Both the position numbers and the translations under genes were made by a program. Positions 1 through 64,000 of a stretch of 64,000 bases of DNA are shown piece by piece. Numbering within the stretch: the stretch's first letter is position 1; the number at the start of each line of letters is the position of its first letter. This DNA is from Candidatus Aminicenantota bacterium (GTDB lineage: Bacteria; Acidobacteriota; Aminicenantia; Aminicenantales; UBA8522). Location of the stretch: NCBI GenBank assembly GCA_017886205.1, contig JAFNEO010000024.1, positions 1 to 64,000 of the forward strand. The letters are read 5' to 3'. The notes under the pieces were generated by a model, which did not search any database, was not told where the DNA came from, and worked only from the letters and a program-made list of their open reading frames with translations.

Positions 1-350
1 ATATAGCGACCAACATTTTTTGGCAATTATGCCCGCAATGACGCAACACTTAGTCCGTTCATATTAATATCCGGCGATCACCCAGACAAGCCATAGCATC
101 CTTTTCCGGGTCAGGAGATTGGGGAGCTTGCGGCATATTCCGATAGTCTCAAGCTTTAAACTCATCCCTTAAGATAGTAATACGAACACCGCCTCCAAAA
201 GGTTCTGCCGGCCGGTCGAGCCCGTCATTTCAGGACATTCATGAAAATGGTGATGATCACGGCATTATAGAGGATTTTCGCTAACTTAGCCATTTTACAT
301 TGCGGATAAACTACTTTAGAATCCTTACGTATTACCTCCAGGAGGTCCGC
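1..350. other. Intergenic region at window start
   Basis: No coding region can be supported here. A 22-codon minus-strand ORF (about 225-293) exists but has no ribosome binding site or family resemblance. A fragment of the TCATTGCG-type repeat lies near 20-50 on the minus strand. The ORF-track start at 300 is a TTG and is not used; the leader of the first gene ends with AGGAGG at 340-345. Confidence 0.5.
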
Positions 351-1073
351 ATGGATAATGTCCTCAGGGTCGCAGGTCTAAAGAAATTCTACGGCGGGCT
401 GGAGGCGCTCAAAGGTATCGACTTCGAGGTCGGCCGGGGCGAGATTTTCGCCCTGATCGGCCCGAACGGCGCCGGCAAGACCACCGCCCTCCGGATCGTC
501 GCCACACTCCTCTCCCCGTCCGACGGCAAGGTCACCTTCCTCGGGTTTGACCTGAAGAAGCAGCCCGAGAAATTCCGCGAAAAGATCAGCTATCTCCCCG
601 AAGAAGCGGGCGCCTACAAGAACCTCAAGGGCACAGATTACCTGAAGTTCATGGCCAAGTTCTACGCCAAGTCGGAACAGGAGCTCGCGGAGTTCATCAA
701 GCGGGCCCAGGACATCGCCGACCTGGGAACGCGGCTCAACGAAAAGGCCGGGACCTACTCCAAGGGCATGATCCGGAAGCTCCTCCTCGCCCGGGCGCTC
801 ATGACCAAGCCCGACCTGGCCATCCTGGACGAGCCCACCTCGGGGCTGGACGTCATCAACGCCCTCGAAGTCCGGGAAATCGTCAAACGGTTCGCCAAGG
901 AGGGCATCTCGGTGCTCCTCTCTTCTCATAACATGCTCGAGATCGAGTTCCTCTCCGACCGGGTGGGCCTGATCGACAAGGGCCGGATCCTAGACACGGG
1001 GACATCCGAAGGGCTGAAAGAAAAATATAAGGCCCGCAACCTCGAAGAGGTCTTCAGGAGCGCACTCCAATGA
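351..1073 (+). CDS. ABC transporter ATP-binding protein (NatA-like)
   Basis: This is the 240-residue ATPase subunit of an ABC-2 type exporter; it would sit on the cytoplasmic face of its permease and power export. Walker A GPNGAGKT is at residues 37-44, the signature is the variant YSKGM near 136-140, Walker B LAILDEP near 156-162, and the switch histidine is in SSHNM near 193. I chose ATG 351 over the track's TTG 300 because AGGAGG lies five bases upstream and the family begins at this point. The next gene overlaps by ATGA and is its permease. The signature departs from LSGGQ but is common in this subfamily. The substrate is unknown; Na+ export is only suggested by resemblance to NatAB. Confidence 0.92.
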   Translation: MDNVLRVAGLKKFYGGLEALKGIDFEVGRGEIFALIGPNGAGKTTALRIVATLLSPSDGKVTFLGFDLKKQPEKFREKISYLPEEAGAYKNLKGTDYLKFMAKFYAKSEQELAEFIKRAQDIADLGTRLNEKAGTYSKGMIRKLLLARALMTKPDLAILDEPTSGLDVINALEVREIVKRFAKEGISVLLSSHNMLEIEFLSDRVGLIDKGRILDTGTSEGLKEKYKARNLEEVFRSALQ

Positions 1074-2362
1074 ATAAATTCCTCAACCTCCTCGTCAAAG
1101 AAATCAAGGAATTGATCACCCTGCAGCTCCTCATCTCGCTCCTCTTCACCGTCTTCCTGTTCTACTTTATCGGGCAGATGGCCAAGACCGAGATGAAGAA
1201 AGCCATGCGGACGCAGAAGATCGCCGTCCTCAACCTGGACGATTCGCCCTTCTCCGAGCAGCTCATCGGCAACCTCAAGACGGCCAACTTCCAGGCCGAG
1301 ATGGTCAAGGACCGCGACAAGCAAAAGGCCATCGACGAGACCAAGGCGAGCGACATCAACCTCCTGCTCGTCATCCCCCAGGGGTTCGGGCAGTCGCTGG
1401 AAACGCAGGAGATCAAGGAGATCGAGACCTATTCCTACCTCCGGACCTTCTCAATCGTCGGAAGCCGGAGCTCGGTCATCATCAACGCCGTCATCAAGGC
1501 CATCAATGAGTATCTTTCGAACGACTTCATCAAAAAGAAGATTCCCGACGTCAGCCCGGAAAAGGTGAAGAACCCAATCAGGAGCAAGAATTTCGTCATC
1601 GTCAAGGACCGGATGGCCGAGGGCAAGGCGGAAGCGGTCGCCGGGTTTGTCTCGTCGCAATCGCTCTTCGTCCCCGTCATCCTGATGATGATCATCATCT
1701 ACGCTTCCCAGATGGTCATCTCAGCCATCGCCATGGAGAAGCAGAACAAGACCCTGGAGACACTCCTTACCGTGCCCATAAGCAGAACCTCGATCGTGAC
1801 GGCCAAGATGTTCGCTTCGGGGCTGGTCGGGTTGATCTCGGCCGTGATCTACATGTTCGGGTTCCGCTATTACATGGGCGGGTTCATGGGAGACATCAGC
1901 CGGGCGGCGGCAGCCGACGGCGTAACCGGAGTCATCCAGAAGCTAGGCCTGGCAATGAGCACCAAAGGTTTTATCATCCTCGGGATTTCGCTCTTCTTCG
2001 CCATCTTGGTCGCCCTGGCCCTGGCCACGATCTTGGGGGTGCTCGCCGAAGACTACCGGAGCGCCCAGAGCCTAATCATGCCGCTCATCTTCCTGGTCAT
2101 GATTCCCTACTTCCTGTCCTTCTTTTCCGACCCCCGGACGCTCTCGCTCCCGGCGAAAATCTTGCTCTACGCCATTCCCTTTTCGCATCCATTCCTGACG
2201 ACCCAGAACCTGCTGCTCGAGAACTACAGCGCGGTCCTCTACGGCATCCTCTACATGCTCGCCGTCTTCATCGTCCTCATCCTCATCGCCGCCCGCATCT
2301 TTTCGACGGATAAAGTGCTGACGATGAAGCTTAAGTTCCGGAAGAAAAAGGTGCAATTCTGA
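1070..2362 (+). CDS. ABC-2 type transporter permease (NatB-like)
   Basis: This is a 430-residue membrane permease paired with the preceding ATPase. One hydrophobic segment near residues 15-35 is followed by a long extracytoplasmic domain (about 36-195) and a C-terminal block of five or more membrane segments, the ABC2_membrane_3/NatB layout. The motif AMEKQNKTLETLLTVP just after the second membrane segment is typical of NatB and YhaP permeases. The start overlaps the ATPase stop as ATGA, so the two are translationally coupled. A hairpin with a T-run follows directly. The substrate cannot be told from the sequence. Confidence 0.9.
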   Translation: MNKFLNLLVKEIKELITLQLLISLLFTVFLFYFIGQMAKTEMKKAMRTQKIAVLNLDDSPFSEQLIGNLKTANFQAEMVKDRDKQKAIDETKASDINLLLVIPQGFGQSLETQEIKEIETYSYLRTFSIVGSRSSVIINAVIKAINEYLSNDFIKKKIPDVSPEKVKNPIRSKNFVIVKDRMAEGKAEAVAGFVSSQSLFVPVILMMIIIYASQMVISAIAMEKQNKTLETLLTVPISRTSIVTAKMFASGLVGLISAVIYMFGFRYYMGGFMGDISRAAAADGVTGVIQKLGLAMSTKGFIILGISLFFAILVALALATILGVLAEDYRSAQSLIMPLIFLVMIPYFLSFFSDPRTLSLPAKILLYAIPFSHPFLTTQNLLLENYSAVLYGILYMLAVFIVLILIAARIFSTDKVLTMKLKFRKKKVQF

Positions 2363-2363
2363 G

Positions 2364-2395
2364 AGAAAATAGGGAGGGTCCTATTTTCTTTTTTA
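2364..2395. terminator. Bidirectional hairpin terminator between convergent ABC operons
   Basis: AGAAAATAGG (2364-2373) pairs perfectly with CCTATTTTCT (2380-2389) across a six-base loop, followed by a T-run on the plus strand. It lies in the 30 bp between two convergent stop codons. The stem arm GAAAATAGG is the same word found in the dispersed repeats at 13943 and 21648, so the terminator may have been recruited from that repeat family. Confidence 0.8.
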
Positions 2396-3160
2396 TTTGA
2401 TCAATCGCCTCTTCATCGACTTGAGGCCGATGGTGAAGGCGATGGCCTCGAGAACAACAATCACCAGCAGGCTCCAGATCAGTCCGGAGCTCAGCGTGCC
2501 CGAGTAAACAGCCCGAGAGATCTTGACGGCGTGCGTGAGTGGCATGAACTCGGACAGAGTCTTCATCCACGGCGGGAACTTGTCCAGGGGAAAGAAAACG
2601 CCGGAAAAGAAAAGCATGGGAGTGATGATGAGTTCTGTGTAGTAATTGAAAAAGTCGAAGCTCGGAGAAAACGAGGTCACGATCATTGCCAGGGAAGCGA
2701 ACATGACTCCGACCAAGACCATCAGCGCGAGAAGCAGCGCGGCGCTGAGGACCGAGGCGGGCAGAACACCCATGACCATGGCGACGGTCATCATCAGGGT
2801 CCCGCTGATCAGGCCCCGGAAGGCGCCCCAAGCGATGTCGCCGGCCACGGCGTCCTCGGCGGAGACCGGAGTCGCGATCAGGGAATCGTAGAGCTTTTCG
2901 TGGATCATCTTGACGAATGTCCCGTACAGGCACTCAAAACTCGAGGTCATCATGACGGACGAGACGAGGACACCGGGGACGAGAAAATAGAGGTATGGCT
3001 TCCCGCCGAAATAGCCGATGTATGCGCCCATCCCGATCCCGAAGGTGACGAGATAGAACAGGGGCTCGACCAGGCTGACCAGGAAGGTCGGGACCACGAA
3101 CCTCTTGTAGGAATAGAGGTTCCGGAGAAAGATGTAGTATATCCGGTAGGACAGGTTCAT
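2393..3160 (-). CDS. ABC-2 type transporter permease (NodJ-like)
   Basis: This is a 255-residue integral membrane permease of the ABC2_membrane/NodJ class with about six hydrophobic segments. The conserved stretch around YDSLIATPVS, just after the second segment, is typical of NodJ and drug-export permeases. The ORF track starts at 3319, but its first 53 residues are an out-of-frame reading of the upstream ATPase. The true start MNLSYRIYY at 3160 overlaps the ATPase stop as ATGA. It forms a two-gene operon with the upstream ATPase and converges on the NatAB-like pair. The substrate is unknown. Confidence 0.88.
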   Translation of the reverse strand: MNLSYRIYYIFLRNLYSYKRFVVPTFLVSLVEPLFYLVTFGIGMGAYIGYFGGKPYLYFLVPGVLVSSVMMTSSFECLYGTFVKMIHEKLYDSLIATPVSAEDAVAGDIAWGAFRGLISGTLMMTVAMVMGVLPASVLSAALLLALMVLVGVMFASLAMIVTSFSPSFDFFNYYTELIITPMLFFSGVFFPLDKFPPWMKTLSEFMPLTHAVKISRAVYSGTLSSGLIWSLLVIVVLEAIAFTIGLKSMKRRLIK

Positions 3161-4077
3161 TCGATCAGGCTCCTGCCGGTGAGCTTCAGGAAAACGTCCT
3201 CGAGGGTGGCCGGCCGGGTCAGATAGTTGTGGAGGTCGAGCTCGACGAGCTTCTTCATCAGCCCCTGGCCATCGCGGCAGTAAAAATAGAGCGTGTCCCC
3301 CACCCGTTCGTGCCCGCACGAAAACTCAGTTAACTGGCCGACGATTCTTTCGTCCTCCTCTTTCGGGACGCGCACCTCTACGACCTCGCGGCCGATCTGC
3401 TCGGCCACGAGCTTGGAGGGAACGCCCTCTTTCAGGATCTTCCCCTGATGCATGACTACGATCCGGTCGCAGAGCTGCTGGGCCTCCTCCATGTATTGCG
3501 TCGTCAGGATAAGGGTCACACCCTCGCTCTTGAGCTGCCGGAGCCTCTGCCAGATCAGGTGCCGCGCTTGGGGGTCAAGTCCGGTTGTCGGCTCGTCGGC
3601 GACGATGAGTTTGGGATGATTGAGGAGCGCCCGGGCCACCAGGAGCCGCCGCTTCATGCCGGTCGAGAGCTCGCTGATTTTGCTGTTCCGCTTGGCTTCG
3701 AGCTCAACGAAGTGCAGGAGCTCGGCGATCCGTTTCTTGGCTTCGCGCTTGGGGATATCGAAAAACTTGGCGAAGATAATGAGGTTCTCATAGACAGTCA
3801 GGTCGACGTCCAGAGTGATCTCCTGGGGGATGATCCCAGTCATTTTCTTCAGGGCCCGGTTGTTGATGTGCGCGGGCAGGCCGTTGACAATAAGAGTCCC
3901 CGATGTGACCGGAGAGACGCAATGGATCATCTTGACGGTCGTGGTCTTGCCGGCGCCGTTCGGTCCCAGGAACCCGAAGCATTCCCCCTCCTGGATCTCG
4001 AAAGAGATCCCGTCCACAGCTATGAGCGAGCCGTAGTTCTTACGCAGATCCTTGGCCGAAACAAGAGTTTTCGTCAT
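3157..4077 (-). CDS. ABC transporter ATP-binding protein (NodI-like)
   Basis: This 306-residue ATPase belongs to the NodI/CcmA-type export family. Walker A GPNGAGKT is at 38-45, the signature LSTGM near 137-141, Walker B LIVADEP near 157-163, followed by a D-loop GLDPQ and a C-terminal extension of about 80 residues. It is the first gene of a minus-strand operon and overlaps its NodJ-like permease by 4 nt. The C-terminal region is longer than in the NatA-like ATPase at 351 and is usual for NodI-type subunits, where it has a regulatory role. The cargo cannot be deduced. Confidence 0.9.
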   Translation of the reverse strand: MTKTLVSAKDLRKNYGSLIAVDGISFEIQEGECFGFLGPNGAGKTTTVKMIHCVSPVTSGTLIVNGLPAHINNRALKKMTGIIPQEITLDVDLTVYENLIIFAKFFDIPKREAKKRIAELLHFVELEAKRNSKISELSTGMKRRLLVARALLNHPKLIVADEPTTGLDPQARHLIWQRLRQLKSEGVTLILTTQYMEEAQQLCDRIVVMHQGKILKEGVPSKLVAEQIGREVVEVRVPKEEDERIVGQLTEFSCGHERVGDTLYFYCRDGQGLMKKLVELDLHNYLTRPATLEDVFLKLTGRSLIE

Positions 4078-4130
4078 GGCACAGGTTTCCCATTATACAC
4101 CGAAAACCAGAATTGGCGACGGGCCCAAGG

Positions 4131-4314
4131 AAGCATCTCCGGCTCCGTGATGACATAGACAGGGAATGGGGTCCTGTCACGACGCGTCCCCGTCCGTCCT
4201 CGCTCCACCCATCCCCCCGTGGGGAACCCCTTCCGCTGCGGGCGTTGCGGGGACTGGCGCCGTGCCACCCCTCCCTCGATCATCTAACAAATCACGGAAA
4301 CGGAGATGCTATCC
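4131..4314. repeat. Dispersed bipartite repeat, copy A
   Basis: Two blocks match a second copy at 31264-31517. Block 1 (about 4131-4203) includes GTCCTGTCACGACGCGTCCC. Block 2 (about 4234-4314) includes GCGTTGCGGGGACTGGCGCC and CAAATCACGG. In copy A the blocks are about 30 bp apart, and in copy B about 97 bp. The repeat fills the gap between divergent genes and ends before the ATG at 4387, which supports that downstream start. No coding sense is seen. Whether it is a mobile remnant or a structured RNA is open. Confidence 0.8.
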
Positions 4315-4341
4315 TATCCTAATCCCCTTCGGGATTTGTGC

Positions 4342-4347
4342 TATAAT
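4342..4347 (+). promoter_or_regulatory. Candidate -10 element for the M14 peptidase gene
   Basis: A perfect TATAAT lies 40 bp before the start ATG at 4387, with TGTGC just upstream of it as an extended -10-like context. No good -35 hexamer is visible at the usual distance. Confidence 0.45.
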
Positions 4348-4386
4348 CCGCGGCAAACGTTCGACATCTTGTTCTGGAGGGTGTTC

Positions 4387-7329
4387 ATGAAACGTCTTCT
4401 ATCCCGGTCCGTCACACTGTTGATCCTGGCTATCTTGGTGCTGCCTGCGTTCGCCATCCCGCAGGCCGCTTCCGAGTCCATCGACAAGGACTACACGGCG
4501 AAGATTCTGGAGTTCACAACCGAAAAATTCTTTTTGACCGAGCTCGTCGACCACCTGCCCGCATCGGAGACCGTGCCTTCGCCTTTCCAGATCCTCGGCC
4601 ATATCGTTGGAGCGCCCGATGTCCTCGACCATTCGGCCGAGATTTATAAGTACCTGCGCGCCCTGGACGCCGCCTCTCCCCGCGTAGAACTCTTCTCCAT
4701 CGGCCCGACCGATGAGGGCCGCGAAATGATCGCCGTCGCCGTCTCCGCCGAGGAGAACATGGCCCACCTTGAGCGCCTTAAGGAGATCATGACCCGCCTG
4801 GCCGACCCCCGCGGGCTCAAGGACGAGGACGCCGCCAAGACCATCGCGGAGGGAGTTCCCGTCTACTGGATCACCGGTGGTCTTCATTCCCAGGAGACCG
4901 GCTCGCCCGAGATGATGATGGAGCTCGCCTACCGCCTGGCCGTCGAGGAAACGGATTTTATCCGGGCTATCCGCAAGAACATGGTCGTCCTGATGACGCC
5001 GATCCTCGAGGTCGACGGCTGGGACAAAGCCGTCGACGTCTACCTCTATAAAAAAGAAAACAAAGACAAGAAAACGATCCCCCTCGTCTACTGGGGGAAG
5101 TACGTCCTCCACGACAACAACCGGGATGCCGTCGGACTGGGCCTCAAGCTCAGCGAAAACCTGATCAAGGCTTACTTCGAATGGCATCCGATCATCATGC
5201 ACGACCTCCACGAGTCCGTTGCTTATCTCTATACCTCTACGGGAACCGGCCCGTTCAACGCCTGGCTCGACCCGATCACGATCAACGAGTGGGAGGAACT
5301 GGCCTTCCTGGAGATCAGCGAGATGACCAGGCGAGGCGTTCCCGGCGTCTGGTCGCACGGGTTCTTCGATGGCTGGGCCGCAAGTTATGCCTTCTCCGTC
5401 GCCCATTTTCACAACTCGACCGGCCGGTTCTACGAAACCTTCGGCGGCACCGGCGCGGATACCATGGTCCGAACCTCGGGCGCCGAGTCCAAGCGGGCTT
5501 GGTTCCGGCCCAACCCGCCCCTCGAGGCGGTCAAGTGGTCGTTCCGCAACAACATCAACCTCCAGGAGAGCGCCCTGCTCCTCACCTTCAAGCACGTCGC
5601 CGATAACCGGGCCAGGTTTTTGGAGAACTTCTACCTGAAAAGTAAACGCTCCGTGGCTAAGGCGAGGACGGAAGGCCCGGCGGCCTACCTGATCCCCGGC
5701 GGGACCAAGCGGCCCCTCGCCGCCAGACGCCTCATCAACCTCCTCCGTAAAAATGGCGTCGAGGTCCACGTCGCGAATGCCGAGGTCGCGGTCGGGAAGG
5801 ACAAGTATCCGGCCGGGAGCTACGTCGTCCGGATGGACCAGCCCTACAGCCGCTGCGCCGACATGCTCCTTGACACCCAGTACTACAACCCCAAAGATCC
5901 CCGCCCCTACGACGACACGGGCTGGACGCTGGGGCCGCTCCACAACGTCAAGACGGTCCGGGTCACGGACACGAAGATCCTCGAAGCGGCCATGTCCCTT
6001 CTGGGAAAAGATGTCATGATCGAGGGCCAAATCATGGGCAAAGACAAGGCGGTCGCTTTTGCCGTCAACCACACGGCCGAGCCCGAGCTCATGACTTTCC
6101 GCTACCGGCTCAAAGACATAAAGATGCTGACAGCGGAAGACGGGTTCAGCCAGGGCAATGTCAAGTTCGTTTCCGGAAGCTTCGTCATCCCCGGTGATGG
6201 AAATCCAGCCGATCTCGAAAGCCGGCTCGGAGCAGCCGCAAAGGACCTCGGGCTCATGGTCTATCGGCTGGCCGCCCTTCCCGGCATCAAGACCCATGAC
6301 CTCGACGCCCCGCGGCTGGCCATTCTTCACTCCTGGCTGAACACTCAGGACGAGGGTTGGTTCCGCCTGGCCCTAGACAAGCTGGAAGTTCCCTATTCCT
6401 ACATTCCTCTCCAAGAAATTCGGGACAACGAGGACCTGCGGGCGAAATACGACGTCATCATCTTCCCTCCGGCCGGAATGCTGGGCAAGAGCCAGAGGAT
6501 CGTCAACGGGATCGGGGGCGAAAACCCCATCCCCTGGCTAAAGACCGAGAAATATCCCCATCTGGGCGGCCCTGACTCGCGCGAAGATATCCGGGGCGGC
6601 ATAGAGCTGAAGGGGATCGTCCATCTCCGGCAGTTCATCGAACAAGGAGGATTGTTCGTCCCGATCACGTCCATGGCCGAATTGCCGATCAGCTATGGCC
6701 TCGTCGAAAGCGTCGCCGTAGCTAAGACCCAGAAGCTCAAAGTCGCCGGCTCGGTCCTGAGCGCGAACATCACAGACACACTCAGTCCTATAGGCTACGG
6801 ATACGACCGCAACTTAGGCGTCTATTTCAGCGGAGGCCCGGTGTTCGAGACCGGAGTCAAGGCCGTAACTGGAATGGAGATCAACGAAATGTTGGACGGA
6901 GGCGCTTCAGCCGGCCGTCCCTCGGGCCGCGGAAGCCTCAAGGACCCGGACATCATCCAGGGCCGAGTCCAGAAACCCGGGAACGTCCAGGGTGCCGGGA
7001 CGGGCATCCCGGCCGAATATAAGGATATGTTCGACCTCTACATGCCGCCCGACTTGAAGACCGTGCGGGTCGTCATGCGGTTTGACACGACTGACAAGCT
7101 CCTGGTATCCGGGATGCTGGACGGAGGCGAGGAGCTGGCCAACAAGCCGGCCATCGTCGATGTGCCGGTGGGCAAAGGGCACGTTGTCTTCTTCGCCATC
7201 AACCCGATGTGGCGCCAGGAAACGCTGGGGAGCTTCTTCCTCCTTTTCAACGCGGCCTTGAACTACAGAAACCTGGACGCCGGCCGGCCCCAACCCGCGT
7301 CTGAAAAAAAGGAAACTCCGGAAAAGTGA
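4387..7329 (+). CDS. Secreted M14-family zinc carboxypeptidase
   Basis: This 980-residue exported protein has a signal peptide (MKRLLSRSV then a hydrophobic run ending AFA near residue 23). The M14 peptidase domain follows. HSQE at 167-170 gives the zinc-binding His and Glu, a third ligand is in IIMHDLHES near 270, and YETFGGTGADT later in the domain probably carries the catalytic glutamate. After residue 600 comes a large C-terminal region with an alpha/beta glutamine-amidotransferase-like feel (YDVIIFPPAG). This layout is common in large secreted M14 proteins of Acidobacteriota and Bacteroidota. ATG 4387 has TGGAGG upstream; the track start 4306 lies inside a repeat. It probably trims peptides in the periplasm for uptake. 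Confidence 0.88.
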   Translation: MKRLLSRSVTLLILAILVLPAFAIPQAASESIDKDYTAKILEFTTEKFFLTELVDHLPASETVPSPFQILGHIVGAPDVLDHSAEIYKYLRALDAASPRVELFSIGPTDEGREMIAVAVSAEENMAHLERLKEIMTRLADPRGLKDEDAAKTIAEGVPVYWITGGLHSQETGSPEMMMELAYRLAVEETDFIRAIRKNMVVLMTPILEVDGWDKAVDVYLYKKENKDKKTIPLVYWGKYVLHDNNRDAVGLGLKLSENLIKAYFEWHPIIMHDLHESVAYLYTSTGTGPFNAWLDPITINEWEELAFLEISEMTRRGVPGVWSHGFFDGWAASYAFSVAHFHNSTGRFYETFGGTGADTMVRTSGAESKRAWFRPNPPLEAVKWSFRNNINLQESALLLTFKHVADNRARFLENFYLKSKRSVAKARTEGPAAYLIPGGTKRPLAARRLINLLRKNGVEVHVANAEVAVGKDKYPAGSYVVRMDQPYSRCADMLLDTQYYNPKDPRPYDDTGWTLGPLHNVKTVRVTDTKILEAAMSLLGKDVMIEGQIMGKDKAVAFAVNHTAEPELMTFRYRLKDIKMLTAEDGFSQGNVKFVSGSFVIPGDGNPADLESRLGAAAKDLGLMVYRLAALPGIKTHDLDAPRLAILHSWLNTQDEGWFRLALDKLEVPYSYIPLQEIRDNEDLRAKYDVIIFPPAGMLGKSQRIVNGIGGENPIPWLKTEKYPHLGGPDSREDIRGGIELKGIVHLRQFIEQGGLFVPITSMAELPISYGLVESVAVAKTQKLKVAGSVLSANITDTLSPIGYGYDRNLGVYFSGGPVFETGVKAVTGMEINEMLDGGASAGRPSGRGSLKDPDIIQGRVQKPGNVQGAGTGIPAEYKDMFDLYMPPDLKTVRVVMRFDTTDKLLVSGMLDGGEELANKPAIVDVPVGKGHVVFFAINPMWRQETLGSFFLLFNAALNYRNLDAGRPQPASEKKETPEK

Positions 7330-7357
7330 TCACACTGAGGATTGGGTTGTTTTCTTC

Positions 7358-7387
7358 TTGACATCGACCAGAGTTTCGCGATATATC
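7358..7387 (+). promoter_or_regulatory. Promoter of the TonB-receptor gene
   Basis: TTGACA (7358-7363) and TATATC (7382-7387) are separated by 18 bp. The start codon at 7584 lies about 190 nt downstream, so the transcript would have a long leader. That leader contains AAGGGGGTG near 7480 and a small TCGAG/CTCGA hairpin near 7533. Confidence 0.65.
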
Positions 7388-7583
7388 TTTCTTCGGATTC
7401 AGAATATCGCATCAAATGCCGAAGGCAAGGATAAACGCTCAGCTGCAAACCCGGAATGGCGAAAAATTTAATCTTCATCAAGGGGGTGAAATAACGGCAA
7501 ACAAAACGACCGCCAACAAGACATGGGAAGTCGAGAAACCTCGATTTCCTAAGGGACATTCAGAAAAGGTGAAGGAGGGTAAA

Positions 7584-10382
7584 ATGAAACTCAAAGTCAC
7601 CGTTTGCTTGGGGCTTCTCCTGTGCCTTTTGGCGCCTCTGGCCTTCACACAATCCAAAGAGACGGGCGCGATTGTCGGCAGTGTGAGAGATGAAGAAGGC
7701 ACAGCTCTGCCCGGAGTGACGGTCACGATCACGAGTGCAAACCTTATGGGCACCAGGACTTCTATCACCAACCCCCAGGGGGAATACCGTTTCCCCGCAC
7801 TTCCTCCCGGAGAATATGTGGTCAAAGCCGATCTCCAGGGATTTGCCACGGTCAGGCAGGAAAATGTGCGGCTGACGACGACGACCCGCCTGACCATCGA
7901 CTTCACTTTGAAGCAGTCGGCTGTCGAGGAACAGGTCACCGTCATCGCCCAATCCCCGACCGTCGACATTAAGTCCACCGAGACCGCTTCGGTGACCTTG
8001 ACCAACGAACTCCTGCGGAATATCCCCAACCTCGGCCAATTTACGTCGTCACTCGTGAACTTGGCTCCTGGAGTCACGCCCGATAACATGGGCGACTCGG
8101 CCTACGGCGCTTCGGATGGGACAGGGATTGGCTATTCGATGGACGGCGTTAATGTGGCGGACCCGGAAGCAGGAACAGCGTGGGTTTTCCTCGACTTCAA
8201 CATCATCGAGGAAGCCAAGGTCATGGGACACGGGCTTCCGGCCGAGTACGGGAACTTCACGGGTGTCATTTTCAACATCGTCACCAAATCCGGAGGGAAC
8301 GAGTTCTCGGGGCACATGGAACTCGACTATCAGGGGAAGAAGAATGACAACCCATCAGGTTTCTGGCAGCAGAACAACAATAAAGACTATCTCACCGATT
8401 TTCCCGATTTCACCAACCCGCTGTACAAGTTAATGGATGCCAACGTTCACCTAGGAGGGCCGATCAAGAAGGACAAGCTCTGGTTCTATCAGGGCTTTCA
8501 GTTTCAGCGTTTCGAGGATTATGTGGCCGGCTTCACCGGAGGCCCGCGCGCCTATAACCAGCCCCGGTCCTTCACCAAAATCACGGCTCAAGTCACTCCA
8601 GCTACAAATCTGATGTTCGGGCTTGAAATTGACACGTACAACGGCGAAAACCGCGGGGCCAGCGCAACAGCATCCCCTGACGCAGTCGTGGGCCAGAAAT
8701 CCCCGGAAGTCGTCGGAAACTTCAGTTTGACGCACATCTTCAGCCCCAAGACCTTCTTCGATGTGAAGGCCGCCTATTTCTGGGGCTACTACTATCTCGA
8801 ACCAAAGACGGGAAGAGATACCTACATGCATTTCGACCTCGACCAGAACATGACGCTGTACAACTCCGGATACTATTATTTGGCGGACCGCACCCGGTTT
8901 CAGACAAACGCCAGCTTGACCCATTACGCCGAGGACTTTATCACCGGGAACCACGACTTCAAGTTCGGCGTCGAGATCGAACGCTCCACCTGCCGGAGCC
9001 GTTTGGGATACACGGGGACGGGCGGGCCGCTCGGAGATCACCTCTACTACGTTGATTATTGGAGTTACAACCAATACTACGGCTATAACACGGGAAACTA
9101 CTTGGCCTACCAGTACGAAGGCTACGATTTCGACGCCCCATATACACGGTTAGAAGGGTTCGCCCAGGACTCCTGGCAGATCACGCCGCGCATCAATATC
9201 AATGCCGGCATCCGGTACAGCCAGAACTGGGGCCAGGCCGAAGGCAAGGGCACTGTTTGGAAATCGCACCGGATCGCTCCAAGGATCGGTTTTACCTTCG
9301 ACATCTTTGGCGACAAGACGACGATCTTCAAGGCCCACTACGGACAGTTCACGGAAGGGATGTTCGCCGCCTATCACGAACGGCTCACGAAGTCCTGGTC
9401 TGACTATATCTCTTATTACTGGGACCTCGCCAACGCGGAATGGGTAGAGTACGACCGGGTCAAACAGAGCTGGCAGGTTCAGGATGGGATCAAACATCCC
9501 TACATGAACCAGTACACGTTCGGCCTGGAAAGGGAGCTTTTCCGGGATGCGTCTTTCTCCGTGAGCTATATCGCCCGGGACTGGAAGAACATCATCGGCA
9601 TCTACGACATTCTGGCCCAGTACGAGCCGGTCTCCTATTATGTTGAGCCTGTCAACAGGACGGACACCCTCTACGATCTTGTGTCCGGAAGCGCCCATTC
9701 ATTCATAATCGAAAACCTCAACGACGGTCCGTACAGAAACGACCAAATGGGAAACGCTTACCGGAAGTACCGCGGGATTGAGTTCCTGTTCAGCAAGCGT
9801 TTCTCGAACAGATGGCAGCTGATGCTATCCTATATCTACTCCAAGACATCCGGCACGATCGACAACGGCCAGGCAGACGACATCGGCTGGGGCGGCCGGA
9901 ACAGCCAGGAAGCGGGCGACCCGAATTTCTGGATCAACGCCGATGGCAACGCCACTTTCGATCCGACGCACATGCTCAAAGCTGCAGGGACGTATATGCT
10001 GCCTTTCGACATCAACTTCAACGTCTCTTTCCGGGCGATCACCGGCACGAGCTGGGCCCAAAGATACAGGACGTCACGCTTCGGACAGGGGAGAATCACT
10101 TATTACACCGAGAAGCGCGGCAGCCGCCACATGGACATGCAGAACATTCTCGACCTTAGGGTTGAGAAGATCTTCACTCTAGGGATGAAATACCGGTTGG
10201 GCCTGATGATCGATTGCTTTAACGTTCTCAATGCCAACACAATCACGAGCTGGGGAACGCGGTACGACTATGATTGGCTTCTCCAAAACGACCCCGATTA
10301 CACGCCTTCCACCCAAGGTCACGACCTCTACGGGATCGTCAACCCGCGGCAGTTCCGTCTCGGGATCCGCGTGATTTTCTAG
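7584..10382 (+). CDS. TonB-dependent outer-membrane receptor with CarboxypepD_reg domain
   Basis: This 932-residue outer-membrane receptor imports a large substrate using TonB energy. A signal peptide (about 1-23) leads into a carboxypeptidase regulatory-like domain (about 26-105, GAIVGSVRDEEGTALPGVTV). A plug domain follows with SMDGVNV and NIVTKSGGNEFSG, motifs typical of the Oar-like receptors abundant in Acidobacteriota. The rest is an aromatic-rich beta-barrel ending in FRLGIRVIF. ATG 7584 is chosen because AAGGAGGG sits four bases upstream and a signal peptide starts there; the track's start at 7416 adds 56 unlikely residues. The substrate is unknown; the neighbouring M14 peptidase makes peptides plausible. 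Confidence 0.88.
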   Translation: MKLKVTVCLGLLLCLLAPLAFTQSKETGAIVGSVRDEEGTALPGVTVTITSANLMGTRTSITNPQGEYRFPALPPGEYVVKADLQGFATVRQENVRLTTTTRLTIDFTLKQSAVEEQVTVIAQSPTVDIKSTETASVTLTNELLRNIPNLGQFTSSLVNLAPGVTPDNMGDSAYGASDGTGIGYSMDGVNVADPEAGTAWVFLDFNIIEEAKVMGHGLPAEYGNFTGVIFNIVTKSGGNEFSGHMELDYQGKKNDNPSGFWQQNNNKDYLTDFPDFTNPLYKLMDANVHLGGPIKKDKLWFYQGFQFQRFEDYVAGFTGGPRAYNQPRSFTKITAQVTPATNLMFGLEIDTYNGENRGASATASPDAVVGQKSPEVVGNFSLTHIFSPKTFFDVKAAYFWGYYYLEPKTGRDTYMHFDLDQNMTLYNSGYYYLADRTRFQTNASLTHYAEDFITGNHDFKFGVEIERSTCRSRLGYTGTGGPLGDHLYYVDYWSYNQYYGYNTGNYLAYQYEGYDFDAPYTRLEGFAQDSWQITPRININAGIRYSQNWGQAEGKGTVWKSHRIAPRIGFTFDIFGDKTTIFKAHYGQFTEGMFAAYHERLTKSWSDYISYYWDLANAEWVEYDRVKQSWQVQDGIKHPYMNQYTFGLERELFRDASFSVSYIARDWKNIIGIYDILAQYEPVSYYVEPVNRTDTLYDLVSGSAHSFIIENLNDGPYRNDQMGNAYRKYRGIEFLFSKRFSNRWQLMLSYIYSKTSGTIDNGQADDIGWGGRNSQEAGDPNFWINADGNATFDPTHMLKAAGTYMLPFDINFNVSFRAITGTSWAQRYRTSRFGQGRITYYTEKRGSRHMDMQNILDLRVEKIFTLGMKYRLGLMIDCFNVLNANTITSWGTRYDYDWLLQNDPDYTPSTQGHDLYGIVNPRQFRLGIRVIF

Positions 10383-10433
10383 TTCTCTGCCGCGAGACGA
10401 ATGGGGCTTGTCCCCATTCAGACCGAAGCTTAC

Positions 10434-10470
10434 GGGTGGCGGGCCTGAGCCCGCCACCCTTTTTTCTTTT
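10434..10470 (+). terminator. Rho-independent terminator after the TonB receptor
   Basis: GGGTGGCGGGC pairs perfectly with GCCCGCCACCC across the tetraloop CTGA and is followed by a run of T. The 11-bp GC-rich stem plus T-tract is a textbook terminator. A smaller ATGGGG/CCCCAT hairpin precedes it at about 10401-10417. Confidence 0.93.
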
Positions 10471-10520
10471 TACCCGTGGCTATATAACGAAAAGCGTGGT
10501 GGAAAAAGGAGGGAAAATAA

Positions 10521-10701
10521 GCGCCCCTTTTCCAAAGGGGGATAATGAAGATGTCAGGCACCAATTGAGTTCCCCTCTTTAGCAAAGAGGGGTCAGGGGA
10601 GATTTTCTATCCTTGTTCTCCATTTCAAATCCCCCCTCGCCCCCCTTTTCCAAAGGGGGGAAGATAAGAGCTCCCTTGTCCAAAGGGGGAAAATAAAGAT
10701 G
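10521..10701. repeat. Cluster of short CCAAAGGGGG palindromic repeats
   Basis: Three related units follow one pattern: a C-run, CTTTTCC or CTTGTCC, AAAGGGGG, then an A/G-rich tail such as GATAATGAAGATG or AAATAAAGATG. They start near 10521, 10639 and 10671. Between the first two lies a separate hairpin, CCCCTCTTT-agc-AAAGAGGGG (10572-10592). The whole 10383-10793 gap holds no credible gene. A similar CCCCCTTG/CAAGGGGG palindrome sits inside the repeat at 31357-31378. Confidence 0.75.
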
Positions 10702-10757
10702 CCAAGTGCCTGCCCTCCCGTAGTTACCACACTAAACGTCATAGAGTCCCACTATAT

Positions 10758-10786
10758 TTGACAAGCGGAGAGGCCCATCATATATA
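10758..10786 (+). promoter_or_regulatory. Promoter of the URO-D / fucosidase cluster
   Basis: TTGACA (10758-10763) and TATATA (10781-10786) have a 17-bp spacer. Transcription would start seven or eight bases later, at or next to the ATG at 10794, which implies a leaderless or nearly leaderless message. No Shine-Dalgarno is present between the -10 box and the ATG. Confidence 0.7.
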
Positions 10787-10793
10787 AAGGGCC

Positions 10794-11858
10794 ATGACCT
10801 CCCGGGAACGGGTGCTCACGGCCTTTGCCCATCGAGAGCCGGACCGGGTTCCCGCCTGGTGCGGGGCTTCACCCGAGTTTCGGGAGCTAGCCCGCCGGCA
10901 TCTCGGTCTCCCCGATGACCAATCGCTCTCGCTCCACCTTGGCGATGATTTCCGTAGGGTGTACGCCCGGTATACGGGTCCTGATTGCCGCGCTCCGGCC
11001 GCTCACCTGACTCACCCCGAAGCGACCTCGCGCACGCCGTTCGGCATCGAGCGGCGGGGGTATGGTTACGGACAGCCGCTGGAACATCCCCTGGCCGGCG
11101 CCCGCACCCCGGCTGAAATCGAGGAATTCCCCTGGCCCGATCCGGGTTGGATGAATGTCTCGGTTCTCCGCGCGGAAGCCGTCGAATGGAACGGCCGCTT
11201 CGCTGTCTTGGGCGGTGACTGGTCACCCTTCTACCACGATGCCATCGACCTCCTCGGCATGGACCGGTTCATGCTCCTCCTCTACGACGCTCCGGACCTC
11301 GTCGACGCCGCCCTCAAGCACATTGTCGACTATTATTGGGAAGTCAGCCGGCGGATTTTCGAAGCCGCCCGCGGCACGATCGACATTTTCTTCATCGGGA
11401 ACGATTTCGGCACCCAGAACGGACCCGTAGTGAGCGAGGGGCTTTTCCGGCGCTTCTTCCTGCCGCACCTGAAGCGGCTGGCGGACCTGGGCCACGATTT
11501 CGGGCTCAAGGTCATGCTCCACTGCTGCGGAGGGTTCGCCCCTCTTATCCCGGCCCTGATCGAGATCGGCCTCGACGCCCTGCAGTCGCTCCAGCCGGAC
11601 GCCCGTAGCATGGAACCCGGCCGCCTCAAGCGCGATTTCGGGGACAGGATCGTACTCAATGGCGGCATCGACACCCATCATGTCCTGATCAAGGGCACGC
11701 CGGACCTCGTTCGGCGGCGGACGCGCGAGACACTTGAGGTTATGAAACCCGGCGGCGGCTATGTCGCCTCACCGAGCCATGACTATCTGCTGCCGGAGAC
11801 TCCCGTAGAAAACGTCCTGGCGATGTATGAGACGATCCGAGAATATGGCCGGTACTGA
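10794..11858 (+). CDS. Uroporphyrinogen decarboxylase (URO-D/MtaA) family protein
   Basis: This 354-residue protein has the URO-D TIM-barrel fold, shared by heme-pathway decarboxylases and corrinoid methyltransferases. It begins MTSRERVLTAFAHREPDR, the usual start of the methyltransferase-like branch. HCC near residue 243 fits the His-x-Cys zinc motif of MtaA-type enzymes. The third ligand cysteine of MtaA, expected near the C-terminus, is replaced by a SPSHDY stretch, so a methyltransferase role is uncertain. The gene is followed by a fucosidase, a mutarotase and a symporter, so it may belong to sugar or aglycone use rather than heme synthesis. The transcript looks leaderless. Confidence 0.82.
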   Translation: MTSRERVLTAFAHREPDRVPAWCGASPEFRELARRHLGLPDDQSLSLHLGDDFRRVYARYTGPDCRAPAAHLTHPEATSRTPFGIERRGYGYGQPLEHPLAGARTPAEIEEFPWPDPGWMNVSVLRAEAVEWNGRFAVLGGDWSPFYHDAIDLLGMDRFMLLLYDAPDLVDAALKHIVDYYWEVSRRIFEAARGTIDIFFIGNDFGTQNGPVVSEGLFRRFFLPHLKRLADLGHDFGLKVMLHCCGGFAPLIPALIEIGLDALQSLQPDARSMEPGRLKRDFGDRIVLNGGIDTHHVLIKGTPDLVRRRTRETLEVMKPGGGYVASPSHDYLLPETPVENVLAMYETIREYGRY

Positions 11859-11947
11859 TGATCAGAAATATGGGGCCGGTTCTGGCGGCCGATAGGCAGT
11901 GGGCAAAGCAGAGAACTGTTGCCAAAATAACATTAGGAGGTCGGGGG

Positions 11948-13384
11948 ATGAAAACCGATAGGTCGATATCTTGTGTTTCTGCGTCCGTCATCGCCGTGGG
12001 ATTTTCTCTTTTTTGGCTCTGGTCTTGCGCACCCGAAAAGCCGGCTGAAAAAACCGCGGCGGCCGGCCCGCCCGCCATCACTCCGCTGCCCGAGGACCGG
12101 GTACGGCTGTCCAACGACCCCCAAAAAACCGAAATCTTCCGGGACGCGGGCCTGGGACTGTTCATCCACTGGGGCCCGAACTCACAAATGGGGACGGAGA
12201 TCTCCTGGCCGCTCAACAACGCTTCCGACGACTACATCAAGAAATATTATGCCTTAGCCGAAACATTCAACCCCATGCTCTTTGACGCTGCCGCCTGGGC
12301 GCGCCTGGCCAAGCTCGCCGGCATAGAATATGTCGTCTTCACATCCAAGCATCATGACGGCTTCTGCATGTTCGACACGGCCTACAGCGACTTCAAGATC
12401 ACCCGGACTCCCTACGGCCGGGACATCGTAGCCCAGATTGCCGAGGCCTTCCGCAAGGAAGGAATCCTGGTGGGCTTTTATTATTCGCCGGGAGACTTCC
12501 GCTACCAGTTTGAGACCGGACGCCGCAGCCAATTCCTGATGGCCCCCGATTTCGAATCGGAGGCTCTGTTCGGCCCGCTCCGGCAATCCTTCGTCGACTA
12601 CGAGTGCGGCCAGGTCGAAGAGCTGCTCACGAAGTATGGCGACGTCTTCATGCTCTGGTTCGACGGCCGGTGCGAGCCGCTCAAGAAGCACGCCTGGCGG
12701 GTGAGGCAGGACGTCTTCATCGGCCGCGGCGAGATCCCGACGCCCGAGCAGGAGATCCCCGGCCGGCCTGACGACCGGGCCTGGGAGAGCTGTATGACGA
12801 CCAGCTGGCAGTGGTCGTACCAACCCAACCCGGACATCCGGACGGCCAAAGAGGTCATCGAGAACCTGGTCCACATCCGGGCGCGAGGCGGGAACATGCT
12901 CCTCAACGTCGGGCCGCGGCCGGACGGACGGATCGCTCCCCCGGACGAGGACCTTCTCCGCGAACTCGGGTTGTGGATGATGCTCTACGGAGAAGCAATC
13001 AAGGAGGTGCGGCCCTGGACCGTGACCAACGAAGGAGACATCTGGCTGACGAGCAGGCGCGGGGAAGAGACGGTGTATGCGTTCGCCGACCTCGAATACG
13101 GGCTGGAAGGGACAAAAGCGCCAGCCGGATGCCGGTTCACTCTGAAATCCGTAAAGATGACCCCGGAGACTCAGGTATCAGTGTTGAGCCAGGCCGGCGG
13201 CTGTGAATGGACGGAAGATGCGAACGGACTTCATATCACCATCTCGCGAGACCACACCATCCAGCTCATCAAGAATCCGCTGCTCAAAGCGGGGCTGGAG
13301 CCGGACGATAAAACCGCGCCCTTGACCTGGGGGCCGGACTGGCCGGTCGCCGTCAGGATCACCAAGGTCAGGCCTGATAGATAG
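11948..13384 (+). CDS. GH29 alpha-L-fucosidase, lipoprotein
   Basis: This 478-residue secreted glycosidase would release L-fucose from glycans. It begins with a lipoprotein signal, and the lipobox ends LWSC near residue 27. The GH29 barrel is shown by GLFIHWGPNS, VFTSKHHDGFCMFDT and MLWFDG, the last carrying the expected nucleophile aspartate. A C-terminal beta domain follows. I chose ATG 11948 because AGGAGG lies seven bases before it and the lipobox falls in frame; the ATG at 11858 overlaps the previous stop but would spoil the signal. The gene lies between the URO-D protein and a mutarotase and is probably cotranscribed with both. Confidence 0.9.
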   Translation: MKTDRSISCVSASVIAVGFSLFWLWSCAPEKPAEKTAAAGPPAITPLPEDRVRLSNDPQKTEIFRDAGLGLFIHWGPNSQMGTEISWPLNNASDDYIKKYYALAETFNPMLFDAAAWARLAKLAGIEYVVFTSKHHDGFCMFDTAYSDFKITRTPYGRDIVAQIAEAFRKEGILVGFYYSPGDFRYQFETGRRSQFLMAPDFESEALFGPLRQSFVDYECGQVEELLTKYGDVFMLWFDGRCEPLKKHAWRVRQDVFIGRGEIPTPEQEIPGRPDDRAWESCMTTSWQWSYQPNPDIRTAKEVIENLVHIRARGGNMLLNVGPRPDGRIAPPDEDLLRELGLWMMLYGEAIKEVRPWTVTNEGDIWLTSRRGEETVYAFADLEYGLEGTKAPAGCRFTLKSVKMTPETQVSVLSQAGGCEWTEDANGLHITISRDHTIQLIKNPLLKAGLEPDDKTAPLTWGPDWPVAVRITKVRPDR

Positions 13385-13393
13385 GAGGTCGAG

Positions 13394-13825
13394 ATGAACA
13401 TGCGAGGGTTCGCCGAGGGTCTTGCGATCGCCGTGATTTTGCTAGGAGCAGCGGTTCTCTTTGCCAAGGTTACGGGGAGGCCATCCGTGGAGCGCTACGG
13501 AATGATCATCGGGCTCAAGCCGGAAAAGATCGCTTTCTACAAAGAGCTCCATGCCGCCACCTGGCCCGGAGTGCTCAAGATGATCAGGGAGTGTAACATC
13601 CGAGACTACTCGATCTACCTCAAGGAGGTCGAGCCCGGAAAGTTCTACCTCTTCTCATATTTCGAGTACACGGGGAACGATTTCGAGGCCGACATGGCCA
13701 AGATGGCCGCCGATCCGACCACGCAGAAATGGTGGAAAGAAACGAACCCCTGCCAATTCCCGATCCCCACCCATGGCCCCAAGGAGTGGTGGAGTCGAAT
13801 GGAGGAAGTTTTTCATGCCGACTGA
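13394..13825 (+). CDS. RhaM-family (L-rhamnose mutarotase-like) protein with membrane anchor
   Basis: This 143-residue protein matches the RhaM/DUF718 mutarotase family over residues 34-140. It keeps the family residues: His in YKELHAATWP, the YSIYL tyrosines and the WW pair. RhaM enzymes interconvert sugar anomers and are usually about 105-residue cytoplasmic proteins. Here an N-terminal hydrophobic stretch of about 20 residues (AEGLAIAVILLGAAVLFAKV) suggests a membrane anchor or signal peptide. AGGAGG lies ahead of the ATG, ten bases after the fucosidase stop. Its place between a fucosidase and a symporter suggests action on L-fucose at the outer face of the membrane, which is inference. 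Confidence 0.85.
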   Translation: MNMRGFAEGLAIAVILLGAAVLFAKVTGRPSVERYGMIIGLKPEKIAFYKELHAATWPGVLKMIRECNIRDYSIYLKEVEPGKFYLFSYFEYTGNDFEADMAKMAADPTTQKWWKETNPCQFPIPTHGPKEWWSRMEEVFHAD

Positions 13826-13866
13826 ACTGGGAGGTGGGCGCGGAAATGAGACGGTCGAAAGAAATG

Positions 13867-13966
13867 GAGATTGCTTCGATCGCTTCACTCTCTCGCAATG
13901 ACATGGCGACACATTATCTGACGGCAGAGGGAGAAGACAAAAGAAAATAGGACCGTCCCCGTTTCT
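13867..13966. repeat. Intergenic repeat block with CTCGCAATGACA and GTCCCCGTTTCT words
   Basis: The gap between the mutarotase and symporter genes holds two known-looking repeat words. The first is GAGATTGCTTC...CTCGCAATGACA (13867-13902), of a kind widely seen as intergenic repeats. The second is GAAAATAGG followed by ACC and GTCCCCGTTTCT (13943-13966). The second is nearly identical over 24 bases to 21648-21671. Confidence 0.7.
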
Positions 13967-13987
13967 TAGGAGCAATCGAGAGGCCGG

Positions 13988-15595
13988 ATGGCGAAGCTGA
14001 GCATGGCCTGGCCGGACATCGCGGTCATCTTCCTGTATCTAGGCGGGATCGTCGGCCTCGGACTCTGGGCCTGGTTCCGCCGCAAAAAGATGGCGACCTC
14101 TGCGTCGGCCTATTTTCTGGCCGGAGGGACGCTGCGCTGGCCGGTGATCGGCCTGGCGCTCTTCTCCACCAATATCTCCACCATCCATCTCGTCAGCCTC
14201 GCCCAGGAAGGCTACGTCAACGGGCTCGCCTACGGGAACTTCGAATGGATGGCCGCCTTTCTCCTTATTGTCCTGTCCTTTTTTTTCGCGCCGTTCTACA
14301 TCCGGTCGCGGGTGGCCACCCTGCCCGATTTCCTGGAGCGCCGCTACAGCCGGGCCTGCCGGGATTGGCTGGCGGTGCTGTCGATCTTCTCGGCCGTGTT
14401 CATCCACATCGGTTTCTCGCTCTACACTGGCGCCGTGGTGCTCAAGGGGCTGTTCGGGATCGACATCAGCCTGAGCATCATCGGCACGGCCACGCTCACC
14501 GGGATCTACACCATCATCGGCGGCCTGCTGGCCGTAGTCATGACGGAATCGGTCCAGACGATCATCCTGATCGGAGGTTCAGCGTGCGTCCTGGCTGCTG
14601 GCCTCAGTTCTGTCGGAGGATGGGGCGGGCTGGCCGCTTCGGTCGATCCGGTCAAGCTCACCATCCTGCGGACCGCCACCGAGACGCCTTCCCTGCCCTG
14701 GTATTCCGTATTCCTGGGCTACCCCATCATCGGGCTCTGGTACTGGTGCGCCGACCAGACCATCGTCCAACGCGTGCTCGGAGCCAAGGATGAGAGGAAT
14801 GCCCGGATCGGCCCCCTCTTCACCGGGTTTATCAAGATACTGCCGGTGTTCCTGTTCGTGCTGCCGGGTCTCATCGCCGACGGCCTGGTCCGCCAGGGAA
14901 AGCTTCCGGCGATCAACGATTCAGCGGACACTTATTCGCTCCTGATCAATCATCTGCTGCCGGTCGGGCTGAAGGGCGTCGTCGCAGCGGCGCTGCTCGC
15001 CGCCCTGATGAGCACCGTCTCCGGAGCGCTGAACTCCATCTCTACACTTTTCAGCCTTGACCTCTACAAGAAGTGGCGGCCGCAGACACCGGACCGCCGG
15101 TTGACCCACATCGGCCGGATCGTAACATTCACCGGGATGGTGCTGGCTATCCTCTGGTCGCCGCTGATCAGCCACTTCCAGAGCATCTTCCAGGGGATTG
15201 TGGCCCTTATCTGTTACATCGCGCCGCCCATCACGGCCGTCTTCGTCTGGGGAGTCTTTTGGAGACGGGCCTCGGCCGCGGGAGCTCTGGCCACACTGTC
15301 GATCGGGTCAGCGCTCGGCCTTACGGTTTTCTTTCTTGATTGGTTCAAGGACCGGACAGGATGGAATGTTCCATCGATGATGGCCACTTTCTATCTGTTC
15401 GTAATCTGCTCGGCCATCCTGGTTGTCGCGTCATACCTGCGGCCTCACCGTCACACCGCGGCGAGTGAAAAGCTTGTTTGGTCAAGCCCGCTGGCGGCTC
15501 TCCGCGGCCGGAGTGAAACCAAAGGACTGGATTACAGAATGCTCGCCTTAATTTTGTTCGTCGCTATGATCGCCCTCTACATCATTTTCGCTTGA
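13988..15595 (+). CDS. Sodium:solute symporter (SSS family)
   Basis: This 535-residue inner-membrane transporter of the SSS/SGLT family has 13-14 hydrophobic segments. AYFLAGGTLRWPVIGLALFSTNIST near residues 38-62 is the conserved TM1-TM2 signature of SGLT-type sugar symporters. YWCADQTIVQRVLGAKD near 250 is also typical of the sugar branch. It would use the Na+ gradient to bring in a sugar. Placement after the fucosidase and mutarotase makes L-fucose the best guess, but specificity cannot be read directly. The start has a GAGAGG-like site ahead of it. The cluster ends here with the inverted repeat at 15600-15677. Confidence 0.9.
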   Translation: MAKLSMAWPDIAVIFLYLGGIVGLGLWAWFRRKKMATSASAYFLAGGTLRWPVIGLALFSTNISTIHLVSLAQEGYVNGLAYGNFEWMAAFLLIVLSFFFAPFYIRSRVATLPDFLERRYSRACRDWLAVLSIFSAVFIHIGFSLYTGAVVLKGLFGIDISLSIIGTATLTGIYTIIGGLLAVVMTESVQTIILIGGSACVLAAGLSSVGGWGGLAASVDPVKLTILRTATETPSLPWYSVFLGYPIIGLWYWCADQTIVQRVLGAKDERNARIGPLFTGFIKILPVFLFVLPGLIADGLVRQGKLPAINDSADTYSLLINHLLPVGLKGVVAAALLAALMSTVSGALNSISTLFSLDLYKKWRPQTPDRRLTHIGRIVTFTGMVLAILWSPLISHFQSIFQGIVALICYIAPPITAVFVWGVFWRRASAAGALATLSIGSALGLTVFFLDWFKDRTGWNVPSMMATFYLFVICSAILVVASYLRPHRHTAASEKLVWSSPLAALRGRSETKGLDYRMLALILFVAMIALYIIFA

Positions 15596-15599
15596 TCTT

Positions 15600-15677
15600 G
15601 AATTCAGTGCCAGGCATGTAATTACTTTAATTAGGACTTAATCCAATTTCGGTAATTATATGCCTGGCACCGAATTC
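15600..15677. repeat. Long inverted repeat with GTGCCAGGCA arms
   Basis: Arms of 26 bp (15600-15625 and 15652-15677) match at 24 positions. They read GAATTC-n-GTGCCAGGCA-nn-TAATTAC, around a 26-bp AT-rich loop. It begins five bases after the symporter stop, so a transcript would form a stable hairpin. There is no T-tract. The GTGCCAGGCA word is typical of REP-like palindromes, so this may be a mobile REP-type element serving as a transcript end. Confidence 0.85.
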
Positions 15678-15943
15678 ATGTGAAAAGCATTCCACGTTGA
15701 TGGTCAATCTTATATCGGATTGGTGGCTTCGCAGTCTCCACGGCGATCCCCGGTTCGAAGACCTGAAGAAAAAAGTGGGTTTTCCTGATGTCCCCACATC
15801 GGGGAAACGATAGCCCCGATTCCGGCTGACCAGCTCTCCGCTTCCTTGATATTCTCTCCCCAGCAAGAAGTGGTCGCAGCAGGAGAGAATATGGCCGCCT
15901 TGGTTGCCGCCGAAGGAATGAGGGATTGAAAAAGATCTTCTGT
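15678..15943. other. Non-coding gap before the PIN toxin gene
   Basis: No ORF with family support is seen. An imperfect stem, ATATTCTCTCC (15849-15859) with GGAGAGAATAT (15882-15892), lies about 50 bp past the stop of the minus-strand toxin gene and could end its transcript, although there is no clear T-tract. Confidence 0.5.
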
Positions 15944-16363
15944 TTAATCCGTCAATATCAACACGTTTGTGGATTCGGCCGCCTTTCTCAGATTTTTGTC
16001 CAACGTCGCCAACGGCAGTCCTTTTCTCATGGCCAGATCCAAGTACGAAGCATCATAGCTCGAAAGGTTATGGGCCCGCGCCAATCCGAGGAGGTCCTTC
16101 ATCGCTTTTTCGGGGTTTTCGTATTCGACGAATATGGGAAGCTGAGACAACAGGCTGATAAAACGAACACTATCCGCCTCACTGATACATTTCTTGCGCT
16201 CCGCCGCAAGCAGCACATTCACCACCTCGAGCGACCAGACAGGTGGAACATAAGCAACGGCTTCTGTGAGCCTCTCCAGGATAGAATCGGCATAGCGGTT
16301 GGCTTGATCTTTGAAGCACCAGGACATGACGACCGAGTTATCGACGACAAAACCATTTTCCAT
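15944..16363 (-). CDS. PIN-domain ribonuclease toxin (VapC-like)
   Basis: This 139-residue PIN-domain protein probably cleaves RNA when freed from its antitoxin. Acidic residues expected at the metal site are visible: D8 in FVVDNS, E46 in WSLEVVN, D104 in SSYDASYLDLA and D122 in ATLDKNL. The length is typical of VapC toxins. It starts directly after the antitoxin stop (TGA-ATG) on the minus strand, so the pair is cotranscribed. The conserved YDAxYL block places it in the common MNT/VapC-type PIN group. RNA target unknown. Confidence 0.9.
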   Translation of the reverse strand: MENGFVVDNSVVMSWCFKDQANRYADSILERLTEAVAYVPPVWSLEVVNVLLAAERKKCISEADSVRFISLLSQLPIFVEYENPEKAMKDLLGLARAHNLSSYDASYLDLAMRKGLPLATLDKNLRKAAESTNVLILTD

Positions 16364-16603
16364 TCAGCGCCGTCCTTCTTCCATCAAATCCCTGAGAGAA
16401 TGTCCCCTGAGACTGTGCTTTCCCCGATATCTGAGGATTTCAGAGATGACTGTTTTTATATCTGCCGATTTCCCGGGATCGGGGGGCTGGAGGACGGCCA
16501 CGGGAACTCCATGTTTGGTGATGGTAATGCGTTCTCCCTTCATGACGCGTTCCAGCAGCTTAGATAATTGGGTTTTTGCCTCATATGCGCCTACACTATC
16601 CAT
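16364..16603 (-). CDS. Phd/YefM-family antitoxin
   Basis: This 79-residue antitoxin has an N-terminal Phd/YefM fold (VGAYEAKTQLSKLLERV, then GERITITKHGVPVAVL). It probably dimerises and binds the operator just upstream. The C-terminal 35 residues (SEILRYRGKHSLRGHSL...) should wrap the toxin. The gene lies first in the pair, as expected for autoregulation. Its Shine-Dalgarno AAGGAG overlaps the edge of the palindromic operator, so bound repressor could block both transcription and, on DNA, the region encoding the ribosome site. Confidence 0.92.
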   Translation of the reverse strand: MDSVGAYEAKTQLSKLLERVMKGERITITKHGVPVAVLQPPDPGKSADIKTVISEILRYRGKHSLRGHSLRDLMEEGRR

Positions 16604-16613
16604 TCAGATCTCC

Positions 16614-16660
16614 TTAGACTAGTCTAAGACTAGTCTAAATATTGCGTCTCATAATGTCAA
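16614..16660 (-). promoter_or_regulatory. Promoter and 25-bp palindromic operator of the Phd/PIN module
   Basis: On the minus strand TTGACA (16655-16660) and TAGACT (16632-16637) are 17 bp apart. The -10 box lies within a perfect 25-bp palindrome with one centre base (16614-16638), formed by two overlapping TTAGACTAGTCTAA units. This is the layout expected for an antitoxin-repressed promoter with two dimer sites. The palindrome ends ten bases before the ATG. Confidence 0.88.
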
Positions 16661-16752
16661 GCGGGAGATCTATTATTCTCAGTTTTTAAAGACGAATAAA
16701 ATTCTTAAAATTCTCATTTTTGCATTCGTGTATTTGTTTATGCGTCACCGAA

Positions 16753-17868
16753 TCAGTAGATGCATTCCCGGGCGGCCTCGGCGTAGGCACGGAGGTTTTC
16801 CGGCGGGGTGTTAAAAAAATGATCGCAGCAGGAGAGGATGTACCCGCCCTCGTATCCGACCTTCTCGAAGAGCTTGAAGACCATCGCCCGGATGTCCTCT
16901 TTTGTTCCTGTCGTCAGGACGTTGAATTGGTCGAGCCCGCCGATGAGCGCCAGGCGCCGCCCGATTTTCGCCTTAAACTCCCAAGGTTCCTGGTTCCCAC
17001 CGATCGACATTGGCGCCAGCGTCTCCGAGGCGTCACATCCATTGGCCACGATCAGCTCCTCGATCCCTTTGGTGCCGCCGCAGGTATGATAGACAACAGA
17101 GAAGCCGAGCGAATGCAAGGCCTCGTGCATTTTCCGGTCGTAGGGCAGACAGAATTCTTGATGGAGGGCCGGAGAGATGAGCGTCGATGAAGCCGCACCA
17201 CCCCCCGTTTCGATCAAGTCGAACCTTGCCCCCCTCATGGTCTCGATGAAACGCAGTTTTTTCTCGAGGAGGATATGGAGGAGCTCGTGCACCCACGCCG
17301 GTTTGTCGAAGCAGCACAGCATCAGCTCCTGGATATCGATGAGGCAGGCGGCGTGCTGCCAGCAGCCGGCCTGGTCGCCCCAGACGAACCCGCGCAGGAT
17401 GCCCCTGTCGCCGATGAGGTCCCAGGCCCGGTTCACGGCCGCCGGGTCGAGCCTGGGGACGGGCATGTATTTTTCAATCAGGCGGATATCCTCGTCCCGC
17501 TTGATCAGGTATTCGGTAATCCAGGTCGTCGTCCGGTCCCCCGCCGTTTTGTAGGTCAGCGTCCCACCCGGCGTCCGGATGGTGTGATGGCAGACCCTGT
17601 GATCCGGGTCGGCGCTCATCACTTCGACCTCGTCCCGCCATTCCGAGGTAGAGAACTTAGTGAAGTCGGCCTCGGCCACCCAGAACTGGCCCATGTCCTG
17701 GAAGGATTGGACGGCGGCGTCCAATCCGAACAGCTCGAACGCCTCGAGGTCGCTGATCCCCCCCAGATGTGTATCCAGGTGGTACTTCTGCCATTGATGG
17801 ACCGTGGCCGGCAGCCGATCCGGCCTCCCCTTCTTTAGAGCGCAGAGCATCCGCTCTTTAGATGTCAT
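16753..17868 (-). CDS. URO-D/MtaA family protein (probable corrinoid methyltransferase-like)
   Basis: This 371-residue URO-D-fold protein is the second of its family in the window. I place the start at ATG 17868, giving MTSKERMLCALKKGRPDR, which aligns with the start of the protein at 10794; the track's TTG 17904 is less likely. HTC near residue 260 and a later SCCDHFFNTPPENL cysteine near 347 fit the His-x-Cys...Cys zinc site of MtaA-type methyltransferases, more fully than in the first paralog. This favours methyl transfer over uroporphyrinogen decarboxylation. No corrinoid protein gene is adjacent, so the substrate is unknown. It stands alone between the toxin module and a divergent secreted-protein gene. 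Confidence 0.82.
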   Translation of the reverse strand: MTSKERMLCALKKGRPDRLPATVHQWQKYHLDTHLGGISDLEAFELFGLDAAVQSFQDMGQFWVAEADFTKFSTSEWRDEVEVMSADPDHRVCHHTIRTPGGTLTYKTAGDRTTTWITEYLIKRDEDIRLIEKYMPVPRLDPAAVNRAWDLIGDRGILRGFVWGDQAGCWQHAACLIDIQELMLCCFDKPAWVHELLHILLEKKLRFIETMRGARFDLIETGGGAASSTLISPALHQEFCLPYDRKMHEALHSLGFSVVYHTCGGTKGIEELIVANGCDASETLAPMSIGGNQEPWEFKAKIGRRLALIGGLDQFNVLTTGTKEDIRAMVFKLFEKVGYEGGYILSCCDHFFNTPPENLRAYAEAARECIY

Positions 17869-18008
17869 GCTCGGGATTATAGAAGCGTCGCCGGGTCCGG
17901 TCAATATGGCTGGACGCCCGGCGGGTCTTGATTTCTCCTGCCCTTTGTGCTAAAAATAGGCCTAAATATGATTATTCTTATAGGATTAGTAAATTCAAGG
18001 AGGACGAA

Positions 18009-18548
18009 ATGAAAAAGAGGATCGCGTTTTTTCTGATCCTGACCGCTGGGTGTTTCTTTCTATTGACCGCCCAGACCACGCAGAAAACCGTCAGCTTCAA
18101 GAAACTCCAAGAGTTTCTGCCCAAGATCGACCTCAGCGGGTTCAACCGGCTGAAGCCCGGCGGAGAGACCAGCTCGGCCATGGGGATGTCGACTTCGGAG
18201 GCCCATGTCAACTATGAAAAGGGCGGCGGCGATAACTCCATCACCATCGAGGTCAAGATCAACGATATGGCCGGCATCCCGTTCGCCCAGATGGGCGCAT
18301 CCATGATGGGGATGACCGAGTTTGAGAACGAGACCGAAAACGGTTACGAGAAGTCGGTCAAGGTCCAGGGCTTCCCGGGAACGGAGAAAGTCGATAATTC
18401 TGAGGACAACAAGTCCACTGAGATCATGCTGTATGTCGGCAACCGGTTCACGGTCGAGCTCCATGGAAGGGGCACCAGCGATGCGGCCCTCCTCCATAAG
18501 CTCCTCGACGACATGAAACTGGCCGACCTGTCCAAGCTGACTCAATAA
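18009..18548 (+). CDS. Secreted protein of unknown function
   Basis: I do not recognise this 179-residue protein. A signal peptide is clear (MKKRIAFFLILTAGCFFLLTAQ). The mature part has a short helix-like stretch (SFKKLQEFLPKIDL), a methionine/glycine-rich segment (AQMGASMMGMTEF) and beta-rich text to the end. The start ATG 18009 has AAGGAGGA six bases upstream; the track start 17928 adds 27 unlikely residues. TTGTGC and TATGAT at 17945-17972 could be a weak promoter. It lies divergent from the URO-D gene with no obvious partner. A periplasmic location is likely. Confidence 0.75.
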   Translation: MKKRIAFFLILTAGCFFLLTAQTTQKTVSFKKLQEFLPKIDLSGFNRLKPGGETSSAMGMSTSEAHVNYEKGGGDNSITIEVKINDMAGIPFAQMGASMMGMTEFENETENGYEKSVKVQGFPGTEKVDNSEDNKSTEIMLYVGNRFTVELHGRGTSDAALLHKLLDDMKLADLSKLTQ

Positions 18549-18915
18549 ATACCGCTTCGACGCGAGCCCATTCCTTCCCAAGGGGTGGGAAGATAGACGG
18601 ACCCTTCATGCTTTGGTTCGAGGGTCTAGTTCCGCCTATCAACCAACCCTAGCTTGAGTTGGGACTTGGAGATGAAGAAGCGACCTCTCGGGTCTAGCCT
18701 TCCCGAAGCGCTCTCCGGGTGGAGCTCTGACGTCTCCGAATCCCAATCATCTTTCCTTGACATCGGCTAACGCAAAACGATAGGCTCTGGAGTTGGCCGC
18801 GGCCGGGCCGAAACTGCGCCCGCCGCACGCCGCTCAACGGAGGCCGCCATGAGAGTCCGCCGGACGGTCAAGACCTGGTTTCTTATGACTTTCCTTGTCC
18901 CTGAGGATTAGGGTC
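18549..18915. other. 367-bp gap with strong hairpin potential
   Basis: No gene is seen. An imperfect hairpin spans 18591-18640 (GATAG-CGGACCCT with AGGGTC...TCCGCCTATC). A second follows (CCAAC...GTTGG, about 18642-18662). TTGACA at 18757-18762 with a poor -10 near 18779 may be the promoter for the gene at 18916. The structured part could be a terminator for the preceding gene or a small RNA; there is no T-tract. Confidence 0.5.
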
Positions 18916-21585
18916 ATGCGCATCCGAACTAGCGTCCCGATCTTGATTGTACTTCTCTGCTGGCCGACTATCCTAATTTCCCAGGAAAAAAGCCACGATT
19001 CCCTAGACGAATTCGTCATCAAGACGCCCGGACAGTTCAACGGCTACACGAACTACTGGCACAGCATTTTTTGGGAATGGCGGCAGTACGGGAATCTCTT
19101 CCAACTGAGCATTCCCGACGTGGCCGGGACCATCGCTCAGAGCAAGGTCGATACGTCCGAGGAACTGGGAATCCCCGGGTTGCGCCTGCAGGAAGGATTT
19201 CTGGCGGCGTTGCTGAGCGCTCCGGTGCAGGAACTCGAAAACCCTCCCTTGGAGGAGGTCGAGAAGACACTCGGCGAGTCAAACCTCCTGCTCTATGTCG
19301 ATGCCGCCACCGAGCTGGGGAAGAGGCTCGCCCAGAAGGATTCCGAGGAGGGAGATTGGCGACGGAGACTCCGGAGTCACCAGCTCAACGCCGCCGATTT
19401 CCGGGACGTCCGGGCGTCCTATCTGGAAAAAGGCGATCGAAAGCTGTTTGTCGTGCTCGCGGAGGCAAAAGAAGACAGAGAGCATTTCCGGCAGCTCGTC
19501 GGCGGCGTCCGCGATGTCTTAACAAAGTACGACCTGCACCGCGGCTGGTTCGGGACGGGGACCCTGCTGCACAGCGTAACCTGCCATCCGGGGCACCCAC
19601 TGGATGTCATCGCCGCCGGGCTCGGCCAGGGCAATGATTGGTTCACCTTCAGCGGCTACATGGACTATCTTCTCCAGGCGCAGCTCCCAGAATGGCTGGG
19701 CAGAGTCGGTCTGGACGTCGTCACCGACGTGGGCACGGGCAAGGCGACCCACAGCTTCGGGTCGGACGCCTATGGCTGCAGGAACTGGGACGGCATCAAG
19801 ATTCAAGACATGCCCACGGAGCAGGAATGGATCCGGTTCGTCCGGGAGCGCGGGGGGTTCATCTTCCGGCCTGTGTTCAGCGATGACTGCGATCCCTATG
19901 AATATGATGGCACCATCGCCATCGAAGGCAATAAGAAACAGATCGACACCGAAGAGAGGCCGTTCATCCTCCAGACCGGCTTGATTCGGGAAGAGGCGCC
20001 GGCGGCCATGGTCCTCTTCGCTCCCCGGGGTCAACACTGGAGCCGGGAGGCGATGTGGGAAGCCATCCTGGGAAGAAGAGAAGTTGGGATCCTCCCGCTC
20101 GGCAAGATGCTCGGGCCAAAGACCTTCCGGAACGCGCTCCAGATGCTTCTTCTCGACAGGGTTTACCTGGAGGACTATTTCGGCGACCAGGTTCAGATGC
20201 GGGCCGACATCGAGGGACGCCTGCTCCGAATCCGGTTGGCCAATGTTCGCGGGGCAGAGATCGCCGGAAACCTGCAAATCATTTCCGCGCCGGAGATCAC
20301 CGTCATGGATCCGCCATCTCTTCAAGTGGTTATTCCGCCGCGCTCGGTACAGGATTTCTCATTCCGCATCCAGCCCGGGCGGGAAGCGATGGGCCGCACG
20401 AACCCGGTGCTTGCGACTTTGACTTGGGCGTCCCATAAGAAGCAAACTCTTGCCATCATGGACCTGCCGCCCGCGATTTCGGTGCACAAGCTTCTCTATG
20501 GACAGTCGCCCGAAGTGGTCTTCCCGGTATCTGTTCACAACTTCGGGGATAACGCCGTTTTTCCCGTCTACATCGAGGTCTGTGCGGCAGCTTCTCCTCA
20601 CAAAGCCGTCTATCAGAAAACGGAAACGTGCGAAGCCCCGCCCGGAGGATTCAAGGAGATGACCTTCAGGCTCCCTCTCAAACCCGGCGCTTATGGTGTC
20701 AAGGTCAACGCGCTCGGAGCTGCGGCGGAAAGCCAGCTGGGTGTCGAAGCCCCCTCCGGGCGGGCGACCTGCACCCCGGTCGACCTCAATAACGACGGCA
20801 TCCCTGAGTACAGGATGGAAAATGACAGCGTGAAGGTGACCCTACTCGCAACCGGAGCCCGGATCATCGAGTACATCGTCAAAGAGAGAAACGATAACGT
20901 CCTGTTCAAGCTCTGGCCGGAAAAAGAGAGCACCGATAAACGGCCGTTCCGGGAGCGGGGCTTTTATCCCTACGGCGGGTTCGAGGATTTCCTGGGGCAG
21001 GCCAGCATCGAGACGCACGGGGTTTATGACGCCGAGGTCGTCAAGACGGATGGCCCCTATGTCCAGGTGCGGATGGCCGCGGATTATTACGGCAATCGGC
21101 TTGAAAAAATCTTCACGCTATACGGAAACTCGCCCCTCGTCGAGGTCCGCTTTGCCCTGACTTTCCGGAACCCGGAGCTGAACATGCTGGGCCCCCAGCC
21201 GATCCTCGCGCTCGGCGAAAAGCACTGGACCGAGGACGTCTTCGTCGTTCCCACAGTCTCGGGACAGCGGGAGTTGCGCATGCGCCCGGAAGAATATTTC
21301 GGCGAAGTCATGTTCCTGAAGGAAGGCTGGAATGCCGGCCGCGATACGGTCGAGGACATCTCTTTTGCCGGCGCCTTTCCAGTGAGCGAGCCGGAGTTCC
21401 TCCACATGTGGATGAACCATCCGTCCAACGGGGAATCGCAACACTACTACGCCGAGTTCCAGCCCTGGGTGCCGATCTTCCAGAAAAATGTGCGCTATTT
21501 ATCATACTATCTCTGGGGTGCCGCAGGATCGTGGGAGAACGCCGTCGCCGAGCTGCGCCGGAGGAACCTGATCACCAGCCGCTAA
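18916..21585 (+). CDS. Large secreted protein of unknown family
   Basis: This 889-residue exported protein does not match a family I can name. A signal peptide ends near ILISQ (about residue 23). The first 430 residues are mixed alpha/beta and contain DVGTGKATHSFGSDAYGCRNWDG-like text and FRPVFSDDCDPYEYDG, rich in Asp, Trp and Tyr. About 430-610 looks like one or two beta-sandwich domains. An EF-hand-like loop DLNNDGIPEYR lies near 626, followed by a C-terminal domain (640-880) that reads like the galactose-mutarotase-type sandwich of glycan-active enzymes. A role in polysaccharide breakdown is possible but unproven. ATG 18916 is preferred over TTG 18895. A strong hairpin lies downstream. Confidence 0.7.
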   Translation: MRIRTSVPILIVLLCWPTILISQEKSHDSLDEFVIKTPGQFNGYTNYWHSIFWEWRQYGNLFQLSIPDVAGTIAQSKVDTSEELGIPGLRLQEGFLAALLSAPVQELENPPLEEVEKTLGESNLLLYVDAATELGKRLAQKDSEEGDWRRRLRSHQLNAADFRDVRASYLEKGDRKLFVVLAEAKEDREHFRQLVGGVRDVLTKYDLHRGWFGTGTLLHSVTCHPGHPLDVIAAGLGQGNDWFTFSGYMDYLLQAQLPEWLGRVGLDVVTDVGTGKATHSFGSDAYGCRNWDGIKIQDMPTEQEWIRFVRERGGFIFRPVFSDDCDPYEYDGTIAIEGNKKQIDTEERPFILQTGLIREEAPAAMVLFAPRGQHWSREAMWEAILGRREVGILPLGKMLGPKTFRNALQMLLLDRVYLEDYFGDQVQMRADIEGRLLRIRLANVRGAEIAGNLQIISAPEITVMDPPSLQVVIPPRSVQDFSFRIQPGREAMGRTNPVLATLTWASHKKQTLAIMDLPPAISVHKLLYGQSPEVVFPVSVHNFGDNAVFPVYIEVCAAASPHKAVYQKTETCEAPPGGFKEMTFRLPLKPGAYGVKVNALGAAAESQLGVEAPSGRATCTPVDLNNDGIPEYRMENDSVKVTLLATGARIIEYIVKERNDNVLFKLWPEKESTDKRPFRERGFYPYGGFEDFLGQASIETHGVYDAEVVKTDGPYVQVRMAADYYGNRLEKIFTLYGNSPLVEVRFALTFRNPELNMLGPQPILALGEKHWTEDVFVVPTVSGQRELRMRPEEYFGEVMFLKEGWNAGRDTVEDISFAGAFPVSEPEFLHMWMNHPSNGESQHYYAEFQPWVPIFQKNVRYLSYYLWGAAGSWENAVAELRRRNLITSR

Positions 21586-21647
21586 TTCGTTTTATTTCAG
21601 CGATATGCAATTCGTGGCCTAAATTCGAAAGGGGCCGATCGAAAAAG

Positions 21648-21671
21648 GAAAATAGGAGCGTCCCCGTTTCT
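21648..21671. repeat. Copy of the GAAAATAGG / GTCCCCGTTTCT repeat
   Basis: GAAAATAGG, three bases, then GTCCCCGTTTCT matches 13943-13966 at 23 of 24 positions. It lies in the gap between two convergent genes, just before a hairpin terminator. Confidence 0.8.
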
Positions 21672-21680
21672 GGCTGGAGA

Positions 21681-21713
21681 GAGTGCGGAAGGACCCTTAG
21701 GCCTTCCGCACTC
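21681..21713. terminator. Hairpin between convergent genes
   Basis: GAGTGCGGAAGG pairs perfectly with CCTTCCGCACTC (12 bp) around a nine-base loop. It sits in the 159-bp gap between the unknown secreted-protein gene and gdhA, which converge. There is no strong T-tract on either side, so termination could be weak or Rho-aided. Confidence 0.7.
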
Positions 21714-21744
21714 CCCGATAAGAAGGAGTCATCAAGGATATTGC

Positions 21745-23106
21745 TTAGACTAAACCCTGCTCCATCATCGCCCGGGCTACCTTGAGGAAACCGCCGATGT
21801 TGGCGCCATTGATATAGTTGCCCGGGGTCCCGTAGGCGACCGCCGACTCCACACAGGTCTTGTGGATGCTTTTCATGATCTGGTGCAGCCGCTTGTCGAC
21901 TTCGTCCCTGGTCCAACTCAGCCGCATACTGTTCTGGCACATCTCTAAACCGGAAGTGGCCACGCCGCCGGCGTTGGCCGCTTTGCCCGGGGCGAACAGG
22001 ATCTTGGCGTCGAGAAAGATGTCGACACCCTCGGGAGTCGTCGGCATGTTAGCGCCCTCGGCGACCACGTACACGCCGTTTTTAACCAGGTTCTTCGCAT
22101 CCTTGGCATTGATCTCGTTCTGGGTGGCGCTGGGGAAGGCGCAATCGGCCTTGATGTCCCAGAGCGGGTTGTGATCCAGGCCCGGCGTCAGGGGCGTGTA
22201 GGTCACTCCCTTGAACTTGTCCGCATATTCTTTGATCCGGCCCCGCCTGACGTTCTTCAGGTCCATAACGAAATCGAGCTTCTTCGAATCGATCCCGGCC
22301 GGATCGTAAATCACGCCGTTAGAGTCAGAGAGAGTCACCGTCTTCCCTCCGAGTTGGTTGATTTTCTCGATCGTGTACTGGGCGACATTGCCGCTCCCGG
22401 AAACGAGGCAAGTCCTCCCCTCGAAAGTCTGCTTTCTTGTGGCCAGCATCTCGGCCGCGAAATAGACGGCGCCGTAGCCCGTCGCTTCAGGCCGGATGAG
22501 GGAGCCGCCCCAGTCCAACCCCTTCCCTGTCAGCACTCCGGTCACCTCGTTCCTTAGCTTTCGGTACTGGCCGTACAGGAAGCCGATCTCGCGTCCGCCC
22601 ACGCCGATATCTCCGGCTGGAACGTCGGTGTCCGGACCGATGTGCCGGAAGAGCTCGTTCATGAAGCTCTGGCACAACCGCATCACTTCGTTGTCGCTCT
22701 TTCCCTTGGGGTCGAAATCGCAGCCGCCCTTCCCTCCGCCCATGGGTAGGGTCGTCAGCGCGTTCTTGAAGACCTGCTCAAAGGCCAGGAACTTCAGGAT
22801 CCCCAGGTTGACCGTGCGATGAAAGCGGAGGCCTCCCTTGTAGGGACCGATGGCGCTGTTCATCTGGATGCGGTAGCCGCGGTTAACCTGGATCTCACCG
22901 GCGTCGTCCATCCAGCTCACCCGGAACATGAGCACCCTCTCCGGCTCGGCGATCCGCTCCAGGATCTTGGCCTTACGGTACTCGGGGTGCCGCTCGAGGA
23001 CCAGAGAAATGGAGTTCACCACCTCATAAACGGCCTGGTGGAACTCGGGCTGGGCCGGGTTCTTGGCCTTGGTCTCGTCCATGAAGTCCTTGACATAATT
23101 GCTCAT
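21745..23106 (-). CDS. gdhA: Glutamate dehydrogenase, hexameric (NADP-type)
   Basis: This 453-residue enzyme interconverts 2-oxoglutarate plus ammonia and glutamate in the cytoplasm. The length and the text YKGGLRFH, MGGGKGGCDFDP (with the catalytic lysine) and VPAGDIGVGGREIG match the E. coli GdhA-type subfamily, usually NADP-linked and biosynthetic. A C-terminal Rossmann domain has VSGSGNVAQYT. AAAGGAG precedes the ATG. An inverted repeat, GTTATGAA with TTCATAAC (23119-23126 and 23164-23171), lies in its leader and could be an operator. It is divergent from a second GDH-like gene whose active site is altered. Confidence 0.95.
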   Translation of the reverse strand: MSNYVKDFMDETKAKNPAQPEFHQAVYEVVNSISLVLERHPEYRKAKILERIAEPERVLMFRVSWMDDAGEIQVNRGYRIQMNSAIGPYKGGLRFHRTVNLGILKFLAFEQVFKNALTTLPMGGGKGGCDFDPKGKSDNEVMRLCQSFMNELFRHIGPDTDVPAGDIGVGGREIGFLYGQYRKLRNEVTGVLTGKGLDWGGSLIRPEATGYGAVYFAAEMLATRKQTFEGRTCLVSGSGNVAQYTIEKINQLGGKTVTLSDSNGVIYDPAGIDSKKLDFVMDLKNVRRGRIKEYADKFKGVTYTPLTPGLDHNPLWDIKADCAFPSATQNEINAKDAKNLVKNGVYVVAEGANMPTTPEGVDIFLDAKILFAPGKAANAGGVATSGLEMCQNSMRLSWTRDEVDKRLHQIMKSIHKTCVESAVAYGTPGNYINGANIGGFLKVARAMMEQGLV

Positions 23107-23252
23107 AAAGACTCCTTTGTTATGAAATCGTGTGCGATGAATTTTTATGATTCACCGCCCTCCTTCATAACGCAAAATTGTTAGCGGTTTATTTGGGTTG
23201 TGTTGGGATTTCAATAAAAATTGACCCGTTTTCTCCGGGGCAATCCGCTTCC

Positions 23253-23281
23253 TTGACTTTTGCCAGGGCTCAGTTTATTTT
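23253..23281 (+). promoter_or_regulatory. Promoter of the GDH-paralog / ATP-grasp operon
   Basis: TTGACT (23253-23258) and TATTTT (23276-23281) are spaced by 17 bp, 27 bp ahead of the ATG at 23308. It serves an operon of three overlapping genes and is divergent from gdhA. Confidence 0.6.
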
Positions 23282-23307
23282 TAAAAGAAAAAGAGAGGAA
23301 AGACGGC

Positions 23308-24594
23308 ATGGGCAAAGAGGCGTTCAATTCGTTTGTTACCGCTCAATTCCAGTTCGACCGGACGGCGGAATGGCTGGGGCTGGACCTGCCGACCCGCGAG
23401 CTCCTCCGCTCTCCTTTGAAAGAGCATCAATTCCTCATCCCCCTCCGGATGGACGACGGCAGCGTCAGGGTCTTCCGCGGCTTCCGCGTGCTTCACAACG
23501 ACGCCCGCGGACCGGGCAAGGGAGGCATCCGGTTTCATCCCCATGAGACCATCGATACCATCCGCGCCCTGGCCATGTGGATGACGTGGAAGTGCGCTCT
23601 GTTGGATATCCCGCTCGGTGGAAGCAGCGGCGGCGTCGCCTGCGACCCTCACTACTTAACTCTACGAGAGCAGGAGCAGCTCTGCCGGAGCTGGGTCAAG
23701 CGGCTCGTTCACGAACTCGGTCCCCAGGTCGATGTCCCAGCCCCTGACATCATGACCGGCGCCCAGCACATGCTCTGGATGCTCGACGAATACGAATCCC
23801 TGCGCGGGGAGAAGGTCCCCGGGTTTATCACCGGGAAGCCGGTCGGGATGGGCGGCTCCGTCGGCCGCCTCGAGGCTGCCGGCTTTGGCCTGGTCTTCGC
23901 CCTGCGCGAAGCGCTCAAGGAGCTGGACATGTCGGCAGACGGAGCGACGGCGAGCGTCCAGGGATTCGGCAACGTCGCCCAGCACGCCGTCCGCCTTTTC
24001 GAGCAGATCGGCGGCCGGGTGGTCTGTGTATCCTGCTGGGACCAGAAAGACGCCGTCTCCTATGCCTATAAAAAAGAGCCCAGTATCGAAGTCCAGGCTC
24101 TGGCCGGGATCACGGACCGCTTCGGCGGGATCGACAAGGAGAAGGCCGCAAAAATGGGGTACGACGTTCTCCCCGGAGAAGCCTGGCTATCCCAGGACGT
24201 GGACATCCTCATCCCCGCGGCCGTCGAGAACCAGATCACAGAGGAGAATGTGCAGGTTATCCATCGGCGCGTCCGGGTCATCGCCGAAGGGGCTAATGGT
24301 CCGACCACCGTCGGCGCCGATCGGACGATCGGCGAGCGGGGCATCCTCGTCATCCCGGATATCCTGGCCAACGCCGGGGGAGTCACCTGCAGCTACTTCG
24401 AACAGGTCCAGAGCAACATGAACTACTACTGGGAGAAGGACGAGGTCCTCGGGAAGCTCGACGTCAAGATGACCTCTGCCTTCAACGATGTCCTCGAGTT
24501 CGCCAAGAAAAAGAACCTGCCGATGAGAAACGCGGCCTTTTCCATCGCCGTGGCACGAGTGGCCCAGGCCTGCAAGGACCGCGGGTGGGTTTGA
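23308..24594 (+). CDS. Glutamate dehydrogenase paralog lacking the catalytic lysine
   Basis: This 428-residue protein has the full Glu/Leu/Phe/Val dehydrogenase layout of the GudB/RocG type: KGGIRFHP, VPAPDIMT, QGFGNVAQ, AAVENQITEEN, EGANGPTT and ANAGGVT. However, the GGxKGG motif reads GGSSGG, so the catalytic lysine is replaced by serine. The GRxxATG motif reads GRLEAAG. Such changes should abolish normal dehydrogenase activity and suggest a regulatory or sensor subunit, as in GDH pairs where one subunit is regulatory. ATG 23308 follows GAGAGG; the track start 23260 adds residues overlapping the promoter. It overlaps the next gene by 10 nt, so its output is tied to the ATP-grasp proteins. 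Confidence 0.9.
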   Translation: MGKEAFNSFVTAQFQFDRTAEWLGLDLPTRELLRSPLKEHQFLIPLRMDDGSVRVFRGFRVLHNDARGPGKGGIRFHPHETIDTIRALAMWMTWKCALLDIPLGGSSGGVACDPHYLTLREQEQLCRSWVKRLVHELGPQVDVPAPDIMTGAQHMLWMLDEYESLRGEKVPGFITGKPVGMGGSVGRLEAAGFGLVFALREALKELDMSADGATASVQGFGNVAQHAVRLFEQIGGRVVCVSCWDQKDAVSYAYKKEPSIEVQALAGITDRFGGIDKEKAAKMGYDVLPGEAWLSQDVDILIPAAVENQITEENVQVIHRRVRVIAEGANGPTTVGADRTIGERGILVIPDILANAGGVTCSYFEQVQSNMNYYWEKDEVLGKLDVKMTSAFNDVLEFAKKKNLPMRNAAFSIAVARVAQACKDRGWV

Positions 24595-26336
24595 TTTTGC
24601 CTGACCGGCCGCCCATTGCGTCCTTCGACCGCCGCTTTTTCACCGGGAAGGAGAAGTTCACGGCCATCGGCTGGGGCGACCTGGGGGGAAAAGCCCACGG
24701 GTTGGCCCTGATAAGGGATATCCTGGAGAGTCGGCTGGCCGAGCAGTTTCGCCCCGAGATAGAAATCAACATCCCCACGCTGACTGTGATCACGACCGAT
24801 TTTTTCGACCTATTCATGGAACAGAACGGTCTCTACGACCTGGCCCTCTCCAACCTCCGGGACGATCTCATCGCCGGGGCCTTCCAGAAGGCCGACCTCC
24901 CCGCCCAACTCGTCGGCGACCTTCGCGCCCTGATCGCCCAGGTGCAGACCCCTCTGGCTATCCGGTCCTCGAGTCTGCTCGAGGACGCCATGTTCGAACC
25001 GTTCGCCAGCGTCTATGCCACCAAGATGATCCCCAACAACCAGATGAGTCCTGACTCCCGGTTCAACAAATTGGTCGAGGCCGTGAAATTCATCTATGCT
25101 TCGACCTTCTTCAAGGACGCGAAAAACTATATCCGGGCAACGAAGAAGACAACGGCGGATGAGAAAATGGCGGTGATCATCCAGGAGGTCGTCGGGGTGC
25201 GCCGCGGTCAGCGTTTTTATCCTCATATTTCCGGAGTGGCCCGGTCGTATAACTTCTATCCCCTCGGCCATTCCAAGCCTTCCGACGGAATCATCGACCT
25301 CGCGCTGGGCCTGGGAAAGGCCATCGTTGATGACGGAATCGCTTGGTCCTATTCGCCGGCCTATCCGCGGGCGAACCCGCCCTACAACACGCTGGCCGAC
25401 CTCCTCAGCCAGACCCAATCGGAGTTCTGGGCGATCAACATGGGATGGCCGGCGGAGTTCAACCCCATCAAAGAGACAGAGTACATGATGAAGTTCATTC
25501 TGGGAGACGCGGAGAGGGACGGGGTTCTTCAATTTCTCGCCTCCACTTACCGGGCCCAGGATGACAAGATTGTCTACGGGATCGCCGAAAAAGGCCCCCG
25601 GGTCATCGACTTCGCACCGATCCTCAAGTTCGACCTTCTGCCTCTCAACGCCATGCTGAAGGAGTTGCTGAAGCTCTGCGAGGACACGTTGGGGAGGATG
25701 GTGGAGGTCGAGTTCGCCCTGACTCTCGACGAGCGCCGGGGGAAGCCCGCCCGGTTCGGTTTCCTCCAGGTCAGGCCGATGGTCGTTTCCTCGGCCCAAG
25801 TCGGGGTGTCCCGGGAGGAACTCACGGGCGAAAACGTCCTTCTGGCATCCGAATCGGCCCTCGGGAATGGCGTCCTGGAAAGCATCCGGGACATCGTCTA
25901 TGTGAAGCCCGAGAGTTTCAATGTTCATTATTCCGAGGCAGTCGCCTCCGAGCTTGAGAAACTGAACCATTGGCTGGTTACGTTCGACAGCCCCTACCTT
26001 TTGATCGGCTTCGGCCGCTGGGGGACCTCCGACCCCCAGGCCGGCATTCCTGTGAATTTTGGGCAGATCTGCGGCGCCAAGGTCATCGTCGAGTCCGCCC
26101 TCCCGGAGACGAGCTCCATGCTCAGCCAGGGCTCCCATTTCTTCCACAACATCACCAGTTTCCGGGTCTTTTACTTCTCGTTAAGAGCAGAGGATCAATA
26201 TAAAATCGACTGGGACTGGCTCAACAGTCAACCGGCCGTCCAGGAGACGGACTATGCCCGTCACGTTCGGCTCTCCTCACCCTTGAAGATCAAGGTCGAC
26301 GGGACCACCAGCCGGGGAGTGATTCGCCATGACTGA
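24585..26336 (+). CDS. PEP/pyruvate-binding ATP-grasp protein A (PPDK N-terminal-like)
   Basis: This 583-residue cytoplasmic protein resembles the N-terminal nucleotide-binding domain of PEP synthase and pyruvate phosphate dikinase. LGGKAHGL (33-40) and IRSSSLLED (126-134) are the family's ATP-grasp motifs. The swivelling phosphohistidine domain and the PEP-binding barrel of true PEP synthases are absent. A C-terminal block GFGRWGTSDP (near 475), followed by SQGSHFF, recurs in the two other paralogs here. GTG 24585 follows AAGGA and overlaps the GDH paralog by 10 nt; the next gene overlaps by 8 nt. The reaction is unknown: ATP-dependent phosphotransfer or nucleotide sensing are both possible. 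Confidence 0.82.
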   Translation: MGLILPDRPPIASFDRRFFTGKEKFTAIGWGDLGGKAHGLALIRDILESRLAEQFRPEIEINIPTLTVITTDFFDLFMEQNGLYDLALSNLRDDLIAGAFQKADLPAQLVGDLRALIAQVQTPLAIRSSSLLEDAMFEPFASVYATKMIPNNQMSPDSRFNKLVEAVKFIYASTFFKDAKNYIRATKKTTADEKMAVIIQEVVGVRRGQRFYPHISGVARSYNFYPLGHSKPSDGIIDLALGLGKAIVDDGIAWSYSPAYPRANPPYNTLADLLSQTQSEFWAINMGWPAEFNPIKETEYMMKFILGDAERDGVLQFLASTYRAQDDKIVYGIAEKGPRVIDFAPILKFDLLPLNAMLKELLKLCEDTLGRMVEVEFALTLDERRGKPARFGFLQVRPMVVSSAQVGVSREELTGENVLLASESALGNGVLESIRDIVYVKPESFNVHYSEAVASELEKLNHWLVTFDSPYLLIGFGRWGTSDPQAGIPVNFGQICGAKVIVESALPETSSMLSQGSHFFHNITSFRVFYFSLRAEDQYKIDWDWLNSQPAVQETDYARHVRLSSPLKIKVDGTTSRGVIRHD

Positions 26337-29300
26337 GCGACCGAAGAACGTCGACACGCTCATTTGGTTCCTGTCCGAACGGGCCAAGGAGCTGAGTTGC
26401 CTCTACAAGATCGAGGAGCTCCTGAACAAACCGGACCCGAACCTGGCCGATATCTGCAGAGGGGTCATCGAGGCCATTCCGCCCGGCTGGCAGTACCCGG
26501 ATATCTGTATCGCCAAGATCACCCTGGAAGGGCATTCCTGCCAGTCGGCCAATTTCCAGGAAACACCGTGGGTCCAGTTCGCCGACATCAAGGTCCAGGA
26601 CAAAAAGGTCGGGAGGTTAAGCGTCTACTACACGGCGGAGATGCCTCATGCCGACGATGGGCCTTTCCTGAAAGAGGAGACAAAACTCCTGGGGACGATC
26701 GTCGAGAGGCTCGGACACTACCTCCTCTATTCCCGGATGAAGCAGGCTTACCAGGATTACCAGTCGGCCCGGCTGGACGTCGCGGCCCACAAGGCGGAAG
26801 AATGGCGGATGGCCTTGAATTTCCTGCGCCAGACCAACAAGAACCTATTCCTCGGTATCTCCCGCCGCATGCTCAACTTCCTCAGCTGGAGCGGCATCCA
26901 GGAAGCCGAGAAGATCCTCCAGAAATCGCTGGCCGGCCAGAAGGGCCGGACGGCGGGCTATCCGGAAGACGACAACCGTCCTTATCAAGTGGCCTTATCC
27001 ACTTTTACCGAGAAGCTGAGCGATGAGACCTTCCGGCTGGCGGCCAAGCACCTGACCGGCGAACAAATCCTCGTCAACATCCAGAAGTGGATTCAGGAGG
27101 ACCGGCTGAGCTTTCTCGTCCAGGTGACCAACAGGAACCTCTCCCTGACTCAAGTCGTCGACGCTATCCGGAGATACCATCACATCGCCGCCGAGGGGAT
27201 CGAGCTTCCCGCGGCCAGCAAGCGCGGCGTCCTGGTTTCTTTGATCCAGCGTTTTCTATCCGACCAGCCCGAGTTTATTCATACCGCCGTCGACCACGTC
27301 GAGATCGACGACTTCTACGAGATCCTGGACCACATCGTCTTCTCGCCGGAAAGCCTGGGCAAGCTCGGCGGGAAGAGCACGGGGCTCTATCTCGCCAAGC
27401 ACATCCTCAAGAGGTCCGCCGAATCGCTGAGTCATTTCGGAGAAATCAAAGTTCCCAAGACGTGGTATATCACCTCGGACGGGCTCCTGAGTTTTCTTTC
27501 CCATAACAACCTCAACGAGGTGGTCGAACAGAAATACAAGGACATTGACCAGGTCCGGCTGGAGTACCCCCACATCATCCAGACGTTCAAGAACTCGCCT
27601 TTCCCGACTGACATCATCCAGGGGCTGTCCATGGTCCTGGATGACTTCAAGGACCAGCCCATCATCGTCCGCAGCTCGAGCCTGCTCGAGGATCGGACGG
27701 GGGCCTCCTTTTCGGGGAAATACAAGAGCCTCTTCCTGGCCAACCAGGGCGGCAAGCAGGAGCGGCTGGAAGCCCTGAAGGAGGCCACCGCCGAGGTCTA
27801 CGCCTCGACCTACGGGCCGGACCCCATCGGCTACCGGGCGGAGCGCGGGCTGCTCGATTTCGCCGAAGAGATGGGCATCATGATCCAGGAAGTCGTGGGC
27901 ACCCGGGTAGGACATTATTTCTTCCCGTCCTTCGCCGGCGTCGTGTTCAGCCGGAATGAATTCCGCTGGTCGCCGAGGATCAAGCGCGAGGACGGCCTCC
28001 TGCGATTGGTGCTGGGGCTGGGGACACGGGCCGTCGACCGGACGAGCGACGACTACCCCGTCCTGATCGCACCCGGGCAGGTCGGCCTCCGGGTCAATGT
28101 CACGGCGGACGAGGTCGTCCGCTATGCGCCCAAGAAGGTCGACGTTATTAACTTGAAAACAAACAGCTTCGAGACCATCGAAATCAAAGAGCTGCTGAAG
28201 AAATGCGGCGAGGGCATTCCGGCCGTCGATAAGATCGTTTCCGTCTACGACGGCCAGTGCCTCCGGAAGCCCCTGGGGAGGGCGGTCGATTTCGAGAAAG
28301 ACGACCTCGTGGTCACGTTTGAAGGCCTGGTCAGCGAGACCTCGTTTATCCCCCAGCTCCGGCAGGTCATGCGGCTCTTGGAAGAAAAGCTCCAGTCTCC
28401 GGTGGACATCGAATTCGCCTCCGACGGCCAGAGCTTTTACCTCCTCCAGTGCCGACCGCAAAGCTTCATGGAGGGCGGCGGACCGGCCCGCATTCCCAAG
28501 GACCTGCCCAAAGAGAGTATCGTCTTCCTGGCCAACCGGTATATCTCCAACGGCAGCCTGCCCGACATCACCCATATTGTCTATGTGGACCCGGAGAGCT
28601 ACGACGGTCTCTCCAGCCAGGCGGACCTGCTGGCCGTGGGACGCGCGGTCGGCCGGCTGAACAAGCTCCTGCCGCGGCGCCGCTTCATCCTGATGGGGCC
28701 GGGCCGCTGGGGAAGCCGGGGAGACATCAGGCTCGGCGTCAAGGTCTCCTACTCGGACATCTCGAACACGGCCGCTCTGGTGGAGATCGCCCGGAAGAAA
28801 GGAAACATTCTCCCCGATCTCTCCTTCGGCACCCACTTCTTCCAGGACCTGGTGGAGGCCGAGATTCGCTACCTTCCTCTCTACCCCGACGAGCACGGAA
28901 CCCTCTTCCAGGAAAGCTTCCTCAGGGACTCGCCGAACATCCTCCCCCGCGTCTTGCCCGAGCATGCGGATATCGCGGATACCGTCAGGGTGATCGACGT
29001 AGCCGAGGCCGCCGGAGGGAAGGTGCTCCGCATCCTGATGAACGCCGACCTCGACGAAGCCGTGGGATTTCTCGTCGACCCCCGCATCGACCCTCCCTTA
29101 GCTCCGCTCTCGAAAGAGATGGAGAAAAAACGGGCCGAGAACCATTGGGCCTGGCGGCTCGAGATGGCCGAACACATCGCCTCAAAGTTGGACCCCGGGC
29201 GCTTCGGCGTCCAGGCCATGTACGTGATCGGCAGCACCAAGAACGCTACGGCCGGCCCGCAGAGCGACATCGACCTCCTCGTCCATTTCCGGGGCACCAA

Positions 29301-29535
29301 GAAGCAACGACAGGACCTGATGATCTGGATGGAGGGCTGGAGTCTGTCTCTAGACGAGATGAATTTCCATAAGACGGGCTTGAGGAGCGGCGGAATCCTG
29401 GATGTCCATCTGGTCACGGATGAGGACATCGCCAACAGGACAAGCTATGCGGTGAAGATCGACGCCGTTACCGATGCGGCCAGGCCTTTGCTGCTCAAAG
29501 ACGGCGCCTGCCAACCGGACAGAGAGCGCTCCTAG
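26329..29535 (+). CDS. GAF-like / PEP-pyruvate-binding / nucleotidyltransferase fusion protein B
   Basis: This 1068-residue multidomain protein ends the operon. Residues 1-140 read like the GAF-type sensor module found ahead of histidine kinases (LYKIEELLNKP, IPPGWQYPDIC). A helical linker follows to about 340. The ATP-grasp domain has LGGKSTGL near 345 and VRSSSLLEDRTG near 446. The shared block GPGRWGS (near 790) and FGTHFF (near 833) comes next. The C-terminus (about 940-1068) is a nucleotidyltransferase with GST...SDIDLL near 966, the GSx-DxD signature of MNT-like enzymes. No kinase or phosphohistidine domain is present. The fusion suggests sensing coupled to nucleotidyl transfer onto a partner, possibly GDH; that target is inference. 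Confidence 0.82.
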   Translation: MTERPKNVDTLIWFLSERAKELSCLYKIEELLNKPDPNLADICRGVIEAIPPGWQYPDICIAKITLEGHSCQSANFQETPWVQFADIKVQDKKVGRLSVYYTAEMPHADDGPFLKEETKLLGTIVERLGHYLLYSRMKQAYQDYQSARLDVAAHKAEEWRMALNFLRQTNKNLFLGISRRMLNFLSWSGIQEAEKILQKSLAGQKGRTAGYPEDDNRPYQVALSTFTEKLSDETFRLAAKHLTGEQILVNIQKWIQEDRLSFLVQVTNRNLSLTQVVDAIRRYHHIAAEGIELPAASKRGVLVSLIQRFLSDQPEFIHTAVDHVEIDDFYEILDHIVFSPESLGKLGGKSTGLYLAKHILKRSAESLSHFGEIKVPKTWYITSDGLLSFLSHNNLNEVVEQKYKDIDQVRLEYPHIIQTFKNSPFPTDIIQGLSMVLDDFKDQPIIVRSSSLLEDRTGASFSGKYKSLFLANQGGKQERLEALKEATAEVYASTYGPDPIGYRAERGLLDFAEEMGIMIQEVVGTRVGHYFFPSFAGVVFSRNEFRWSPRIKREDGLLRLVLGLGTRAVDRTSDDYPVLIAPGQVGLRVNVTADEVVRYAPKKVDVINLKTNSFETIEIKELLKKCGEGIPAVDKIVSVYDGQCLRKPLGRAVDFEKDDLVVTFEGLVSETSFIPQLRQVMRLLEEKLQSPVDIEFASDGQSFYLLQCRPQSFMEGGGPARIPKDLPKESIVFLANRYISNGSLPDITHIVYVDPESYDGLSSQADLLAVGRAVGRLNKLLPRRRFILMGPGRWGSRGDIRLGVKVSYSDISNTAALVEIARKKGNILPDLSFGTHFFQDLVEAEIRYLPLYPDEHGTLFQESFLRDSPNILPRVLPEHADIADTVRVIDVAEAAGGKVLRILMNADLDEAVGFLVDPRIDPPLAPLSKEMEKKRAENHWAWRLEMAEHIASKLDPGRFGVQAMYVIGSTKNATAGPQSDIDLLVHFRGTKKQRQDLMIWMEGWSLSLDEMNFHKTGLRSGGILDVHLVTDEDIANRTSYAVKIDAVTDAARPLLLKDGACQPDRERS

Positions 29536-30389
29536 ATCAACTCCCGGGTGGCGGCGTCCAAGCTATCGGGATCGAAGCGGACGAGCGAGAGTTCGGGTCC
29601 GTCGTGAGCGGCTGAGAAGCAGTGGGTACGGCCGATCCGGTCGCGCCAGGAGCCGGAAATCCTGGCCGATTCATGCACATGGCCGTGAAGAGTCAGGAGC
29701 GGCTGGCGGGCTTTGATGAACCGGCGGACGGCGATGCTCCCGAGATGGCAATCGAGAGGGACATGATCGATCATCTTCCCTCCCCGAGCCGACAAGTCAA
29801 GCTTGGTTTGGTAGGGGGGTGTGTGGAAGAGGAAAATCGCTCTGGCCAAGTCTTGGTTCTCGGTGAACCGGTCCAGATCATCTTTGATCGTCAGATATTT
29901 GATTTTTTGCTCAGAGACGGGATAGGTCCGCCATCCCTCCTCGGGTGAGACGGCGTCCGGGTCGGCATAACGGGACACGTCGTACCGTTCCCAGTCTTTC
30001 AGGAGAAACGGCGTTGGGGGAACATAAGCATAGCCGTAGATGGTGAATTCTCCAAACCCGACTCGGCGCTGATGGATATACTCCCAGACACCGCGGGCCG
30101 CCGCATCCAGAACCGCTGCTTCTTCAATCCGGGCATCGTCATTGCCCATGATCAGGAAGACCCGCGGATAGTCTTCCCCAAGCTCCCGGCGCAATTCCAT
30201 AAGATTCTTAACCAGGAAATCATTAATGAAATCCCGATGCGGAAAATCCAGAGTCTCATGGGCATGCCACGCATGGGGGAGAACGTCGCCGCCGATGAAC
30301 ACGGCCTCGGGCTTTTCCCGGAGGACCGCCTCAAAAAGCGTCTGATAACGGCCTATCCTGCCGTGGAGGTCGGAGACAAAGAAGGTCAT
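29532..30389 (-). CDS. Calcineurin-like metallophosphoesterase
   Basis: This 285-residue protein carries the metallophosphoesterase motifs in order: SDLHGR near residue 7, GGDVLPH near 34, GNDDA (in place of GNHE), LFHTPPY, and LHGHVHES near the C-terminus. It should hydrolyse a phosphoester with two bound metals in the cytoplasm. I place the start at MTFFVSDLHG, 30389, because the family begins there; the track start adds 16 residues. Its stop codon shares the palindrome CTAG with the stop of the convergent fusion protein gene. It may lie downstream of the response regulator gene in one transcript. The substrate is unknown; a nucleotide or modified-protein substrate would fit the neighbourhood. 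Confidence 0.85.
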   Translation of the reverse strand: MTFFVSDLHGRIGRYQTLFEAVLREKPEAVFIGGDVLPHAWHAHETLDFPHRDFINDFLVKNLMELRRELGEDYPRVFLIMGNDDARIEEAAVLDAAARGVWEYIHQRRVGFGEFTIYGYAYVPPTPFLLKDWERYDVSRYADPDAVSPEEGWRTYPVSEQKIKYLTIKDDLDRFTENQDLARAIFLFHTPPYQTKLDLSARGGKMIDHVPLDCHLGSIAVRRFIKARQPLLTLHGHVHESARISGSWRDRIGRTHCFSAAHDGPELSLVRFDPDSLDAATRELI

Positions 30390-30471
30390 GGACACAGGGA
30401 GAATGATAGCGAAAATCCGAGGGGGCGACAACTCCACCGAATTCGCCCCTGAGAACGTTCAAAGAAGAGGA

Positions 30472-31194
30472 TTAGGGACCTTCGCCCACGTTGAACTTGT
30501 AGCCGACGCCGCGCACGGTCTGGATGTACCTTTTGGCCTTGCCGAGCTTCTTCCGGAGGCCGGTCAGATGATAATCGACAACACGCTCGGTGATCGGGTA
30601 ACCGTCTTCTCGGACATTGTCGAGGATTCGAGACCGGGTAAAAACCTGGTTGGGTTTGCCCGCAAGAAGGGCAAGAATCTCGAATTCCGTCTTGGTCAGG
30701 GCGATCTTCCGGCCGCCCGCCAAGACCTCGTACGCCCCCCGGTTGATCACCAAGCCGTCGATTTCCAGCGTCGTTTTTTGATCGCCTGCCGACTGGACCC
30801 TCCTCCTCAGAAGGGCCTGGATGCGGGCCAACAGGACCTGTGGCTCAAAAGGCTTCGTAACGTAATCGTCGGCATAATCCTTCAGGCCGGCGACGATATC
30901 CTCCATCCGTTTCTTGGCCGTCACCATGATGACCAAGATCTCGGAGGTGTTGGGATCCTTTTTCAGGATGCCGCAGACTTTATGGCCGTCGATTCCCGGG
31001 AGCAGGAGGTCCAGAAGGATGAGGTCCGGCCTCTCCCTCCTCACCAGCTCCAGGGCTTCCTCTCCTGTCTGGGCGCAGAGGACTTCATAGCCTTCTCGCC
31101 AAAGGATGAAAGACAGGCTTTTCTGAAGGTTGACGTCGTCCTCGACACAGAGAATCCTGGCTTTGGGGGGGGTATCTTCGCTCGCTGCTTTCAT
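30472..31194 (-). CDS. Response regulator, OmpR/PhoB family
   Basis: This 240-residue DNA-binding regulator has a receiver domain (about 12-128) with acidic pair ED/D at 18-20, phospho-acceptor D62 in LILLDLLLPG, and the lysine in VTKPFEP near 112. A winged-helix Trans_reg_C domain follows (about 140-235), ending with the typical YIQTVRGVGYKF. It would bind DNA when phosphorylated. No histidine kinase gene is adjacent, so it is an orphan in this window. The nearest signalling genes are the receiver-domain protein and ATP-grasp protein C upstream, and the GAF-like fusion protein downstream. A promoter lies at 31219-31247. Confidence 0.93.
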   Translation of the reverse strand: MKAASEDTPPKARILCVEDDVNLQKSLSFILWREGYEVLCAQTGEEALELVRRERPDLILLDLLLPGIDGHKVCGILKKDPNTSEILVIMVTAKKRMEDIVAGLKDYADDYVTKPFEPQVLLARIQALLRRRVQSAGDQKTTLEIDGLVINRGAYEVLAGGRKIALTKTEFEILALLAGKPNQVFTRSRILDNVREDGYPITERVVDYHLTGLRKKLGKAKRYIQTVRGVGYKFNVGEGP

Positions 31195-31218
31195 CCCGGA
31201 ATTTGACCCGGCTCCCTC

Positions 31219-31247
31219 ATTTTAACGAAAACCAAACAAAAAGCAAA
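31219..31247 (-). promoter_or_regulatory. Candidate promoter of the response regulator gene
   Basis: On the minus strand TTTGCT (31242-31247) and TAAAAT (31219-31224) are 17 bp apart, about 25 bp before the start codon. The -35 is a partial match. Confidence 0.45.
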
Positions 31248-31263
31248 CGGAATCAAAATAGTG

Positions 31264-31517
31264 GAAGCCACTCCGCTTCCGTGATGACATGGATATAGAA
31301 CGGGGTCCTGTCACGACGCGTCCCCGTCCGACCTCTACGGAGACACTGACCTTATTCCCCCTTGATTGCCCAAGGGGGATAATGGGGGATTAATGCGATA
31401 CAAACAAATTCTAAAAAAGTGTCTCCGCAGCATGTCTGCTTCAGGCGTTGCGGGGACTGGCGCCGTGCCACCCCTCTCTCGATCAGGCTTCAAATCACGG
31501 CAATGGAGGTGCAATCC
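31264..31517. repeat. Dispersed bipartite repeat, copy B
   Basis: Blocks 31264-31337 and 31435-31517 match the two blocks of copy A at 4131-4314 in the same order and orientation, including GTCCTGTCACGACGCGTCCC and GCGTTGCGGGGACTGGCGCC. The spacer is longer here and holds a separate palindrome, CCCCCTTG (31357-31364) with CAAGGGGG (31371-31378), like those at 10521-10701. This looks like one repeat inserted into another. The remaining gap from 31195 to 31576 has no gene. Confidence 0.8.
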
Positions 31518-31576
31518 AAGAGAGTCGGCAGGAAAAATCCCAGAGGACAGTGATCGTTGAGCAGGGTGAGTCGATA

Positions 31577-33019
31577 TCAGATGCGGGAGTCTCGCTCTGT
31601 GTAAACTTTGATCCATTTATCGACAATTTCGACTAGGGTTTGACACAGTCCGGTACCGCTGCCGTGGATGGGGCGGAGCTCCTCGGCCAGCTCGGGATAG
31701 CCCCGGCGGTCAAGCCAGGAAGAGATGATGTCGTTATCGGAGTAAGGCTGAATTTTCTCCGGCGCCAGGGAGCGAAGGGCCGCCAGGAGATCGGGCAGGT
31801 TAAAGACCTTCTTTCCTCCCATGGCCAGTGGGGTCCGGTCCAGGCGCGCTATCTCGACTTGCAGGTTCCTCTTGAGAAGGGTAATGAGCGCGCGGCCTCG
31901 GCTCCTCCTGGGGCGCAGCCTGTCCCCCAGCTCCCGGTAGCTGTGCATGTAGAGCCAGGTCGAAAACTTGTCCTTGTCACCGTAGTTTTCCAGCATTTGG
32001 CGCAGTCGGCGGGCCTCCTCGGTGTCCTTTTCTGCGTCAAGAAGGATCCCGCAGATCTCCCTGATATTCCTGGCCCGCCGGAGCTCCCGGCCGTCATCAT
32101 CGGAAAGGAAGAAGTCTCCCATCCCAGTGAAGTTGAGGATGTACGCTTTGAGCTTCTCGAGGCTCCCAGGATCCCCCTTGGGAAGGACGAAGCCCAGGCC
32201 TTGAAGTTCATGGGCTTCTTTTGCTTTGGAGGCGATAATCACGGGAATGCGGGGAAAGTGCTTGTTCACCAACCGGATGAGGTCACGGCCGGCGCCGCTC
32301 TGAAGTTCGTTTCCTTTGGGGAAGAAGATGTCCGTAATCAGGCAAACGACATCGTCCCCGTGACCCCGGGGGAGCCGGCTCTCGGCACTGATCTTGGACT
32401 CCTCTTCGACCCCGAAAAGAAAACAGAGGCTTTCCTCGTAGGTCCTGGTGATCATGACGTCAGCGCGCTGGCCGATGATCGCATACAGCACCGGAAGGAA
32501 TTGGGAAAACCAGCGCGGCTCGTCGTCTACAATATGGAAAATGAACCGTCTGAGGCTGGAGTGTTTTTTGATGTTGAGCAGGTCCTCCGCCGCCCGGACG
32601 GCCGGCAGGACGATGCTTTCGGGGGGAAAGGCGTCCCGGTTGACGGCGAAGACGAGGTCGGCGCCGGCCGCATAGGGATACTTCTGCCAAGCCGCTTGAG
32701 GGGGTGCGTATTGGATGTACGGCTGGAACGATAAAAGGACAAAAACCGAGTCCTGACTCCGGGCGTGCAGCTTTTTGGCATCGAGGATGGCGAGGCCGGT
32801 ATCATCGAAGAGGAAGACCGACGGTTCTCCGGAGGCGGCGGCCAGCACCGACTGGGGATCAGGGAGGACCTCCGTACTTAACCACGGCATCTTCTCGTCC
32901 AGGACCTTCCTGGACTCACGGACCCGTCCGTCGGCCGCAAAAAAGTACGCCCGCTTGATCTTGACGGGGTTGATGATCCGGGGGATAAACTCATATTCCC
33001 GGGAAGCACGCCTAGCCAT
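31577..33019 (-). CDS. Receiver-domain protein of unknown output
   Basis: This 480-residue cytoplasmic protein has an embedded response-regulator receiver domain at about 165-300. IVDDEP supplies the acidic pair, LITDIFFPKG the likely phospho-acceptor, IIASKA the switch residue, and LPKGDP the lysine. The N-terminal 160 residues and the helical C-terminal 180 (rich in Arg, Glu and Leu: REICGILLDAEKDTEEARRLRQ) match nothing I know. No DNA-binding, GGDEF or kinase output is seen. It overlaps the upstream ATP-grasp gene by 8 nt, so the two are cotranscribed and probably work together. The last part (DKFSTWLYMHSYRELGDRLRP) and SSWLDRRGYPELAEELRP look like two copies of one short helical repeat. 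Confidence 0.75.
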   Translation of the reverse strand: MARRASREYEFIPRIINPVKIKRAYFFAADGRVRESRKVLDEKMPWLSTEVLPDPQSVLAAASGEPSVFLFDDTGLAILDAKKLHARSQDSVFVLLSFQPYIQYAPPQAAWQKYPYAAGADLVFAVNRDAFPPESIVLPAVRAAEDLLNIKKHSSLRRFIFHIVDDEPRWFSQFLPVLYAIIGQRADVMITRTYEESLCFLFGVEEESKISAESRLPRGHGDDVVCLITDIFFPKGNELQSGAGRDLIRLVNKHFPRIPVIIASKAKEAHELQGLGFVLPKGDPGSLEKLKAYILNFTGMGDFFLSDDDGRELRRARNIREICGILLDAEKDTEEARRLRQMLENYGDKDKFSTWLYMHSYRELGDRLRPRRSRGRALITLLKRNLQVEIARLDRTPLAMGGKKVFNLPDLLAALRSLAPEKIQPYSDNDIISSWLDRRGYPELAEELRPIHGSGTGLCQTLVEIVDKWIKVYTERDSRI

Positions 33020-34679
33020 TCTCAGTAACCACCTGGCAGCGTTGGTTTAAGGAATCCGCATACACTGTGACGGGGCGAGGAAAGGCCAACACCGAAAGCG
33101 CCGACTCTGGATGAGTTCCGGAGAAAAGCCACGGGTCGAAGGTATCAAGCTGCGGCGTGACATAACCGTAGATGATATTGTTGCTCATCAGGTTGGTCAA
33201 GAAATGGGTGCCCTGGGTCCCGTACATCCGGGTCTGGAGTCTCTTCTGATCCTCGTCGAACCCACCCTGAATCATATACAGGAAATGGCTGCCGTAGACG
33301 CCCCCGGTGAGGCTTCCTTCTTCGGGCAGAGGTTCGGACCGCCCGGCTACGTCCACTCCGTATTCGAAGATCGCCGCCGCCTGGTCGACGTCCTTAAACT
33401 CGACGAAGATGCCCCAATCCGAGTTCTTGCTCCCTAGGCGTCCGGGAACGACCAAGATGTATTTCTCGCCCCGGCCCTTCATCTCGCGGTTGACCTCGAC
33501 GACCCGCTTTCGGACCGCCGCCTGCATGTCTTTTGTATAGAGGAAAGGAGATACCACGACAGCGAACCTGATGTCCTTCTTGACCCCATGTCCCTGGGCG
33601 TTGGTGATTGAGAGGTATGTATGGCGGATATGTCGGGGAACCGGGAGCGCCTCGAACCTCAGTTCGGGCAACTCGGTTAGCTGGACGATGTGAAAGGTCC
33701 CTTTTCTGTCCTCCTTCCGGGAGAAGTCGAGGTTGAAGACAAACTCGATCTGGAAATGGGAGGATATGCGGGCGGAGATAGTTTCCATGATCTCGGCAAG
33801 GGTTGTCCTGAACCCAAAGTGGTTGTTCTGGATGAGCTCCTCGATCGTAATCAGGTTGTTCTGGATCCCCAGGAGTCGGATCTTATGAAAATTGGCGAAC
33901 CGCACGTGCAGCTTCCTCATCGTCTCCAGTTCTTCCCCCTTGAGGTCTCTGTTCCTGGTCATGTCAAGAGCATAAAAATACTGTTGGCCGGTCCCGATCT
34001 TCAGGAGATCGAGGGGGATCGGGTTGCGGATGGTAGCCATGGAGATGACGGGAAAATCATCCAGGACGGTGGCGTAGCCGTGGCCGAAGGCGATCCGGGC
34101 AAACCCCTCCTTGGGGTTCTGGTTCTTCAGGGCATGGGGAAAAAAGGAGCTCGCCACGCCGGAAATATAGGGATAATAAACCGGGCCAGCGAGCGTGTCG
34201 TCGAAGAGCCCGGGGATGGGGTTGATCACGATGGCCATCTTTTCCCGGCTATCGGGCGGCTGCTTCCGGCGGAAGTCATCATAGATATGGCCGATCGCCA
34301 GGCCAGCCTGAACGACGCGGACCTTCGGGTCGGGATGGTTGTTGGGCAGCATGAAGGAGGCGTTCTCGCCCGCGTGAACGGGGCCGATGCCGGCTGTCGT
34401 GCGGCCCGCCTCATTCGTGGCCGACGAGCGGATACCCAGGGGGATTTCCCCGAGTTCGTCGAGAATCGAAGTGACGTTTAGAAGCTCCTGCTCCCCGAGC
34501 CTGCAGTTGTTCTCCAGGTACCGGTCATAGAAATCCGTGGCCAGGATGCACGTCTTGAGCTTTCCGACCTTCAGGAGGGAAATCTCGTTGATCCTGATGA
34601 GCCCGGCCCCCTTCCCTCCCGGAGCCCCGGACCCATAGACTTTGACGTCGCCTTCTTTCTCGGTTATTGGGATGCTCAT
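33012..34679 (-). CDS. PEP/pyruvate-binding ATP-grasp protein C
   Basis: This 555-residue protein is the third PPDK N-terminal-like paralog. GGKGAGL (21-27) and GIRSSATNEAG (82-92) match the ATP-grasp motifs. The C-terminal block VPGRLGS (near 417) and YGSHFLYMI correspond to GPGRWGS and GTHFF in paralogs A and B, with a longer insert between them. Like them it lacks the phosphohistidine and PEP-binding domains. It leads an operon with the receiver-domain protein, overlapping it by 8 nt. The acidic residue usually following RSSAT is changed (NEAG rather than AED), so catalysis is uncertain. A nucleotide- or metabolite-sensing role with the receiver protein is plausible. Confidence 0.78.
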   Translation of the reverse strand: MSIPITEKEGDVKVYGSGAPGGKGAGLIRINEISLLKVGKLKTCILATDFYDRYLENNCRLGEQELLNVTSILDELGEIPLGIRSSATNEAGRTTAGIGPVHAGENASFMLPNNHPDPKVRVVQAGLAIGHIYDDFRRKQPPDSREKMAIVINPIPGLFDDTLAGPVYYPYISGVASSFFPHALKNQNPKEGFARIAFGHGYATVLDDFPVISMATIRNPIPLDLLKIGTGQQYFYALDMTRNRDLKGEELETMRKLHVRFANFHKIRLLGIQNNLITIEELIQNNHFGFRTTLAEIMETISARISSHFQIEFVFNLDFSRKEDRKGTFHIVQLTELPELRFEALPVPRHIRHTYLSITNAQGHGVKKDIRFAVVVSPFLYTKDMQAAVRKRVVEVNREMKGRGEKYILVVPGRLGSKNSDWGIFVEFKDVDQAAAIFEYGVDVAGRSEPLPEEGSLTGGVYGSHFLYMIQGGFDEDQKRLQTRMYGTQGTHFLTNLMSNNIIYGYVTPQLDTFDPWLFSGTHPESALSVLAFPRPVTVYADSLNQRCQVVTENG

Positions 34680-34691
34680 CTTGCCTTTTTT

Positions 34692-34720
34692 ATATTATGA
34701 CAAGCCTATTTTTTAGTAAA
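34692..34720 (-). promoter_or_regulatory. Promoter of the ATP-grasp C / receiver operon
   Basis: On the minus strand TTTACT (34715-34720) and TAATAT (34692-34697) are 17 bp apart. The start codon follows 13 bp after the -10, so the leader is very short, with AAGGCAAG as the only ribosome site candidate. Confidence 0.5.
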
Positions 34721-34868
34721 GGATCGGAGGGCGGGCAAGATGAGGAACCCGCCAAACGATTGGCGAAAGTCACGTCGGGTCCCGTTAGAGTTCAGGTCGA
34801 TGGCCAGCCCAGCGATAATACGCGGCCGCACGGGTAGGCGATCAGAACGAGCGAAAAGTCGATGGGCT

Positions 34869-36938
34869 CTATTTCAGCCACTGGTCAAGCCAGCCGATGA
34901 CCGTCTCGTGCCAGAGGATGGAGTTGGCCGGCTTGAGGACCCAGTGGTTCTCGTCGGGGAAATAGAGGAATTTGCTCGGGATGCCGCGCCGCTGCAGGGC
35001 GTTGAAGGTCCCGAACCCCTGCGATTCCACGATCCGGAAGTCCTGGCCGCTATGGACGACGAGCATCGGAGTCTTCCAGTTCTTGACGAAATTCACCGGG
35101 TTGTGCTTCTCGTAGCCCTGAGGATTGTCCCAGGGGGTGCCCATGTGGTCCCACTCCGGGAACCAGAGCTCTTCGGTCTCAAAGTAAGCGGCCCGCTCGT
35201 CAATGTTGCCGTCGTGCGCAATAAGGCACTTGAAGCGGTCCGGCCAGTTCCCTTCTATCCAGTTGACCATGAAGCCGCCGAACGAGGCGCCCAGAGCCCC
35301 GACCCGCGTGCCATCCATCCAGGGGTATTTCGCTAACGCTGCCGCCAGCCCTTTTTGCAAATCCTCAAGGGGCTTCCCTCCCCAGTCGCCGCGGATGGAA
35401 TCGCAGAAGGCCTGACCGTAGCCCGTCGAGCCGTGAAAATCGACCATGACTACGGCATACCCGGCACCAGCGTAAGCCTGGGGGTTCCAACGGTAGTGGA
35501 AATCGTTCCCGAATGAGCCCTGAGGGCCGCCGTGGATAAGGAAGGCCACCGGGTATTTTTTAGCGGGGTCGAAGTCGACCGGTTTGACAATATAGCCATA
35601 CACCGTCTCGTTGTTCCACCCTTTGAAGCTGAACTGCTCGTAATCCCCCATCCGGGCGGCGGCGACCTTGGCCGCGTTGATCCCGGTGATGGCCTTCTCC
35701 CCGACGCCGGGCCTGATTGAATAGATCTCCACCGGCGATTTCAAGTTGTGCCGCTCGAAGATGATCCCCTCCTCTGCCGGAGCGAAACCGTTCGCTGTCC
35801 CCTGATCAACAAGCGTATCCGCTTTCCCGGTCGCGACATCAACGGCAAAGAGGGAGGTCTGACCCTTATTGGGCGCCGTGGCCAGGATCTTTGTCCCGTC
35901 CGGAGTCCAGCAGAAGGAAGCCACAGAATAATCCCAGGATTCAGTCAGGACGCGCTCCTGTCCCTCGGGCCAGGGTTTGAGCACAACCCGGAAGCGGTCG
36001 GCTTCATAGCGCGGGCGGGCCATGGCCAGGTAGGCCAGGGTCTTCCCGTCCGGCGAGAAAACAGGCGTGGTATCCCAGGCCTGATTAGCTTCGGTCAGGC
36101 AGCGGGGTGGTGCCGACCCATCGACCGGAACATAGTAGAGGTCGAAATCGGTGGACCAGGCTTCCTGCTGGCCTACATCACGGGCGGTGAAGACAAGGCC
36201 CTTTCCGTCCGTGGTGAAGGCGATCTCCTCGGGCCCGCCAAAGGGTTTGCTGGGTGTATCGGCATCCATGGCCGGCATCAGGTCTTTGGCCTCTCCGCCC
36301 TTTTTCGGCACAACGAAGACGTGGGACCGCCGGCCGTCGCTCCAGGTGTCCCAATGACGGACAAAGAGCTTCTCATAGAGGCGGCCCGTAGCCTTCCGTT
36401 TTTCGGCCGCCGCGAGCTTCTCGGCCGTTGCTTCCGCACTCTGCCCCGGAAAGACTTCCATGGTGACGGCGAGAAATTCGCCGGCCGCAGAGACGACGAG
36501 GTTCCCGATATCGAGTGGCAACTTGGTCACCTGCTCGGCCTCTCCCCCATCGACCTTAATACGCCAGACCTGGGACGAGCCGGACCGCGTGGACAGGAAA
36601 AAAACGCACTTGCCGCAGGGCGACCAGCGGGCGTTGTAGTCGGCGGCTGGATGTGAAGTCAGACGGCGGAGCCCTTTCCCGTCCGTGCCGATGAGCCAGA
36701 TGTCTGTCCGGCCGCGGTTGGCCTCGAGATCTGTTTCCCAAACATTGAATAGAATCCATTTCCCGTCCGGAGAAACGCGCGAGTCCGAGATCCGGTCCAT
36801 GGCCAGCATGTCCCGGACCGAAAGGGGATGGGTCTCCCCTGACGGGGCTTGCGCTTGAGCAGAAGCCGGGCTAACTGCAAAAAACGCTCCCAAAGTCAAA
36901 ATCGAAATGGCTATGAAGAATAATGAAGGACGACGCAT
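34869..36938 (-). CDS. Secreted S9-family prolyl oligopeptidase / acylaminoacyl-peptidase
   Basis: This 689-residue exported serine peptidase starts with a signal peptide (MRRPSLFFIAISILTLGAFF...ASA). Residues about 45-420 form a WD40-like propeller (SPDGKWILFN, SPDGKTLAYLA, TPDGTKILATA repeats). The alpha/beta-hydrolase domain follows with nucleophile GASFGGF, aspartate in VVHSGQDFRI and histidine in DENHWVLKP, the full triad. It would cleave short peptides in the periplasm. ATG 36938 has GGGAGGTGA upstream and a promoter of its own; the track start 37013 runs into the promoter. It follows the RND operon but seems separately transcribed. Confidence 0.92.
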   Translation of the reverse strand: MRRPSLFFIAISILTLGAFFAVSPASAQAQAPSGETHPLSVRDMLAMDRISDSRVSPDGKWILFNVWETDLEANRGRTDIWLIGTDGKGLRRLTSHPAADYNARWSPCGKCVFFLSTRSGSSQVWRIKVDGGEAEQVTKLPLDIGNLVVSAAGEFLAVTMEVFPGQSAEATAEKLAAAEKRKATGRLYEKLFVRHWDTWSDGRRSHVFVVPKKGGEAKDLMPAMDADTPSKPFGGPEEIAFTTDGKGLVFTARDVGQQEAWSTDFDLYYVPVDGSAPPRCLTEANQAWDTTPVFSPDGKTLAYLAMARPRYEADRFRVVLKPWPEGQERVLTESWDYSVASFCWTPDGTKILATAPNKGQTSLFAVDVATGKADTLVDQGTANGFAPAEEGIIFERHNLKSPVEIYSIRPGVGEKAITGINAAKVAAARMGDYEQFSFKGWNNETVYGYIVKPVDFDPAKKYPVAFLIHGGPQGSFGNDFHYRWNPQAYAGAGYAVVMVDFHGSTGYGQAFCDSIRGDWGGKPLEDLQKGLAAALAKYPWMDGTRVGALGASFGGFMVNWIEGNWPDRFKCLIAHDGNIDERAAYFETEELWFPEWDHMGTPWDNPQGYEKHNPVNFVKNWKTPMLVVHSGQDFRIVESQGFGTFNALQRRGIPSKFLYFPDENHWVLKPANSILWHETVIGWLDQWLK

Positions 36939-36965
36939 TGAATCACCTCCCGAACTTACGAAACG

Positions 36966-36995
36966 CTTATAGCACACCCCTCCGTCTCTCGTCAA
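36966..36995 (-). promoter_or_regulatory. Promoter of the S9 peptidase gene
   Basis: On the minus strand TTGACG (36990-36995) and TATAAG (36966-36971) are 18 bp apart, 27 bp before the start codon. It separates this gene from the RND operon upstream. Confidence 0.7.
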
Positions 36996-37040
36996 AAACG
37001 TGTTTTCAGCCATCGCCGGACCGACTAAAACAGCTTCTGC

Positions 37041-40000
37041 TCAACCTGCCTTGCGCCGGCGCACCATCAGGTAATAGATCGTCGGGGTAGCGATGAGGGA
37101 GAGAAGGACCGATATGCAGAGAGCTCCGATGACCGCGATAGCCAGAGGCTTCAGCATGTCGGCGCCCGAACCGATGCCGTAGGCCAAAGGCAGCATCCCG
37201 AGGGCCGCGGCCATCGACGTCATCAGGACCGGCCTCAGCCTCCGTCTCCCCGAGCGCACCAGCGCCTCGGCCAGGTCCAGACCCTGAGACTGGAGCTCCC
37301 TGACGAAATCCAGCATCAGGATCCCGTTCTTAGCGACGATGCCGACCCCGATGATGGCCCCCAGGAGCGAAACGACATTGAGGGATGTCCCCGTGATCCA
37401 CAGGGCGAGGATCGTCCCGAACATGGCCAGCACCGCGCCGAAGACGATGGCCAGGGGCTCGTAGAACGAGCCGAACTCCAGGAGCAGGACGGTGAAGACG
37501 AGGAAGATGGCCATGAGCAGGACGATCATCAGATTGCGGAAGGATTCCCTCTGCTGCTGGTAAACACCGCCATACTCGATCGAGCCGGGCGGGAGGGTCC
37601 TATCCTTGCCGAGGGTGCTTCGGATCTCGGCCATGGCGCCTCCCAAGTCGCGGCCTTCGAGCCGGGCCGTGACGGCTACATCCTGGCGGAAGTCGTCGCG
37701 CCGGAGTTCGAGCTGACCCGGTTCCTCGACGACGTCCACGACTTGGGACAGCTTGACCAGGGTCCCGTCGGCCGCCCGGAGCGGGAGGTTCCGCAGCTTT
37801 TCCAGACGGTTGGTGCCGGCCGGGTCCGCTTTCACCCGGATCGCGACCACTCGGTCTCCTTCGAGTACGGTCGAGGCCGTCTGCCCCAGCATGGCCGTGT
37901 TGACCGCGGCAGCGATGGCGTCCGCGGTCAGGCCGAAACGTTCCGCGTCGACATAGCGGACGCGGAAACTGATGGTCGGCCCGGTGTAGATCAGGCCGTC
38001 GAAAACGTCCACGACGCCCGGGATCTTGCCCAGCCGCTCGGCGACCTGAGGCGCCTTTGCTTTCAGATAGGCCGTGTCTGTCGAGAAGATTTTCACTTCG
38101 ATCGGCTGGGGCGCGTACATCAGGTCGCCGATGAGGTCGGCCAGGATTCCCGGGAATTCCCAGATGACGTCGGGCAGGGCGGCGTTGAGCTTGTGCCTCA
38201 GCTCCGAGAGGACCTCCTCGGTCGACCGCTTCCGGTCGGGCCGCAGTTTGAGGAGGAAATCGCCGTTGTTCGGCTCAGTGATGAACAGGCCCAGCTGGGC
38301 CCCGGTGCGGCGGGAGTAACTTTCGAGCTCGGGCACGGAGCGGATGATGTCCTCCGCGTACTGGAGCTGGCGGTGGGTTTCGGCCAGGCTCGTTCCCGGA
38401 GGCGTAAGGTAATCGATGATGAACCCGCCTTCGTCCATCGGGGGCAGGAACTCGCTCTCTAGCCTCTTGTAGAGTATGAGCGCCAGGAGGATAACGCCAG
38501 TGCAGACTGCTATCGTCAGCCACCTGCGCTTGAGCGCGGCCCTCACCCCCGTTTCGTAGACCTTGATGACGCGCTGGAGCAGGGGGCCGCCGTGCTCTTC
38601 GTGGAGCGCGTCCAGCTCGTCCTTCCGGGAACGGAAGAACCAGGCGGCCAGCGACGGCGTCAGGGTCACGGCCAGGACCAATGACGTCAGCAGGGCGACG
38701 ACCATGGTCAGGGCTAGGGCACGGAAGAAAACGCCGGTGATTCCTTCGAGAAACGCCAGGGGGATGAAAACGACGACGGGAGTCAGGGTCGAGCCGACGA
38801 GTGGCCGGAAGAGCTCACTGATGGCCTCGCGGATGGCGGTCAGCCGGTCCCGGCCGGACTTGCGCTTGGTATGGATCGCCTCGACGACGACGATCGCGTC
38901 GTCGATGACAAGTCCGATGGCGGCCGCGATCCCTCCTAGGGTCATCAGGTTGAACGAAAGGCCCGCAGCCCTGATGGAGATGAGCGTCACGAGGACGGTG
39001 ACCGGTATGACCATGATCGCGACAAGCGTGGTCTTCCAGCTCTTGAGGAAAAAGTAGAGGATGAGGACCGAGAGGACCAGGCCGAAAATGATGGCCTCCC
39101 AGACGCTTTGGACAGAGGCCCTGACAAGTAGAGATTGATCGTAGAAAAATGCGAGTTTCAAGTCGGACGGCAGCTCTCTCCTGAGGATTTTCAAGTCCGC
39201 CGTTAGACGCTTGGCGATGTCCAGGGTACTACCATCCGGCTGGCTGTAGATGTTGATCAGCACGGCTTCCTGGCCGTCCGCGGTGACGACGTTGAACACG
39301 GGCTCCGGGCCGCGCATGACCCGGGCGAAGTCGCGGACGAGGACCGGGTGTTTGCCAGCGACCGTCACCGGGAAGTCCTCGATCTCCTTGATGGAGTGGA
39401 CGCGGCCGTCAACAACCGCCAGGTACATCATCCGATTTTCCTCGTGGAGCCCCGTCGAGGTCACGAGGTTGTTCTTGTTCAGGGCCTCGGTCACCTGGGT
39501 CAGGGTCAGGCCGGCCGCCTGCAGCCGGACCGGGTCGACCACGATGTGGAACTCGGGCGTGCGGCCTCCCACGAGGTCCACCCGGGCGATCCCGGGGATC
39601 TGGAGGAATCGCGGCTTGAGCTCGTAGCGGGCGATCTCCCAGAGCTTGGTCAGGTCGCGTCGGGGGCTCGTTAAGCTGACACCGATGATGGGGAAGTTCG
39701 AGAAGGTTACACGATAGACTTCGGCCTCGGCGGTCGACGGCAGCGAGGCCCGGATCTGGGAGAGCCGGCCCAGGACGTAGAGCTCGGACTGGATCATGTC
39801 GACTTTCCAGTTGAAGAAGACGTTGACCTCCGCCGAGCCGCGCCCCGTCGCCGAGCGGATCGTGACGACGCCCGGAATGTCCTTCATGCCCTCCTCGACG
39901 GGCCGGGTGATGGTCGCCATCATCTCGTCGGCCGGCATAACGCCGTTGTCGATGAGGATGACGACGCGGGGGAAATTCGTCTGGGGGAAGACCGACGACG

Positions 40001-40109
40001 GCAAGGTCAGGGCCGCGTAGATGCCGGCCAGGCACAGGGCGATGCTGATGAAGACGATCGGCAGGGCGTGACGAGTCGCGAACCGGCCGAGGGCTGAATC
40101 TTTGCTCAT
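37041..40109 (-). CDS. RND efflux transporter, inner-membrane pump
   Basis: This 1022-residue proton-driven pump is the core of a tripartite efflux system. It has the RND plan: one N-terminal membrane segment, a large periplasmic porter domain, a block of membrane segments, then the same again. IGLVIDDAIVVVEAI near residue 395 is the TM4 motif with the paired aspartates of the proton relay. The sequence reads closer to the HAE1/MMPL-like multidrug branch than to metal CusA pumps, since the CusA methionine pair is not obvious. It starts six bases after the adaptor stop, in one operon with adaptor and outer-membrane channel. Confidence 0.93.
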   Translation of the reverse strand: MSKDSALGRFATRHALPIVFISIALCLAGIYAALTLPSSVFPQTNFPRVVILIDNGVMPADEMMATITRPVEEGMKDIPGVVTIRSATGRGSAEVNVFFNWKVDMIQSELYVLGRLSQIRASLPSTAEAEVYRVTFSNFPIIGVSLTSPRRDLTKLWEIARYELKPRFLQIPGIARVDLVGGRTPEFHIVVDPVRLQAAGLTLTQVTEALNKNNLVTSTGLHEENRMMYLAVVDGRVHSIKEIEDFPVTVAGKHPVLVRDFARVMRGPEPVFNVVTADGQEAVLINIYSQPDGSTLDIAKRLTADLKILRRELPSDLKLAFFYDQSLLVRASVQSVWEAIIFGLVLSVLILYFFLKSWKTTLVAIMVIPVTVLVTLISIRAAGLSFNLMTLGGIAAAIGLVIDDAIVVVEAIHTKRKSGRDRLTAIREAISELFRPLVGSTLTPVVVFIPLAFLEGITGVFFRALALTMVVALLTSLVLAVTLTPSLAAWFFRSRKDELDALHEEHGGPLLQRVIKVYETGVRAALKRRWLTIAVCTGVILLALILYKRLESEFLPPMDEGGFIIDYLTPPGTSLAETHRQLQYAEDIIRSVPELESYSRRTGAQLGLFITEPNNGDFLLKLRPDRKRSTEEVLSELRHKLNAALPDVIWEFPGILADLIGDLMYAPQPIEVKIFSTDTAYLKAKAPQVAERLGKIPGVVDVFDGLIYTGPTISFRVRYVDAERFGLTADAIAAAVNTAMLGQTASTVLEGDRVVAIRVKADPAGTNRLEKLRNLPLRAADGTLVKLSQVVDVVEEPGQLELRRDDFRQDVAVTARLEGRDLGGAMAEIRSTLGKDRTLPPGSIEYGGVYQQQRESFRNLMIVLLMAIFLVFTVLLLEFGSFYEPLAIVFGAVLAMFGTILALWITGTSLNVVSLLGAIIGVGIVAKNGILMLDFVRELQSQGLDLAEALVRSGRRRLRPVLMTSMAAALGMLPLAYGIGSGADMLKPLAIAVIGALCISVLLSLIATPTIYYLMVRRRKAG

Positions 40110-40114
40110 TAAGG

Positions 40115-41191
40115 CTATTTGTTCTCGATGACGTGGATCTTCGTTTCGCCGGTGATGGTATAGGCATCTACGGTGACAATCACGAGGCCTTCTTTTAACC
40201 CCTCGCCTTCGACCTCGGCCAGACCGGCGTCGCGCAAGCCCGATTTGACGGGTCTGGGAACGGCCTTGTCGCCCTCGACAACCATCAGCACGGTCCCCCC
40301 GTCGGGCCCGGGCACAACGCTATCTTCTGGGACGGCCAGGACGTTGCGGCGCTCCTCGGATACGATCCTTATGCTCAGGAACTGACCGGGCTGAAATCCT
40401 GCGCCGGAGGGAAGGGCCGCCCGGACGAGGACCGTGTCGGTTTTGGGATCGATATCCTTGCCGACGACAGTCAGTTTCCCGGCGGCCGCGCTCCCCGCGC
40501 CGAAATCGACCGGCTGGCCGGGCTTGAGCAGGCCAGCTTCGCGGCTGGGGACCTGGGCCGTCACGACCAGACGCCCGAGGGCGATGACTTCGGCTAGGAC
40601 CGCGTTCGGCTCGACGGACTGGCCGAGCCGGGCGTTGATCCTGACCACTGTCCCGGCCAGCGGCGCCCTGATTTCAAGAAGGGACAATTCCGTCCGGGCC
40701 GCGGCCAGCTCGTTCCGGGCGGTCGTGAGCTGCAGCTCGGCTTCCTGAAAAGCCTTCTGCGAGGTCCCGTCAGCGGCGAGGAGTTTCTTCTGGCGTTCAT
40801 AAACCTGCTCGGCGAAGGCCAGTACTTTTTCCGCCCTGGCCACGGCGACCTCTGCCAGCCGGGTGTCGAGACGGAAGAGGACCGCTCCGCGCTCGACCGG
40901 ACGGCCTTCAGTGCATAGGATCTCCGCGAGGATGCCGCCCACCGGGGCCGAGAGATAGGCTCCTGCCGCCGGCTTTCCATCGCCGGGAGGTTCCGGCTCC
41001 ACGGTACCGTAGGCCGTGACGTAGCGGTGGAGTGTCGCCCGGACGACCTTCCCGACATGGACGGCGACGTCTGTGACGATTCCCTCTTCCTCACCGGCGG
41101 ATTTACGCCCGAGCCCCTTGATAAGGACGAGGACGGCGGCCCCGGCAACCGCCAGAATGATCAACCCGGTTACGACCTGGCGTCTAGTCAT
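40115..41191 (-). CDS. RND efflux periplasmic adaptor (membrane fusion protein)
   Basis: This 358-residue adaptor links the RND pump to the outer-membrane channel. It has an N-terminal membrane anchor (about 7-25), half of a lipoyl-like barrel (SAPVGGILAEILCTEGRPVERG), a coiled-coil hairpin (about 120-170), the second lipoyl half (IRAPLAGTVVRIN), and beta-barrel and membrane-proximal domains. The track start at 41437 reads 82 residues out of the TolC gene's other frame. ATG 41191 overlaps the TolC stop by 8 nt and starts MTRRQVVTGLIILAV, a clear anchor. Confidence 0.92.
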   Translation of the reverse strand: MTRRQVVTGLIILAVAGAAVLVLIKGLGRKSAGEEEGIVTDVAVHVGKVVRATLHRYVTAYGTVEPEPPGDGKPAAGAYLSAPVGGILAEILCTEGRPVERGAVLFRLDTRLAEVAVARAEKVLAFAEQVYERQKKLLAADGTSQKAFQEAELQLTTARNELAAARTELSLLEIRAPLAGTVVRINARLGQSVEPNAVLAEVIALGRLVVTAQVPSREAGLLKPGQPVDFGAGSAAAGKLTVVGKDIDPKTDTVLVRAALPSGAGFQPGQFLSIRIVSEERRNVLAVPEDSVVPGPDGGTVLMVVEGDKAVPRPVKSGLRDAGLAEVEGEGLKEGLVIVTVDAYTITGETKIHVIENK

Positions 41192-42611
41192 CCTTGCGCT
41201 CCTTTGTGGGCCCGGAATCCTCCCGTGCCTTCGTATAAATCCAATCCCTGACGTCGAGCGGGCTCTGGGCCGCATTCTCCAGCCGCCCGACCGCTTCCTG
41301 GGCTTGGACCAGGGCTTCCAACCGGGCCTGCGTGCTCGCGTTGAGCTCGATCTGGACACCCAGGAGCTCGAGCTTGGATATCTCCCCGACCTGCCGCCTC
41401 GTCCTGGCCGCGGCCTCCTGCCTGGCCAAATTGGCAAGTAGGTCGTCGGCGGCCTGGGATTTCAGGAGGGCCGAGCGGCAGTCCTCGACGGCGGCATCAA
41501 GTTCTCCGATGACCTGGGATTGGAGAGCCAGGAAGCGGGCGGCGTTTTCCGTACGCCGGGCCTCGGCCTCGGCGATCGGACCGCGATTGCGGCTGAGGAT
41601 GGGAAGGTCGAGCGCCAGTCCGATTGTCCACTTGCTGTCGGTCTGGTCGAGTTGGTAGTTAGGCCCGAGACGGATATCGGGATATTGCTTGGCGATTTCG
41701 AGTTGGAGGGCGGATTGGCTGGCCGCATATTCGGAGAGGGCGGCCAGGATGTCCGACCGGTTGAGCACGGCGTGGCGGCGGACCTCGCCCGCCGGGAAAC
41801 CAGGGTCGGGAGGGCGGAAGCAGTCGAAGGAAAATGTCACACCCTCCAGCGCCCTGCGCGGCAGACCGAGGGCCGCGGCCAGCTGGGCCAGGGTGTTCTC
41901 TTTGATCCGGGCAGCTTCGATTGCACCCAGCCGGCTTCCGTCGAGCGCGACCCGGGCCTGGGTGAGATCATAAACGGAGACCTCGCCGGCTTCCTTCTGG
42001 ATTTCGAGGATCCGGACGATCTCTGCCTGGAGCTTCTGCGCTTCGGCGAGGAAGGACTCTTTCTCGCCAGCCCCATACGCTTCGAGTAAAGCTCCTCGCA
42101 GCCGGCTGCGAACTTGCCAGGCTGCGGACAGGATGTTCCAGCGGGCCGCCTCGGCGATGTGCCGGGCTTCGGCGATCCGGAGGCCGCGCTTGCCGGCGGT
42201 CTCGAGCGTGATCTCCAGGGAGACCTCCGGGATCCAGGGCGTGACCTCATCGACCGGAGTCGTGGCGTTGTATCCCAGCAGCGGATTCAAGGACGGGTTG
42301 GGCCGTTCGCCGGCCGTGATCCGGCCGCCGCGGGCGACGCCCCACTGGGCGCGGGCGATGTCCATATCGGGGTGATAGTAGAACGCCGCCAGAGTCAGGG
42401 ACTTGAGGTCCCAGGCGGCCGGCGGCCATCCCTTGGTTTCCTGGTTTTGAAGAAGGAAATCCCTGAGCTCCGGAGAATCAAGGCGCCGGGCCTCGAAATC
42501 TTCCATGGTCTGGGCGGACGCGATCGGCTTGGGGTGAAAGCGGACGCACGCGACCGCCGCCATAAGGACCACAGCCGGGCCAACGATCTTGAAAAACGGG
42601 ATCGGCTTCAC
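41184..42611 (-). CDS. TolC-like outer-membrane efflux channel (lipoprotein)
   Basis: This 475-residue outer-membrane factor is the first gene of the efflux operon. A lipobox MAAVAC near residue 22 suggests an N-terminal lipid anchor, as in OprM/CusC-type channels. Two long helical repeats follow the OEP pattern (about 70-250 and 270-460), with LNRSDILAALSEYAASQSALQLEIAKQYPDI typical of the second repeat. It starts with GTG at 42611 after GAGGAAAG. The order channel-adaptor-pump with overlaps of 8 nt and a 5-nt gap indicates a single transcript. Confidence 0.9.
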   Translation of the reverse strand: MKPIPFFKIVGPAVVLMAAVACVRFHPKPIASAQTMEDFEARRLDSPELRDFLLQNQETKGWPPAAWDLKSLTLAAFYYHPDMDIARAQWGVARGGRITAGERPNPSLNPLLGYNATTPVDEVTPWIPEVSLEITLETAGKRGLRIAEARHIAEAARWNILSAAWQVRSRLRGALLEAYGAGEKESFLAEAQKLQAEIVRILEIQKEAGEVSVYDLTQARVALDGSRLGAIEAARIKENTLAQLAAALGLPRRALEGVTFSFDCFRPPDPGFPAGEVRRHAVLNRSDILAALSEYAASQSALQLEIAKQYPDIRLGPNYQLDQTDSKWTIGLALDLPILSRNRGPIAEAEARRTENAARFLALQSQVIGELDAAVEDCRSALLKSQAADDLLANLARQEAAARTRRQVGEISKLELLGVQIELNASTQARLEALVQAQEAVGRLENAAQSPLDVRDWIYTKAREDSGPTKERKDD

Positions 42612-42691
42612 AAAAACGCTTTCCTCTGTCCTTTAGCTCCAGATCATCCGCAGGTCCTAAGGCAGGGCGAGATGAATCTGAAAGATACATT

Positions 42692-42720
42692 ATTATTAAT
42701 GACGCGACACAGTTTTTCAA
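42692..42720 (-). promoter_or_regulatory. Candidate promoter of the RND efflux operon
   Basis: On the minus strand TTGAAA (42715-42720) and AATAAT (42692-42697) are 17 bp apart, about 80 bp before the GTG start. Further upstream, CTTGAC (42800-42805) and GTCAAG (42814-42819) form an inverted repeat that could bind a regulator. The rest of 42612-42910 is AT-rich with no gene. Confidence 0.4.
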
Positions 42721-42910
42721 CTGAATTAATTTTCATGTCCCCTTCAGTTTCCTATCGGCCGGTCCATGAAACCCGCCGATTCCGGAGAGAAATTTTTGGC
42801 TTGACCAAAAAGCTGTCAAGGATGCCGTGGGCTTTCTTGATAAAATAATACAAAATCTATAAAATTTATCAGAATAATAATAATTTCAATTCAAGTCGGG
42901 ACGGAAGGCC

Positions 42911-43288
42911 TCAGGGCCGGAAGACTTTGAGGTCTACCTCTTTGATCATCCGGTAGTGCCGGTCGTTGGCGGTGAGGAGTGTTTCCCCGTGGACGATGGC
43001 CGTGGACACGATCAGGGCGTCGCTAAAAGTCAGGCTCCCGGCCAGGAAGTGCCTTTCGACATAGAAAACGGCCTTGGCCGAGATTTCCTCGCTGATATAG
43101 AGGATCCTGGCGTTCCAAGAACGGAACGTTTTTCTGAGGAGCCGGAGCTCCTGCATGTTTCTCATGCCCTGGAGAAGCTCCGCGTATGTCACGACGGAGA
43201 GAGCCAAACCCTCTTCCCTTTCTAGAGCGGCTTTCGCCCTTGGATTGCCCCGCATGTGCCAAATGAGAATGTCCGTATCGACGATCAT
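42911..43288 (-). CDS. PIN-domain ribonuclease toxin (VapC-like)
   Basis: This 125-residue PIN-domain protein is the toxin of the second module. Metal-site acids expected for the fold are present: D4/D6 in MIVDTDILIW, E37 in VTYAELLQG, D90 in LTFSDALI and D109 in TANDRHY. MIVDTDILIWH is a classic VapC start. It overlaps the antitoxin gene by ATGA. Its sequence is quite different from the toxin at 15944, so the two modules are not recent duplicates of each other. Confidence 0.93.
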   Translation of the reverse strand: MIVDTDILIWHMRGNPRAKAALEREEGLALSVVTYAELLQGMRNMQELRLLRKTFRSWNARILYISEEISAKAVFYVERHFLAGSLTFSDALIVSTAIVHGETLLTANDRHYRMIKEVDLKVFRP

Positions 43289-43524
43289 CCGAAGCGGCCC
43301 CGTCGCGCCTCCCGAACAAACCGCTCCACATCGGCGACTTTGGGATTATCCTTCCAAATGCCGAACAGCCGGGGAGGCGCCTCGGGTTTCTCACGGGTTA
43401 TTTCGAGAGGGACGATTTTTGCTCGGGGCCGGCCCCGAAATGTGATGATGACTTCTTCCCCACGGGAAACCGCGTGCAGGATGGCCCGGGAATGGAACCT
43501 CAGGTCTTTCGCCGTCGCGACCAT
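43285..43524 (-). CDS. Phd/YefM-family antitoxin
   Basis: This 79-residue antitoxin has the Phd/YefM fold (AKDLRFHSRAILHAVSRGEEVIITFRGRPRAKIVPL) and a charged C-terminal tail for toxin binding (KVADVERFVREARRG). The track starts at 43551, but ATG 43524 is preferred. The inner ATG has AAGGAAGAAGG ahead of it, the family begins there, and the predicted transcription start (about 43550) leaves no leader for the outer ATG. The chosen length equals that of the antitoxin at 16364. It overlaps the toxin by 4 nt. Confidence 0.9.
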   Translation of the reverse strand: MVATAKDLRFHSRAILHAVSRGEEVIITFRGRPRAKIVPLEITREKPEAPPRLFGIWKDNPKVADVERFVREARRGRFG

Positions 43525-43556
43525 TTCTACACCTTCTTCCTTAATATTCATTTCAT

Positions 43557-43585
43557 AGTGTATATTTAATATGCGTTTTTGTCAA
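43557..43585 (-). promoter_or_regulatory. Promoter and candidate operator of the second Phd/PIN module
   Basis: On the minus strand TTGACA (43580-43585) and TACACT (43557-43562) are 17 bp apart. The spacer holds the 11-bp palindrome ATATTTAATAT (43562-43572), a likely operator for the antitoxin. The layout parallels 16614-16660, but the operator word differs, consistent with separate specificity. Confidence 0.7.
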
Positions 43586-43799
43586 GCCAAATTCCCGGCC
43601 GTCATCCCCATCATAGTTTTGGCCCGACTGCACATCCGGAGCGCCTATCGGTCTCCCTTGTATTAGACGCGGGCAAAATGGTTTCTTTTTCGATCCCGGC
43701 AAGCTATTTAATTTAAATCCGGTATTTGCCCGGTCGGGCGGCGATCAGGAGAACCTTTTCCCCTTGGATTCCGTATCATAAGGTGTGGAGGGTAAAGCG

Positions 43800-44504
43800 A
43801 TGAAGCACAGGCTTGGATTGATCATCCTGGGGTGCGCCGCCGCCCTTGCGCTAGTGGGCTGTGACGATATGGGCGATCTCACCACCGACTCAAAGACGGT
43901 TGAGGCGGCAGGAGCGGAAGCCGTCGAGATGAACGTCAAGATGGGCGCCGGAGAGCTGCGAGTCTCCGGCGGGGCCCAGGCTTTGATGGAGGCTGAGTTC
44001 ACGCATAGGACGAGGCGCCAGCCTCCCGAAGTCGAATATCGCGTCGCCGGTTCAAAGGGTTTCCTGTCCGTCGGGCAGCACCGCCACGGAGGCGTCTTCA
44101 TCGGCAGTTCCAGAAACGAATGGGACATCCGGCTGAACAGTCAAATCCCCGCTGACCTCAAAATTAACCTAGGCGCCGGAGAGAGCACACTCGACCTGGC
44201 GGAAGTCGATCTCCGTTCACTCACGGTCGATATGGGGGTGGGTGAGATGAAGCTCGACCTCCGAGGGAAGCACGAGCGCAACCTGGACGTGAGCATAGAC
44301 GGCGGCGTCGGAAGCGGGAAGATCTATCTGCCGCGAGAGGTGGGAGTTCGCGTCCGCGTCGACGGCGGGATCGGCTCGGTTGACGCCCATGAGTTCAACA
44401 AGAACGGCCACGTCTATACGAACGAAGCCTACGGAAAATCGCCAGTCACGATCGATATCAGTATCGACGCCGGTATCGGGAGCATTGACCTCAGGCTCGA
44501 CTGA
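43800..44504 (+). CDS. Toast-rack (DUF2154/DUF4097-like) lipoprotein
   Basis: This 234-residue lipoprotein has a lipobox LVGC near residue 21. The mature part carries about six turns of a repeated glycine/acid pattern (MGAGELRV, LGAGESTLDL, MGVGEMKLDL, GGVGSGKIYL, GGIGSVDAH, AGIGSIDLRLD), typical of the right-handed beta 'toast rack' fold of LiaF-like and DUF4097 proteins. Such proteins sit at the membrane and take part in envelope stress or adhesion-like roles. ATG 43800 has GGAGGG upstream; the track's GTG 43785 is unlikely. The 43552-43784 gap has no other gene. Confidence 0.82.
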   Translation: MKHRLGLIILGCAAALALVGCDDMGDLTTDSKTVEAAGAEAVEMNVKMGAGELRVSGGAQALMEAEFTHRTRRQPPEVEYRVAGSKGFLSVGQHRHGGVFIGSSRNEWDIRLNSQIPADLKINLGAGESTLDLAEVDLRSLTVDMGVGEMKLDLRGKHERNLDVSIDGGVGSGKIYLPREVGVRVRVDGGIGSVDAHEFNKNGHVYTNEAYGKSPVTIDISIDAGIGSIDLRLD

Positions 44505-44631
44505 ACACCGCAAACTCAAAGCCGCATACTGAATCTAATATCGATGGCGGTCTGGAAATTTCCAAACCCGCGATAAATTGGTATAGTAACCATTCTTACT
44601 CTTTGTCTCCACTGCTTTAATGGAGGAAAAG

Positions 44632-47600
44632 ATGAAAAAAAATTCTGTCTATGCCCTTATCGCTCTCTTTGTGTTCTCGTTAATGGCCTGGAGCGAAGCG
44701 CCGAAGATCGAAAAAAAGAGCCTCCTGACCACGGAGGTCCTGTCTGGGCTCGAATTCCGGAACATCGGCCCGGGATTGATGTCCGGCCGGATCAGCGATA
44801 TTGCCATCCACCCCAAGAACCGGAGCTTGTGGTATGTGGCCGTTGGATCGGGCGGCGTCTGGAAAACCGAGAACGCCGGCACGACCTGGACGCCCATCTT
44901 CGACGGCCAGGGATCGTACTCCATCGGCTGCCTCATTCTCGACCCCAATAACCCGGAGGTCGTCTGGGTGGGGACGGGAGAGAACGTCAGCGGCCGTCAT
45001 GTCGGCTTCGGCGACGGCGTCTATAAAAGTCTGAACGGCGGCAAGACGTGGACCAACATGGGCCTGGCCAAATCCGAACATATCGCCCGGATCCTGGTCG
45101 ATCCGCGCAATTCCAGCTTGGTTTACGTAGCCGCCGAAGGACCGCTCTGGTCGCCGGGCGGGGAGCGCGGGCTATACAAGAGCAGCGACGGCGGAAAAAC
45201 ATGGACTCTCTCCCTCGAGATCAGCAAGGATACCGGTGTCACCAGCGCCGAATTCGATCCTTCGAACTCCGATGTCATCTACGCTGCGGCCTACCAGCGC
45301 CGCCGTTCCGTGGCCGCCTTCATGGGCGGAGGACCCGAGTCGGCCATCTACAAGTCCGAGGACGCCGGGAAGACGTGGCGGAAGCTGACGGTCGGGCTGC
45401 CCGGCGGCGATAAAGGAAAGATCGGCCTCGCCGTTTCCCCGATCAACCCCAACGTCGTCTATGCCACGGTCGAAGCCGGCCCCGAAGAGAAGGGCTTCTA
45501 CCGGTCCTCCGACCGGGGCGAGAGCTGGGAAAAGCGCAATTCCTACACGAGCGGCGGCACGGGTCCCCATTACTACCAGGAGATCTTCGCCGACCCCAAT
45601 ATCTTCGACCGCGTCTATCAGATGGACCCGATGACGAGAGTGACCGAAGACGGCGGAAAGACGTGGCGTCCTGTCGGCGAGAAGAACAAGCACGTCGACA
45701 ACCACGCCTTGGCCTTTGTCAAAGGTGATCCCGACTACCTTCTCGAAGGGTGCGACGGGGGGGTGTATGAGACGCGCGACCGGGGCAAGACCTGGCGCTT
45801 TTTCGATAACCTCCCGGTGACTCAATTCTACAAGCTCGCCCTGGACAACGCCCTCCCCTTTTATAACGTCCACGGCGGCACCCAGGACAACGGCAGCCAG
45901 CTTGGTCCTTCGCGCACGCTCAATGCCCACGGCATCGACAACTCTGACTGGGTCATCACCTACGGCGCCGACGGGTACGCCTGTGCCATCGACCCCGAGG
46001 ATCCGAACATCCTTTATGTCGAAATGCAGGAGGGGAACCTCCTCCGCTACGACAAAAAAAGCCAGGAAACCGTCTACATCAGCCCCAAGCCGGGGTCCGA
46101 CGACCCTCCGCTCCGTTTCAACTGGGACTCCCCGGTCCATATCAGCCCGCACTCGCACACGCGCATTTACTATGCGTCGCAATTCCTGTGGAGAAGCGAT
46201 AACCGCGGCGATTCCTGGACTCGGATCAGCCCTGACCTCACCCGGAACATCTTCCGCCTCGAGCAGCCGATCATGGGTAAGACCTGGAGTACGGACGCCC
46301 TCTGGGACCACGGCGCCATGTCCATGTTCTCGACAATTACGACCATCGACGAGTCGCGGCTCCAGGAAGGCCTGATCTATGTGGGCACGGACGACAGCCT
46401 GATCCAGGTGACCGAGGACGGCGGAAAGTCGTGGCGCAAGGTTGACAAGATCGCCGGCCTGCCGGACTCCTTCTTTGTCAACAAAATCAAAGCGTCCAAG
46501 CACGATGACGACATCGTGTTCGCGGCGGTAGACAGCCACAAGACCGGAGATTACAAACCGTATCTCATGAAGAGCACAGACCGGGGAAAGACCTGGGTGA
46601 ATATCGCCGGCGACCTGCCGCAGCGGACCATCGTCTGGTCCGTTACCCAGGACCACCTCAAGAAAGACCTTCTTTTCGCCGGGACCGAGTTCGGCATCTG
46701 CGCCACCCTCGACGGCGGCGCTCACTGGCTCAAGCTGGGCGGGGGCGTCCCGACCATCTCCTTCCGCGACATCGACGTCCAGGAGCGAGATGGCGACCTG
46801 GTGGGTGCGTCGTTCGGCCGCGGCTTCTTCATCCTCGACGACTACTCCCCTCTGCGCCAGATAAGCGAGGAAAGCCTCCAGAAAGAGGCCGCGCTCTTCC
46901 CGGTCAAGAAAGCCCTGCAGTACATCCCCCTCCGGCCCATCGACTCGAGCGGCAAGGGGTGTCTGGGCGACGGATTCTATGTCGCGCCCAATCCGTCCTT
47001 CGGCGCCGTGTTCACCTATTATCTCAAGGATTCATTGAAGACCGAAGCCGAGGCGCGGCGCGAAGAAGAAAAGAATCTCGACAAGGCCGGAAAACCCGTC
47101 TCCTTCCCCGGCTGGGACAAGCTGAGGAAGGAAGAGGCAGAAGACAAGCCCGAGATCGTCCTGACCGTTAAGGACGAGTCGGGCCAGGTCGTCCGCCGGA
47201 TCGGCGGTCCGGTCTCTCAGGGAATCCACCGGGTCGCCTGGAGCCTGCGCTATCCGCCGGTCGAGCCGATTGAGCTCGAGGCGAAGGAGCGTGACGAATG
47301 GGAATGGAACCCGGGAGGTCCGCTCGTCGTGCCGGGGACGTTTACGGTTTCGCTGGCGAAAAAAGTGGAGGGCGTCCTGACGCCGCCGGGAGAGCCGCAG
47401 ACATTTATCGTGGAATCGCTGGGATTGGCCACGCTGGCGGAAAAGGACCGCGGCGCCCTCCTCGATTTCCAGAAGAAAGCCGGCGAGCTACAGCGGGCGA
47501 TGATGGGCGCCGGAGCGGCAGCCCGGGAAGCGTCCGAGAGCATCCGCTACATGAAAAAAGCTCTGATGGAGACGCCGCAGGCCGACCCGAAACTTCTGGA

Positions 47601-47913
47601 GAGGGCGAAAGAACTGGAGCGGCGGCTACGGGATGCCACCCGAGTGCTCTGGGGAGACCGGACTGTCATGCGCCGCAGCGAGGCCGCTTCTCCCGGCCTC
47701 ATGCAGAGGGTCAGCGCCCAGCTCACCACCACCTGCCCGATCACGGAGACTGCGAAACGTGATTATGAGATCGCCGCCGGTGCCTTTGAAAAACTGCTGG
47801 AGGAGATGCGCATCCTCATCGACCAGGATGTCAAGAAGCTGGGAGACGACCTCGAGGCCGCCGGCGCGCCCTGGACCCCGGGCCGCCGCTTGCCGGTGTG
47901 GAAGAAAAAATAG
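44632..47913 (+). CDS. Secreted sortilin/VPS10-like beta-propeller protein
   Basis: This 1093-residue exported protein has a signal peptide (MKKNSVYALIALFVFSLMAWSEA). Residues about 40-730 contain many Asp-box repeats (SDGGKTW, EDAGKTWRK, SDRGESWE, EDGGKTWRP, RDRGKTWRF), which form a sortilin-type propeller. Acidobacterial relatives are often named 'glycosyl hydrolase' without catalytic proof. The C-terminal third has a beta-sandwich (EIVLTVKDESGQVVRRI) and a helical end. ATG 44632 follows GGAGG; the track start 44620 covers that site. The function is unknown; glycan or peptide binding outside the cell is likely. Its stop abuts the convergent esterase stop with no gap. Confidence 0.85.
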   Translation: MKKNSVYALIALFVFSLMAWSEAPKIEKKSLLTTEVLSGLEFRNIGPGLMSGRISDIAIHPKNRSLWYVAVGSGGVWKTENAGTTWTPIFDGQGSYSIGCLILDPNNPEVVWVGTGENVSGRHVGFGDGVYKSLNGGKTWTNMGLAKSEHIARILVDPRNSSLVYVAAEGPLWSPGGERGLYKSSDGGKTWTLSLEISKDTGVTSAEFDPSNSDVIYAAAYQRRRSVAAFMGGGPESAIYKSEDAGKTWRKLTVGLPGGDKGKIGLAVSPINPNVVYATVEAGPEEKGFYRSSDRGESWEKRNSYTSGGTGPHYYQEIFADPNIFDRVYQMDPMTRVTEDGGKTWRPVGEKNKHVDNHALAFVKGDPDYLLEGCDGGVYETRDRGKTWRFFDNLPVTQFYKLALDNALPFYNVHGGTQDNGSQLGPSRTLNAHGIDNSDWVITYGADGYACAIDPEDPNILYVEMQEGNLLRYDKKSQETVYISPKPGSDDPPLRFNWDSPVHISPHSHTRIYYASQFLWRSDNRGDSWTRISPDLTRNIFRLEQPIMGKTWSTDALWDHGAMSMFSTITTIDESRLQEGLIYVGTDDSLIQVTEDGGKSWRKVDKIAGLPDSFFVNKIKASKHDDDIVFAAVDSHKTGDYKPYLMKSTDRGKTWVNIAGDLPQRTIVWSVTQDHLKKDLLFAGTEFGICATLDGGAHWLKLGGGVPTISFRDIDVQERDGDLVGASFGRGFFILDDYSPLRQISEESLQKEAALFPVKKALQYIPLRPIDSSGKGCLGDGFYVAPNPSFGAVFTYYLKDSLKTEAEARREEEKNLDKAGKPVSFPGWDKLRKEEAEDKPEIVLTVKDESGQVVRRIGGPVSQGIHRVAWSLRYPPVEPIELEAKERDEWEWNPGGPLVVPGTFTVSLAKKVEGVLTPPGEPQTFIVESLGLATLAEKDRGALLDFQKKAGELQRAMMGAGAAAREASESIRYMKKALMETPQADPKLLERAKELERRLRDATRVLWGDRTVMRRSEAASPGLMQRVSAQLTTTCPITETAKRDYEIAAGAFEKLLEEMRILIDQDVKKLGDDLEAAGAPWTPGRRLPVWKKK

Positions 47914-49569
47914 TCAATACTGCCAACTCTTGAGGTCGGCGCCCGGAGGGGCCGTTTTTCGGATGTGCTCGGCCATGGCGGGCAGGTAGCAGATCGTGGG
48001 GTTTCGGCCGGAAGCGCAGCCGGTCCAGCAGTGGGGCGCCCGCTTGCCGTACTCGATCGTCCCTTCGAAACCCGGGTTCTGAGCGTTGCGCAGGTACTTC
48101 TCCAGAAGCATGGTGGCTTCTTCCAGATAAAAAGTGTCGGTGTCGCCCATGTAGATGTGGAGTTTGCCGTTGAGCTTCGGTCCTAGTGTCGCCCAATCCC
48201 GCTGGATGATGTAGCTCAGGTCGTAGTGCTCGCACCAGTAGGCCGCGACTTCTTTGTCGATGACGCCGGTTAGCGTGTCATAGAGTGGCCGGGGATAGCC
48301 GTCATTTCCCACCGGCCCGAAGACGGCCTGGAATATATCCAGTTGCTGACCTGACCGGCCCCTGGTGCCCAGGACCAGCTCGAAGAGGCTGGCTTGCTCC
48401 TGAGTGGCCATAACCTGGTCATCGATACCTCTCATCCAGGGCCGGCTCGGTTCCTTTTTCCAGGCCCCATTGGGATAATAGGCATTAGCATCCTGATAGA
48501 TGTCGACGAGCTGAAGATAGCGGAAATCCACCGGGTCCGGACAGAATATCCAGGCGCCGCTAAATAGATCGGGATAGAAAACCTGCACGGCAAAAGCCCG
48601 CCAGCCGCCCGTCGAGCCGCCGAAAAGCGTCCGCGCCCAAGGCTCGGCGATGGCGCGGAACTTCTGCTCCACACACGGCAAGAGCTCCTGCGTCAACGCA
48701 TCTCCATAGGGACCGACGTTGGCCGAGTTCACGGCATAGGAATCATCGTAGAACGGATTCGGGTCCTGAGGGACGACGAGCAGGAAGCGGGGAAAATTCG
48801 GTGAGGTCCATTCCTTGAAGAACGAGTTGTCGGGATTCTCCGCGAAGTTCCGGAAGGCCGGCGTGAAATGGCTCTGGAGATAGGCGACCGGATAGCGGGC
48901 GTCCGGATGGGTGTCGAACCCTTCCGGGAGGAGAGCCAAGGCCCCCACGTACATATCCGTTCCCCAAAAGCGGCTAATCCGTTCGCTCCTGATCTTGATG
49001 TATTTGATGTACCTCGTATCCTGCGGCGGCGGGATCGGCGGAATTCGCTCGGTCAGGGCGATGCGGATCGTTCCTCCTGCCGCGGGATCCAACTGCAGCT
49101 TCTCCGGACGGCTGTAGAGATTTCCCGGCGAAGTGTTCCACTGCTGTCCTTCCCATTGGTCCATGTGCATTTTCACGACATGTCCGTCAGAACGATGAAA
49201 AGTCGTGTAGACATTAAGCACCGCCTGGACGTTATATTCGCCGGCCGGGATGTCCTTGATGCTGTCGAGCGGAAACCCGAGAATCTGCTCGTCGATCACG
49301 GCCGGTTGGCCGGGCTGCAGCCCTTCGACATCAACTCCGAAAAGAGGCTGCGGAGAGCGCCAGTTGACTGCTGTATATCTCGGCTCGTTCTTAAAATCGC
49401 TAGAAATCAGCAGGAGAATTCGGCCGTCCAGAGGTTCCTTCTGGAGGCCTTCCGGAAAAGATATCTCAAAACGGAAACGGGCGGCGCCGGAGGTAGGACC
49501 GGCATTCGATGAAGCAAGCCCTATACTCAAGAGCACTAACAGGATGAGGGTTCGGTTCCATCGCGGCAT
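47914..49569 (-). CDS. Secreted alpha/beta-hydrolase esterase (enterochelin-esterase/FrmB-like)
   Basis: This 551-residue exported protein has a signal peptide (MPRWNRTLILLVLLSIGLASS). The N-terminal 190 residues form a beta-rich domain (RFRFEISFPEGLQ...). The esterase-type hydrolase domain follows with YPVAYLQSHF, nucleophile FGGSTGGWRA and an aspartate candidate in YMGDTDTFYLEE; the histidine may be in KRAPHCWTG. Secreted members act on ester-linked sugars or lipids, but no substrate can be assigned. It starts with ATG 49569 on the minus strand, divergent from dsbD. Confidence 0.8.
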   Translation of the reverse strand: MPRWNRTLILLVLLSIGLASSNAGPTSGAARFRFEISFPEGLQKEPLDGRILLLISSDFKNEPRYTAVNWRSPQPLFGVDVEGLQPGQPAVIDEQILGFPLDSIKDIPAGEYNVQAVLNVYTTFHRSDGHVVKMHMDQWEGQQWNTSPGNLYSRPEKLQLDPAAGGTIRIALTERIPPIPPPQDTRYIKYIKIRSERISRFWGTDMYVGALALLPEGFDTHPDARYPVAYLQSHFTPAFRNFAENPDNSFFKEWTSPNFPRFLLVVPQDPNPFYDDSYAVNSANVGPYGDALTQELLPCVEQKFRAIAEPWARTLFGGSTGGWRAFAVQVFYPDLFSGAWIFCPDPVDFRYLQLVDIYQDANAYYPNGAWKKEPSRPWMRGIDDQVMATQEQASLFELVLGTRGRSGQQLDIFQAVFGPVGNDGYPRPLYDTLTGVIDKEVAAYWCEHYDLSYIIQRDWATLGPKLNGKLHIYMGDTDTFYLEEATMLLEKYLRNAQNPGFEGTIEYGKRAPHCWTGCASGRNPTICYLPAMAEHIRKTAPPGADLKSWQY

Positions 49570-49638
49570 GGTTGTGTCCCCAATAGGGGTCTATAATCAC
49601 TTTTTTCAACCCTATCACTCACTCCGGACCTCTGTCAA

Positions 49639-49667
49639 TTCCAGCCTGCGGATTTCTGTTGTATAAT
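49639..49667 (+). promoter_or_regulatory. Promoter of dsbD
   Basis: A perfect TATAAT (49662-49667) lies 24 bp ahead of the ATG, with TTCCAG 17 bp upstream as a weak -35. Confidence 0.55.
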
Positions 49668-49690
49668 GAGCCGTCCGAGGAGACTCCTTC

Positions 49691-51592
49691 ATGAAGAGAA
49701 CGATCCTGGCGCTTGTCGCCATAGCGGCCTGCGTCTGGGCTGCCTTTGCCCAGACGGAAGAGCCGATTGTCACGGTGAAGGTCCTTCCCTCTGTTAAGGT
49801 CTTCAGGCCCGGCCAAGCCTATCCCTTCGCCCTCGAGATCACGATCCGTTCTCCCTTTCACATTAACGCCGACCTGCCGAGCGAGGACTATCTCATCGGT
49901 ACGACCGTGGACTTCAAGAGCGTGCCGGGCGTGACTTGCGGCAAGCTCATCTTCCCCCCCGCCACGATGAGGCGCTTTAGCTTCTCGCAAAATCCTTTAG
50001 CGGTCTATGAAGGAATCGTCAAGGTCACGGCCGAGATCGCCCTGGCCGCTGATTTCAAGAAAGACAAGGTTGCGATCGAGGGCACGGTCGGCTACCAGGC
50101 CTGCAACGACCAGTCCTGCCTGCCTCCGGCCGAGGCGGCATTCAGCAAGAAACTGCCGGTGGAGGGCGCTTCCAAGGTCCGGACTCCTGCGATATCGGTG
50201 CCGATTGAAAAGAGCGACCAGCCGATTGCCGTTGAGCCCGAAAGATCCCCGAGCCAGTCCGTGCCCCAGACCGGGAAAGAAGTCCTGGCGTCAGAACAGA
50301 AGTCACAAGCTTCTGTTCAAGAGAAACCGGCTTCTCGATTCGAAGGGAAAGGCCTGCTCCCGCTATTTCTCCTCGTCTTTCTCGGCGGGCTTGCTCTGAA
50401 CCTAACGCCTTGTGTCTATCCGCTCATCCCCATAACCATCAGCTATTTCGGAGGCCAGTCCGAGGGCAAGAAGAGCGGCGTCGTGCTCCACGCTGTCCTC
50501 TATGTCATCGGCATGGCGGTCACCTACTCCGTCCTGGGAAGCATCGCCGCCTTTACAGGCAGCCTGTTCGGCGCCGCGCTCCAGTATCCACCCGTTCTCG
50601 TTTTCATCGCCGTGATCATGCTCCTCCTCTCCCTGAGCATGTTCGACGTCTACGAACTGCGGATGCCGGCCTTCCTCAGCAGGCTCGCCGGCGGATCACA
50701 GAAAGGTTACTTCGGGACGCTCTTCATGGGGCTTACGGTCGGGATCGTAGCGGCTCCCTGCATAGGCCCCTTCGTCCTCGGCCTCCTGACCTATGTCGGG
50801 AACCGGGGCTCGGTCGTTCTCGGGTTCTCGCTCTTCTTCGTCTTGGCCCTGGGCCTGGGCGTTCCATTCCTTTTCCTCGGCATCTTCTCGGGCAGCCTGA
50901 ACAAGCTGCCGCGCTCCGGCGCCTGGATGGTCTGGGTCCGGAAGGTCTTCGGGTTCATCCTGATCGCCATGGCCATCTATTTCCTCAAACCGCTCTTCTC
51001 TAACACTCTCCTCTATCATCTCTCCCTGGCTTTGACCATGTTTATCGCCGGCATCTACATGGCCTGGCTGGAGCCGACCCAGACTCCCGGGAAAACGTTC
51101 CGCTATATTCGCACCATCGTCGGGATTATCTTTTTCGGGCTTGCGCTCATCGTCGCCTCCTCAGGCGTCCAGGTGTACCTTAATGGAGCGCTGGCGGCGG
51201 GCAAGGGTGGGGCTTCGATGAATGCCATCGACTGGTCGCCTTACTCGGAAGAAAACCTGGCCGAGGCCGCGGCGGCCGGCCGCCCCGTCTTCATCGACAG
51301 CTCCGCCGATTGGTGCATTCCCTGCAAGGAGCTGGACAAGCTCACCTTTAGCCGGCCCGAAGTGATCGCCGCCTCGCGCAAGTTCGTGATGCTCAAAGCC
51401 GACCTCACCTCCAACAAGGACGCCGGGGTCAAGGAATACTACAAAAAATACCGGATCAAGGGCGTGCCCACTCTCATTTTTTTGAAGCCCGACGGCAGCG
51501 AGATTCAAGAGCTGCGCGGCACCGGGTTCGAGTCCAAGGACGTCTTCCTCTCCAAGATGAAGCGCGCCCTGGAGCTCTCCCAACAGGAATAG
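49691..51592 (+). CDS. dsbD: Thiol:disulfide interchange protein DsbD
   Basis: This 633-residue inner-membrane protein passes electrons from cytoplasmic thioredoxin to periplasmic thiol proteins. A signal peptide precedes the alpha domain, which has the cysteine pair in ACNDQSC near residue 140. The central domain has eight membrane segments with NLTPCVYPLIP and AAPCIGPF, the two membrane cysteines. The gamma domain is thioredoxin-like with DWCIPCKELDK near 540. All six redox cysteines of E. coli DsbD are present, so it is a full-length, working type. Many secreted hydrolases in this window may use it for disulfide repair. Confidence 0.94.
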   Translation: MKRTILALVAIAACVWAAFAQTEEPIVTVKVLPSVKVFRPGQAYPFALEITIRSPFHINADLPSEDYLIGTTVDFKSVPGVTCGKLIFPPATMRRFSFSQNPLAVYEGIVKVTAEIALAADFKKDKVAIEGTVGYQACNDQSCLPPAEAAFSKKLPVEGASKVRTPAISVPIEKSDQPIAVEPERSPSQSVPQTGKEVLASEQKSQASVQEKPASRFEGKGLLPLFLLVFLGGLALNLTPCVYPLIPITISYFGGQSEGKKSGVVLHAVLYVIGMAVTYSVLGSIAAFTGSLFGAALQYPPVLVFIAVIMLLLSLSMFDVYELRMPAFLSRLAGGSQKGYFGTLFMGLTVGIVAAPCIGPFVLGLLTYVGNRGSVVLGFSLFFVLALGLGVPFLFLGIFSGSLNKLPRSGAWMVWVRKVFGFILIAMAIYFLKPLFSNTLLYHLSLALTMFIAGIYMAWLEPTQTPGKTFRYIRTIVGIIFFGLALIVASSGVQVYLNGALAAGKGGASMNAIDWSPYSEENLAEAAAAGRPVFIDSSADWCIPCKELDKLTFSRPEVIAASRKFVMLKADLTSNKDAGVKEYYKKYRIKGVPTLIFLKPDGSEIQELRGTGFESKDVFLSKMKRALELSQQE

Positions 51593-51637
51593 CCGTCGCA
51601 AATGGCGCCAACACATGCTTGATCTGCCGCTTTTTCC

Positions 51638-51667
51638 TTGACACTCCTCGTCCTTCGACGATATATT
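51638..51667 (+). promoter_or_regulatory. Promoter of the small secreted-protein gene
   Basis: TTGACA (51638-51643) and TATATT (51662-51667) are 18 bp apart. The start codon lies about 120 nt downstream. It shares the TTCCTTGAC...GATATAT look of several promoters in the window. Confidence 0.65.
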
Positions 51668-51786
51668 TGAGGTTGAGCGCTATTGGGGATTCCAGGCCAA
51701 AGCCTGCGACCCCGACGGGTATGAATCAGTTGCCAGGCGGCAAATTGTGCTTTCGGAGAAATAACACGCTCATGGAGGCGAAGAAG

Positions 51787-52353
51787 ATGAAAAAACGGAT
51801 CATCATCGGCTTATCAATCTGGATCTTCATGGCGGTTTTCCTGAGCTCGAGTACCGCAGTCCTGGAGACCGAAGAATTCACAGCCAGAGTCCTCAGCGGC
51901 GGCCAGCAGTACACGGAGAGCGTGAAAAAGATCAAGATCACGATTGACAGCTATACGGCCGATGAGGAAGTCCTAAACCTTATTGGCGTGATGAACCAGC
52001 AGGGTTACGAGGCGTTCATGGACGCCTTCCGAGCCTTGAATAAGGGAATTTTTTTCCCCATCGGCGGCCGCGGCATCAAGATCATCATCCATGGGGCCCA
52101 CAGCATTCCCACGGAAAAAGGAAGACAGATCCTTCTCTACGCCACGAGACAGAGCTGGGACGTAGAGATGAACCAACGCATCGACCCCCGGTTCAGCTTC
52201 ATGGTCGTCGAACTCAATGTCGACAACAAGGGAAAGGGAACCGGCAAAATCTACGAACAGGCCAGCATTCAGCTGACCCCCCAGAGGACGTTCGTGATGG
52301 ACGGCTATAACTCGCCTCCCAAGCAGCTCTGGGACGTCCGGCTGTCGAAATAG
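51787..52353 (+). CDS. Small secreted protein of unknown function
   Basis: I do not recognise this 188-residue protein. A signal peptide is clear (MKKRIIIGLSIWIFMAVFLSSSTA). The mature part is beta-rich with EEFTARVLSGGQQYTESVKKIKITIDSYT at the start, a conserved-looking DEEVLNLIGVMNQQGYEAFMDAFRALNKG helix pair, and VELNVDNKGKGTGKIYEQASIQ near the end. ATG 51787 follows GGAGG (51775); the track start 51619 lies before the promoter. Its end is 10 bp from the convergent creatininase stop. No partner is apparent. Confidence 0.75.
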   Translation: MKKRIIIGLSIWIFMAVFLSSSTAVLETEEFTARVLSGGQQYTESVKKIKITIDSYTADEEVLNLIGVMNQQGYEAFMDAFRALNKGIFFPIGGRGIKIIIHGAHSIPTEKGRQILLYATRQSWDVEMNQRIDPRFSFMVVELNVDNKGKGTGKIYEQASIQLTPQRTFVMDGYNSPPKQLWDVRLSK

Positions 52354-52363
52354 CCGCCCCCGC

Positions 52364-53272
52364 CTACTGCTTGGTCTTGAGAGGTCTCTCCGACCCGTCG
52401 AAGAACTGATTCTGAAGCTCCAGAGTAACGGTGTCTTCCTTGACCGAGCGGATCATCTCCGCCAGGAGACCCGCCTCCAGTTTGAGGATCATCTCGCCCA
52501 GCTCCTTGTTCCCGTAGCTCCCGTCTCCACGATAGTGGTTGGGCTGGCTGGCGTACCACCAAATGCCCGTGTAGGCATGTTTGAGGTTGGCGAGCCGCCT
52601 TTGGTCCTCGCCGCTCTCCTGGCCCGCCCTGTCCACATGAGCCAGATCAGGTCGGTTGGCCAGCATAGCCGAGGTCTCTTCCTCCCCGGCATGGCCGTCG
52701 AGGGTCGTTTTGCGCAGCTTTTTTAAGGCCGCTTCCATGGAGTCATCCTCGACCGAGTCGAACAGATAGACGGCATAGTCTTTTCTTGAAGCAAGTTGAG
52801 CCTGACAGAAAAACCGGAGGAAAGATTCATTGCCGCCGTGCCCGTTGAGCAGGATGATCTTCTTTATCCCGTTGCGGCCGAGTTCATCGCACGTCTCCTG
52901 GAGAAGGTCGAGCATCATCCAGGTGCTGTAGGCGATCGTGCCCGGCTGGTGCTTGGCTTCGAATATCTGCCCGACATAATAGGCCGGGTAGATGATCGTG
53001 TACTCCTGCTTGGCGGCCCGCAGCGCCACCTCCCGGCAGTCGATCAGGTCGGTTCCCAGGGGAAGATGGGGACCGTGTTTCTCCAGGATGCCGACGGGGA
53101 TGACACATGTGGCTTCTGCCTTGGCCACGGCCTGGATAAAATCCGGCGCCGTGAGCTCCTCATAATGCACCGAAAGACCGGCCTCAGGCTTAGCCGCTTC
53201 TTGAGCCATAGATGCCGCCGGAAAAAGAAAGTTAGCGGAAGCGACCCACAGGAATACCTTGTTGACGTTCAT
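52364..53272 (-). CDS. Secreted creatininase-family amidohydrolase
   Basis: This 302-residue protein belongs to the creatininase/creatinine amidohydrolase family. Metal ligands are visible in GILEKHGPHLPLGTD (Glu, His, Asp) near residues 68-82, NGHGGNE near 145, and HAGEEETS near 195. The N-terminus MNVNKVFLWVASANFLFPAASMAQ is a signal peptide, so it is exported, unlike classical creatininase. Family members cleave cyclic or linear amides, including creatinine and modified peptide or cofactor precursors; the substrate here is unknown. ATG 53272 follows GGAGGTGAAGG, while the track start 53287 covers it. Confidence 0.85.
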   Translation of the reverse strand: MNVNKVFLWVASANFLFPAASMAQEAAKPEAGLSVHYEELTAPDFIQAVAKAEATCVIPVGILEKHGPHLPLGTDLIDCREVALRAAKQEYTIIYPAYYVGQIFEAKHQPGTIAYSTWMMLDLLQETCDELGRNGIKKIILLNGHGGNESFLRFFCQAQLASRKDYAVYLFDSVEDDSMEAALKKLRKTTLDGHAGEEETSAMLANRPDLAHVDRAGQESGEDQRRLANLKHAYTGIWWYASQPNHYRGDGSYGNKELGEMILKLEAGLLAEMIRSVKEDTVTLELQNQFFDGSERPLKTKQ

Positions 53273-53305
53273 CGCCTTCACCTCCATATATTTTTCTTTC
53301 TCGCT

Positions 53306-53334
53306 TATATAGCCGAAACTCCTCTATGTCAACC
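53306..53334 (-). promoter_or_regulatory. Promoter of the creatininase gene
   Basis: On the minus strand TTGACA (53329-53334) and TATAAG (53306-53311) are 17 bp apart, about 33 bp ahead of the start codon. Confidence 0.75.
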
Positions 53335-53373
53335 TCCCTGGTTCGCCATCCACCAAACTCCTTCTTGATTCTT

Positions 53374-53402
53374 TTGACCCCCGGTTAGGCCTGTGATATA
53401 AG
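53374..53402 (+). promoter_or_regulatory. Promoter of the CocE-like hydrolase gene
   Basis: TTGACC (53374-53379) and TATAAG (53397-53402) are 17 bp apart, 18 bp before the ATG. It is back-to-back with the creatininase promoter. Confidence 0.7.
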
Positions 53403-53420
53403 CACTCGGGGAGGGATAGC

Positions 53421-55172
53421 ATGCACAAGCGAACCCAGATCATGACTTTTCTGATCGTCTTGATAGTCGCCGGGGTGCCCTTGGTCGGGCGGCAACAGGC
53501 CCAGCCCGCTCCCGCGGCTTCGGAACAAACCTACGCTGTCAAGATCGACTTCGATGTCAGGGTCAAGATGCGTGACGGAGTCGAGCTCTCGGCCGATATC
53601 TATCGACCCGAGGCCGAAGGACGGTTCCCGGTCGTCCTTAACCGGACACCCTATACCAAGACGGGCTCTGTAAAAACCGCCCGCTTTTTTGGGGAGCGAG
53701 GTTATGTCTTTGTGGCCATGGACGTCCGCGGCCGGGGCGACTCGGACGGGAAGTTTGTCCCCTACCGCAATGACGGCCAGGATGGCTACGACGCGGTCGA
53801 GTGGTGCGCCGCTCAGTCCTGGTCAACTGGCAAGGTCGGCACGATCGGCGGCTCTTATAACGGCCGGATCCAATGGCTCACGGCCGTGCTGCAGCCGCCC
53901 CACCTGACAACAATGATCGCCATGGTGACGCCTTCCGACACCTTCGTCGAATGGCCGACCGGAACTCATCTGCCCATGGACATAAGCTGGTATCATTTCA
54001 CGGCGGGCCACGTCCTCCAGAACATGGAGGCGGTGGACTGGCCCAAAATCCACAGGCACCTTCCTCTCTACACCATGGACGAAGCGGTGGGCCGGCCGTC
54101 TCACTTCTGGAAGGAGGACCTCGACCATCCTCTACTCGACGCCCATTGGGAGGCGCTCCGCTACCAGAACAAGTACGACCGGGTCCAGGTGCCCGTCCTC
54201 CATATCTCCGGATGGTATGACGATGAACAGATCGGGACGCCGCTCAACTTCATCGGAATGACAACCAAAGGACCGGAGGGCGTCCGGAACAAGCAGAAGC
54301 TATTGATGGGTCCCTGGCCACATGCCATCAACTCGACCTCCAAGCTCGCCGAGATCGACTTCGGGCCGACCGGAACGATCGACCTCAACGGCTATTTCGA
54401 GCGCTGGTTCGATTACTGGCTCAAGGACAAGGATACGGGAATCCTGTCCGAGCCGCCGGTGAGGATCTTTGTCATGGGCGATAACACCTGGTCGGATGAG
54501 AGCGAATGGCCCATCGGCCGGACCCGGTGGACCACGTATTACATTCACAGCATGGGCCGGGCGAACAGCCTGTTCGGAGACGGCACTCTCTCGACGTCTT
54601 TGCCCGCTGCTGAGCCGGCTGATTCTTACACCAGCGACCCAGAGCACCCGGTACCGTTCATCACCGAGCCCTCCTTCGCCCAGATCGGAAGCGCCGAGGA
54701 TTATCGTCCGGTCGAGCGGCGGGACGACGTCCTCGTCTACACCAGCGAGCCCCTGGCCGAACACCTGACCGTCTGCGGGCCGATCAAGGTCGAGCTCTAC
54801 GCGTCTTCGACAGCCAAGGACACAGACTTCATGGGAATGCTAATTGATGTCTGGCCGGAAGGGTACGCCCAGCGGCTGATCGACGGCATGGTCCGGGCCC
54901 GTTATCGGGGCGGGATGGACAAGGCCTCGCTGATCGAGCCCGGGAAGGTCTATGCCTATACTCTAGACCTGTGGAACACCTGCCAAACCTTCAAGAAAGG
55001 TCACCGCATCCGGCTGCAGATCGCGTCCTCTGCTTTTCCTAAATACGACCGGAACGCCCAGACGGGAGACAACCTGGCCAAGGCAACAGAGCTCCAGAAG
55101 GCCGAGCAGAGGATCTACCACGACAAAAACCGTCCTTCCCATATCGTCCTTCCGGTAGTCCCCAAAAAATAG
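53421..55172 (+). CDS. Secreted CocE/NonD (S15-like) hydrolase
   Basis: This 583-residue exported serine hydrolase starts with a signal peptide (MHKRTQIMTFLIVLIVAGVPLVG). The alpha/beta-hydrolase domain has RDGVELSADIYRP, FVAMDVRGRGDSDG, and the nucleophile motif IGGSYNGR near residue 152. GPWPHAINS near 300 probably carries the histidine. The C-terminal jelly-roll domain (about 400-580; VCGPIKVELYASS) is the CocE/NonD and X-Pro dipeptidyl-peptidase C-terminal fold. The family cleaves acyl esters or X-Pro peptides; context favours peptide use. GGGAGG precedes the ATG. Confidence 0.9.
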   Translation: MHKRTQIMTFLIVLIVAGVPLVGRQQAQPAPAASEQTYAVKIDFDVRVKMRDGVELSADIYRPEAEGRFPVVLNRTPYTKTGSVKTARFFGERGYVFVAMDVRGRGDSDGKFVPYRNDGQDGYDAVEWCAAQSWSTGKVGTIGGSYNGRIQWLTAVLQPPHLTTMIAMVTPSDTFVEWPTGTHLPMDISWYHFTAGHVLQNMEAVDWPKIHRHLPLYTMDEAVGRPSHFWKEDLDHPLLDAHWEALRYQNKYDRVQVPVLHISGWYDDEQIGTPLNFIGMTTKGPEGVRNKQKLLMGPWPHAINSTSKLAEIDFGPTGTIDLNGYFERWFDYWLKDKDTGILSEPPVRIFVMGDNTWSDESEWPIGRTRWTTYYIHSMGRANSLFGDGTLSTSLPAAEPADSYTSDPEHPVPFITEPSFAQIGSAEDYRPVERRDDVLVYTSEPLAEHLTVCGPIKVELYASSTAKDTDFMGMLIDVWPEGYAQRLIDGMVRARYRGGMDKASLIEPGKVYAYTLDLWNTCQTFKKGHRIRLQIASSAFPKYDRNAQTGDNLAKATELQKAEQRIYHDKNRPSHIVLPVVPKK

Positions 55173-55179
55173 ACCTCTG

Positions 55180-55209
55180 TTGACATCACCGGGCGGCTAC
55201 AGATATATA
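55180..55209 (+). promoter_or_regulatory. Promoter of the Tat-exported isomerase-like gene
   Basis: TTGACA (55180-55185) and TATATA (55204-55209) are 18 bp apart, 43 bp before the ATG. The -35 begins eight bases after the preceding stop. Confidence 0.7.
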
Positions 55210-55252
55210 TTCTGCGGGAAGCAAGGAGAGGTTGGGCGGAAAGGAGAAAGAG

Positions 55253-56824
55253 ATGAAGCGAAAATATGACGAGTCAGAAATCCCTGTCGGCTGCGCCGTC
55301 CATGGCATGAGCCGGCGTCGGTTCTTGACCGGTTGCGCCGCCTGCGCCGGAGCGGCGGGGCTCATGGCGGCTCCGAGATGGCTCCGCGCTGCCGGCGGTA
55401 AGGGCCCCAAGATCCGGATCGTCTATGCCCTCCACGGCCCGAAGCAGGAAGTCCCCGATTGGCCCAATAAAGGATTCGATTTTGTCCCGGTCATGGAGCG
55501 GACCAACGCCGCCCTGGCCAACCGCTTCAAGGACTATACCTTCCTCCCGGCGCTGGCGGCCGGCGAAGAGCAGGCCCAGAAGATCCTGGAAGGAGATAAG
55601 GCCGGAGATATCGACGGCTACATCGTCTATCAGATGAACTGCTGGAACCGAGTCGCCCAGACGATGGTGACCTCGGGCAAGCCCGTCCTCTATGCCGACT
55701 TCCAGTACGCAGGAAGCGGCGGATTTTTGGTTTACACCGCAGGTTTCATGCGAGAAGGGAGGGCTAACCTGGGCTTCGTTGCCTCATCGCGGCAGGACGA
55801 CCTGTTCGGGGCGGTCCAATGCTTCGAGGCGGCCAAAGCGGCCGGCCCTTCGTTCGATTTCGCCGCTGCGACGGCCAAGCTGCGCATGTCGCAAACTCCC
55901 CGGCCGGGCGACCTCACCTGCCGTGCGGATCAGCTATCAACGCTTCCCGCCGAAGAAACCATCCGCCGGATGAAGGCCTCAAAGATCCTCGCCGTCCAAG
56001 GACCCGAGGCCGCTCCCGAGACGACGATGATGGGGATTCCCGTAGTCTATGTCCCCTTCTCCGAGCTCAATGACGCCTGGGCGGCCGCGGACAAGGACGA
56101 GGCCCGAGCCATCGCCGACCGCTGGCTGAAGACCGCCTCCCGGATCGAGGGCGTATCCCGCGACGAGCTCGTCAATTCGGCCGCCATGTACCTGGGCGAG
56201 AAAGCCGTTCTGAAGAAACACGATGCCATGGGCATCACCATCAACTGCCTGGGCGGGTTCTACGGCAATCACATCCATGCCTACCCGTGCCTCGGCTTCC
56301 ACGAACTGAACAATCAGGGTTTGGTCGGGGGATGCGAATGCGACGTGCCTTCGGCCGCCGTCATGGTGGCCGGCTCCATCATGACCAAAGGCCGGCCCGG
56401 GTACATCTCCGACCCTGTCATCGACACCGCCAAGCGACAGATCATCTACGCCCACTGCGTGGCCTCGAACAGAGCTTTCGGACCTAAAGGCGAAGCCAAC
56501 CCCTTTGAGATCCTCACCCATTCCGAGGACCGCCAGGGCGCCTCAGTTCGCTCGGTCCTCCCCGTGGGCTACCTGACCACGACTATCGAGATCTCAGACC
56601 CGCGGAAGGAGATCATCTTTCATCAGGCTAAGGCTGTCGCCAACGATCCGGATGACCGGGCCTGCCGGACCAAGCTGGCCGCCGAGCCTCTGGGCGATAT
56701 CGAGAAGCTGTTCACCATGTGGGACAAATGGGGCTGGCACCGGGTGACATTCTACGGTGATCTCAAGAAGCCCGCATACGAACTGGCCGCCGCCCTCGGC
56801 TGGACTGTAGTCGAAGAAGCCTAG
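55253..56824 (+). CDS. Tat-exported L-fucose/arabinose isomerase-like protein
   Basis: This 523-residue protein starts with a twin-arginine signal (MSRRRFLTGCAACAGAAG, near residues 19-36), so it would be folded before export. The mature part reads like the fucose isomerase superfamily: FDFVPVMERTNAALANRFKDY early, GGCECDVPSAAVMVAGS near 365 with the metal-type Glu and Asp, and IYAHCVASNRAFG near 405 with a His. Classical isomerases are cytoplasmic, so export is unusual. The reaction may differ from true isomerisation. ATG 55253 follows AAGGAG. An MFS transporter follows two genes later and could move a product. Confidence 0.75.
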   Translation: MKRKYDESEIPVGCAVHGMSRRRFLTGCAACAGAAGLMAAPRWLRAAGGKGPKIRIVYALHGPKQEVPDWPNKGFDFVPVMERTNAALANRFKDYTFLPALAAGEEQAQKILEGDKAGDIDGYIVYQMNCWNRVAQTMVTSGKPVLYADFQYAGSGGFLVYTAGFMREGRANLGFVASSRQDDLFGAVQCFEAAKAAGPSFDFAAATAKLRMSQTPRPGDLTCRADQLSTLPAEETIRRMKASKILAVQGPEAAPETTMMGIPVVYVPFSELNDAWAAADKDEARAIADRWLKTASRIEGVSRDELVNSAAMYLGEKAVLKKHDAMGITINCLGGFYGNHIHAYPCLGFHELNNQGLVGGCECDVPSAAVMVAGSIMTKGRPGYISDPVIDTAKRQIIYAHCVASNRAFGPKGEANPFEILTHSEDRQGASVRSVLPVGYLTTTIEISDPRKEIIFHQAKAVANDPDDRACRTKLAAEPLGDIEKLFTMWDKWGWHRVTFYGDLKKPAYELAAALGWTVVEEA

Positions 56825-56885
56825 TCGTCTCCGCATCTCAGAACCCACCGCCCAAACCCGATGTCGGTGCTCACCCAGCTTTTCC

Positions 56886-56913
56886 TTGACTTCGGGCGGA
56901 TGGCAAATATATC
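56886..56913 (+). promoter_or_regulatory. Promoter of the small envelope protein gene
   Basis: TTGACT (56886-56891) and TATATC (56908-56913) are 16 bp apart, 20 bp before the ATG at 56934. It may also drive the MFS and M28 genes, which follow closely. Confidence 0.6.
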
Positions 56914-56933
56914 CTCTGGAGAAAGGGATCACT

Positions 56934-57680
56934 ATGAAACATCATAAAATGTTGCGTCTCGGTGCGGCGCTGGCCCTGGCGGCGGCGTTGACCGGAGGGG
57001 CTCTCGCTCAGCAGACGGCGGAGCTTTCCGATGAGCAGGTCAAGGAGCGGCTCGGCTTTCTGGAGAACGCCCTGCTGTCGGCCCAGCCGAGGGCGAAGCT
57101 CTGGTGGTACGGCTGGATCGCCAGCTATTCCGCAGGTGCCCTCGTCCAGGGGACTCTGGCCGCGGTTAACTGGGACAAGAAGGGGGACGATAAAGACTTC
57201 GCCGAAGACATGCTCGTGGGCGGAGCCACCTGCGCGTTGGGAGTGGGCGGACTCTTGATCAGCCCGTTTGTCCCGGCTTATGGGCCCACCGGGCTGCGGT
57301 CCATGCCGGAGGGGACTCCGGAGGAGCGCCAAGCCAAGCTCCTCCGGGCCGAAGAGCTTATGCGCGAATGCGCCCGGCGGGAAAAGGAGGGCCGGGGCTG
57401 GCTGACCCACGGCCTCAACCTCGGCGTCAATGCGGCCGCCGGTCTGGTCACCGTGCTGGTCTTTGACCGGCCATGGTCCGAAGGGCTCATAACCTTCGCC
57501 ATCAGCGAGAGCGTATCTCTCCTCAACATATTCTCTCAACCGCGCCGGGCCCAGAGTGACCTGAAGAACTACGAAATCAAGTATCTGGGAAATCCGGGGA
57601 CCTATCGGGCGGGGACGTCTGACCCGACCTGGTATATCAGCGTTCATCCCGGCGGGATCAGCTTCGGAATGCGCTTCTGA
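56934..57680 (+). CDS. Secreted or envelope protein of unknown function
   Basis: I do not recognise this 248-residue protein. A signal peptide is clear (LGAALALAAALTGGALAQ). The mature part has hydrophobic, glycine-rich stretches (YGWIASYSAGALVQGTLAAV, GATCALGVGGLLISPFV, LNLGVNAAAGLVTVLVF) that could span a membrane as helices, and a C-terminus ending ISFGMRF that ends in Phe like an outer-membrane strand. ATG 56934 follows AAAGGG; the track start 56886 lies in the promoter. It is followed after 21 bp by an MFS transporter gene, so it may be its partner or a channel, which is speculation. Confidence 0.7.
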   Translation: MKHHKMLRLGAALALAAALTGGALAQQTAELSDEQVKERLGFLENALLSAQPRAKLWWYGWIASYSAGALVQGTLAAVNWDKKGDDKDFAEDMLVGGATCALGVGGLLISPFVPAYGPTGLRSMPEGTPEERQAKLLRAEELMRECARREKEGRGWLTHGLNLGVNAAAGLVTVLVFDRPWSEGLITFAISESVSLLNIFSQPRRAQSDLKNYEIKYLGNPGTYRAGTSDPTWYISVHPGGISFGMRF

Positions 57681-57701
57681 CCGGCCGCCGAGGAGGACAA
57701 T

Positions 57702-58943
57702 TTGAAAGAACAAGCCCCGTTCCGAGCCTACGGCTACCGCTGGATCGTCCTGGCCGCTTTCGCGGTCATAGGCGTCATGAACCAGGTGCTCTGGATCACC
57801 TTCGCCCCCATCACCAGCGCCGCAGCGGCTTTCTATCACACCTCCGACCTGATGATCGGCCTGCTGTCGATGGTCTTCATGGTCGTCTTCATCGTCATTT
57901 TCCTGCCGTCCGCGTATGTCATCGATACCCGGGGTTTCCGGGCGGCCGTGGGCACGGGAGCCGTCCTGACCGCCGTTTTCGGCCTGACGAGAGGATTGTT
58001 CGCCTCGAACTTCACTATGGTGTTTATCTCTCAGGTCGGGATCGCCGTCGGCCAGCCCTTTATCATCGGCGCCATCACCAAGGTGGCCGCCCGCTGGTTC
58101 CCGGTCGAGGAAAGGGCGACAGCCTCGGGGATCGGGACGCTGGCGCTCTATCTCGGCCCTCTGCTGGCCATGCTTCTCACTCCCCACCTCGTCCTGCGCA
58201 TCGGGATTCCATCAACGCTGCTTATCTACGGAGTCGTCACGGCCGCGGCCGCCGTTTTCTTCCTTCTGGCCGCCCGCGAGCACCCGCCGACGCCGGCCGG
58301 GCCGGACGAACGCACCCTGATGCTCGACGGCCTCCGCTCTATGCTCAGGCAGCGCGATTTCCTATTCCTGATGATCGTCTTTTTTATCGGGCTGGGAATG
58401 TTCAACGCTATCTCTACCTGGATCGAAGACATCATCCGCCCGCGCGGGTTCACCATCTCCCAGGCCGGCCAGCTGGGCGGCCTGATGCTCGGCGGCGGCA
58501 TCGTCGGGGCGATCGTGGTTTCGCTTCTGTCCGACCGCTTCCGGCGCCGCAAGCCGTTCATTCTTCTGGCCCTCGCCGGGCTCGTCCCCGGCCTCGTCGG
58601 CATGACTTACGGTACAGCCACCTGGCTGCTGCTTCTGTCGGGCTTTGCCTTCGGTTTTTTTCTTCTGAGCGCCGGCCCGGTCGGCTTTCAGTATGCGGCG
58701 GAGATCACCCACCCGGCCCCGGAGGGGACGTCAAATACCCTGCTCTTGGTGATGGGCCAGGTCTCGGGCATCGTCTTTATCCTGGGCATGGACGCGCTGA
58801 AGTCGCGCACCACCGGCGCGATGACGACATCGCTCCTTATTTTGATAGTCCTCAGCTTGATAAATTTTTTCCTGGCGGTCACGCTCCCCGAATCGCCGAT
58901 CTATAGAAAACTCCGCCCAAAAACCAAGGAGGGTCACCGATGA
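57702..58943 (+). CDS. Major facilitator superfamily transporter
   Basis: This 413-residue transporter has 12 hydrophobic segments in two halves. The loop after TM2 (SAYVIDTRGFRAAVGTG) and VSLLSDRFRRRKPFI in the second half are the MFS loop 2-3 and 8-9 signatures. The start is TTG 57702, with GAGGAGG five bases upstream. The overall feel is closest to the FLVCR/heme-like or sugar-acid branches, but specificity is not assigned. It overlaps the M28 peptidase gene by ATGA, which suggests it takes up a product of that enzyme or of the preceding secreted proteins. Confidence 0.88.
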   Translation: MKEQAPFRAYGYRWIVLAAFAVIGVMNQVLWITFAPITSAAAAFYHTSDLMIGLLSMVFMVVFIVIFLPSAYVIDTRGFRAAVGTGAVLTAVFGLTRGLFASNFTMVFISQVGIAVGQPFIIGAITKVAARWFPVEERATASGIGTLALYLGPLLAMLLTPHLVLRIGIPSTLLIYGVVTAAAAVFFLLAAREHPPTPAGPDERTLMLDGLRSMLRQRDFLFLMIVFFIGLGMFNAISTWIEDIIRPRGFTISQAGQLGGLMLGGGIVGAIVVSLLSDRFRRRKPFILLALAGLVPGLVGMTYGTATWLLLLSGFAFGFFLLSAGPVGFQYAAEITHPAPEGTSNTLLLVMGQVSGIVFILGMDALKSRTTGAMTTSLLILIVLSLINFFLAVTLPESPIYRKLRPKTKEGHR

Positions 58944-60559
58944 AAAGAAACCGTCTTCTTACGGCCGCTCTGGCGCTCGCTGTACTCCTCATCCCGGTCG
59001 CTTTCTCCCAGGAGAAAGTGGATGTGGGCATGGTCAACCGCATCTGGGAGGAAGGGGTCAACCGCTCCAAGATCATGGAGACCCTGAGCTACCTGACCGA
59101 CGTCATCGGTCCCCGTATCCCGGGCAGCCCGGCCATGAATAAGGCCTGTGAATGGGCCAAAAGCAAGTTCAGCGAATGGGGGATGGCAAACGCGGCCGTC
59201 GAGCCCTGCGGCGAGTTCGGCCTGGGTTGGGTCAACGAATACATCTCTGTCCACATGCTCGAGCCGGCCTACTCCCCTCTCCTTGCCTACGCCAAACCCT
59301 GGACCCTGGGGACCCAGGGCAAGATCAAGGGCCAGCCTGTGTTGGCCGTCATCCGGACCAAGTCCGACCTCGAAAAATGGAGGGGAAAGCTCAAGGGCGC
59401 CATCGTCTTAACCGATCCGCCGCGCCAGGTTCACCCTGCCTTCAAACCCATCGCCCGTCGCTACACCGACGAGGACCTCAAGGAGCTCACCGAGACGCCG
59501 ATCCCTCTCCAGCCGAAGGACGGAGGAGGCGAGAAGCCGGAGATAAAATGGGAAGAGCTCGAGGAGTTCTACAAGAGCGAAGAGGTCGGCCTCCTCATCG
59601 AATCGAGCGAGGGAAGCCGGAGCGATTTCGGAACGGTCAAAGTCGATGCCTATGAGGGAATGGGAAAGAATCATCTTATCCCCCGCCAGAGCCCGCGGAT
59701 CGTCCTGGCGGCGGAAGCCTATGCCCGTATCTGCCGCATCCTGGACCTCAAGGTCGCGGTGACGCTCGAGGCCGAGGTCAAAAACACTATCTTTGACCAG
59801 GACAAGATGGGGTACAACGTCGTCGCCGAGATCCCGGGTTTGGATAAGAAGGGCGAGGTCGTGATGCTCGGAGGCCACATCGACTCTTGGGCGGGAGGGA
59901 CAGGGGCCGTGGATGACGCCTCCGGCTGCGCCGTGGCCATGGAGGCCGTGCGGATCCTGAAGGCGCTGGGAGTCAAACCCAAACGCACGATCCGCGCTGC
60001 CCTCTGGACGGGCGAAGAGGAAGGTTTCTACGGTTCGCGGGGCTACGTTTTCACTCATTTTGGAGACACCGACAAGGACTCGCTCAAGAGCGTGGACTTT
60101 GAGGCGTATGAGAAGAACTGGCGGAACCCCCTGGCCGGCTCCAATAAGCTCATCGTCAAGCCCGAATACAACAAGATCTCGGGTTATTTCAACTACGACA
60201 ACGGGTCGGGCCGCATCCGGGGGATCTACATCCAGGAAAATTTCCAGGTCCGGCCGATCTTTGAGGAGTGGATGAAGCCACTCCGCGACCTGGGTGTCAC
60301 GACGATCGCCCTCCAGCCGACCGAGGGGACCGACCACCTGCCCTTTGACTGGATCGGGATCCCGGGTTTCCAGTTCATCCAGGATCCCCTCGACTACTTC
60401 CCGACGCTCCACCACACCAATCAGGATGTCTACGACCACTGTGTCGCCGAGGACCTGGTCCAATCGGCGGTGGTCATGGCCAGCTTCGTCTATTTTACGG
60501 CCATGCGGGACGAAATGCTCCCTCGCAAGCCGCTCCCGATCCCCGTCGAGGTGAAATAA
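58940..60559 (+). CDS. Secreted M28-family zinc aminopeptidase
   Basis: This 539-residue exported peptidase has a signal peptide (MKRNRLLTAALALAVLLIPVAFS). A PA-type insert lies in the N-terminal half. The M28 domain starts near 285 with GGHIDSW...AVDDASG (zinc His and Asp), then WTGEEEGFYGS (catalytic Glu pair) and LHHTNQDVYD (final His ligand). It would remove N-terminal residues from peptides in the periplasm. The ATGA overlap with the MFS gene shows translational coupling and suggests linked peptide cleavage and uptake. The length fits large M28 carboxypeptidase-Q-like proteins. Confidence 0.92.
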   Translation: MKRNRLLTAALALAVLLIPVAFSQEKVDVGMVNRIWEEGVNRSKIMETLSYLTDVIGPRIPGSPAMNKACEWAKSKFSEWGMANAAVEPCGEFGLGWVNEYISVHMLEPAYSPLLAYAKPWTLGTQGKIKGQPVLAVIRTKSDLEKWRGKLKGAIVLTDPPRQVHPAFKPIARRYTDEDLKELTETPIPLQPKDGGGEKPEIKWEELEEFYKSEEVGLLIESSEGSRSDFGTVKVDAYEGMGKNHLIPRQSPRIVLAAEAYARICRILDLKVAVTLEAEVKNTIFDQDKMGYNVVAEIPGLDKKGEVVMLGGHIDSWAGGTGAVDDASGCAVAMEAVRILKALGVKPKRTIRAALWTGEEEGFYGSRGYVFTHFGDTDKDSLKSVDFEAYEKNWRNPLAGSNKLIVKPEYNKISGYFNYDNGSGRIRGIYIQENFQVRPIFEEWMKPLRDLGVTTIALQPTEGTDHLPFDWIGIPGFQFIQDPLDYFPTLHHTNQDVYDHCVAEDLVQSAVVMASFVYFTAMRDEMLPRKPLPIPVEVK

Positions 60560-60572
60560 TGGGCCTCGCCGT

Positions 60573-60677
60573 TTATTTCTTCAGGGAGAACAGGCCGGCT
60601 TCGACAAGCAGCCCGAAGAACTCGGAGACGTCCCGGATGTTCTGGGGCCCGTATTCGGCGGCGACCGCCTGGGTTAC
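60573..60677 (-). pseudogene. Remnant of a gene C-terminus
   Basis: An open frame of 34 codons plus a stop on the minus strand reads like a natural protein end (AAEYGPQNIRDVSEFFGLL then AGLFSLKK). It has no start and an in-frame TAG directly before it, four bases from the edge of the 157-bp inverted-repeat element. This suggests a gene truncated by that element, with only its 3' end left. I cannot name the family. Confidence 0.6.
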
Positions 60678-60680
60678 CTA

Positions 60681-60837
60681 GAAAATCCCCCTCTCCTCTA
60701 TCCTCCCCCACCCAAGAGACTGTGTCGTAATTGCGATTTGTCATTGCGACACAACCTCCAAGGGGGGAGGAATCGGACAGGCAATTCACATATCCTCCTC
60801 CCCTGGTGGGAGGAGGTAGGGAGGAGGGGGTTTTTCA
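60681..60837. repeat. 157-bp MITE-like element with terminal inverted repeats
   Basis: Terminal arms of about 32 bp (60681-60713 and 60806-60837) are near-complementary; each begins GAAAA-n-CCCCCTC when read inward. Inside is a hairpin TGTGTCGTAAT/ATTGCGACACA (60721-60753) that carries the TCATTGCGA word also seen at 13890 and near 30. No ORF is inside. It directly follows the truncated gene remnant. Confidence 0.75.
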
Positions 60838-61160
60838 TCGTTCGCGGGTGGCCCGCAGGGCCATGAGAAGCTAATGGCCTCAATTCAAAGTCCTAAAGCC
60901 GTTTCGGAATCACAAAGCCCTCAAGATCGCCAGAACGGCTGCCCTCGAAAAACGCTTCGTGAAGGCTAAACCTTCGAGGTCGCTTTTCCATACCCAAATT
61001 GCTTCTCGCTGAAATAGAGATACGCCGGTATATGGACAGAAAGAGGCGGGGCAATTGAACCTTTTAGCCTGTCGGACCGTATATATGTAAGTAAATGGGC
61101 AGGGTGTCCTACCCGCACGGCTTTGCCCATCAGATGAATAGAACGCTATGGAGAGTATAT
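60838..61160. other. Non-coding gap before the DUF5916 gene
   Basis: No gene is supported. A GCGGG/CCCGC stem lies near 60844, and CCTCGAA/TTCGAGG arms lie near 60942-60980. TTGAAC (61055) with TATATA (61080) could be a weak promoter with a 19-bp spacer. The start codon at 61161 follows GGAGAG. Confidence 0.5.
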
Positions 61161-63839
61161 ATGAAGAAGACGATAACAACGGCCCTCGCCCTGCTCCTCA
61201 TAAACGTGGCGCTCCCGGCGGTGGCCAAAGAAAAATCCAAACAACAGGCTCCGGTTCGGCCTGAGCAAAAGGTCGTCCGGGCGGTTCGCGCCGACGGGCC
61301 CATCTCGATCGATGCCCTCCTGGATGAACCCGTCTGGAAGGGTCCGGCGAGCAACGGGTTCACCCAGAGCGATCCCAAAGACGGCGCACCGTCCACGGAA
61401 AAGACTGACGTCTGGGTGGCTTACGACGACAAGGCGCTCTACATCGCTGCATACTGCTATGACTCCGACCCCAAAGCCATCATCAGCCGGCTCGGCCGTC
61501 GGGACGCGGAGGTGGATTCCGACTGGTTTATGTTCGCGGTCGATCCCTATTATGACAGACGGACCGGTTTTCTTTTCGGGGTCAACCCGGCCGGCTCCAT
61601 CATGGACGAAGTCCTGTCCAATGATGTGGAGGACGATGAGTCCTGGGACGGCGTGTGGGAGGGAAAGGCCCATGTCAACGGCCAGGGCTGGACAGTGGAG
61701 ATGAGGATTCCTTTCAACCAGATCCGCTTCCCGAAGAAAGATGAGTACGTCTGGGGAGTCAATTTCCAGCGGATCATCAAACGGAAAAACGAAAAGGCAA
61801 GCTTTTCCTGGGTGCCGAAAAGTGAGACTGCCTACGTGTCCCGCTTTGCCCGGCTCGAGGGGATCAGCGGCATCAATCCCGGCACCCATCTCGAGATTCT
61901 CCCCTATGCGGTCGGACAGGCGCAGTTGCGGCCTTCCGAACAAGGAAACCCGTTCGAAACAGGGCACAAGGCCCTGGGCAACATGGGATTCGACCTCAAG
62001 GTCGGCCTCAAGAGCAATTTAACGCTCGACTCCACGGTCAACCCGGATTTCGGCCAGGTCGAGGTGGACCCGGCCGTGGTCAACCTTTCTGCCTATGAGA
62101 CTTATTATGAAGAAAAGCGGCCCTTTTTCATCGAAGGGGCCTCGATCTTCGACGGGTTTGGCCGCGGCGGCGTCTACATCAATGCCGACATCAACTGGCC
62201 CATGCCGACATTTTTTTACAGCCGACGCATCGGACGGGCGCCTCAAGGCTATATCACCCAGGGAGGCGATTTCTCCATCATCCCGGACCGTACGACGATC
62301 CTCGGCGCGGCTAAGATCACCGGCAAGATGGGAGGGTGGAATGTCGGGTTCATTAATGCCTTGACCTCCCGGGAGTTCGCCCAGATCGATGCCTCCGGCC
62401 TGCGCCTTCAGGAGGAGATGGAGCCGTTCACCTATTACGGCGTCCTTAGGGCGCAAAAAGACATCAACGAAGGGCAGCACGGTATCGGGTTCATGGCGAC
62501 GGGTGTCACCCGGAACATCCGGACCGAGGCGCTGAGCATCCTCCTCAACAAGAACGCCTTCAGCCTGGCCATCGACGGCTGGTCCTTCTTGGACAAGAGC
62601 CGCAATTACGTCATCGGCGGGTGGTTCGGAGGGACTCGGGTCGAGGGGACGGCCGAAGATATCCTCGGGCTCCAGAATTCGTCCATGCACTATTATCAGC
62701 GTCCCGATGCCGACCACGTAGAAGTGAATCCCTATGCGACCTCCCTGAGCGGCTGGGGCGGAAGACTGAGCTTCGCTAAGCAGGGCGGCAACACAGTCTG
62801 TCTTCTCTCCCTGGGTGCGCTGTCCCCCGGTTTTGATCCCAACGATGTCGGCTTCCAGTACTCGGCCTCGGACATCATCAACTTCCAATTCCTTCCCGGC
62901 TATTCCTGGACGAAACCGGGACGGGTATTCCAGCAAGTCATCCTGGCCGGCGGTGTGTTCCGCAATTACGACTTCGGCGGGAACAAGATCTGGGACGGAG
63001 CGCTGATACTTTCCGAAGGGCAGTTCCGCAATTTTTGGCGCTTCAGCGCCATGGCCGCCGTCAACCCCGAAACCATCAGCAACCGGCTGACCCGCGGCGG
63101 CCCGCTGGCTCTCCTCCCGTGGGGTTATCAGCTCGAGTTGAAGGTTGAGACCGACAGCCGCAAGCCCGTTGTCTTTGAGGTCGACGGGATGATCTATCGG
63201 CGGCCCGATGACGGAACAGAATGGCAGGCCGAGCTATCGCTGAACTGGAAGCCGAGCTCGAACTTCAGCCTTTCCATCGGACCGGAATACATGGGCGAAA
63301 CTACCGGCGTCCAGTGGATCACTAAAGTGGACGATCCCATGATGATGCCGACCTACGGTGCACGCTACGTCTTCGGCCACCTCGACCAAAGGATTGTCGC
63401 CGCCGAACTGCGCCTCAACTGGACCTTCACGCCCCGGCTTACGCTCCAGGCCTATCTCCAGCCGTTCCTCGGCGTCGGGACCTACAGCCGGTTCAAAGAG
63501 CTCGCTCAGCCCAAAACCTTCGACTACAATGTCTACGGAGAGGGAGAGTCGACGATCGCGTACGCGGATGGGCTCTACAGCGTGGACCCCGACGGCGGCG
63601 GCCCGGCGGCGGCCTTCTCTTTCGGCAATCCCGATTTTAACGTGAAGTCACTGCGCGGCACGATCGTCCTGCGCTGGGAGTACCTTCCCGGGTCGCTGCT
63701 CTATTTCGTCTGGACGCAGAACCGGGCCGACTATGCCCATCCGGGCGATTTCCGGCTCCGCCGTGACCTCGGCGACCTGCTGATGGCGCCCGGCGATAAC
63801 ATCTTCCTGATCAAGGTCTCTTACCGCTGGAGCCTCTGA
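61161..63839 (+). CDS. DUF5916 outer-membrane protein with CBM9-like domain
   Basis: This 892-residue exported protein has a signal peptide (MKKTITTALALLLINVALPAVA). Residues about 40-235 form a CBM9-like sugar-binding sandwich (ISIDALLDEPVWKGP, WVAYDDKALYIAAYCYDSDP, WTVEMRIPFNQIRFP). The DUF5916 region follows with PDFGQVEVDPAVVNLSAYETYYEEKRPFFIEGA, then a beta-barrel-like end of aromatic alternating strands closing at SYRWSL. This layout is common in Acidobacteriota and Bacteroidota and points to an outer-membrane location with carbohydrate or hydroxamate handling. ATG 61161 is chosen for the signal peptide and RBS; the track start 61095 adds 22 residues. Confidence 0.9.
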   Translation: MKKTITTALALLLINVALPAVAKEKSKQQAPVRPEQKVVRAVRADGPISIDALLDEPVWKGPASNGFTQSDPKDGAPSTEKTDVWVAYDDKALYIAAYCYDSDPKAIISRLGRRDAEVDSDWFMFAVDPYYDRRTGFLFGVNPAGSIMDEVLSNDVEDDESWDGVWEGKAHVNGQGWTVEMRIPFNQIRFPKKDEYVWGVNFQRIIKRKNEKASFSWVPKSETAYVSRFARLEGISGINPGTHLEILPYAVGQAQLRPSEQGNPFETGHKALGNMGFDLKVGLKSNLTLDSTVNPDFGQVEVDPAVVNLSAYETYYEEKRPFFIEGASIFDGFGRGGVYINADINWPMPTFFYSRRIGRAPQGYITQGGDFSIIPDRTTILGAAKITGKMGGWNVGFINALTSREFAQIDASGLRLQEEMEPFTYYGVLRAQKDINEGQHGIGFMATGVTRNIRTEALSILLNKNAFSLAIDGWSFLDKSRNYVIGGWFGGTRVEGTAEDILGLQNSSMHYYQRPDADHVEVNPYATSLSGWGGRLSFAKQGGNTVCLLSLGALSPGFDPNDVGFQYSASDIINFQFLPGYSWTKPGRVFQQVILAGGVFRNYDFGGNKIWDGALILSEGQFRNFWRFSAMAAVNPETISNRLTRGGPLALLPWGYQLELKVETDSRKPVVFEVDGMIYRRPDDGTEWQAELSLNWKPSSNFSLSIGPEYMGETTGVQWITKVDDPMMMPTYGARYVFGHLDQRIVAAELRLNWTFTPRLTLQAYLQPFLGVGTYSRFKELAQPKTFDYNVYGEGESTIAYADGLYSVDPDGGGPAAAFSFGNPDFNVKSLRGTIVLRWEYLPGSLLYFVWTQNRADYAHPGDFRLRRDLGDLLMAPGDNIFLIKVSYRWSL

Positions 63840-63865
63840 GCGGCCGATTTGAGCCGGCACCACCC

Positions 63866-64000
63866 TCAGCGCGATTTGCCCCCTTTGGCCGCCCAATCAT
63901 CCAGGGTTTGCCCTTCCGAGATCATGGTAACGCCCTCGGAGAGGGCGGCTTCGAGAAACCAGCCTAAAAGCTCCTGGCGCGATTGGGGCCAGGGCCATTT
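63866..64000 (-). CDS. C-terminal end of a gene running off the window
   Basis: An open frame of 44 codons plus a stop enters from the window edge on the minus strand (WPWPQSRQELLGWFLEAAL, then EGQTLDDWAAKGGKSR). The codon use and sequence look like a real protein end. It converges on the DUF5916 gene with a 26-bp gap. Too little is visible to name it. Confidence 0.65.
   Translation of the reverse strand, partial: KWPWPQSRQELLGWFLEAALSEGVTMISEGQTLDDWAAKGGKSR

Follow-up and report, generated by a model that had tools for sequence, protein, structure and literature searches.

A family of ATP-grasp proteins with a shared C-terminal block, co-inherited with glutamate dehydrogenase in bacteria and archaea

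The window, the stretch of 64,000 nucleotides of a Candidatus Aminicenantota genome analysed here, contains two gene sets that face each other. On the forward strand, a paralog of glutamate dehydrogenase (GDH) designated GDHp (23260..24594, +; assigned by Pfam ELFV domains, a residue table and a tree) is followed by the genes for protein A (24585..26336, +; 583 aa) and protein B (26329..29535, +; 1068 aa). The opposing set comprises protein C (33012..34679, -; 555 aa), protein D (31577..33019, -), an OmpR-type response regulator made of a receiver and a winged helix (30472..31194, -; PF00072 and PF00486) and a calcineurin-like metallophosphoesterase (29532..30437, -; PF00149, E = 1e-9) that is convergent with B. 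Overlaps of 8-10 bp join the neighbouring genes GDH/A, A/B and C/D. The phosphoesterase and OmpR regulator reported nearby by the initial annotation are both present; no histidine kinase was seen beside the window's regulator, which has orthologs at the same place in loci L059 and L060. A canonical NADP-type GDH, GDHc (21745..23106, -; NCBIfam NF006929, 748 bits, above cut-off), is divergent from the GDHp-A-B module, and a canonical GDH also adjoins the module in L059, L060, L061 and others. An 896-aa open reading frame at 18895-21585 begins with a signal-like stretch and is matched by no Pfam domain, even with the threshold relaxed to E<=1.

Sequence comparison places A, B and C in one family, as subfamilies whose homology extends over about 500 aa: BLASTP aligns A with B (29% over 544 aa, E = 5e-37) and with C (24% over 516 aa, E = 3e-21). 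Both alignments extend through a second block, GxGR[WL]G ... G[ST]HF, so that the shared pattern is genuine and goes beyond a fortuitous motif match, and the proposal of three ATP-grasp paralogs sharing this block is borne out. The Pfam domain PPDK_N (PF01326) scores above cut-off in A (117.8 bits, residues 33-407) and in B (203.5 bits, residues 345-718, 27361..28482, +); C, without any Pfam hit, belongs to the family by homology to A only. A profile of 38 A-family members also matches the PEP synthase profile (hhalign, 97.4%, E = 9e-12). All six ATP-grasp catalytic residues are present in B (K349, R448, D693, E695, Q707 and R709) and are kept in nearly all of its 88 homologs. The equivalent set (K, R, D/E, E, Q, R) occurs in essentially all 88 B, 26 A and 13 receiver-fused proteins, the catalytic Asp being a Glu in A. 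C has lost two of these residues in 8/8 homologs (D to Q or L, and the last R to T) and thus may not hydrolyse ATP.

Neither the PEP/pyruvate-binding barrel (PF02896) nor the phosphohistidine domain (PF00391) is matched at E<=1 by hmmscan in A, B or C, in agreement with the initial annotation; A stops at the block. The sensing of PEP or pyruvate proposed at the same time is unsupported, because PPDK_N is an ATP-binding domain and no PEP/pyruvate-binding domain is present. In related genomes, loci L196-L200 encode PEP-synthase-like proteins in which the His-domain motif GGxTSHAAI is replaced by LSPAAIHVV, an apparently degenerate variant.

Not all three proteins are stand-alone, as had been thought: B consists, in order, of a GAF-like region, a helical linker, the ATP-grasp domain, the block and a nucleotidyltransferase. 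An AlphaFold2 model of B built from 45 homologs (pLDDT 83, pTM 0.65) has as its best Foldseek matches the ATP-grasp domains of rifampin phosphotransferase (RPH), PEP synthase and PPDK (best E = 2e-14), and among solved structures the ATP-grasp part is closest to the small-molecule dikinases RPH (5hv3, 5hv1) and HpeI. The N-terminal region (residues about 1-145, 26329..26763, +) gives GAF-like matches, 3p01 and 8w26 (GAF-PHY), with weak E-values. The C-terminal domain (29143..29493, +) is a nucleotidyltransferase of the GSx10DxD type (NTP_transf_2, PF01909, E = 2.8e-6, above cut-off), with Foldseek matches to 2rff and MNT structures that are weaker than those of the ATP-grasp part. It scores 20.6 bits against the MntA-type family NF047752, for which the cut-off is 60, and no HEPN gene was found among the scanned neighbours. 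The nucleotidyltransferase occurs in B at 38 of the 47 loci with both GDHp and B, and no such domain is found at the other 9. A Chloroflexota-rich B subfamily lacks it and is mostly without GDHp; its representatives at L144-L157 are about 780 aa long and have no GDHp neighbour except at L149. In the same-genus genome G002, B is split into two ORFs of 579 and 314 aa (L058:3451-6372), which could reflect a frameshift, an assembly error or a decaying gene.

The shared block (25827..26333, +, in A; 28486..29088, +, in B) matches no sequence family in Pfam, NCBIfam or PDB, in line with the initial annotation, which could not assign it to a known domain, and a search of solved structures with its sequence gave nothing significant. 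In A it carries an invariant GxGRxG, an E and GSHFF (His518), and the protein ends at a VDG hairpin; in B the corresponding motifs are GPGRWGS and SFGTHFFQD (His836), and the G, R, E and H are kept in 88/88 homologs. The Gly-Arg pair, the Glu and the histidine of G[ST]HF are invariant in the A, B, C and receiver-fused groups wherever the columns are present, the histidine in 134/134 proteins. The block occupies the position after the ATP-grasp domain that the His domain has in PEP synthase and PPDK, and by eye the order of motifs is similar: LGNG...DIVYVKP corresponds to SPG...GxV, W.QISGA.VIVE to DW.PIM..A.AIVT, SQGSHFF to GG.TSHAA, and PL.V.VDGR.GRGVI to GD.V.VDG..G.V. Comparison of the A and B blocks with His-domain profiles of PPDK, EI and PEP synthase does not confirm this likeness. 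The block alone reaches at most 1% in hhalign (P 0.05-0.6, not significant), and anchored comparisons reach up to 20% but along inconsistent alignment paths, although S-H falls on S-H and the terminal VDG hairpins align when A is compared with PPDK. Among the 50 Foldseek matches listed for the B model, there is no separate match attributable to the block. HMMs reveal no hidden phosphohistidine domain, but the similar motif order and the invariant histidine keep it a live possibility; we give roughly an even chance to the block being a diverged swivel domain of this kind. A detached His-domain partner was also considered and rejected, since the PF00391 carriers of the window's own genome are one PPDK and one EI-sized protein, neither near the cluster.

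The ATP-grasp family is co-inherited with GDH across many bacterial phyla and some archaea. A search of GTDB species genomes with the block only matched at least 589 stretches, of which 561 were confirmed. The best 80 of these at least 561 confirmed stretches span over 15 phyla, including Acidobacteriota, Calditrichota, Bacteroidota, Ignavibacteriota, Planctomycetota, Bacillota, Spirochaetota, Myxococcota, Chloroflexota and many candidate phyla, as well as the archaeal Thermoplasmatota and Methanobacteriota. GDHp-(A)-B is a recurrent gene order across these best 80 loci, often with the phosphoesterase next in line; phosphoesterase homologs adjoin B at 20 of them and GDHp is present at 47, many of the others being short contigs or members of the Chloroflexota-rich subfamily. 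GDHp adjoins B in many phyla, Thermoplasmatota among them. Among 59 related genomes, in which GDHp orthologs were defined by at least 60% identity, GDHp occurs in 26 and B in 25; both are found in 25, GDHp alone in 1 and neither in 33 (Fisher p = 9e-16). B is therefore present in 25 of the 26 GDH-positive genomes, which substantiates the tie to GDH first proposed from the window. A is found in five of these 59 genomes (G000, the window's own, and G002, G009, G040 and G044), and the examined DNA contains no A-type protein at 26/56 GDHp loci. Its absence from about half of the GDHp loci indicates that A is not essential.

Protein D has no Pfam hit, but its AlphaFold2 model (pLDDT 88) matches the two-receiver protein PleD in Foldseek, and with the alignment it indicates a degenerate receiver, an intact receiver and a helical tail of WL repeats. 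The second receiver has the fold, the acidic residue, the phospho-acceptor Asp and the Lys of a receiver, and D166, D230 and K281 are invariant in 16 aligned proteins. At eight loci (L087, L091, L095, L102, L128, L131, L134 and L137), two receiver-like domains are followed by an A-type ATP-grasp domain and the block within one protein, and at all five Thermoplasmatota loci the A-type protein has a receiver-like N-terminal extension. These fusions bear out the link to signalling made by the initial annotation. D aligns to the N-termini of the fusions through an FSxWL...LRP motif that precedes the ATP-grasp domain. In the FSNWL...LRP region common to D, the receiver part of one fusion (L095:13710-14916, -) weakly matches DUF5752, below cut-off at E = 7e-4; the literature searched makes no mention of DUF5752.

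In a family tree with PEP synthase as the root, a clade with support 100, nested among the receiver-fused proteins, unites 25 of the 26 stand-alone A proteins, the 26th (L125 18698) lying at the base; B forms a separate clade (support 97) and C a long separate branch of uncertain placement. The simplest reading of this tree has receiver-fused ancestors giving rise to the A lineage. D and C together look like a split version of the receiver-fused layout. C occurs in nine related genomes, with D beside it in each locus examined. C/D is a separable unit, since five of these nine genomes have none of GDHp, A and B. The expected co-occurrence of the A/B/GDH and C/receiver operons holds in the window and in three related genomes (G002, G009 and G044), whereas C/receiver stands alone in the other five, which rules out a universal link of C and its receiver protein to GDH. 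In two genomes of one genus, both with C/D but not GDHp, A or B, the gene immediately upstream of C encodes a branched-chain amino acid transporter (L064:10855-12156 and L065:8740-10038).

The window's GDHp retains its ELFV domains, has PLGGSSGG in place of PLGGGKGG and has thereby lost the equivalent of K125, while the other four of the catalytic residues K89, K113, K125, D165 and S380 are kept. In the clostridial enzyme, loss of this lysine abolishes catalysis, and the window's GDHp, judged by these residues, is likely a pseudoenzyme. This part of the initial annotation stands for the window but does not extend to GDHp in general: the lysine of GGxKGG is kept in 49 of 56 GDHp with a readable motif, and these 49 also keep the other four catalytic residues, bar one Asp-to-Glu change and one alignment gap. 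The pseudoenzyme as a general GDHp feature is thus ruled out. The seven proteins without the lysine (window, L058, L059, L060, L061, L087 and L098) have S, S, S, N, Y, M or A instead; all keep K113, and most of the other sites are conserved too, the exceptions being an Asp-to-Glu change in two proteins, a Trp in place of K89 in one and a gap in the Ser column in one. In the GDHp tree, the lysine site requires at least two changes.

A canonical GDH is found in the examined DNA at 6/7 loci with a lysine-less GDHp and at 9/49 with a lysine-keeping one (Fisher p = 0.0009; p = 0.03 for loci with an A-type protein only), a test that is indicative only, since the lysine-loss rows are mutually related and it overstates their independence. 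The seventh lysine-less locus, L058, is truncated by the end of its contig, at which a GDH fragment starts (G002:C43:10-171). A GDHp that is catalytically dead but still ligand-competent, as predicted here, beside a working GDH would suggest a regulatory subunit. The window's genome encodes a third GDH (G000:C35:52709-53929) that is 41% identical to GDHp; catalysis is thus available from two GDHs other than GDHp.

Our preferred reading, held tentatively and with a likelihood a little short of even, is that the module encodes an ATP-driven phosphotransfer or nucleotidyl-transfer regulator of GDH, built on the ATP-grasp/block family without a PEP-binding barrel. It would act as a switch on nitrogen metabolism, assembled from pieces of PEP synthase and of two-component signalling proteins. 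B would partner a dedicated GDHp, with A or its receiver-fused form and the phosphoesterase as frequent extra parts. The ATP-grasp domain would transfer phosphate from ATP to a carrier site, for which the block's invariant histidine is the likeliest candidate, and this phosphate, or an NMP from the nucleotidyltransferase of B, would switch GDH on or off, at a rate set by the GAF and receiver domains and with reversal by the phosphoesterase. GDHp would be partner, target and 2-oxoglutarate/glutamate-sensing subunit, and where a canonical GDH lies next door it would be free to lose catalysis and become a pure regulatory subunit. Homology, domain composition, conservation, operon structure, co-occurrence, receiver fusions and lysine loss are observed directly, and we infer the chemistry, the target and the direction of signalling. 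Several observations argue for this regulator: the ATP-grasp homology with intact catalytic residues in A, B and the receiver-fused forms, the co-occurrence of GDHp and B in 25/59 related genomes and their adjacency across phyla, the receiver-ATP-grasp fusions with stand-alone A nested among them, the loss of the catalytic Lys in 7/56 GDHp, mostly beside a canonical GDH, and the precedent of VadK (see below). Against it stand the block, which neither hmmscan nor hhalign matches to PF00391, the ATP-grasp residues lost in C and the GDHp loci without A. A more specific version, in which ATP-grasp proteins with a diverged phosphohistidine domain would act in bacteria and archaea as non-classical histidine kinases linking receiver and GAF inputs to reversible control of GDHp, sometimes a dead 2-oxoglutarate/glutamate sensor, is a long way from probable.

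The main rival is a metabolic dikinase, in which A and B would phosphorylate a small molecule, as HpeHI, phenylphosphate synthase and rifampin phosphotransferase do, and GDHp would supply a dehydrogenase step of that pathway, with a keto or amino acid as substrate either in place of glutamate or in addition to it; we consider the two together unlikely. The solved structures closest to the ATP-grasp part are those of small-molecule dikinases, a separate ATP-grasp subunit is known from two-component dikinases (PMC12167813), and most GDHp homologs (49/56) keep their catalytic residues. However, A and B have no recognised substrate-binding domain, the GAF and receiver domains and the OmpR regulator suggest regulation, and the dehydrogenase step that such a pathway needs is hard to reconcile with the catalytic loss of GDHp in the window's clade.

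It is decidedly unlikely that the system is instead a histidine-kinase analogue derived from PEP synthase, in which the block histidine would pass phosphate from ATP to receiver aspartates (those of D, the fused receivers and the orphan OmpR regulator) and so control transcription of the cluster. Receivers that have kept their acceptor Asp occur either in one protein with the ATP-grasp domain or in a co-transcribed gene, the histidine is invariant, and the cluster has an OmpR regulator and no kinase nearby; yet the His-domain assignment has no statistical support, ordinary histidine kinases encoded elsewhere could equally drive the receivers as inputs, and the OmpR gene is seen in the window group only. 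Adenylylation as by GlnE or MntA, with the nucleotidyltransferase of B modifying GDH and the ATP-grasp part as a nucleotide sensor only, agrees with the above-cut-off NTP_transf_2 domain, its MNT-like fold matches and its presence at 38/47 loci with GDHp and B, but is very improbable, because 9 GDHp-associated B loci have no such domain and the ATP-grasp catalytic residues, kept throughout, make a mere sensor role unlikely.

In the literature searched, we found neither a description of a GDH and ATP-grasp cluster nor an ATP-grasp-based regulator of GDH; the family with its GDH-linked system is undescribed there. The initial annotation was right in spirit in proposing a new signalling system linked to GDH, although PEP/pyruvate was wrong and its architecture incomplete. 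In nitrogen assimilation, GDH control is a central step, the module is common (at least 561 confirmed stretches) and occurs across domains of life, and its natural loss-of-catalysis variants make the idea of GDH as a sensor testable.

Several known systems resemble parts of the module. GlnE is a GSx10DxD nucleotidyltransferase linked to a nitrogen enzyme, and the module likewise places such a domain, as in GlnE and MntA, beside a nitrogen enzyme; here, however, it is one domain of a large ATP-grasp protein, with no HEPN toxin or GlnE architecture. PEP synthase and PPDK share with the family the N-terminal ATP-grasp domain (PF01326), of which B has all six catalytic residues, but the family has neither their PEP/pyruvate-binding barrel nor a recognisable PF00391, and carries the new block and attached signalling domains instead. 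Rifampin phosphotransferase, the best structural match of the ATP-grasp domain (5hv3, 5hv1), has a rifampin-binding domain that the family lacks. In HpeHI, the ATP-grasp part works as a separate subunit on small molecules (PMC12167813); as in phenylphosphate synthase, the ATP-grasp protein is separate from the acceptor-binding part, a layout resembling that of the family, whereas the aromatic-substrate subunit with a His swivel domain found in those enzymes has no counterpart in the cluster. The mycobacterial protein VadK (Rv1127c) is a PPDK remnant composed of an ATP-grasp and a His domain; it undergoes autophosphorylation on His and has methylcitrate-cycle enzymes as interaction partners (PMC13400623). 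VadK has a clear His domain where the family has a candidate one, no GDH, receiver, GAF or nucleotidyltransferase is reported with it, and the distributions differ. Both are truncated PPDK relatives without a PEP-binding barrel that are tied to metabolic enzymes and proposed to regulate them; if true, our reading would generalise the VadK finding, with PEP-synthase modules recruited as regulatory kinases.

Follow-up and report, generated by a model that had tools for sequence, protein, structure and literature searches.

A two-receiver protein as the probable detached regulatory half of a REC-PPDK fusion in Aminicenantes

P0001 is a minus-strand gene of the window, by which we mean the whole 64,000-nucleotide stretch of DNA analyzed here. 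Together with the neighboring gene P0002 it appears, from sequence, to be the two-gene form, in reversed order, of a published REC-PPDK_N fusion family, since P0001 aligns with the N-terminal half of the fused proteins and P0002 with the C-terminal half. REC-PPDK response regulators as such have been catalogued; the split form, the doubled DUF5752-like output and the diverged partner are a new variant. On balance we favor the view that P0001 is a response regulator with no enzyme of its own, a detached REC-PPDK regulatory half that acts in trans on P0002 in a control process linked to glutamate dehydrogenase (GDH).

Domain architecture of P0001

The P0001 frame runs from an ATG at 33019 to 31577 and encodes 480 amino acids. 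The preliminary description of this DNA had proposed a 480-residue protein with a full receiver signature, and both the frame and the receiver residues are present. The AlphaFold model (pLDDT 86.8, pTM 0.88) divides the protein into a degenerate receiver (residues 22-152), an intact receiver (160-297) and a module of a hairpin plus helices that occurs twice in tandem (303-479).

31577..33019, minus strand: P0001, stand-alone protein of 480 aa; degenerate receiver, receiver and two DUF5752-like modules
32564..32956, minus strand: N-terminal receiver-fold domain, residues 22-152; model pLDDT ~90, (beta/alpha)5 order, PleD tandem-receiver matches
32129..32542, minus strand: intact receiver, residues 160-297, with D165/D166, D230, S264 and K281
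31841..32113, minus strand: DUF5752-like module 1, residues 303-393, FSTWLYMHSYRELGDRLRP
31583..31828, minus strand: DUF5752-like module 2, residues 398-479, ISSWLDRRGYPELAEELRP

Family searches by sequence said little. As the preliminary description had held for plain HMMs, Pfam gave P0001 no family at E <= 10, nor did it give P0002 one. The Pfam and NCBIfam scans of both proteins yielded nothing useful; a SigX match (E 0.0067) was rejected as chance because it fell far under the cut-off. The P0001 profile matched no PDB sequence, and a promoter and terminator scan around the gene was uninformative. The best Foldseek match was PleD, at its tandem receivers (E 3e-5). Foldseek matches to GFAT/GlmS-type sugar isomerases were dismissed as generic Rossmann-like.

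In the model, both residues 160-297 and residues 22-152 take the (beta/alpha)5 receiver fold, with matches to PleD and other REC structures. The intact receiver carries IVDDEP at 163-168, LITDIFFP at 227-234 and LPKGDP at 279-284. Its signature residues sit at, or directly after, the ends of beta1, beta3, beta4 and beta5. In an alignment of 12 P0001 orthologues and 12 fused homologues, the acidic pair at 165/166 (D/E and D), D230, S264 and K281 are kept in all 24. The acidic site is thus placed at the strand ends and conserved throughout, as expected if it is equivalent to that of other receivers. PF00072 itself is not matched by P0001 (Pfam, E <= 10). The fused homologues do match it; in the member shown, the match is to the first receiver.

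What is the N-terminal domain? D72 stands at the acceptor position and S97 at that of the Ser/Thr, and neither varies within the P0001 family, so an "aspartate-less receiver" can be ruled out. The acidic pair (now A28 and A29) and the Lys (now V126) are gone, and the domain is therefore probably not a normal phosphoacceptor. It could not be aligned by sequence with the intact receiver, nor with the N terminus of the fused proteins; its identity as a receiver hence rests on the model and on its position, and on these grounds we regard it as a degenerate receiver-like domain, the second such fold in the protein. An input of two receivers in tandem, of which one is degenerate, recalls PleD (REC-REC-GGDEF). 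However, the output of PleD is a GGDEF domain, whereas that of P0001 is DUF5752-like and paired with a separate ATP-grasp protein.

Each C-terminal module is modeled as a beta-hairpin followed by helices. Compared profile to profile, the two score 57.1 (E 1.5e-10; 48 aligned columns, 31% identity), whereas the highest of 100 column-shuffles reached 20.0, which bears out the earlier suggestion of a short helical motif in two copies. The module profile also matches stand-alone DUF5752 proteins of the phylum, with a score of 42.2 (shuffled maximum 24.4, n=60). This alignment passes through module 2; module 1 alone matches DUF5752 weakly, and its own link to that family rests on its likeness to module 2 and on the evidence of the fused homologues. 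P0001 shares with DUF5752 (PF19027) the two-module layout of ~200 aa and the F-S-x-W-L motifs as well as the profile match. It differs in that its modules fall under the Pfam gathering threshold (best orthologue E 0.017), are joined to receivers and have no glycosyltransferase gene beside them.

The regions on either side of the intact receiver, which the preliminary description had called unrecognised and for which it had proposed structure prediction, can hence be assigned by model and profiles: a degenerate receiver-like domain on one side and DUF5752-like repeats on the other. Its statement that no known output domain is present holds in part. The modules are recognizable, but DUF5752 is itself a family of unknown function, for which our literature search found neither a described role nor a paper. 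Stand-alone DUF5752 genes (L084-L097; e.g., L086:1260-3159) often adjoin a gene that, read from sequence, encodes a trehalose-synthase-like glycosyltransferase, a neighbor that offers a lead to the function of DUF5752. At three loci (L011, L012 and L013) the last P0001 module survives as a short remnant with the rest of the gene absent; the remnant in L013 (genome G044) lies just downstream of GDH.

The putative ATP-grasp partner and the fused family

The proposal that P0001 shares one operon with an ATP-grasp protein is supported.

33012..34679, minus strand: P0002, PPDK_N-type ATP-grasp protein of 555 aa, upstream of P0001 and overlapping it by 8 nt

The pairing extends to relatives, those named being Candidatus Aminicenantes MAGs. 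Among 59 relatives, P0002 is present in 9/9 with a full-length P0001 and in 0/50 of the others. Such co-occurrence would have a chance probability of 8e-11 on the assumption, which does not hold here, that the genomes are independent of one another. In 10/10 pairs the two frames overlap or almost touch. Relatives with P0001 fragments alone (G019, G034 and G050, the last with its fragment at a contig end) lack P0002. The exception is a 10.4 Mb MAG, G337, whose P0001 and P0002 genes lie on separate contigs. The P0002 orthologue of G337 (L101:2529-7210) faces a fused REC-PPDK gene in convergent orientation and adjoins GDH, with no P0001 beside it.

A profile of the receiver plus module 1 found matches in 89/297 genomes of the phylum, mostly in frames of ~1000 aa; four are P0001-type, and receiver-receiver-DUF5752-PPDK_N fusions of this length occur in some 85 other genomes. 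In the 11 fused proteins aligned, the domains stand in the order receiver, receiver, DUF5752 module, PPDK_N, and Pfam recognizes PF01326 in 11/11, PF00072 in 11/11 and PF19027 in 10/11. The P0001 profile matches the N-terminal half at E 1.9e-27, the P0001 receiver alone matches the family at E 8.4e-21, and P0002 matches the C-terminal half at E 3.1e-45. The published name for proteins built in this way is "Bacteroides-like REC with pyruvate phosphate dikinase"; our literature search found no assigned function for the family. P0001/P0002 retain its order of degenerate receiver, intact receiver and DUF5752-type module, together with a PPDK_N-type partner. They depart from it in that receiver and PPDK_N, a single polypeptide in the ~1000-aa homologues, are encoded in the window by two overlapping genes in reversed order, in having two DUF5752-like modules instead of one, and in the strong divergence of the P0002 PPDK_N, which has a ~40-aa insertion.

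Simple gene fission as the full origin of the pair is ruled out by the reversed gene order and by the tree, where P0003, another PPDK_N protein of the window, and not P0002, nests within the fused proteins (support 100/99). P0002 is joined to the family weakly, via a long branch. P0003 stands in the tree as if a fused protein, while part of the GDH operon, had shed its receiver half.

P0002 resembles P0003 (BLAST E 1e-18) and rifampin phosphotransferase 5hv1 (Foldseek E 3.5e-10), and is best described from these matches as a remote, diverged relative of the PPDK_N-type ATP-grasp proteins. It appears to share the fold of the N-terminal ATP-grasp domain of PEP synthase, PPDK and rifampin phosphotransferase, and it keeps a Lys, an Arg, a Glu and a Gln of that domain: K23, R84, E312 and Q333 do not vary among the P0002 proteins. 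The first two are aligned with Lys22 and Arg117 of RPH, an equivalence inferred from motif alignment; replacement of either RPH residue abolished resistance (PMC4844700). Unlike those enzymes, P0002 lacks swivel, PEP/pyruvate and drug domains. The phosphohistidine swivel of PEP-utilisers and the PEP/pyruvate domains had no Pfam match in P0002, P0003, P0004 or the 11 fused proteins. As the swivel is absent from them by Pfam, P0002 and the fused proteins are predicted to be unable to act in the manner of a conventional PEP synthase or dikinase. In addition, the residue after the catalytic Gln motif position, an Arg in 10/11 fused proteins, is Thr (T335) in 10/10 P0002 proteins, so that this Arg is missing, and the Asp after RSSxxxE is lost. 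Because these two positions are lost, P0002 may be catalytically weak or dead.

Perhaps P0002 is a non-catalytic ATP-grasp relic that works jointly with P0001 as a scaffold or gene regulator? The Arg and Asp losses, found in P0002 only, and the long branch are what such a relic would show, and there is a precedent in PspR, a haloarchaeal PPS-like repressor for which an enzyme-to-regulator conversion of function has been reported (PMC10948481). However, the invariance of K23, R84, E312 and Q333 argues against this, and we recognized no DNA-binding domain. We consider this alternative rather unlikely.

Linkage to glutamate dehydrogenase and proposed function

The other genes that bear on function lie downstream of P0001 in the window.

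21745..23106, minus strand: P0006, NADP-type glutamate dehydrogenase
23260..24594, plus strand: P0005, second glutamate dehydrogenase
24585..26336, plus strand: P0003, PPDK_N protein without the regulatory half, nesting in the fused family
26329..29535, plus strand: P0004, GAF-like + PPDK_N + nucleotidyltransferase protein
29532..30437, minus strand: P0007, calcineurin-like metallophosphoesterase, a recurrent neighbor
30472..31194, minus strand: P0008, OmpR-type response regulator downstream, beside P0001/P0002 in the closest relatives

The preliminary description overlooked the GDH linkage. A GDH gene lies near at least 40 of the 56 fused loci, and immediately upstream on the same strand in at least 34 (L060-L075, L103-L142), counts that are lower bounds because some fetched stretches end at contig ends. 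About 1 locus of 56 would be expected at a density of 3 GDH genes per 2 Mb, itself a generous figure; the genome studied here has 3 GDH-family matches. Homologues of P0004 and P0007 also recur at fused loci, and the window holds the same gene set. In 5/9 genomes with the P0001/P0002 pair, neither P0003 nor GDH is nearby; the case for a GDH link thus comes from the closest relatives and from the fused homologues. Our search for literature joining GDH with the REC-PPDK family found nothing relevant. The linkage suggests a concrete target process for the functionally unassigned REC-PPDK family. It indicates a shared process only, and direct action on GDH is a guess.

In the mechanism that we propose for P0001, a histidine kinase would phosphorylate D230. 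A plausible candidate for the phosphodonor occurs in G122, where the pair adjoins genes read from sequence as a GAF-HisKA histidine kinase and an NtrC-like regulator. Phosphorylation would alter the docking of the DUF5752-like modules on P0002, in place of the covalent link of the fused proteins. P0002 would bind ATP and switch an ATP-dependent (phospho)transfer or an allosteric output. The target would be glutamate/ammonia metabolism, which we infer because GDH genes flank the REC-PPDK system across the phylum, and most simply GDH itself. A stronger version, which we offer as speculation, is that GDH is itself modified or gated by a PPDK_N-type ATP-grasp enzyme under two-component control. 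If true, REC-PPDK would be a phylum-wide switch of glutamate/ammonia flux, and in some Aminicenantes P0001 would be its diffusible regulator and P0002 its diverged catalytic subunit, now separate. Because the split form has a small regulator apart from its ATP-grasp partner, phosphorylation-dependent binding and activity can be tested directly.

Might the true target of P0001 instead be P0003, a GDH-operon protein of fused-family descent, with P0002 a secondary subunit? P0003 has no receiver of its own, its place in the tree fits such a role, and it shares a neighborhood with P0001 in the closest relatives. Yet it is found in 4/9 P0001 genomes against 9/9 for P0002, and it is P0002, not P0003, that the P0001 gene overlaps. 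We therefore think this improbable. Least credible of all is that the partner of the DUF5752-like modules is a glycosyltransferase or another protein of sugar metabolism, the ATP-grasp neighbor being incidental: the stand-alone DUF5752 genes would suggest it, but no glycosyltransferase gene lies near P0001, the fused proteins place the DUF5752 module beside PPDK_N, and P0001 co-occurs with P0002.

P0004 recurs beside GDH/REC-PPDK genes. Its GAF-like N terminus matches the like region of a histidine kinase at another locus, L082 (47% over 117 aa), and its nucleotidyltransferase domain is C-terminal.
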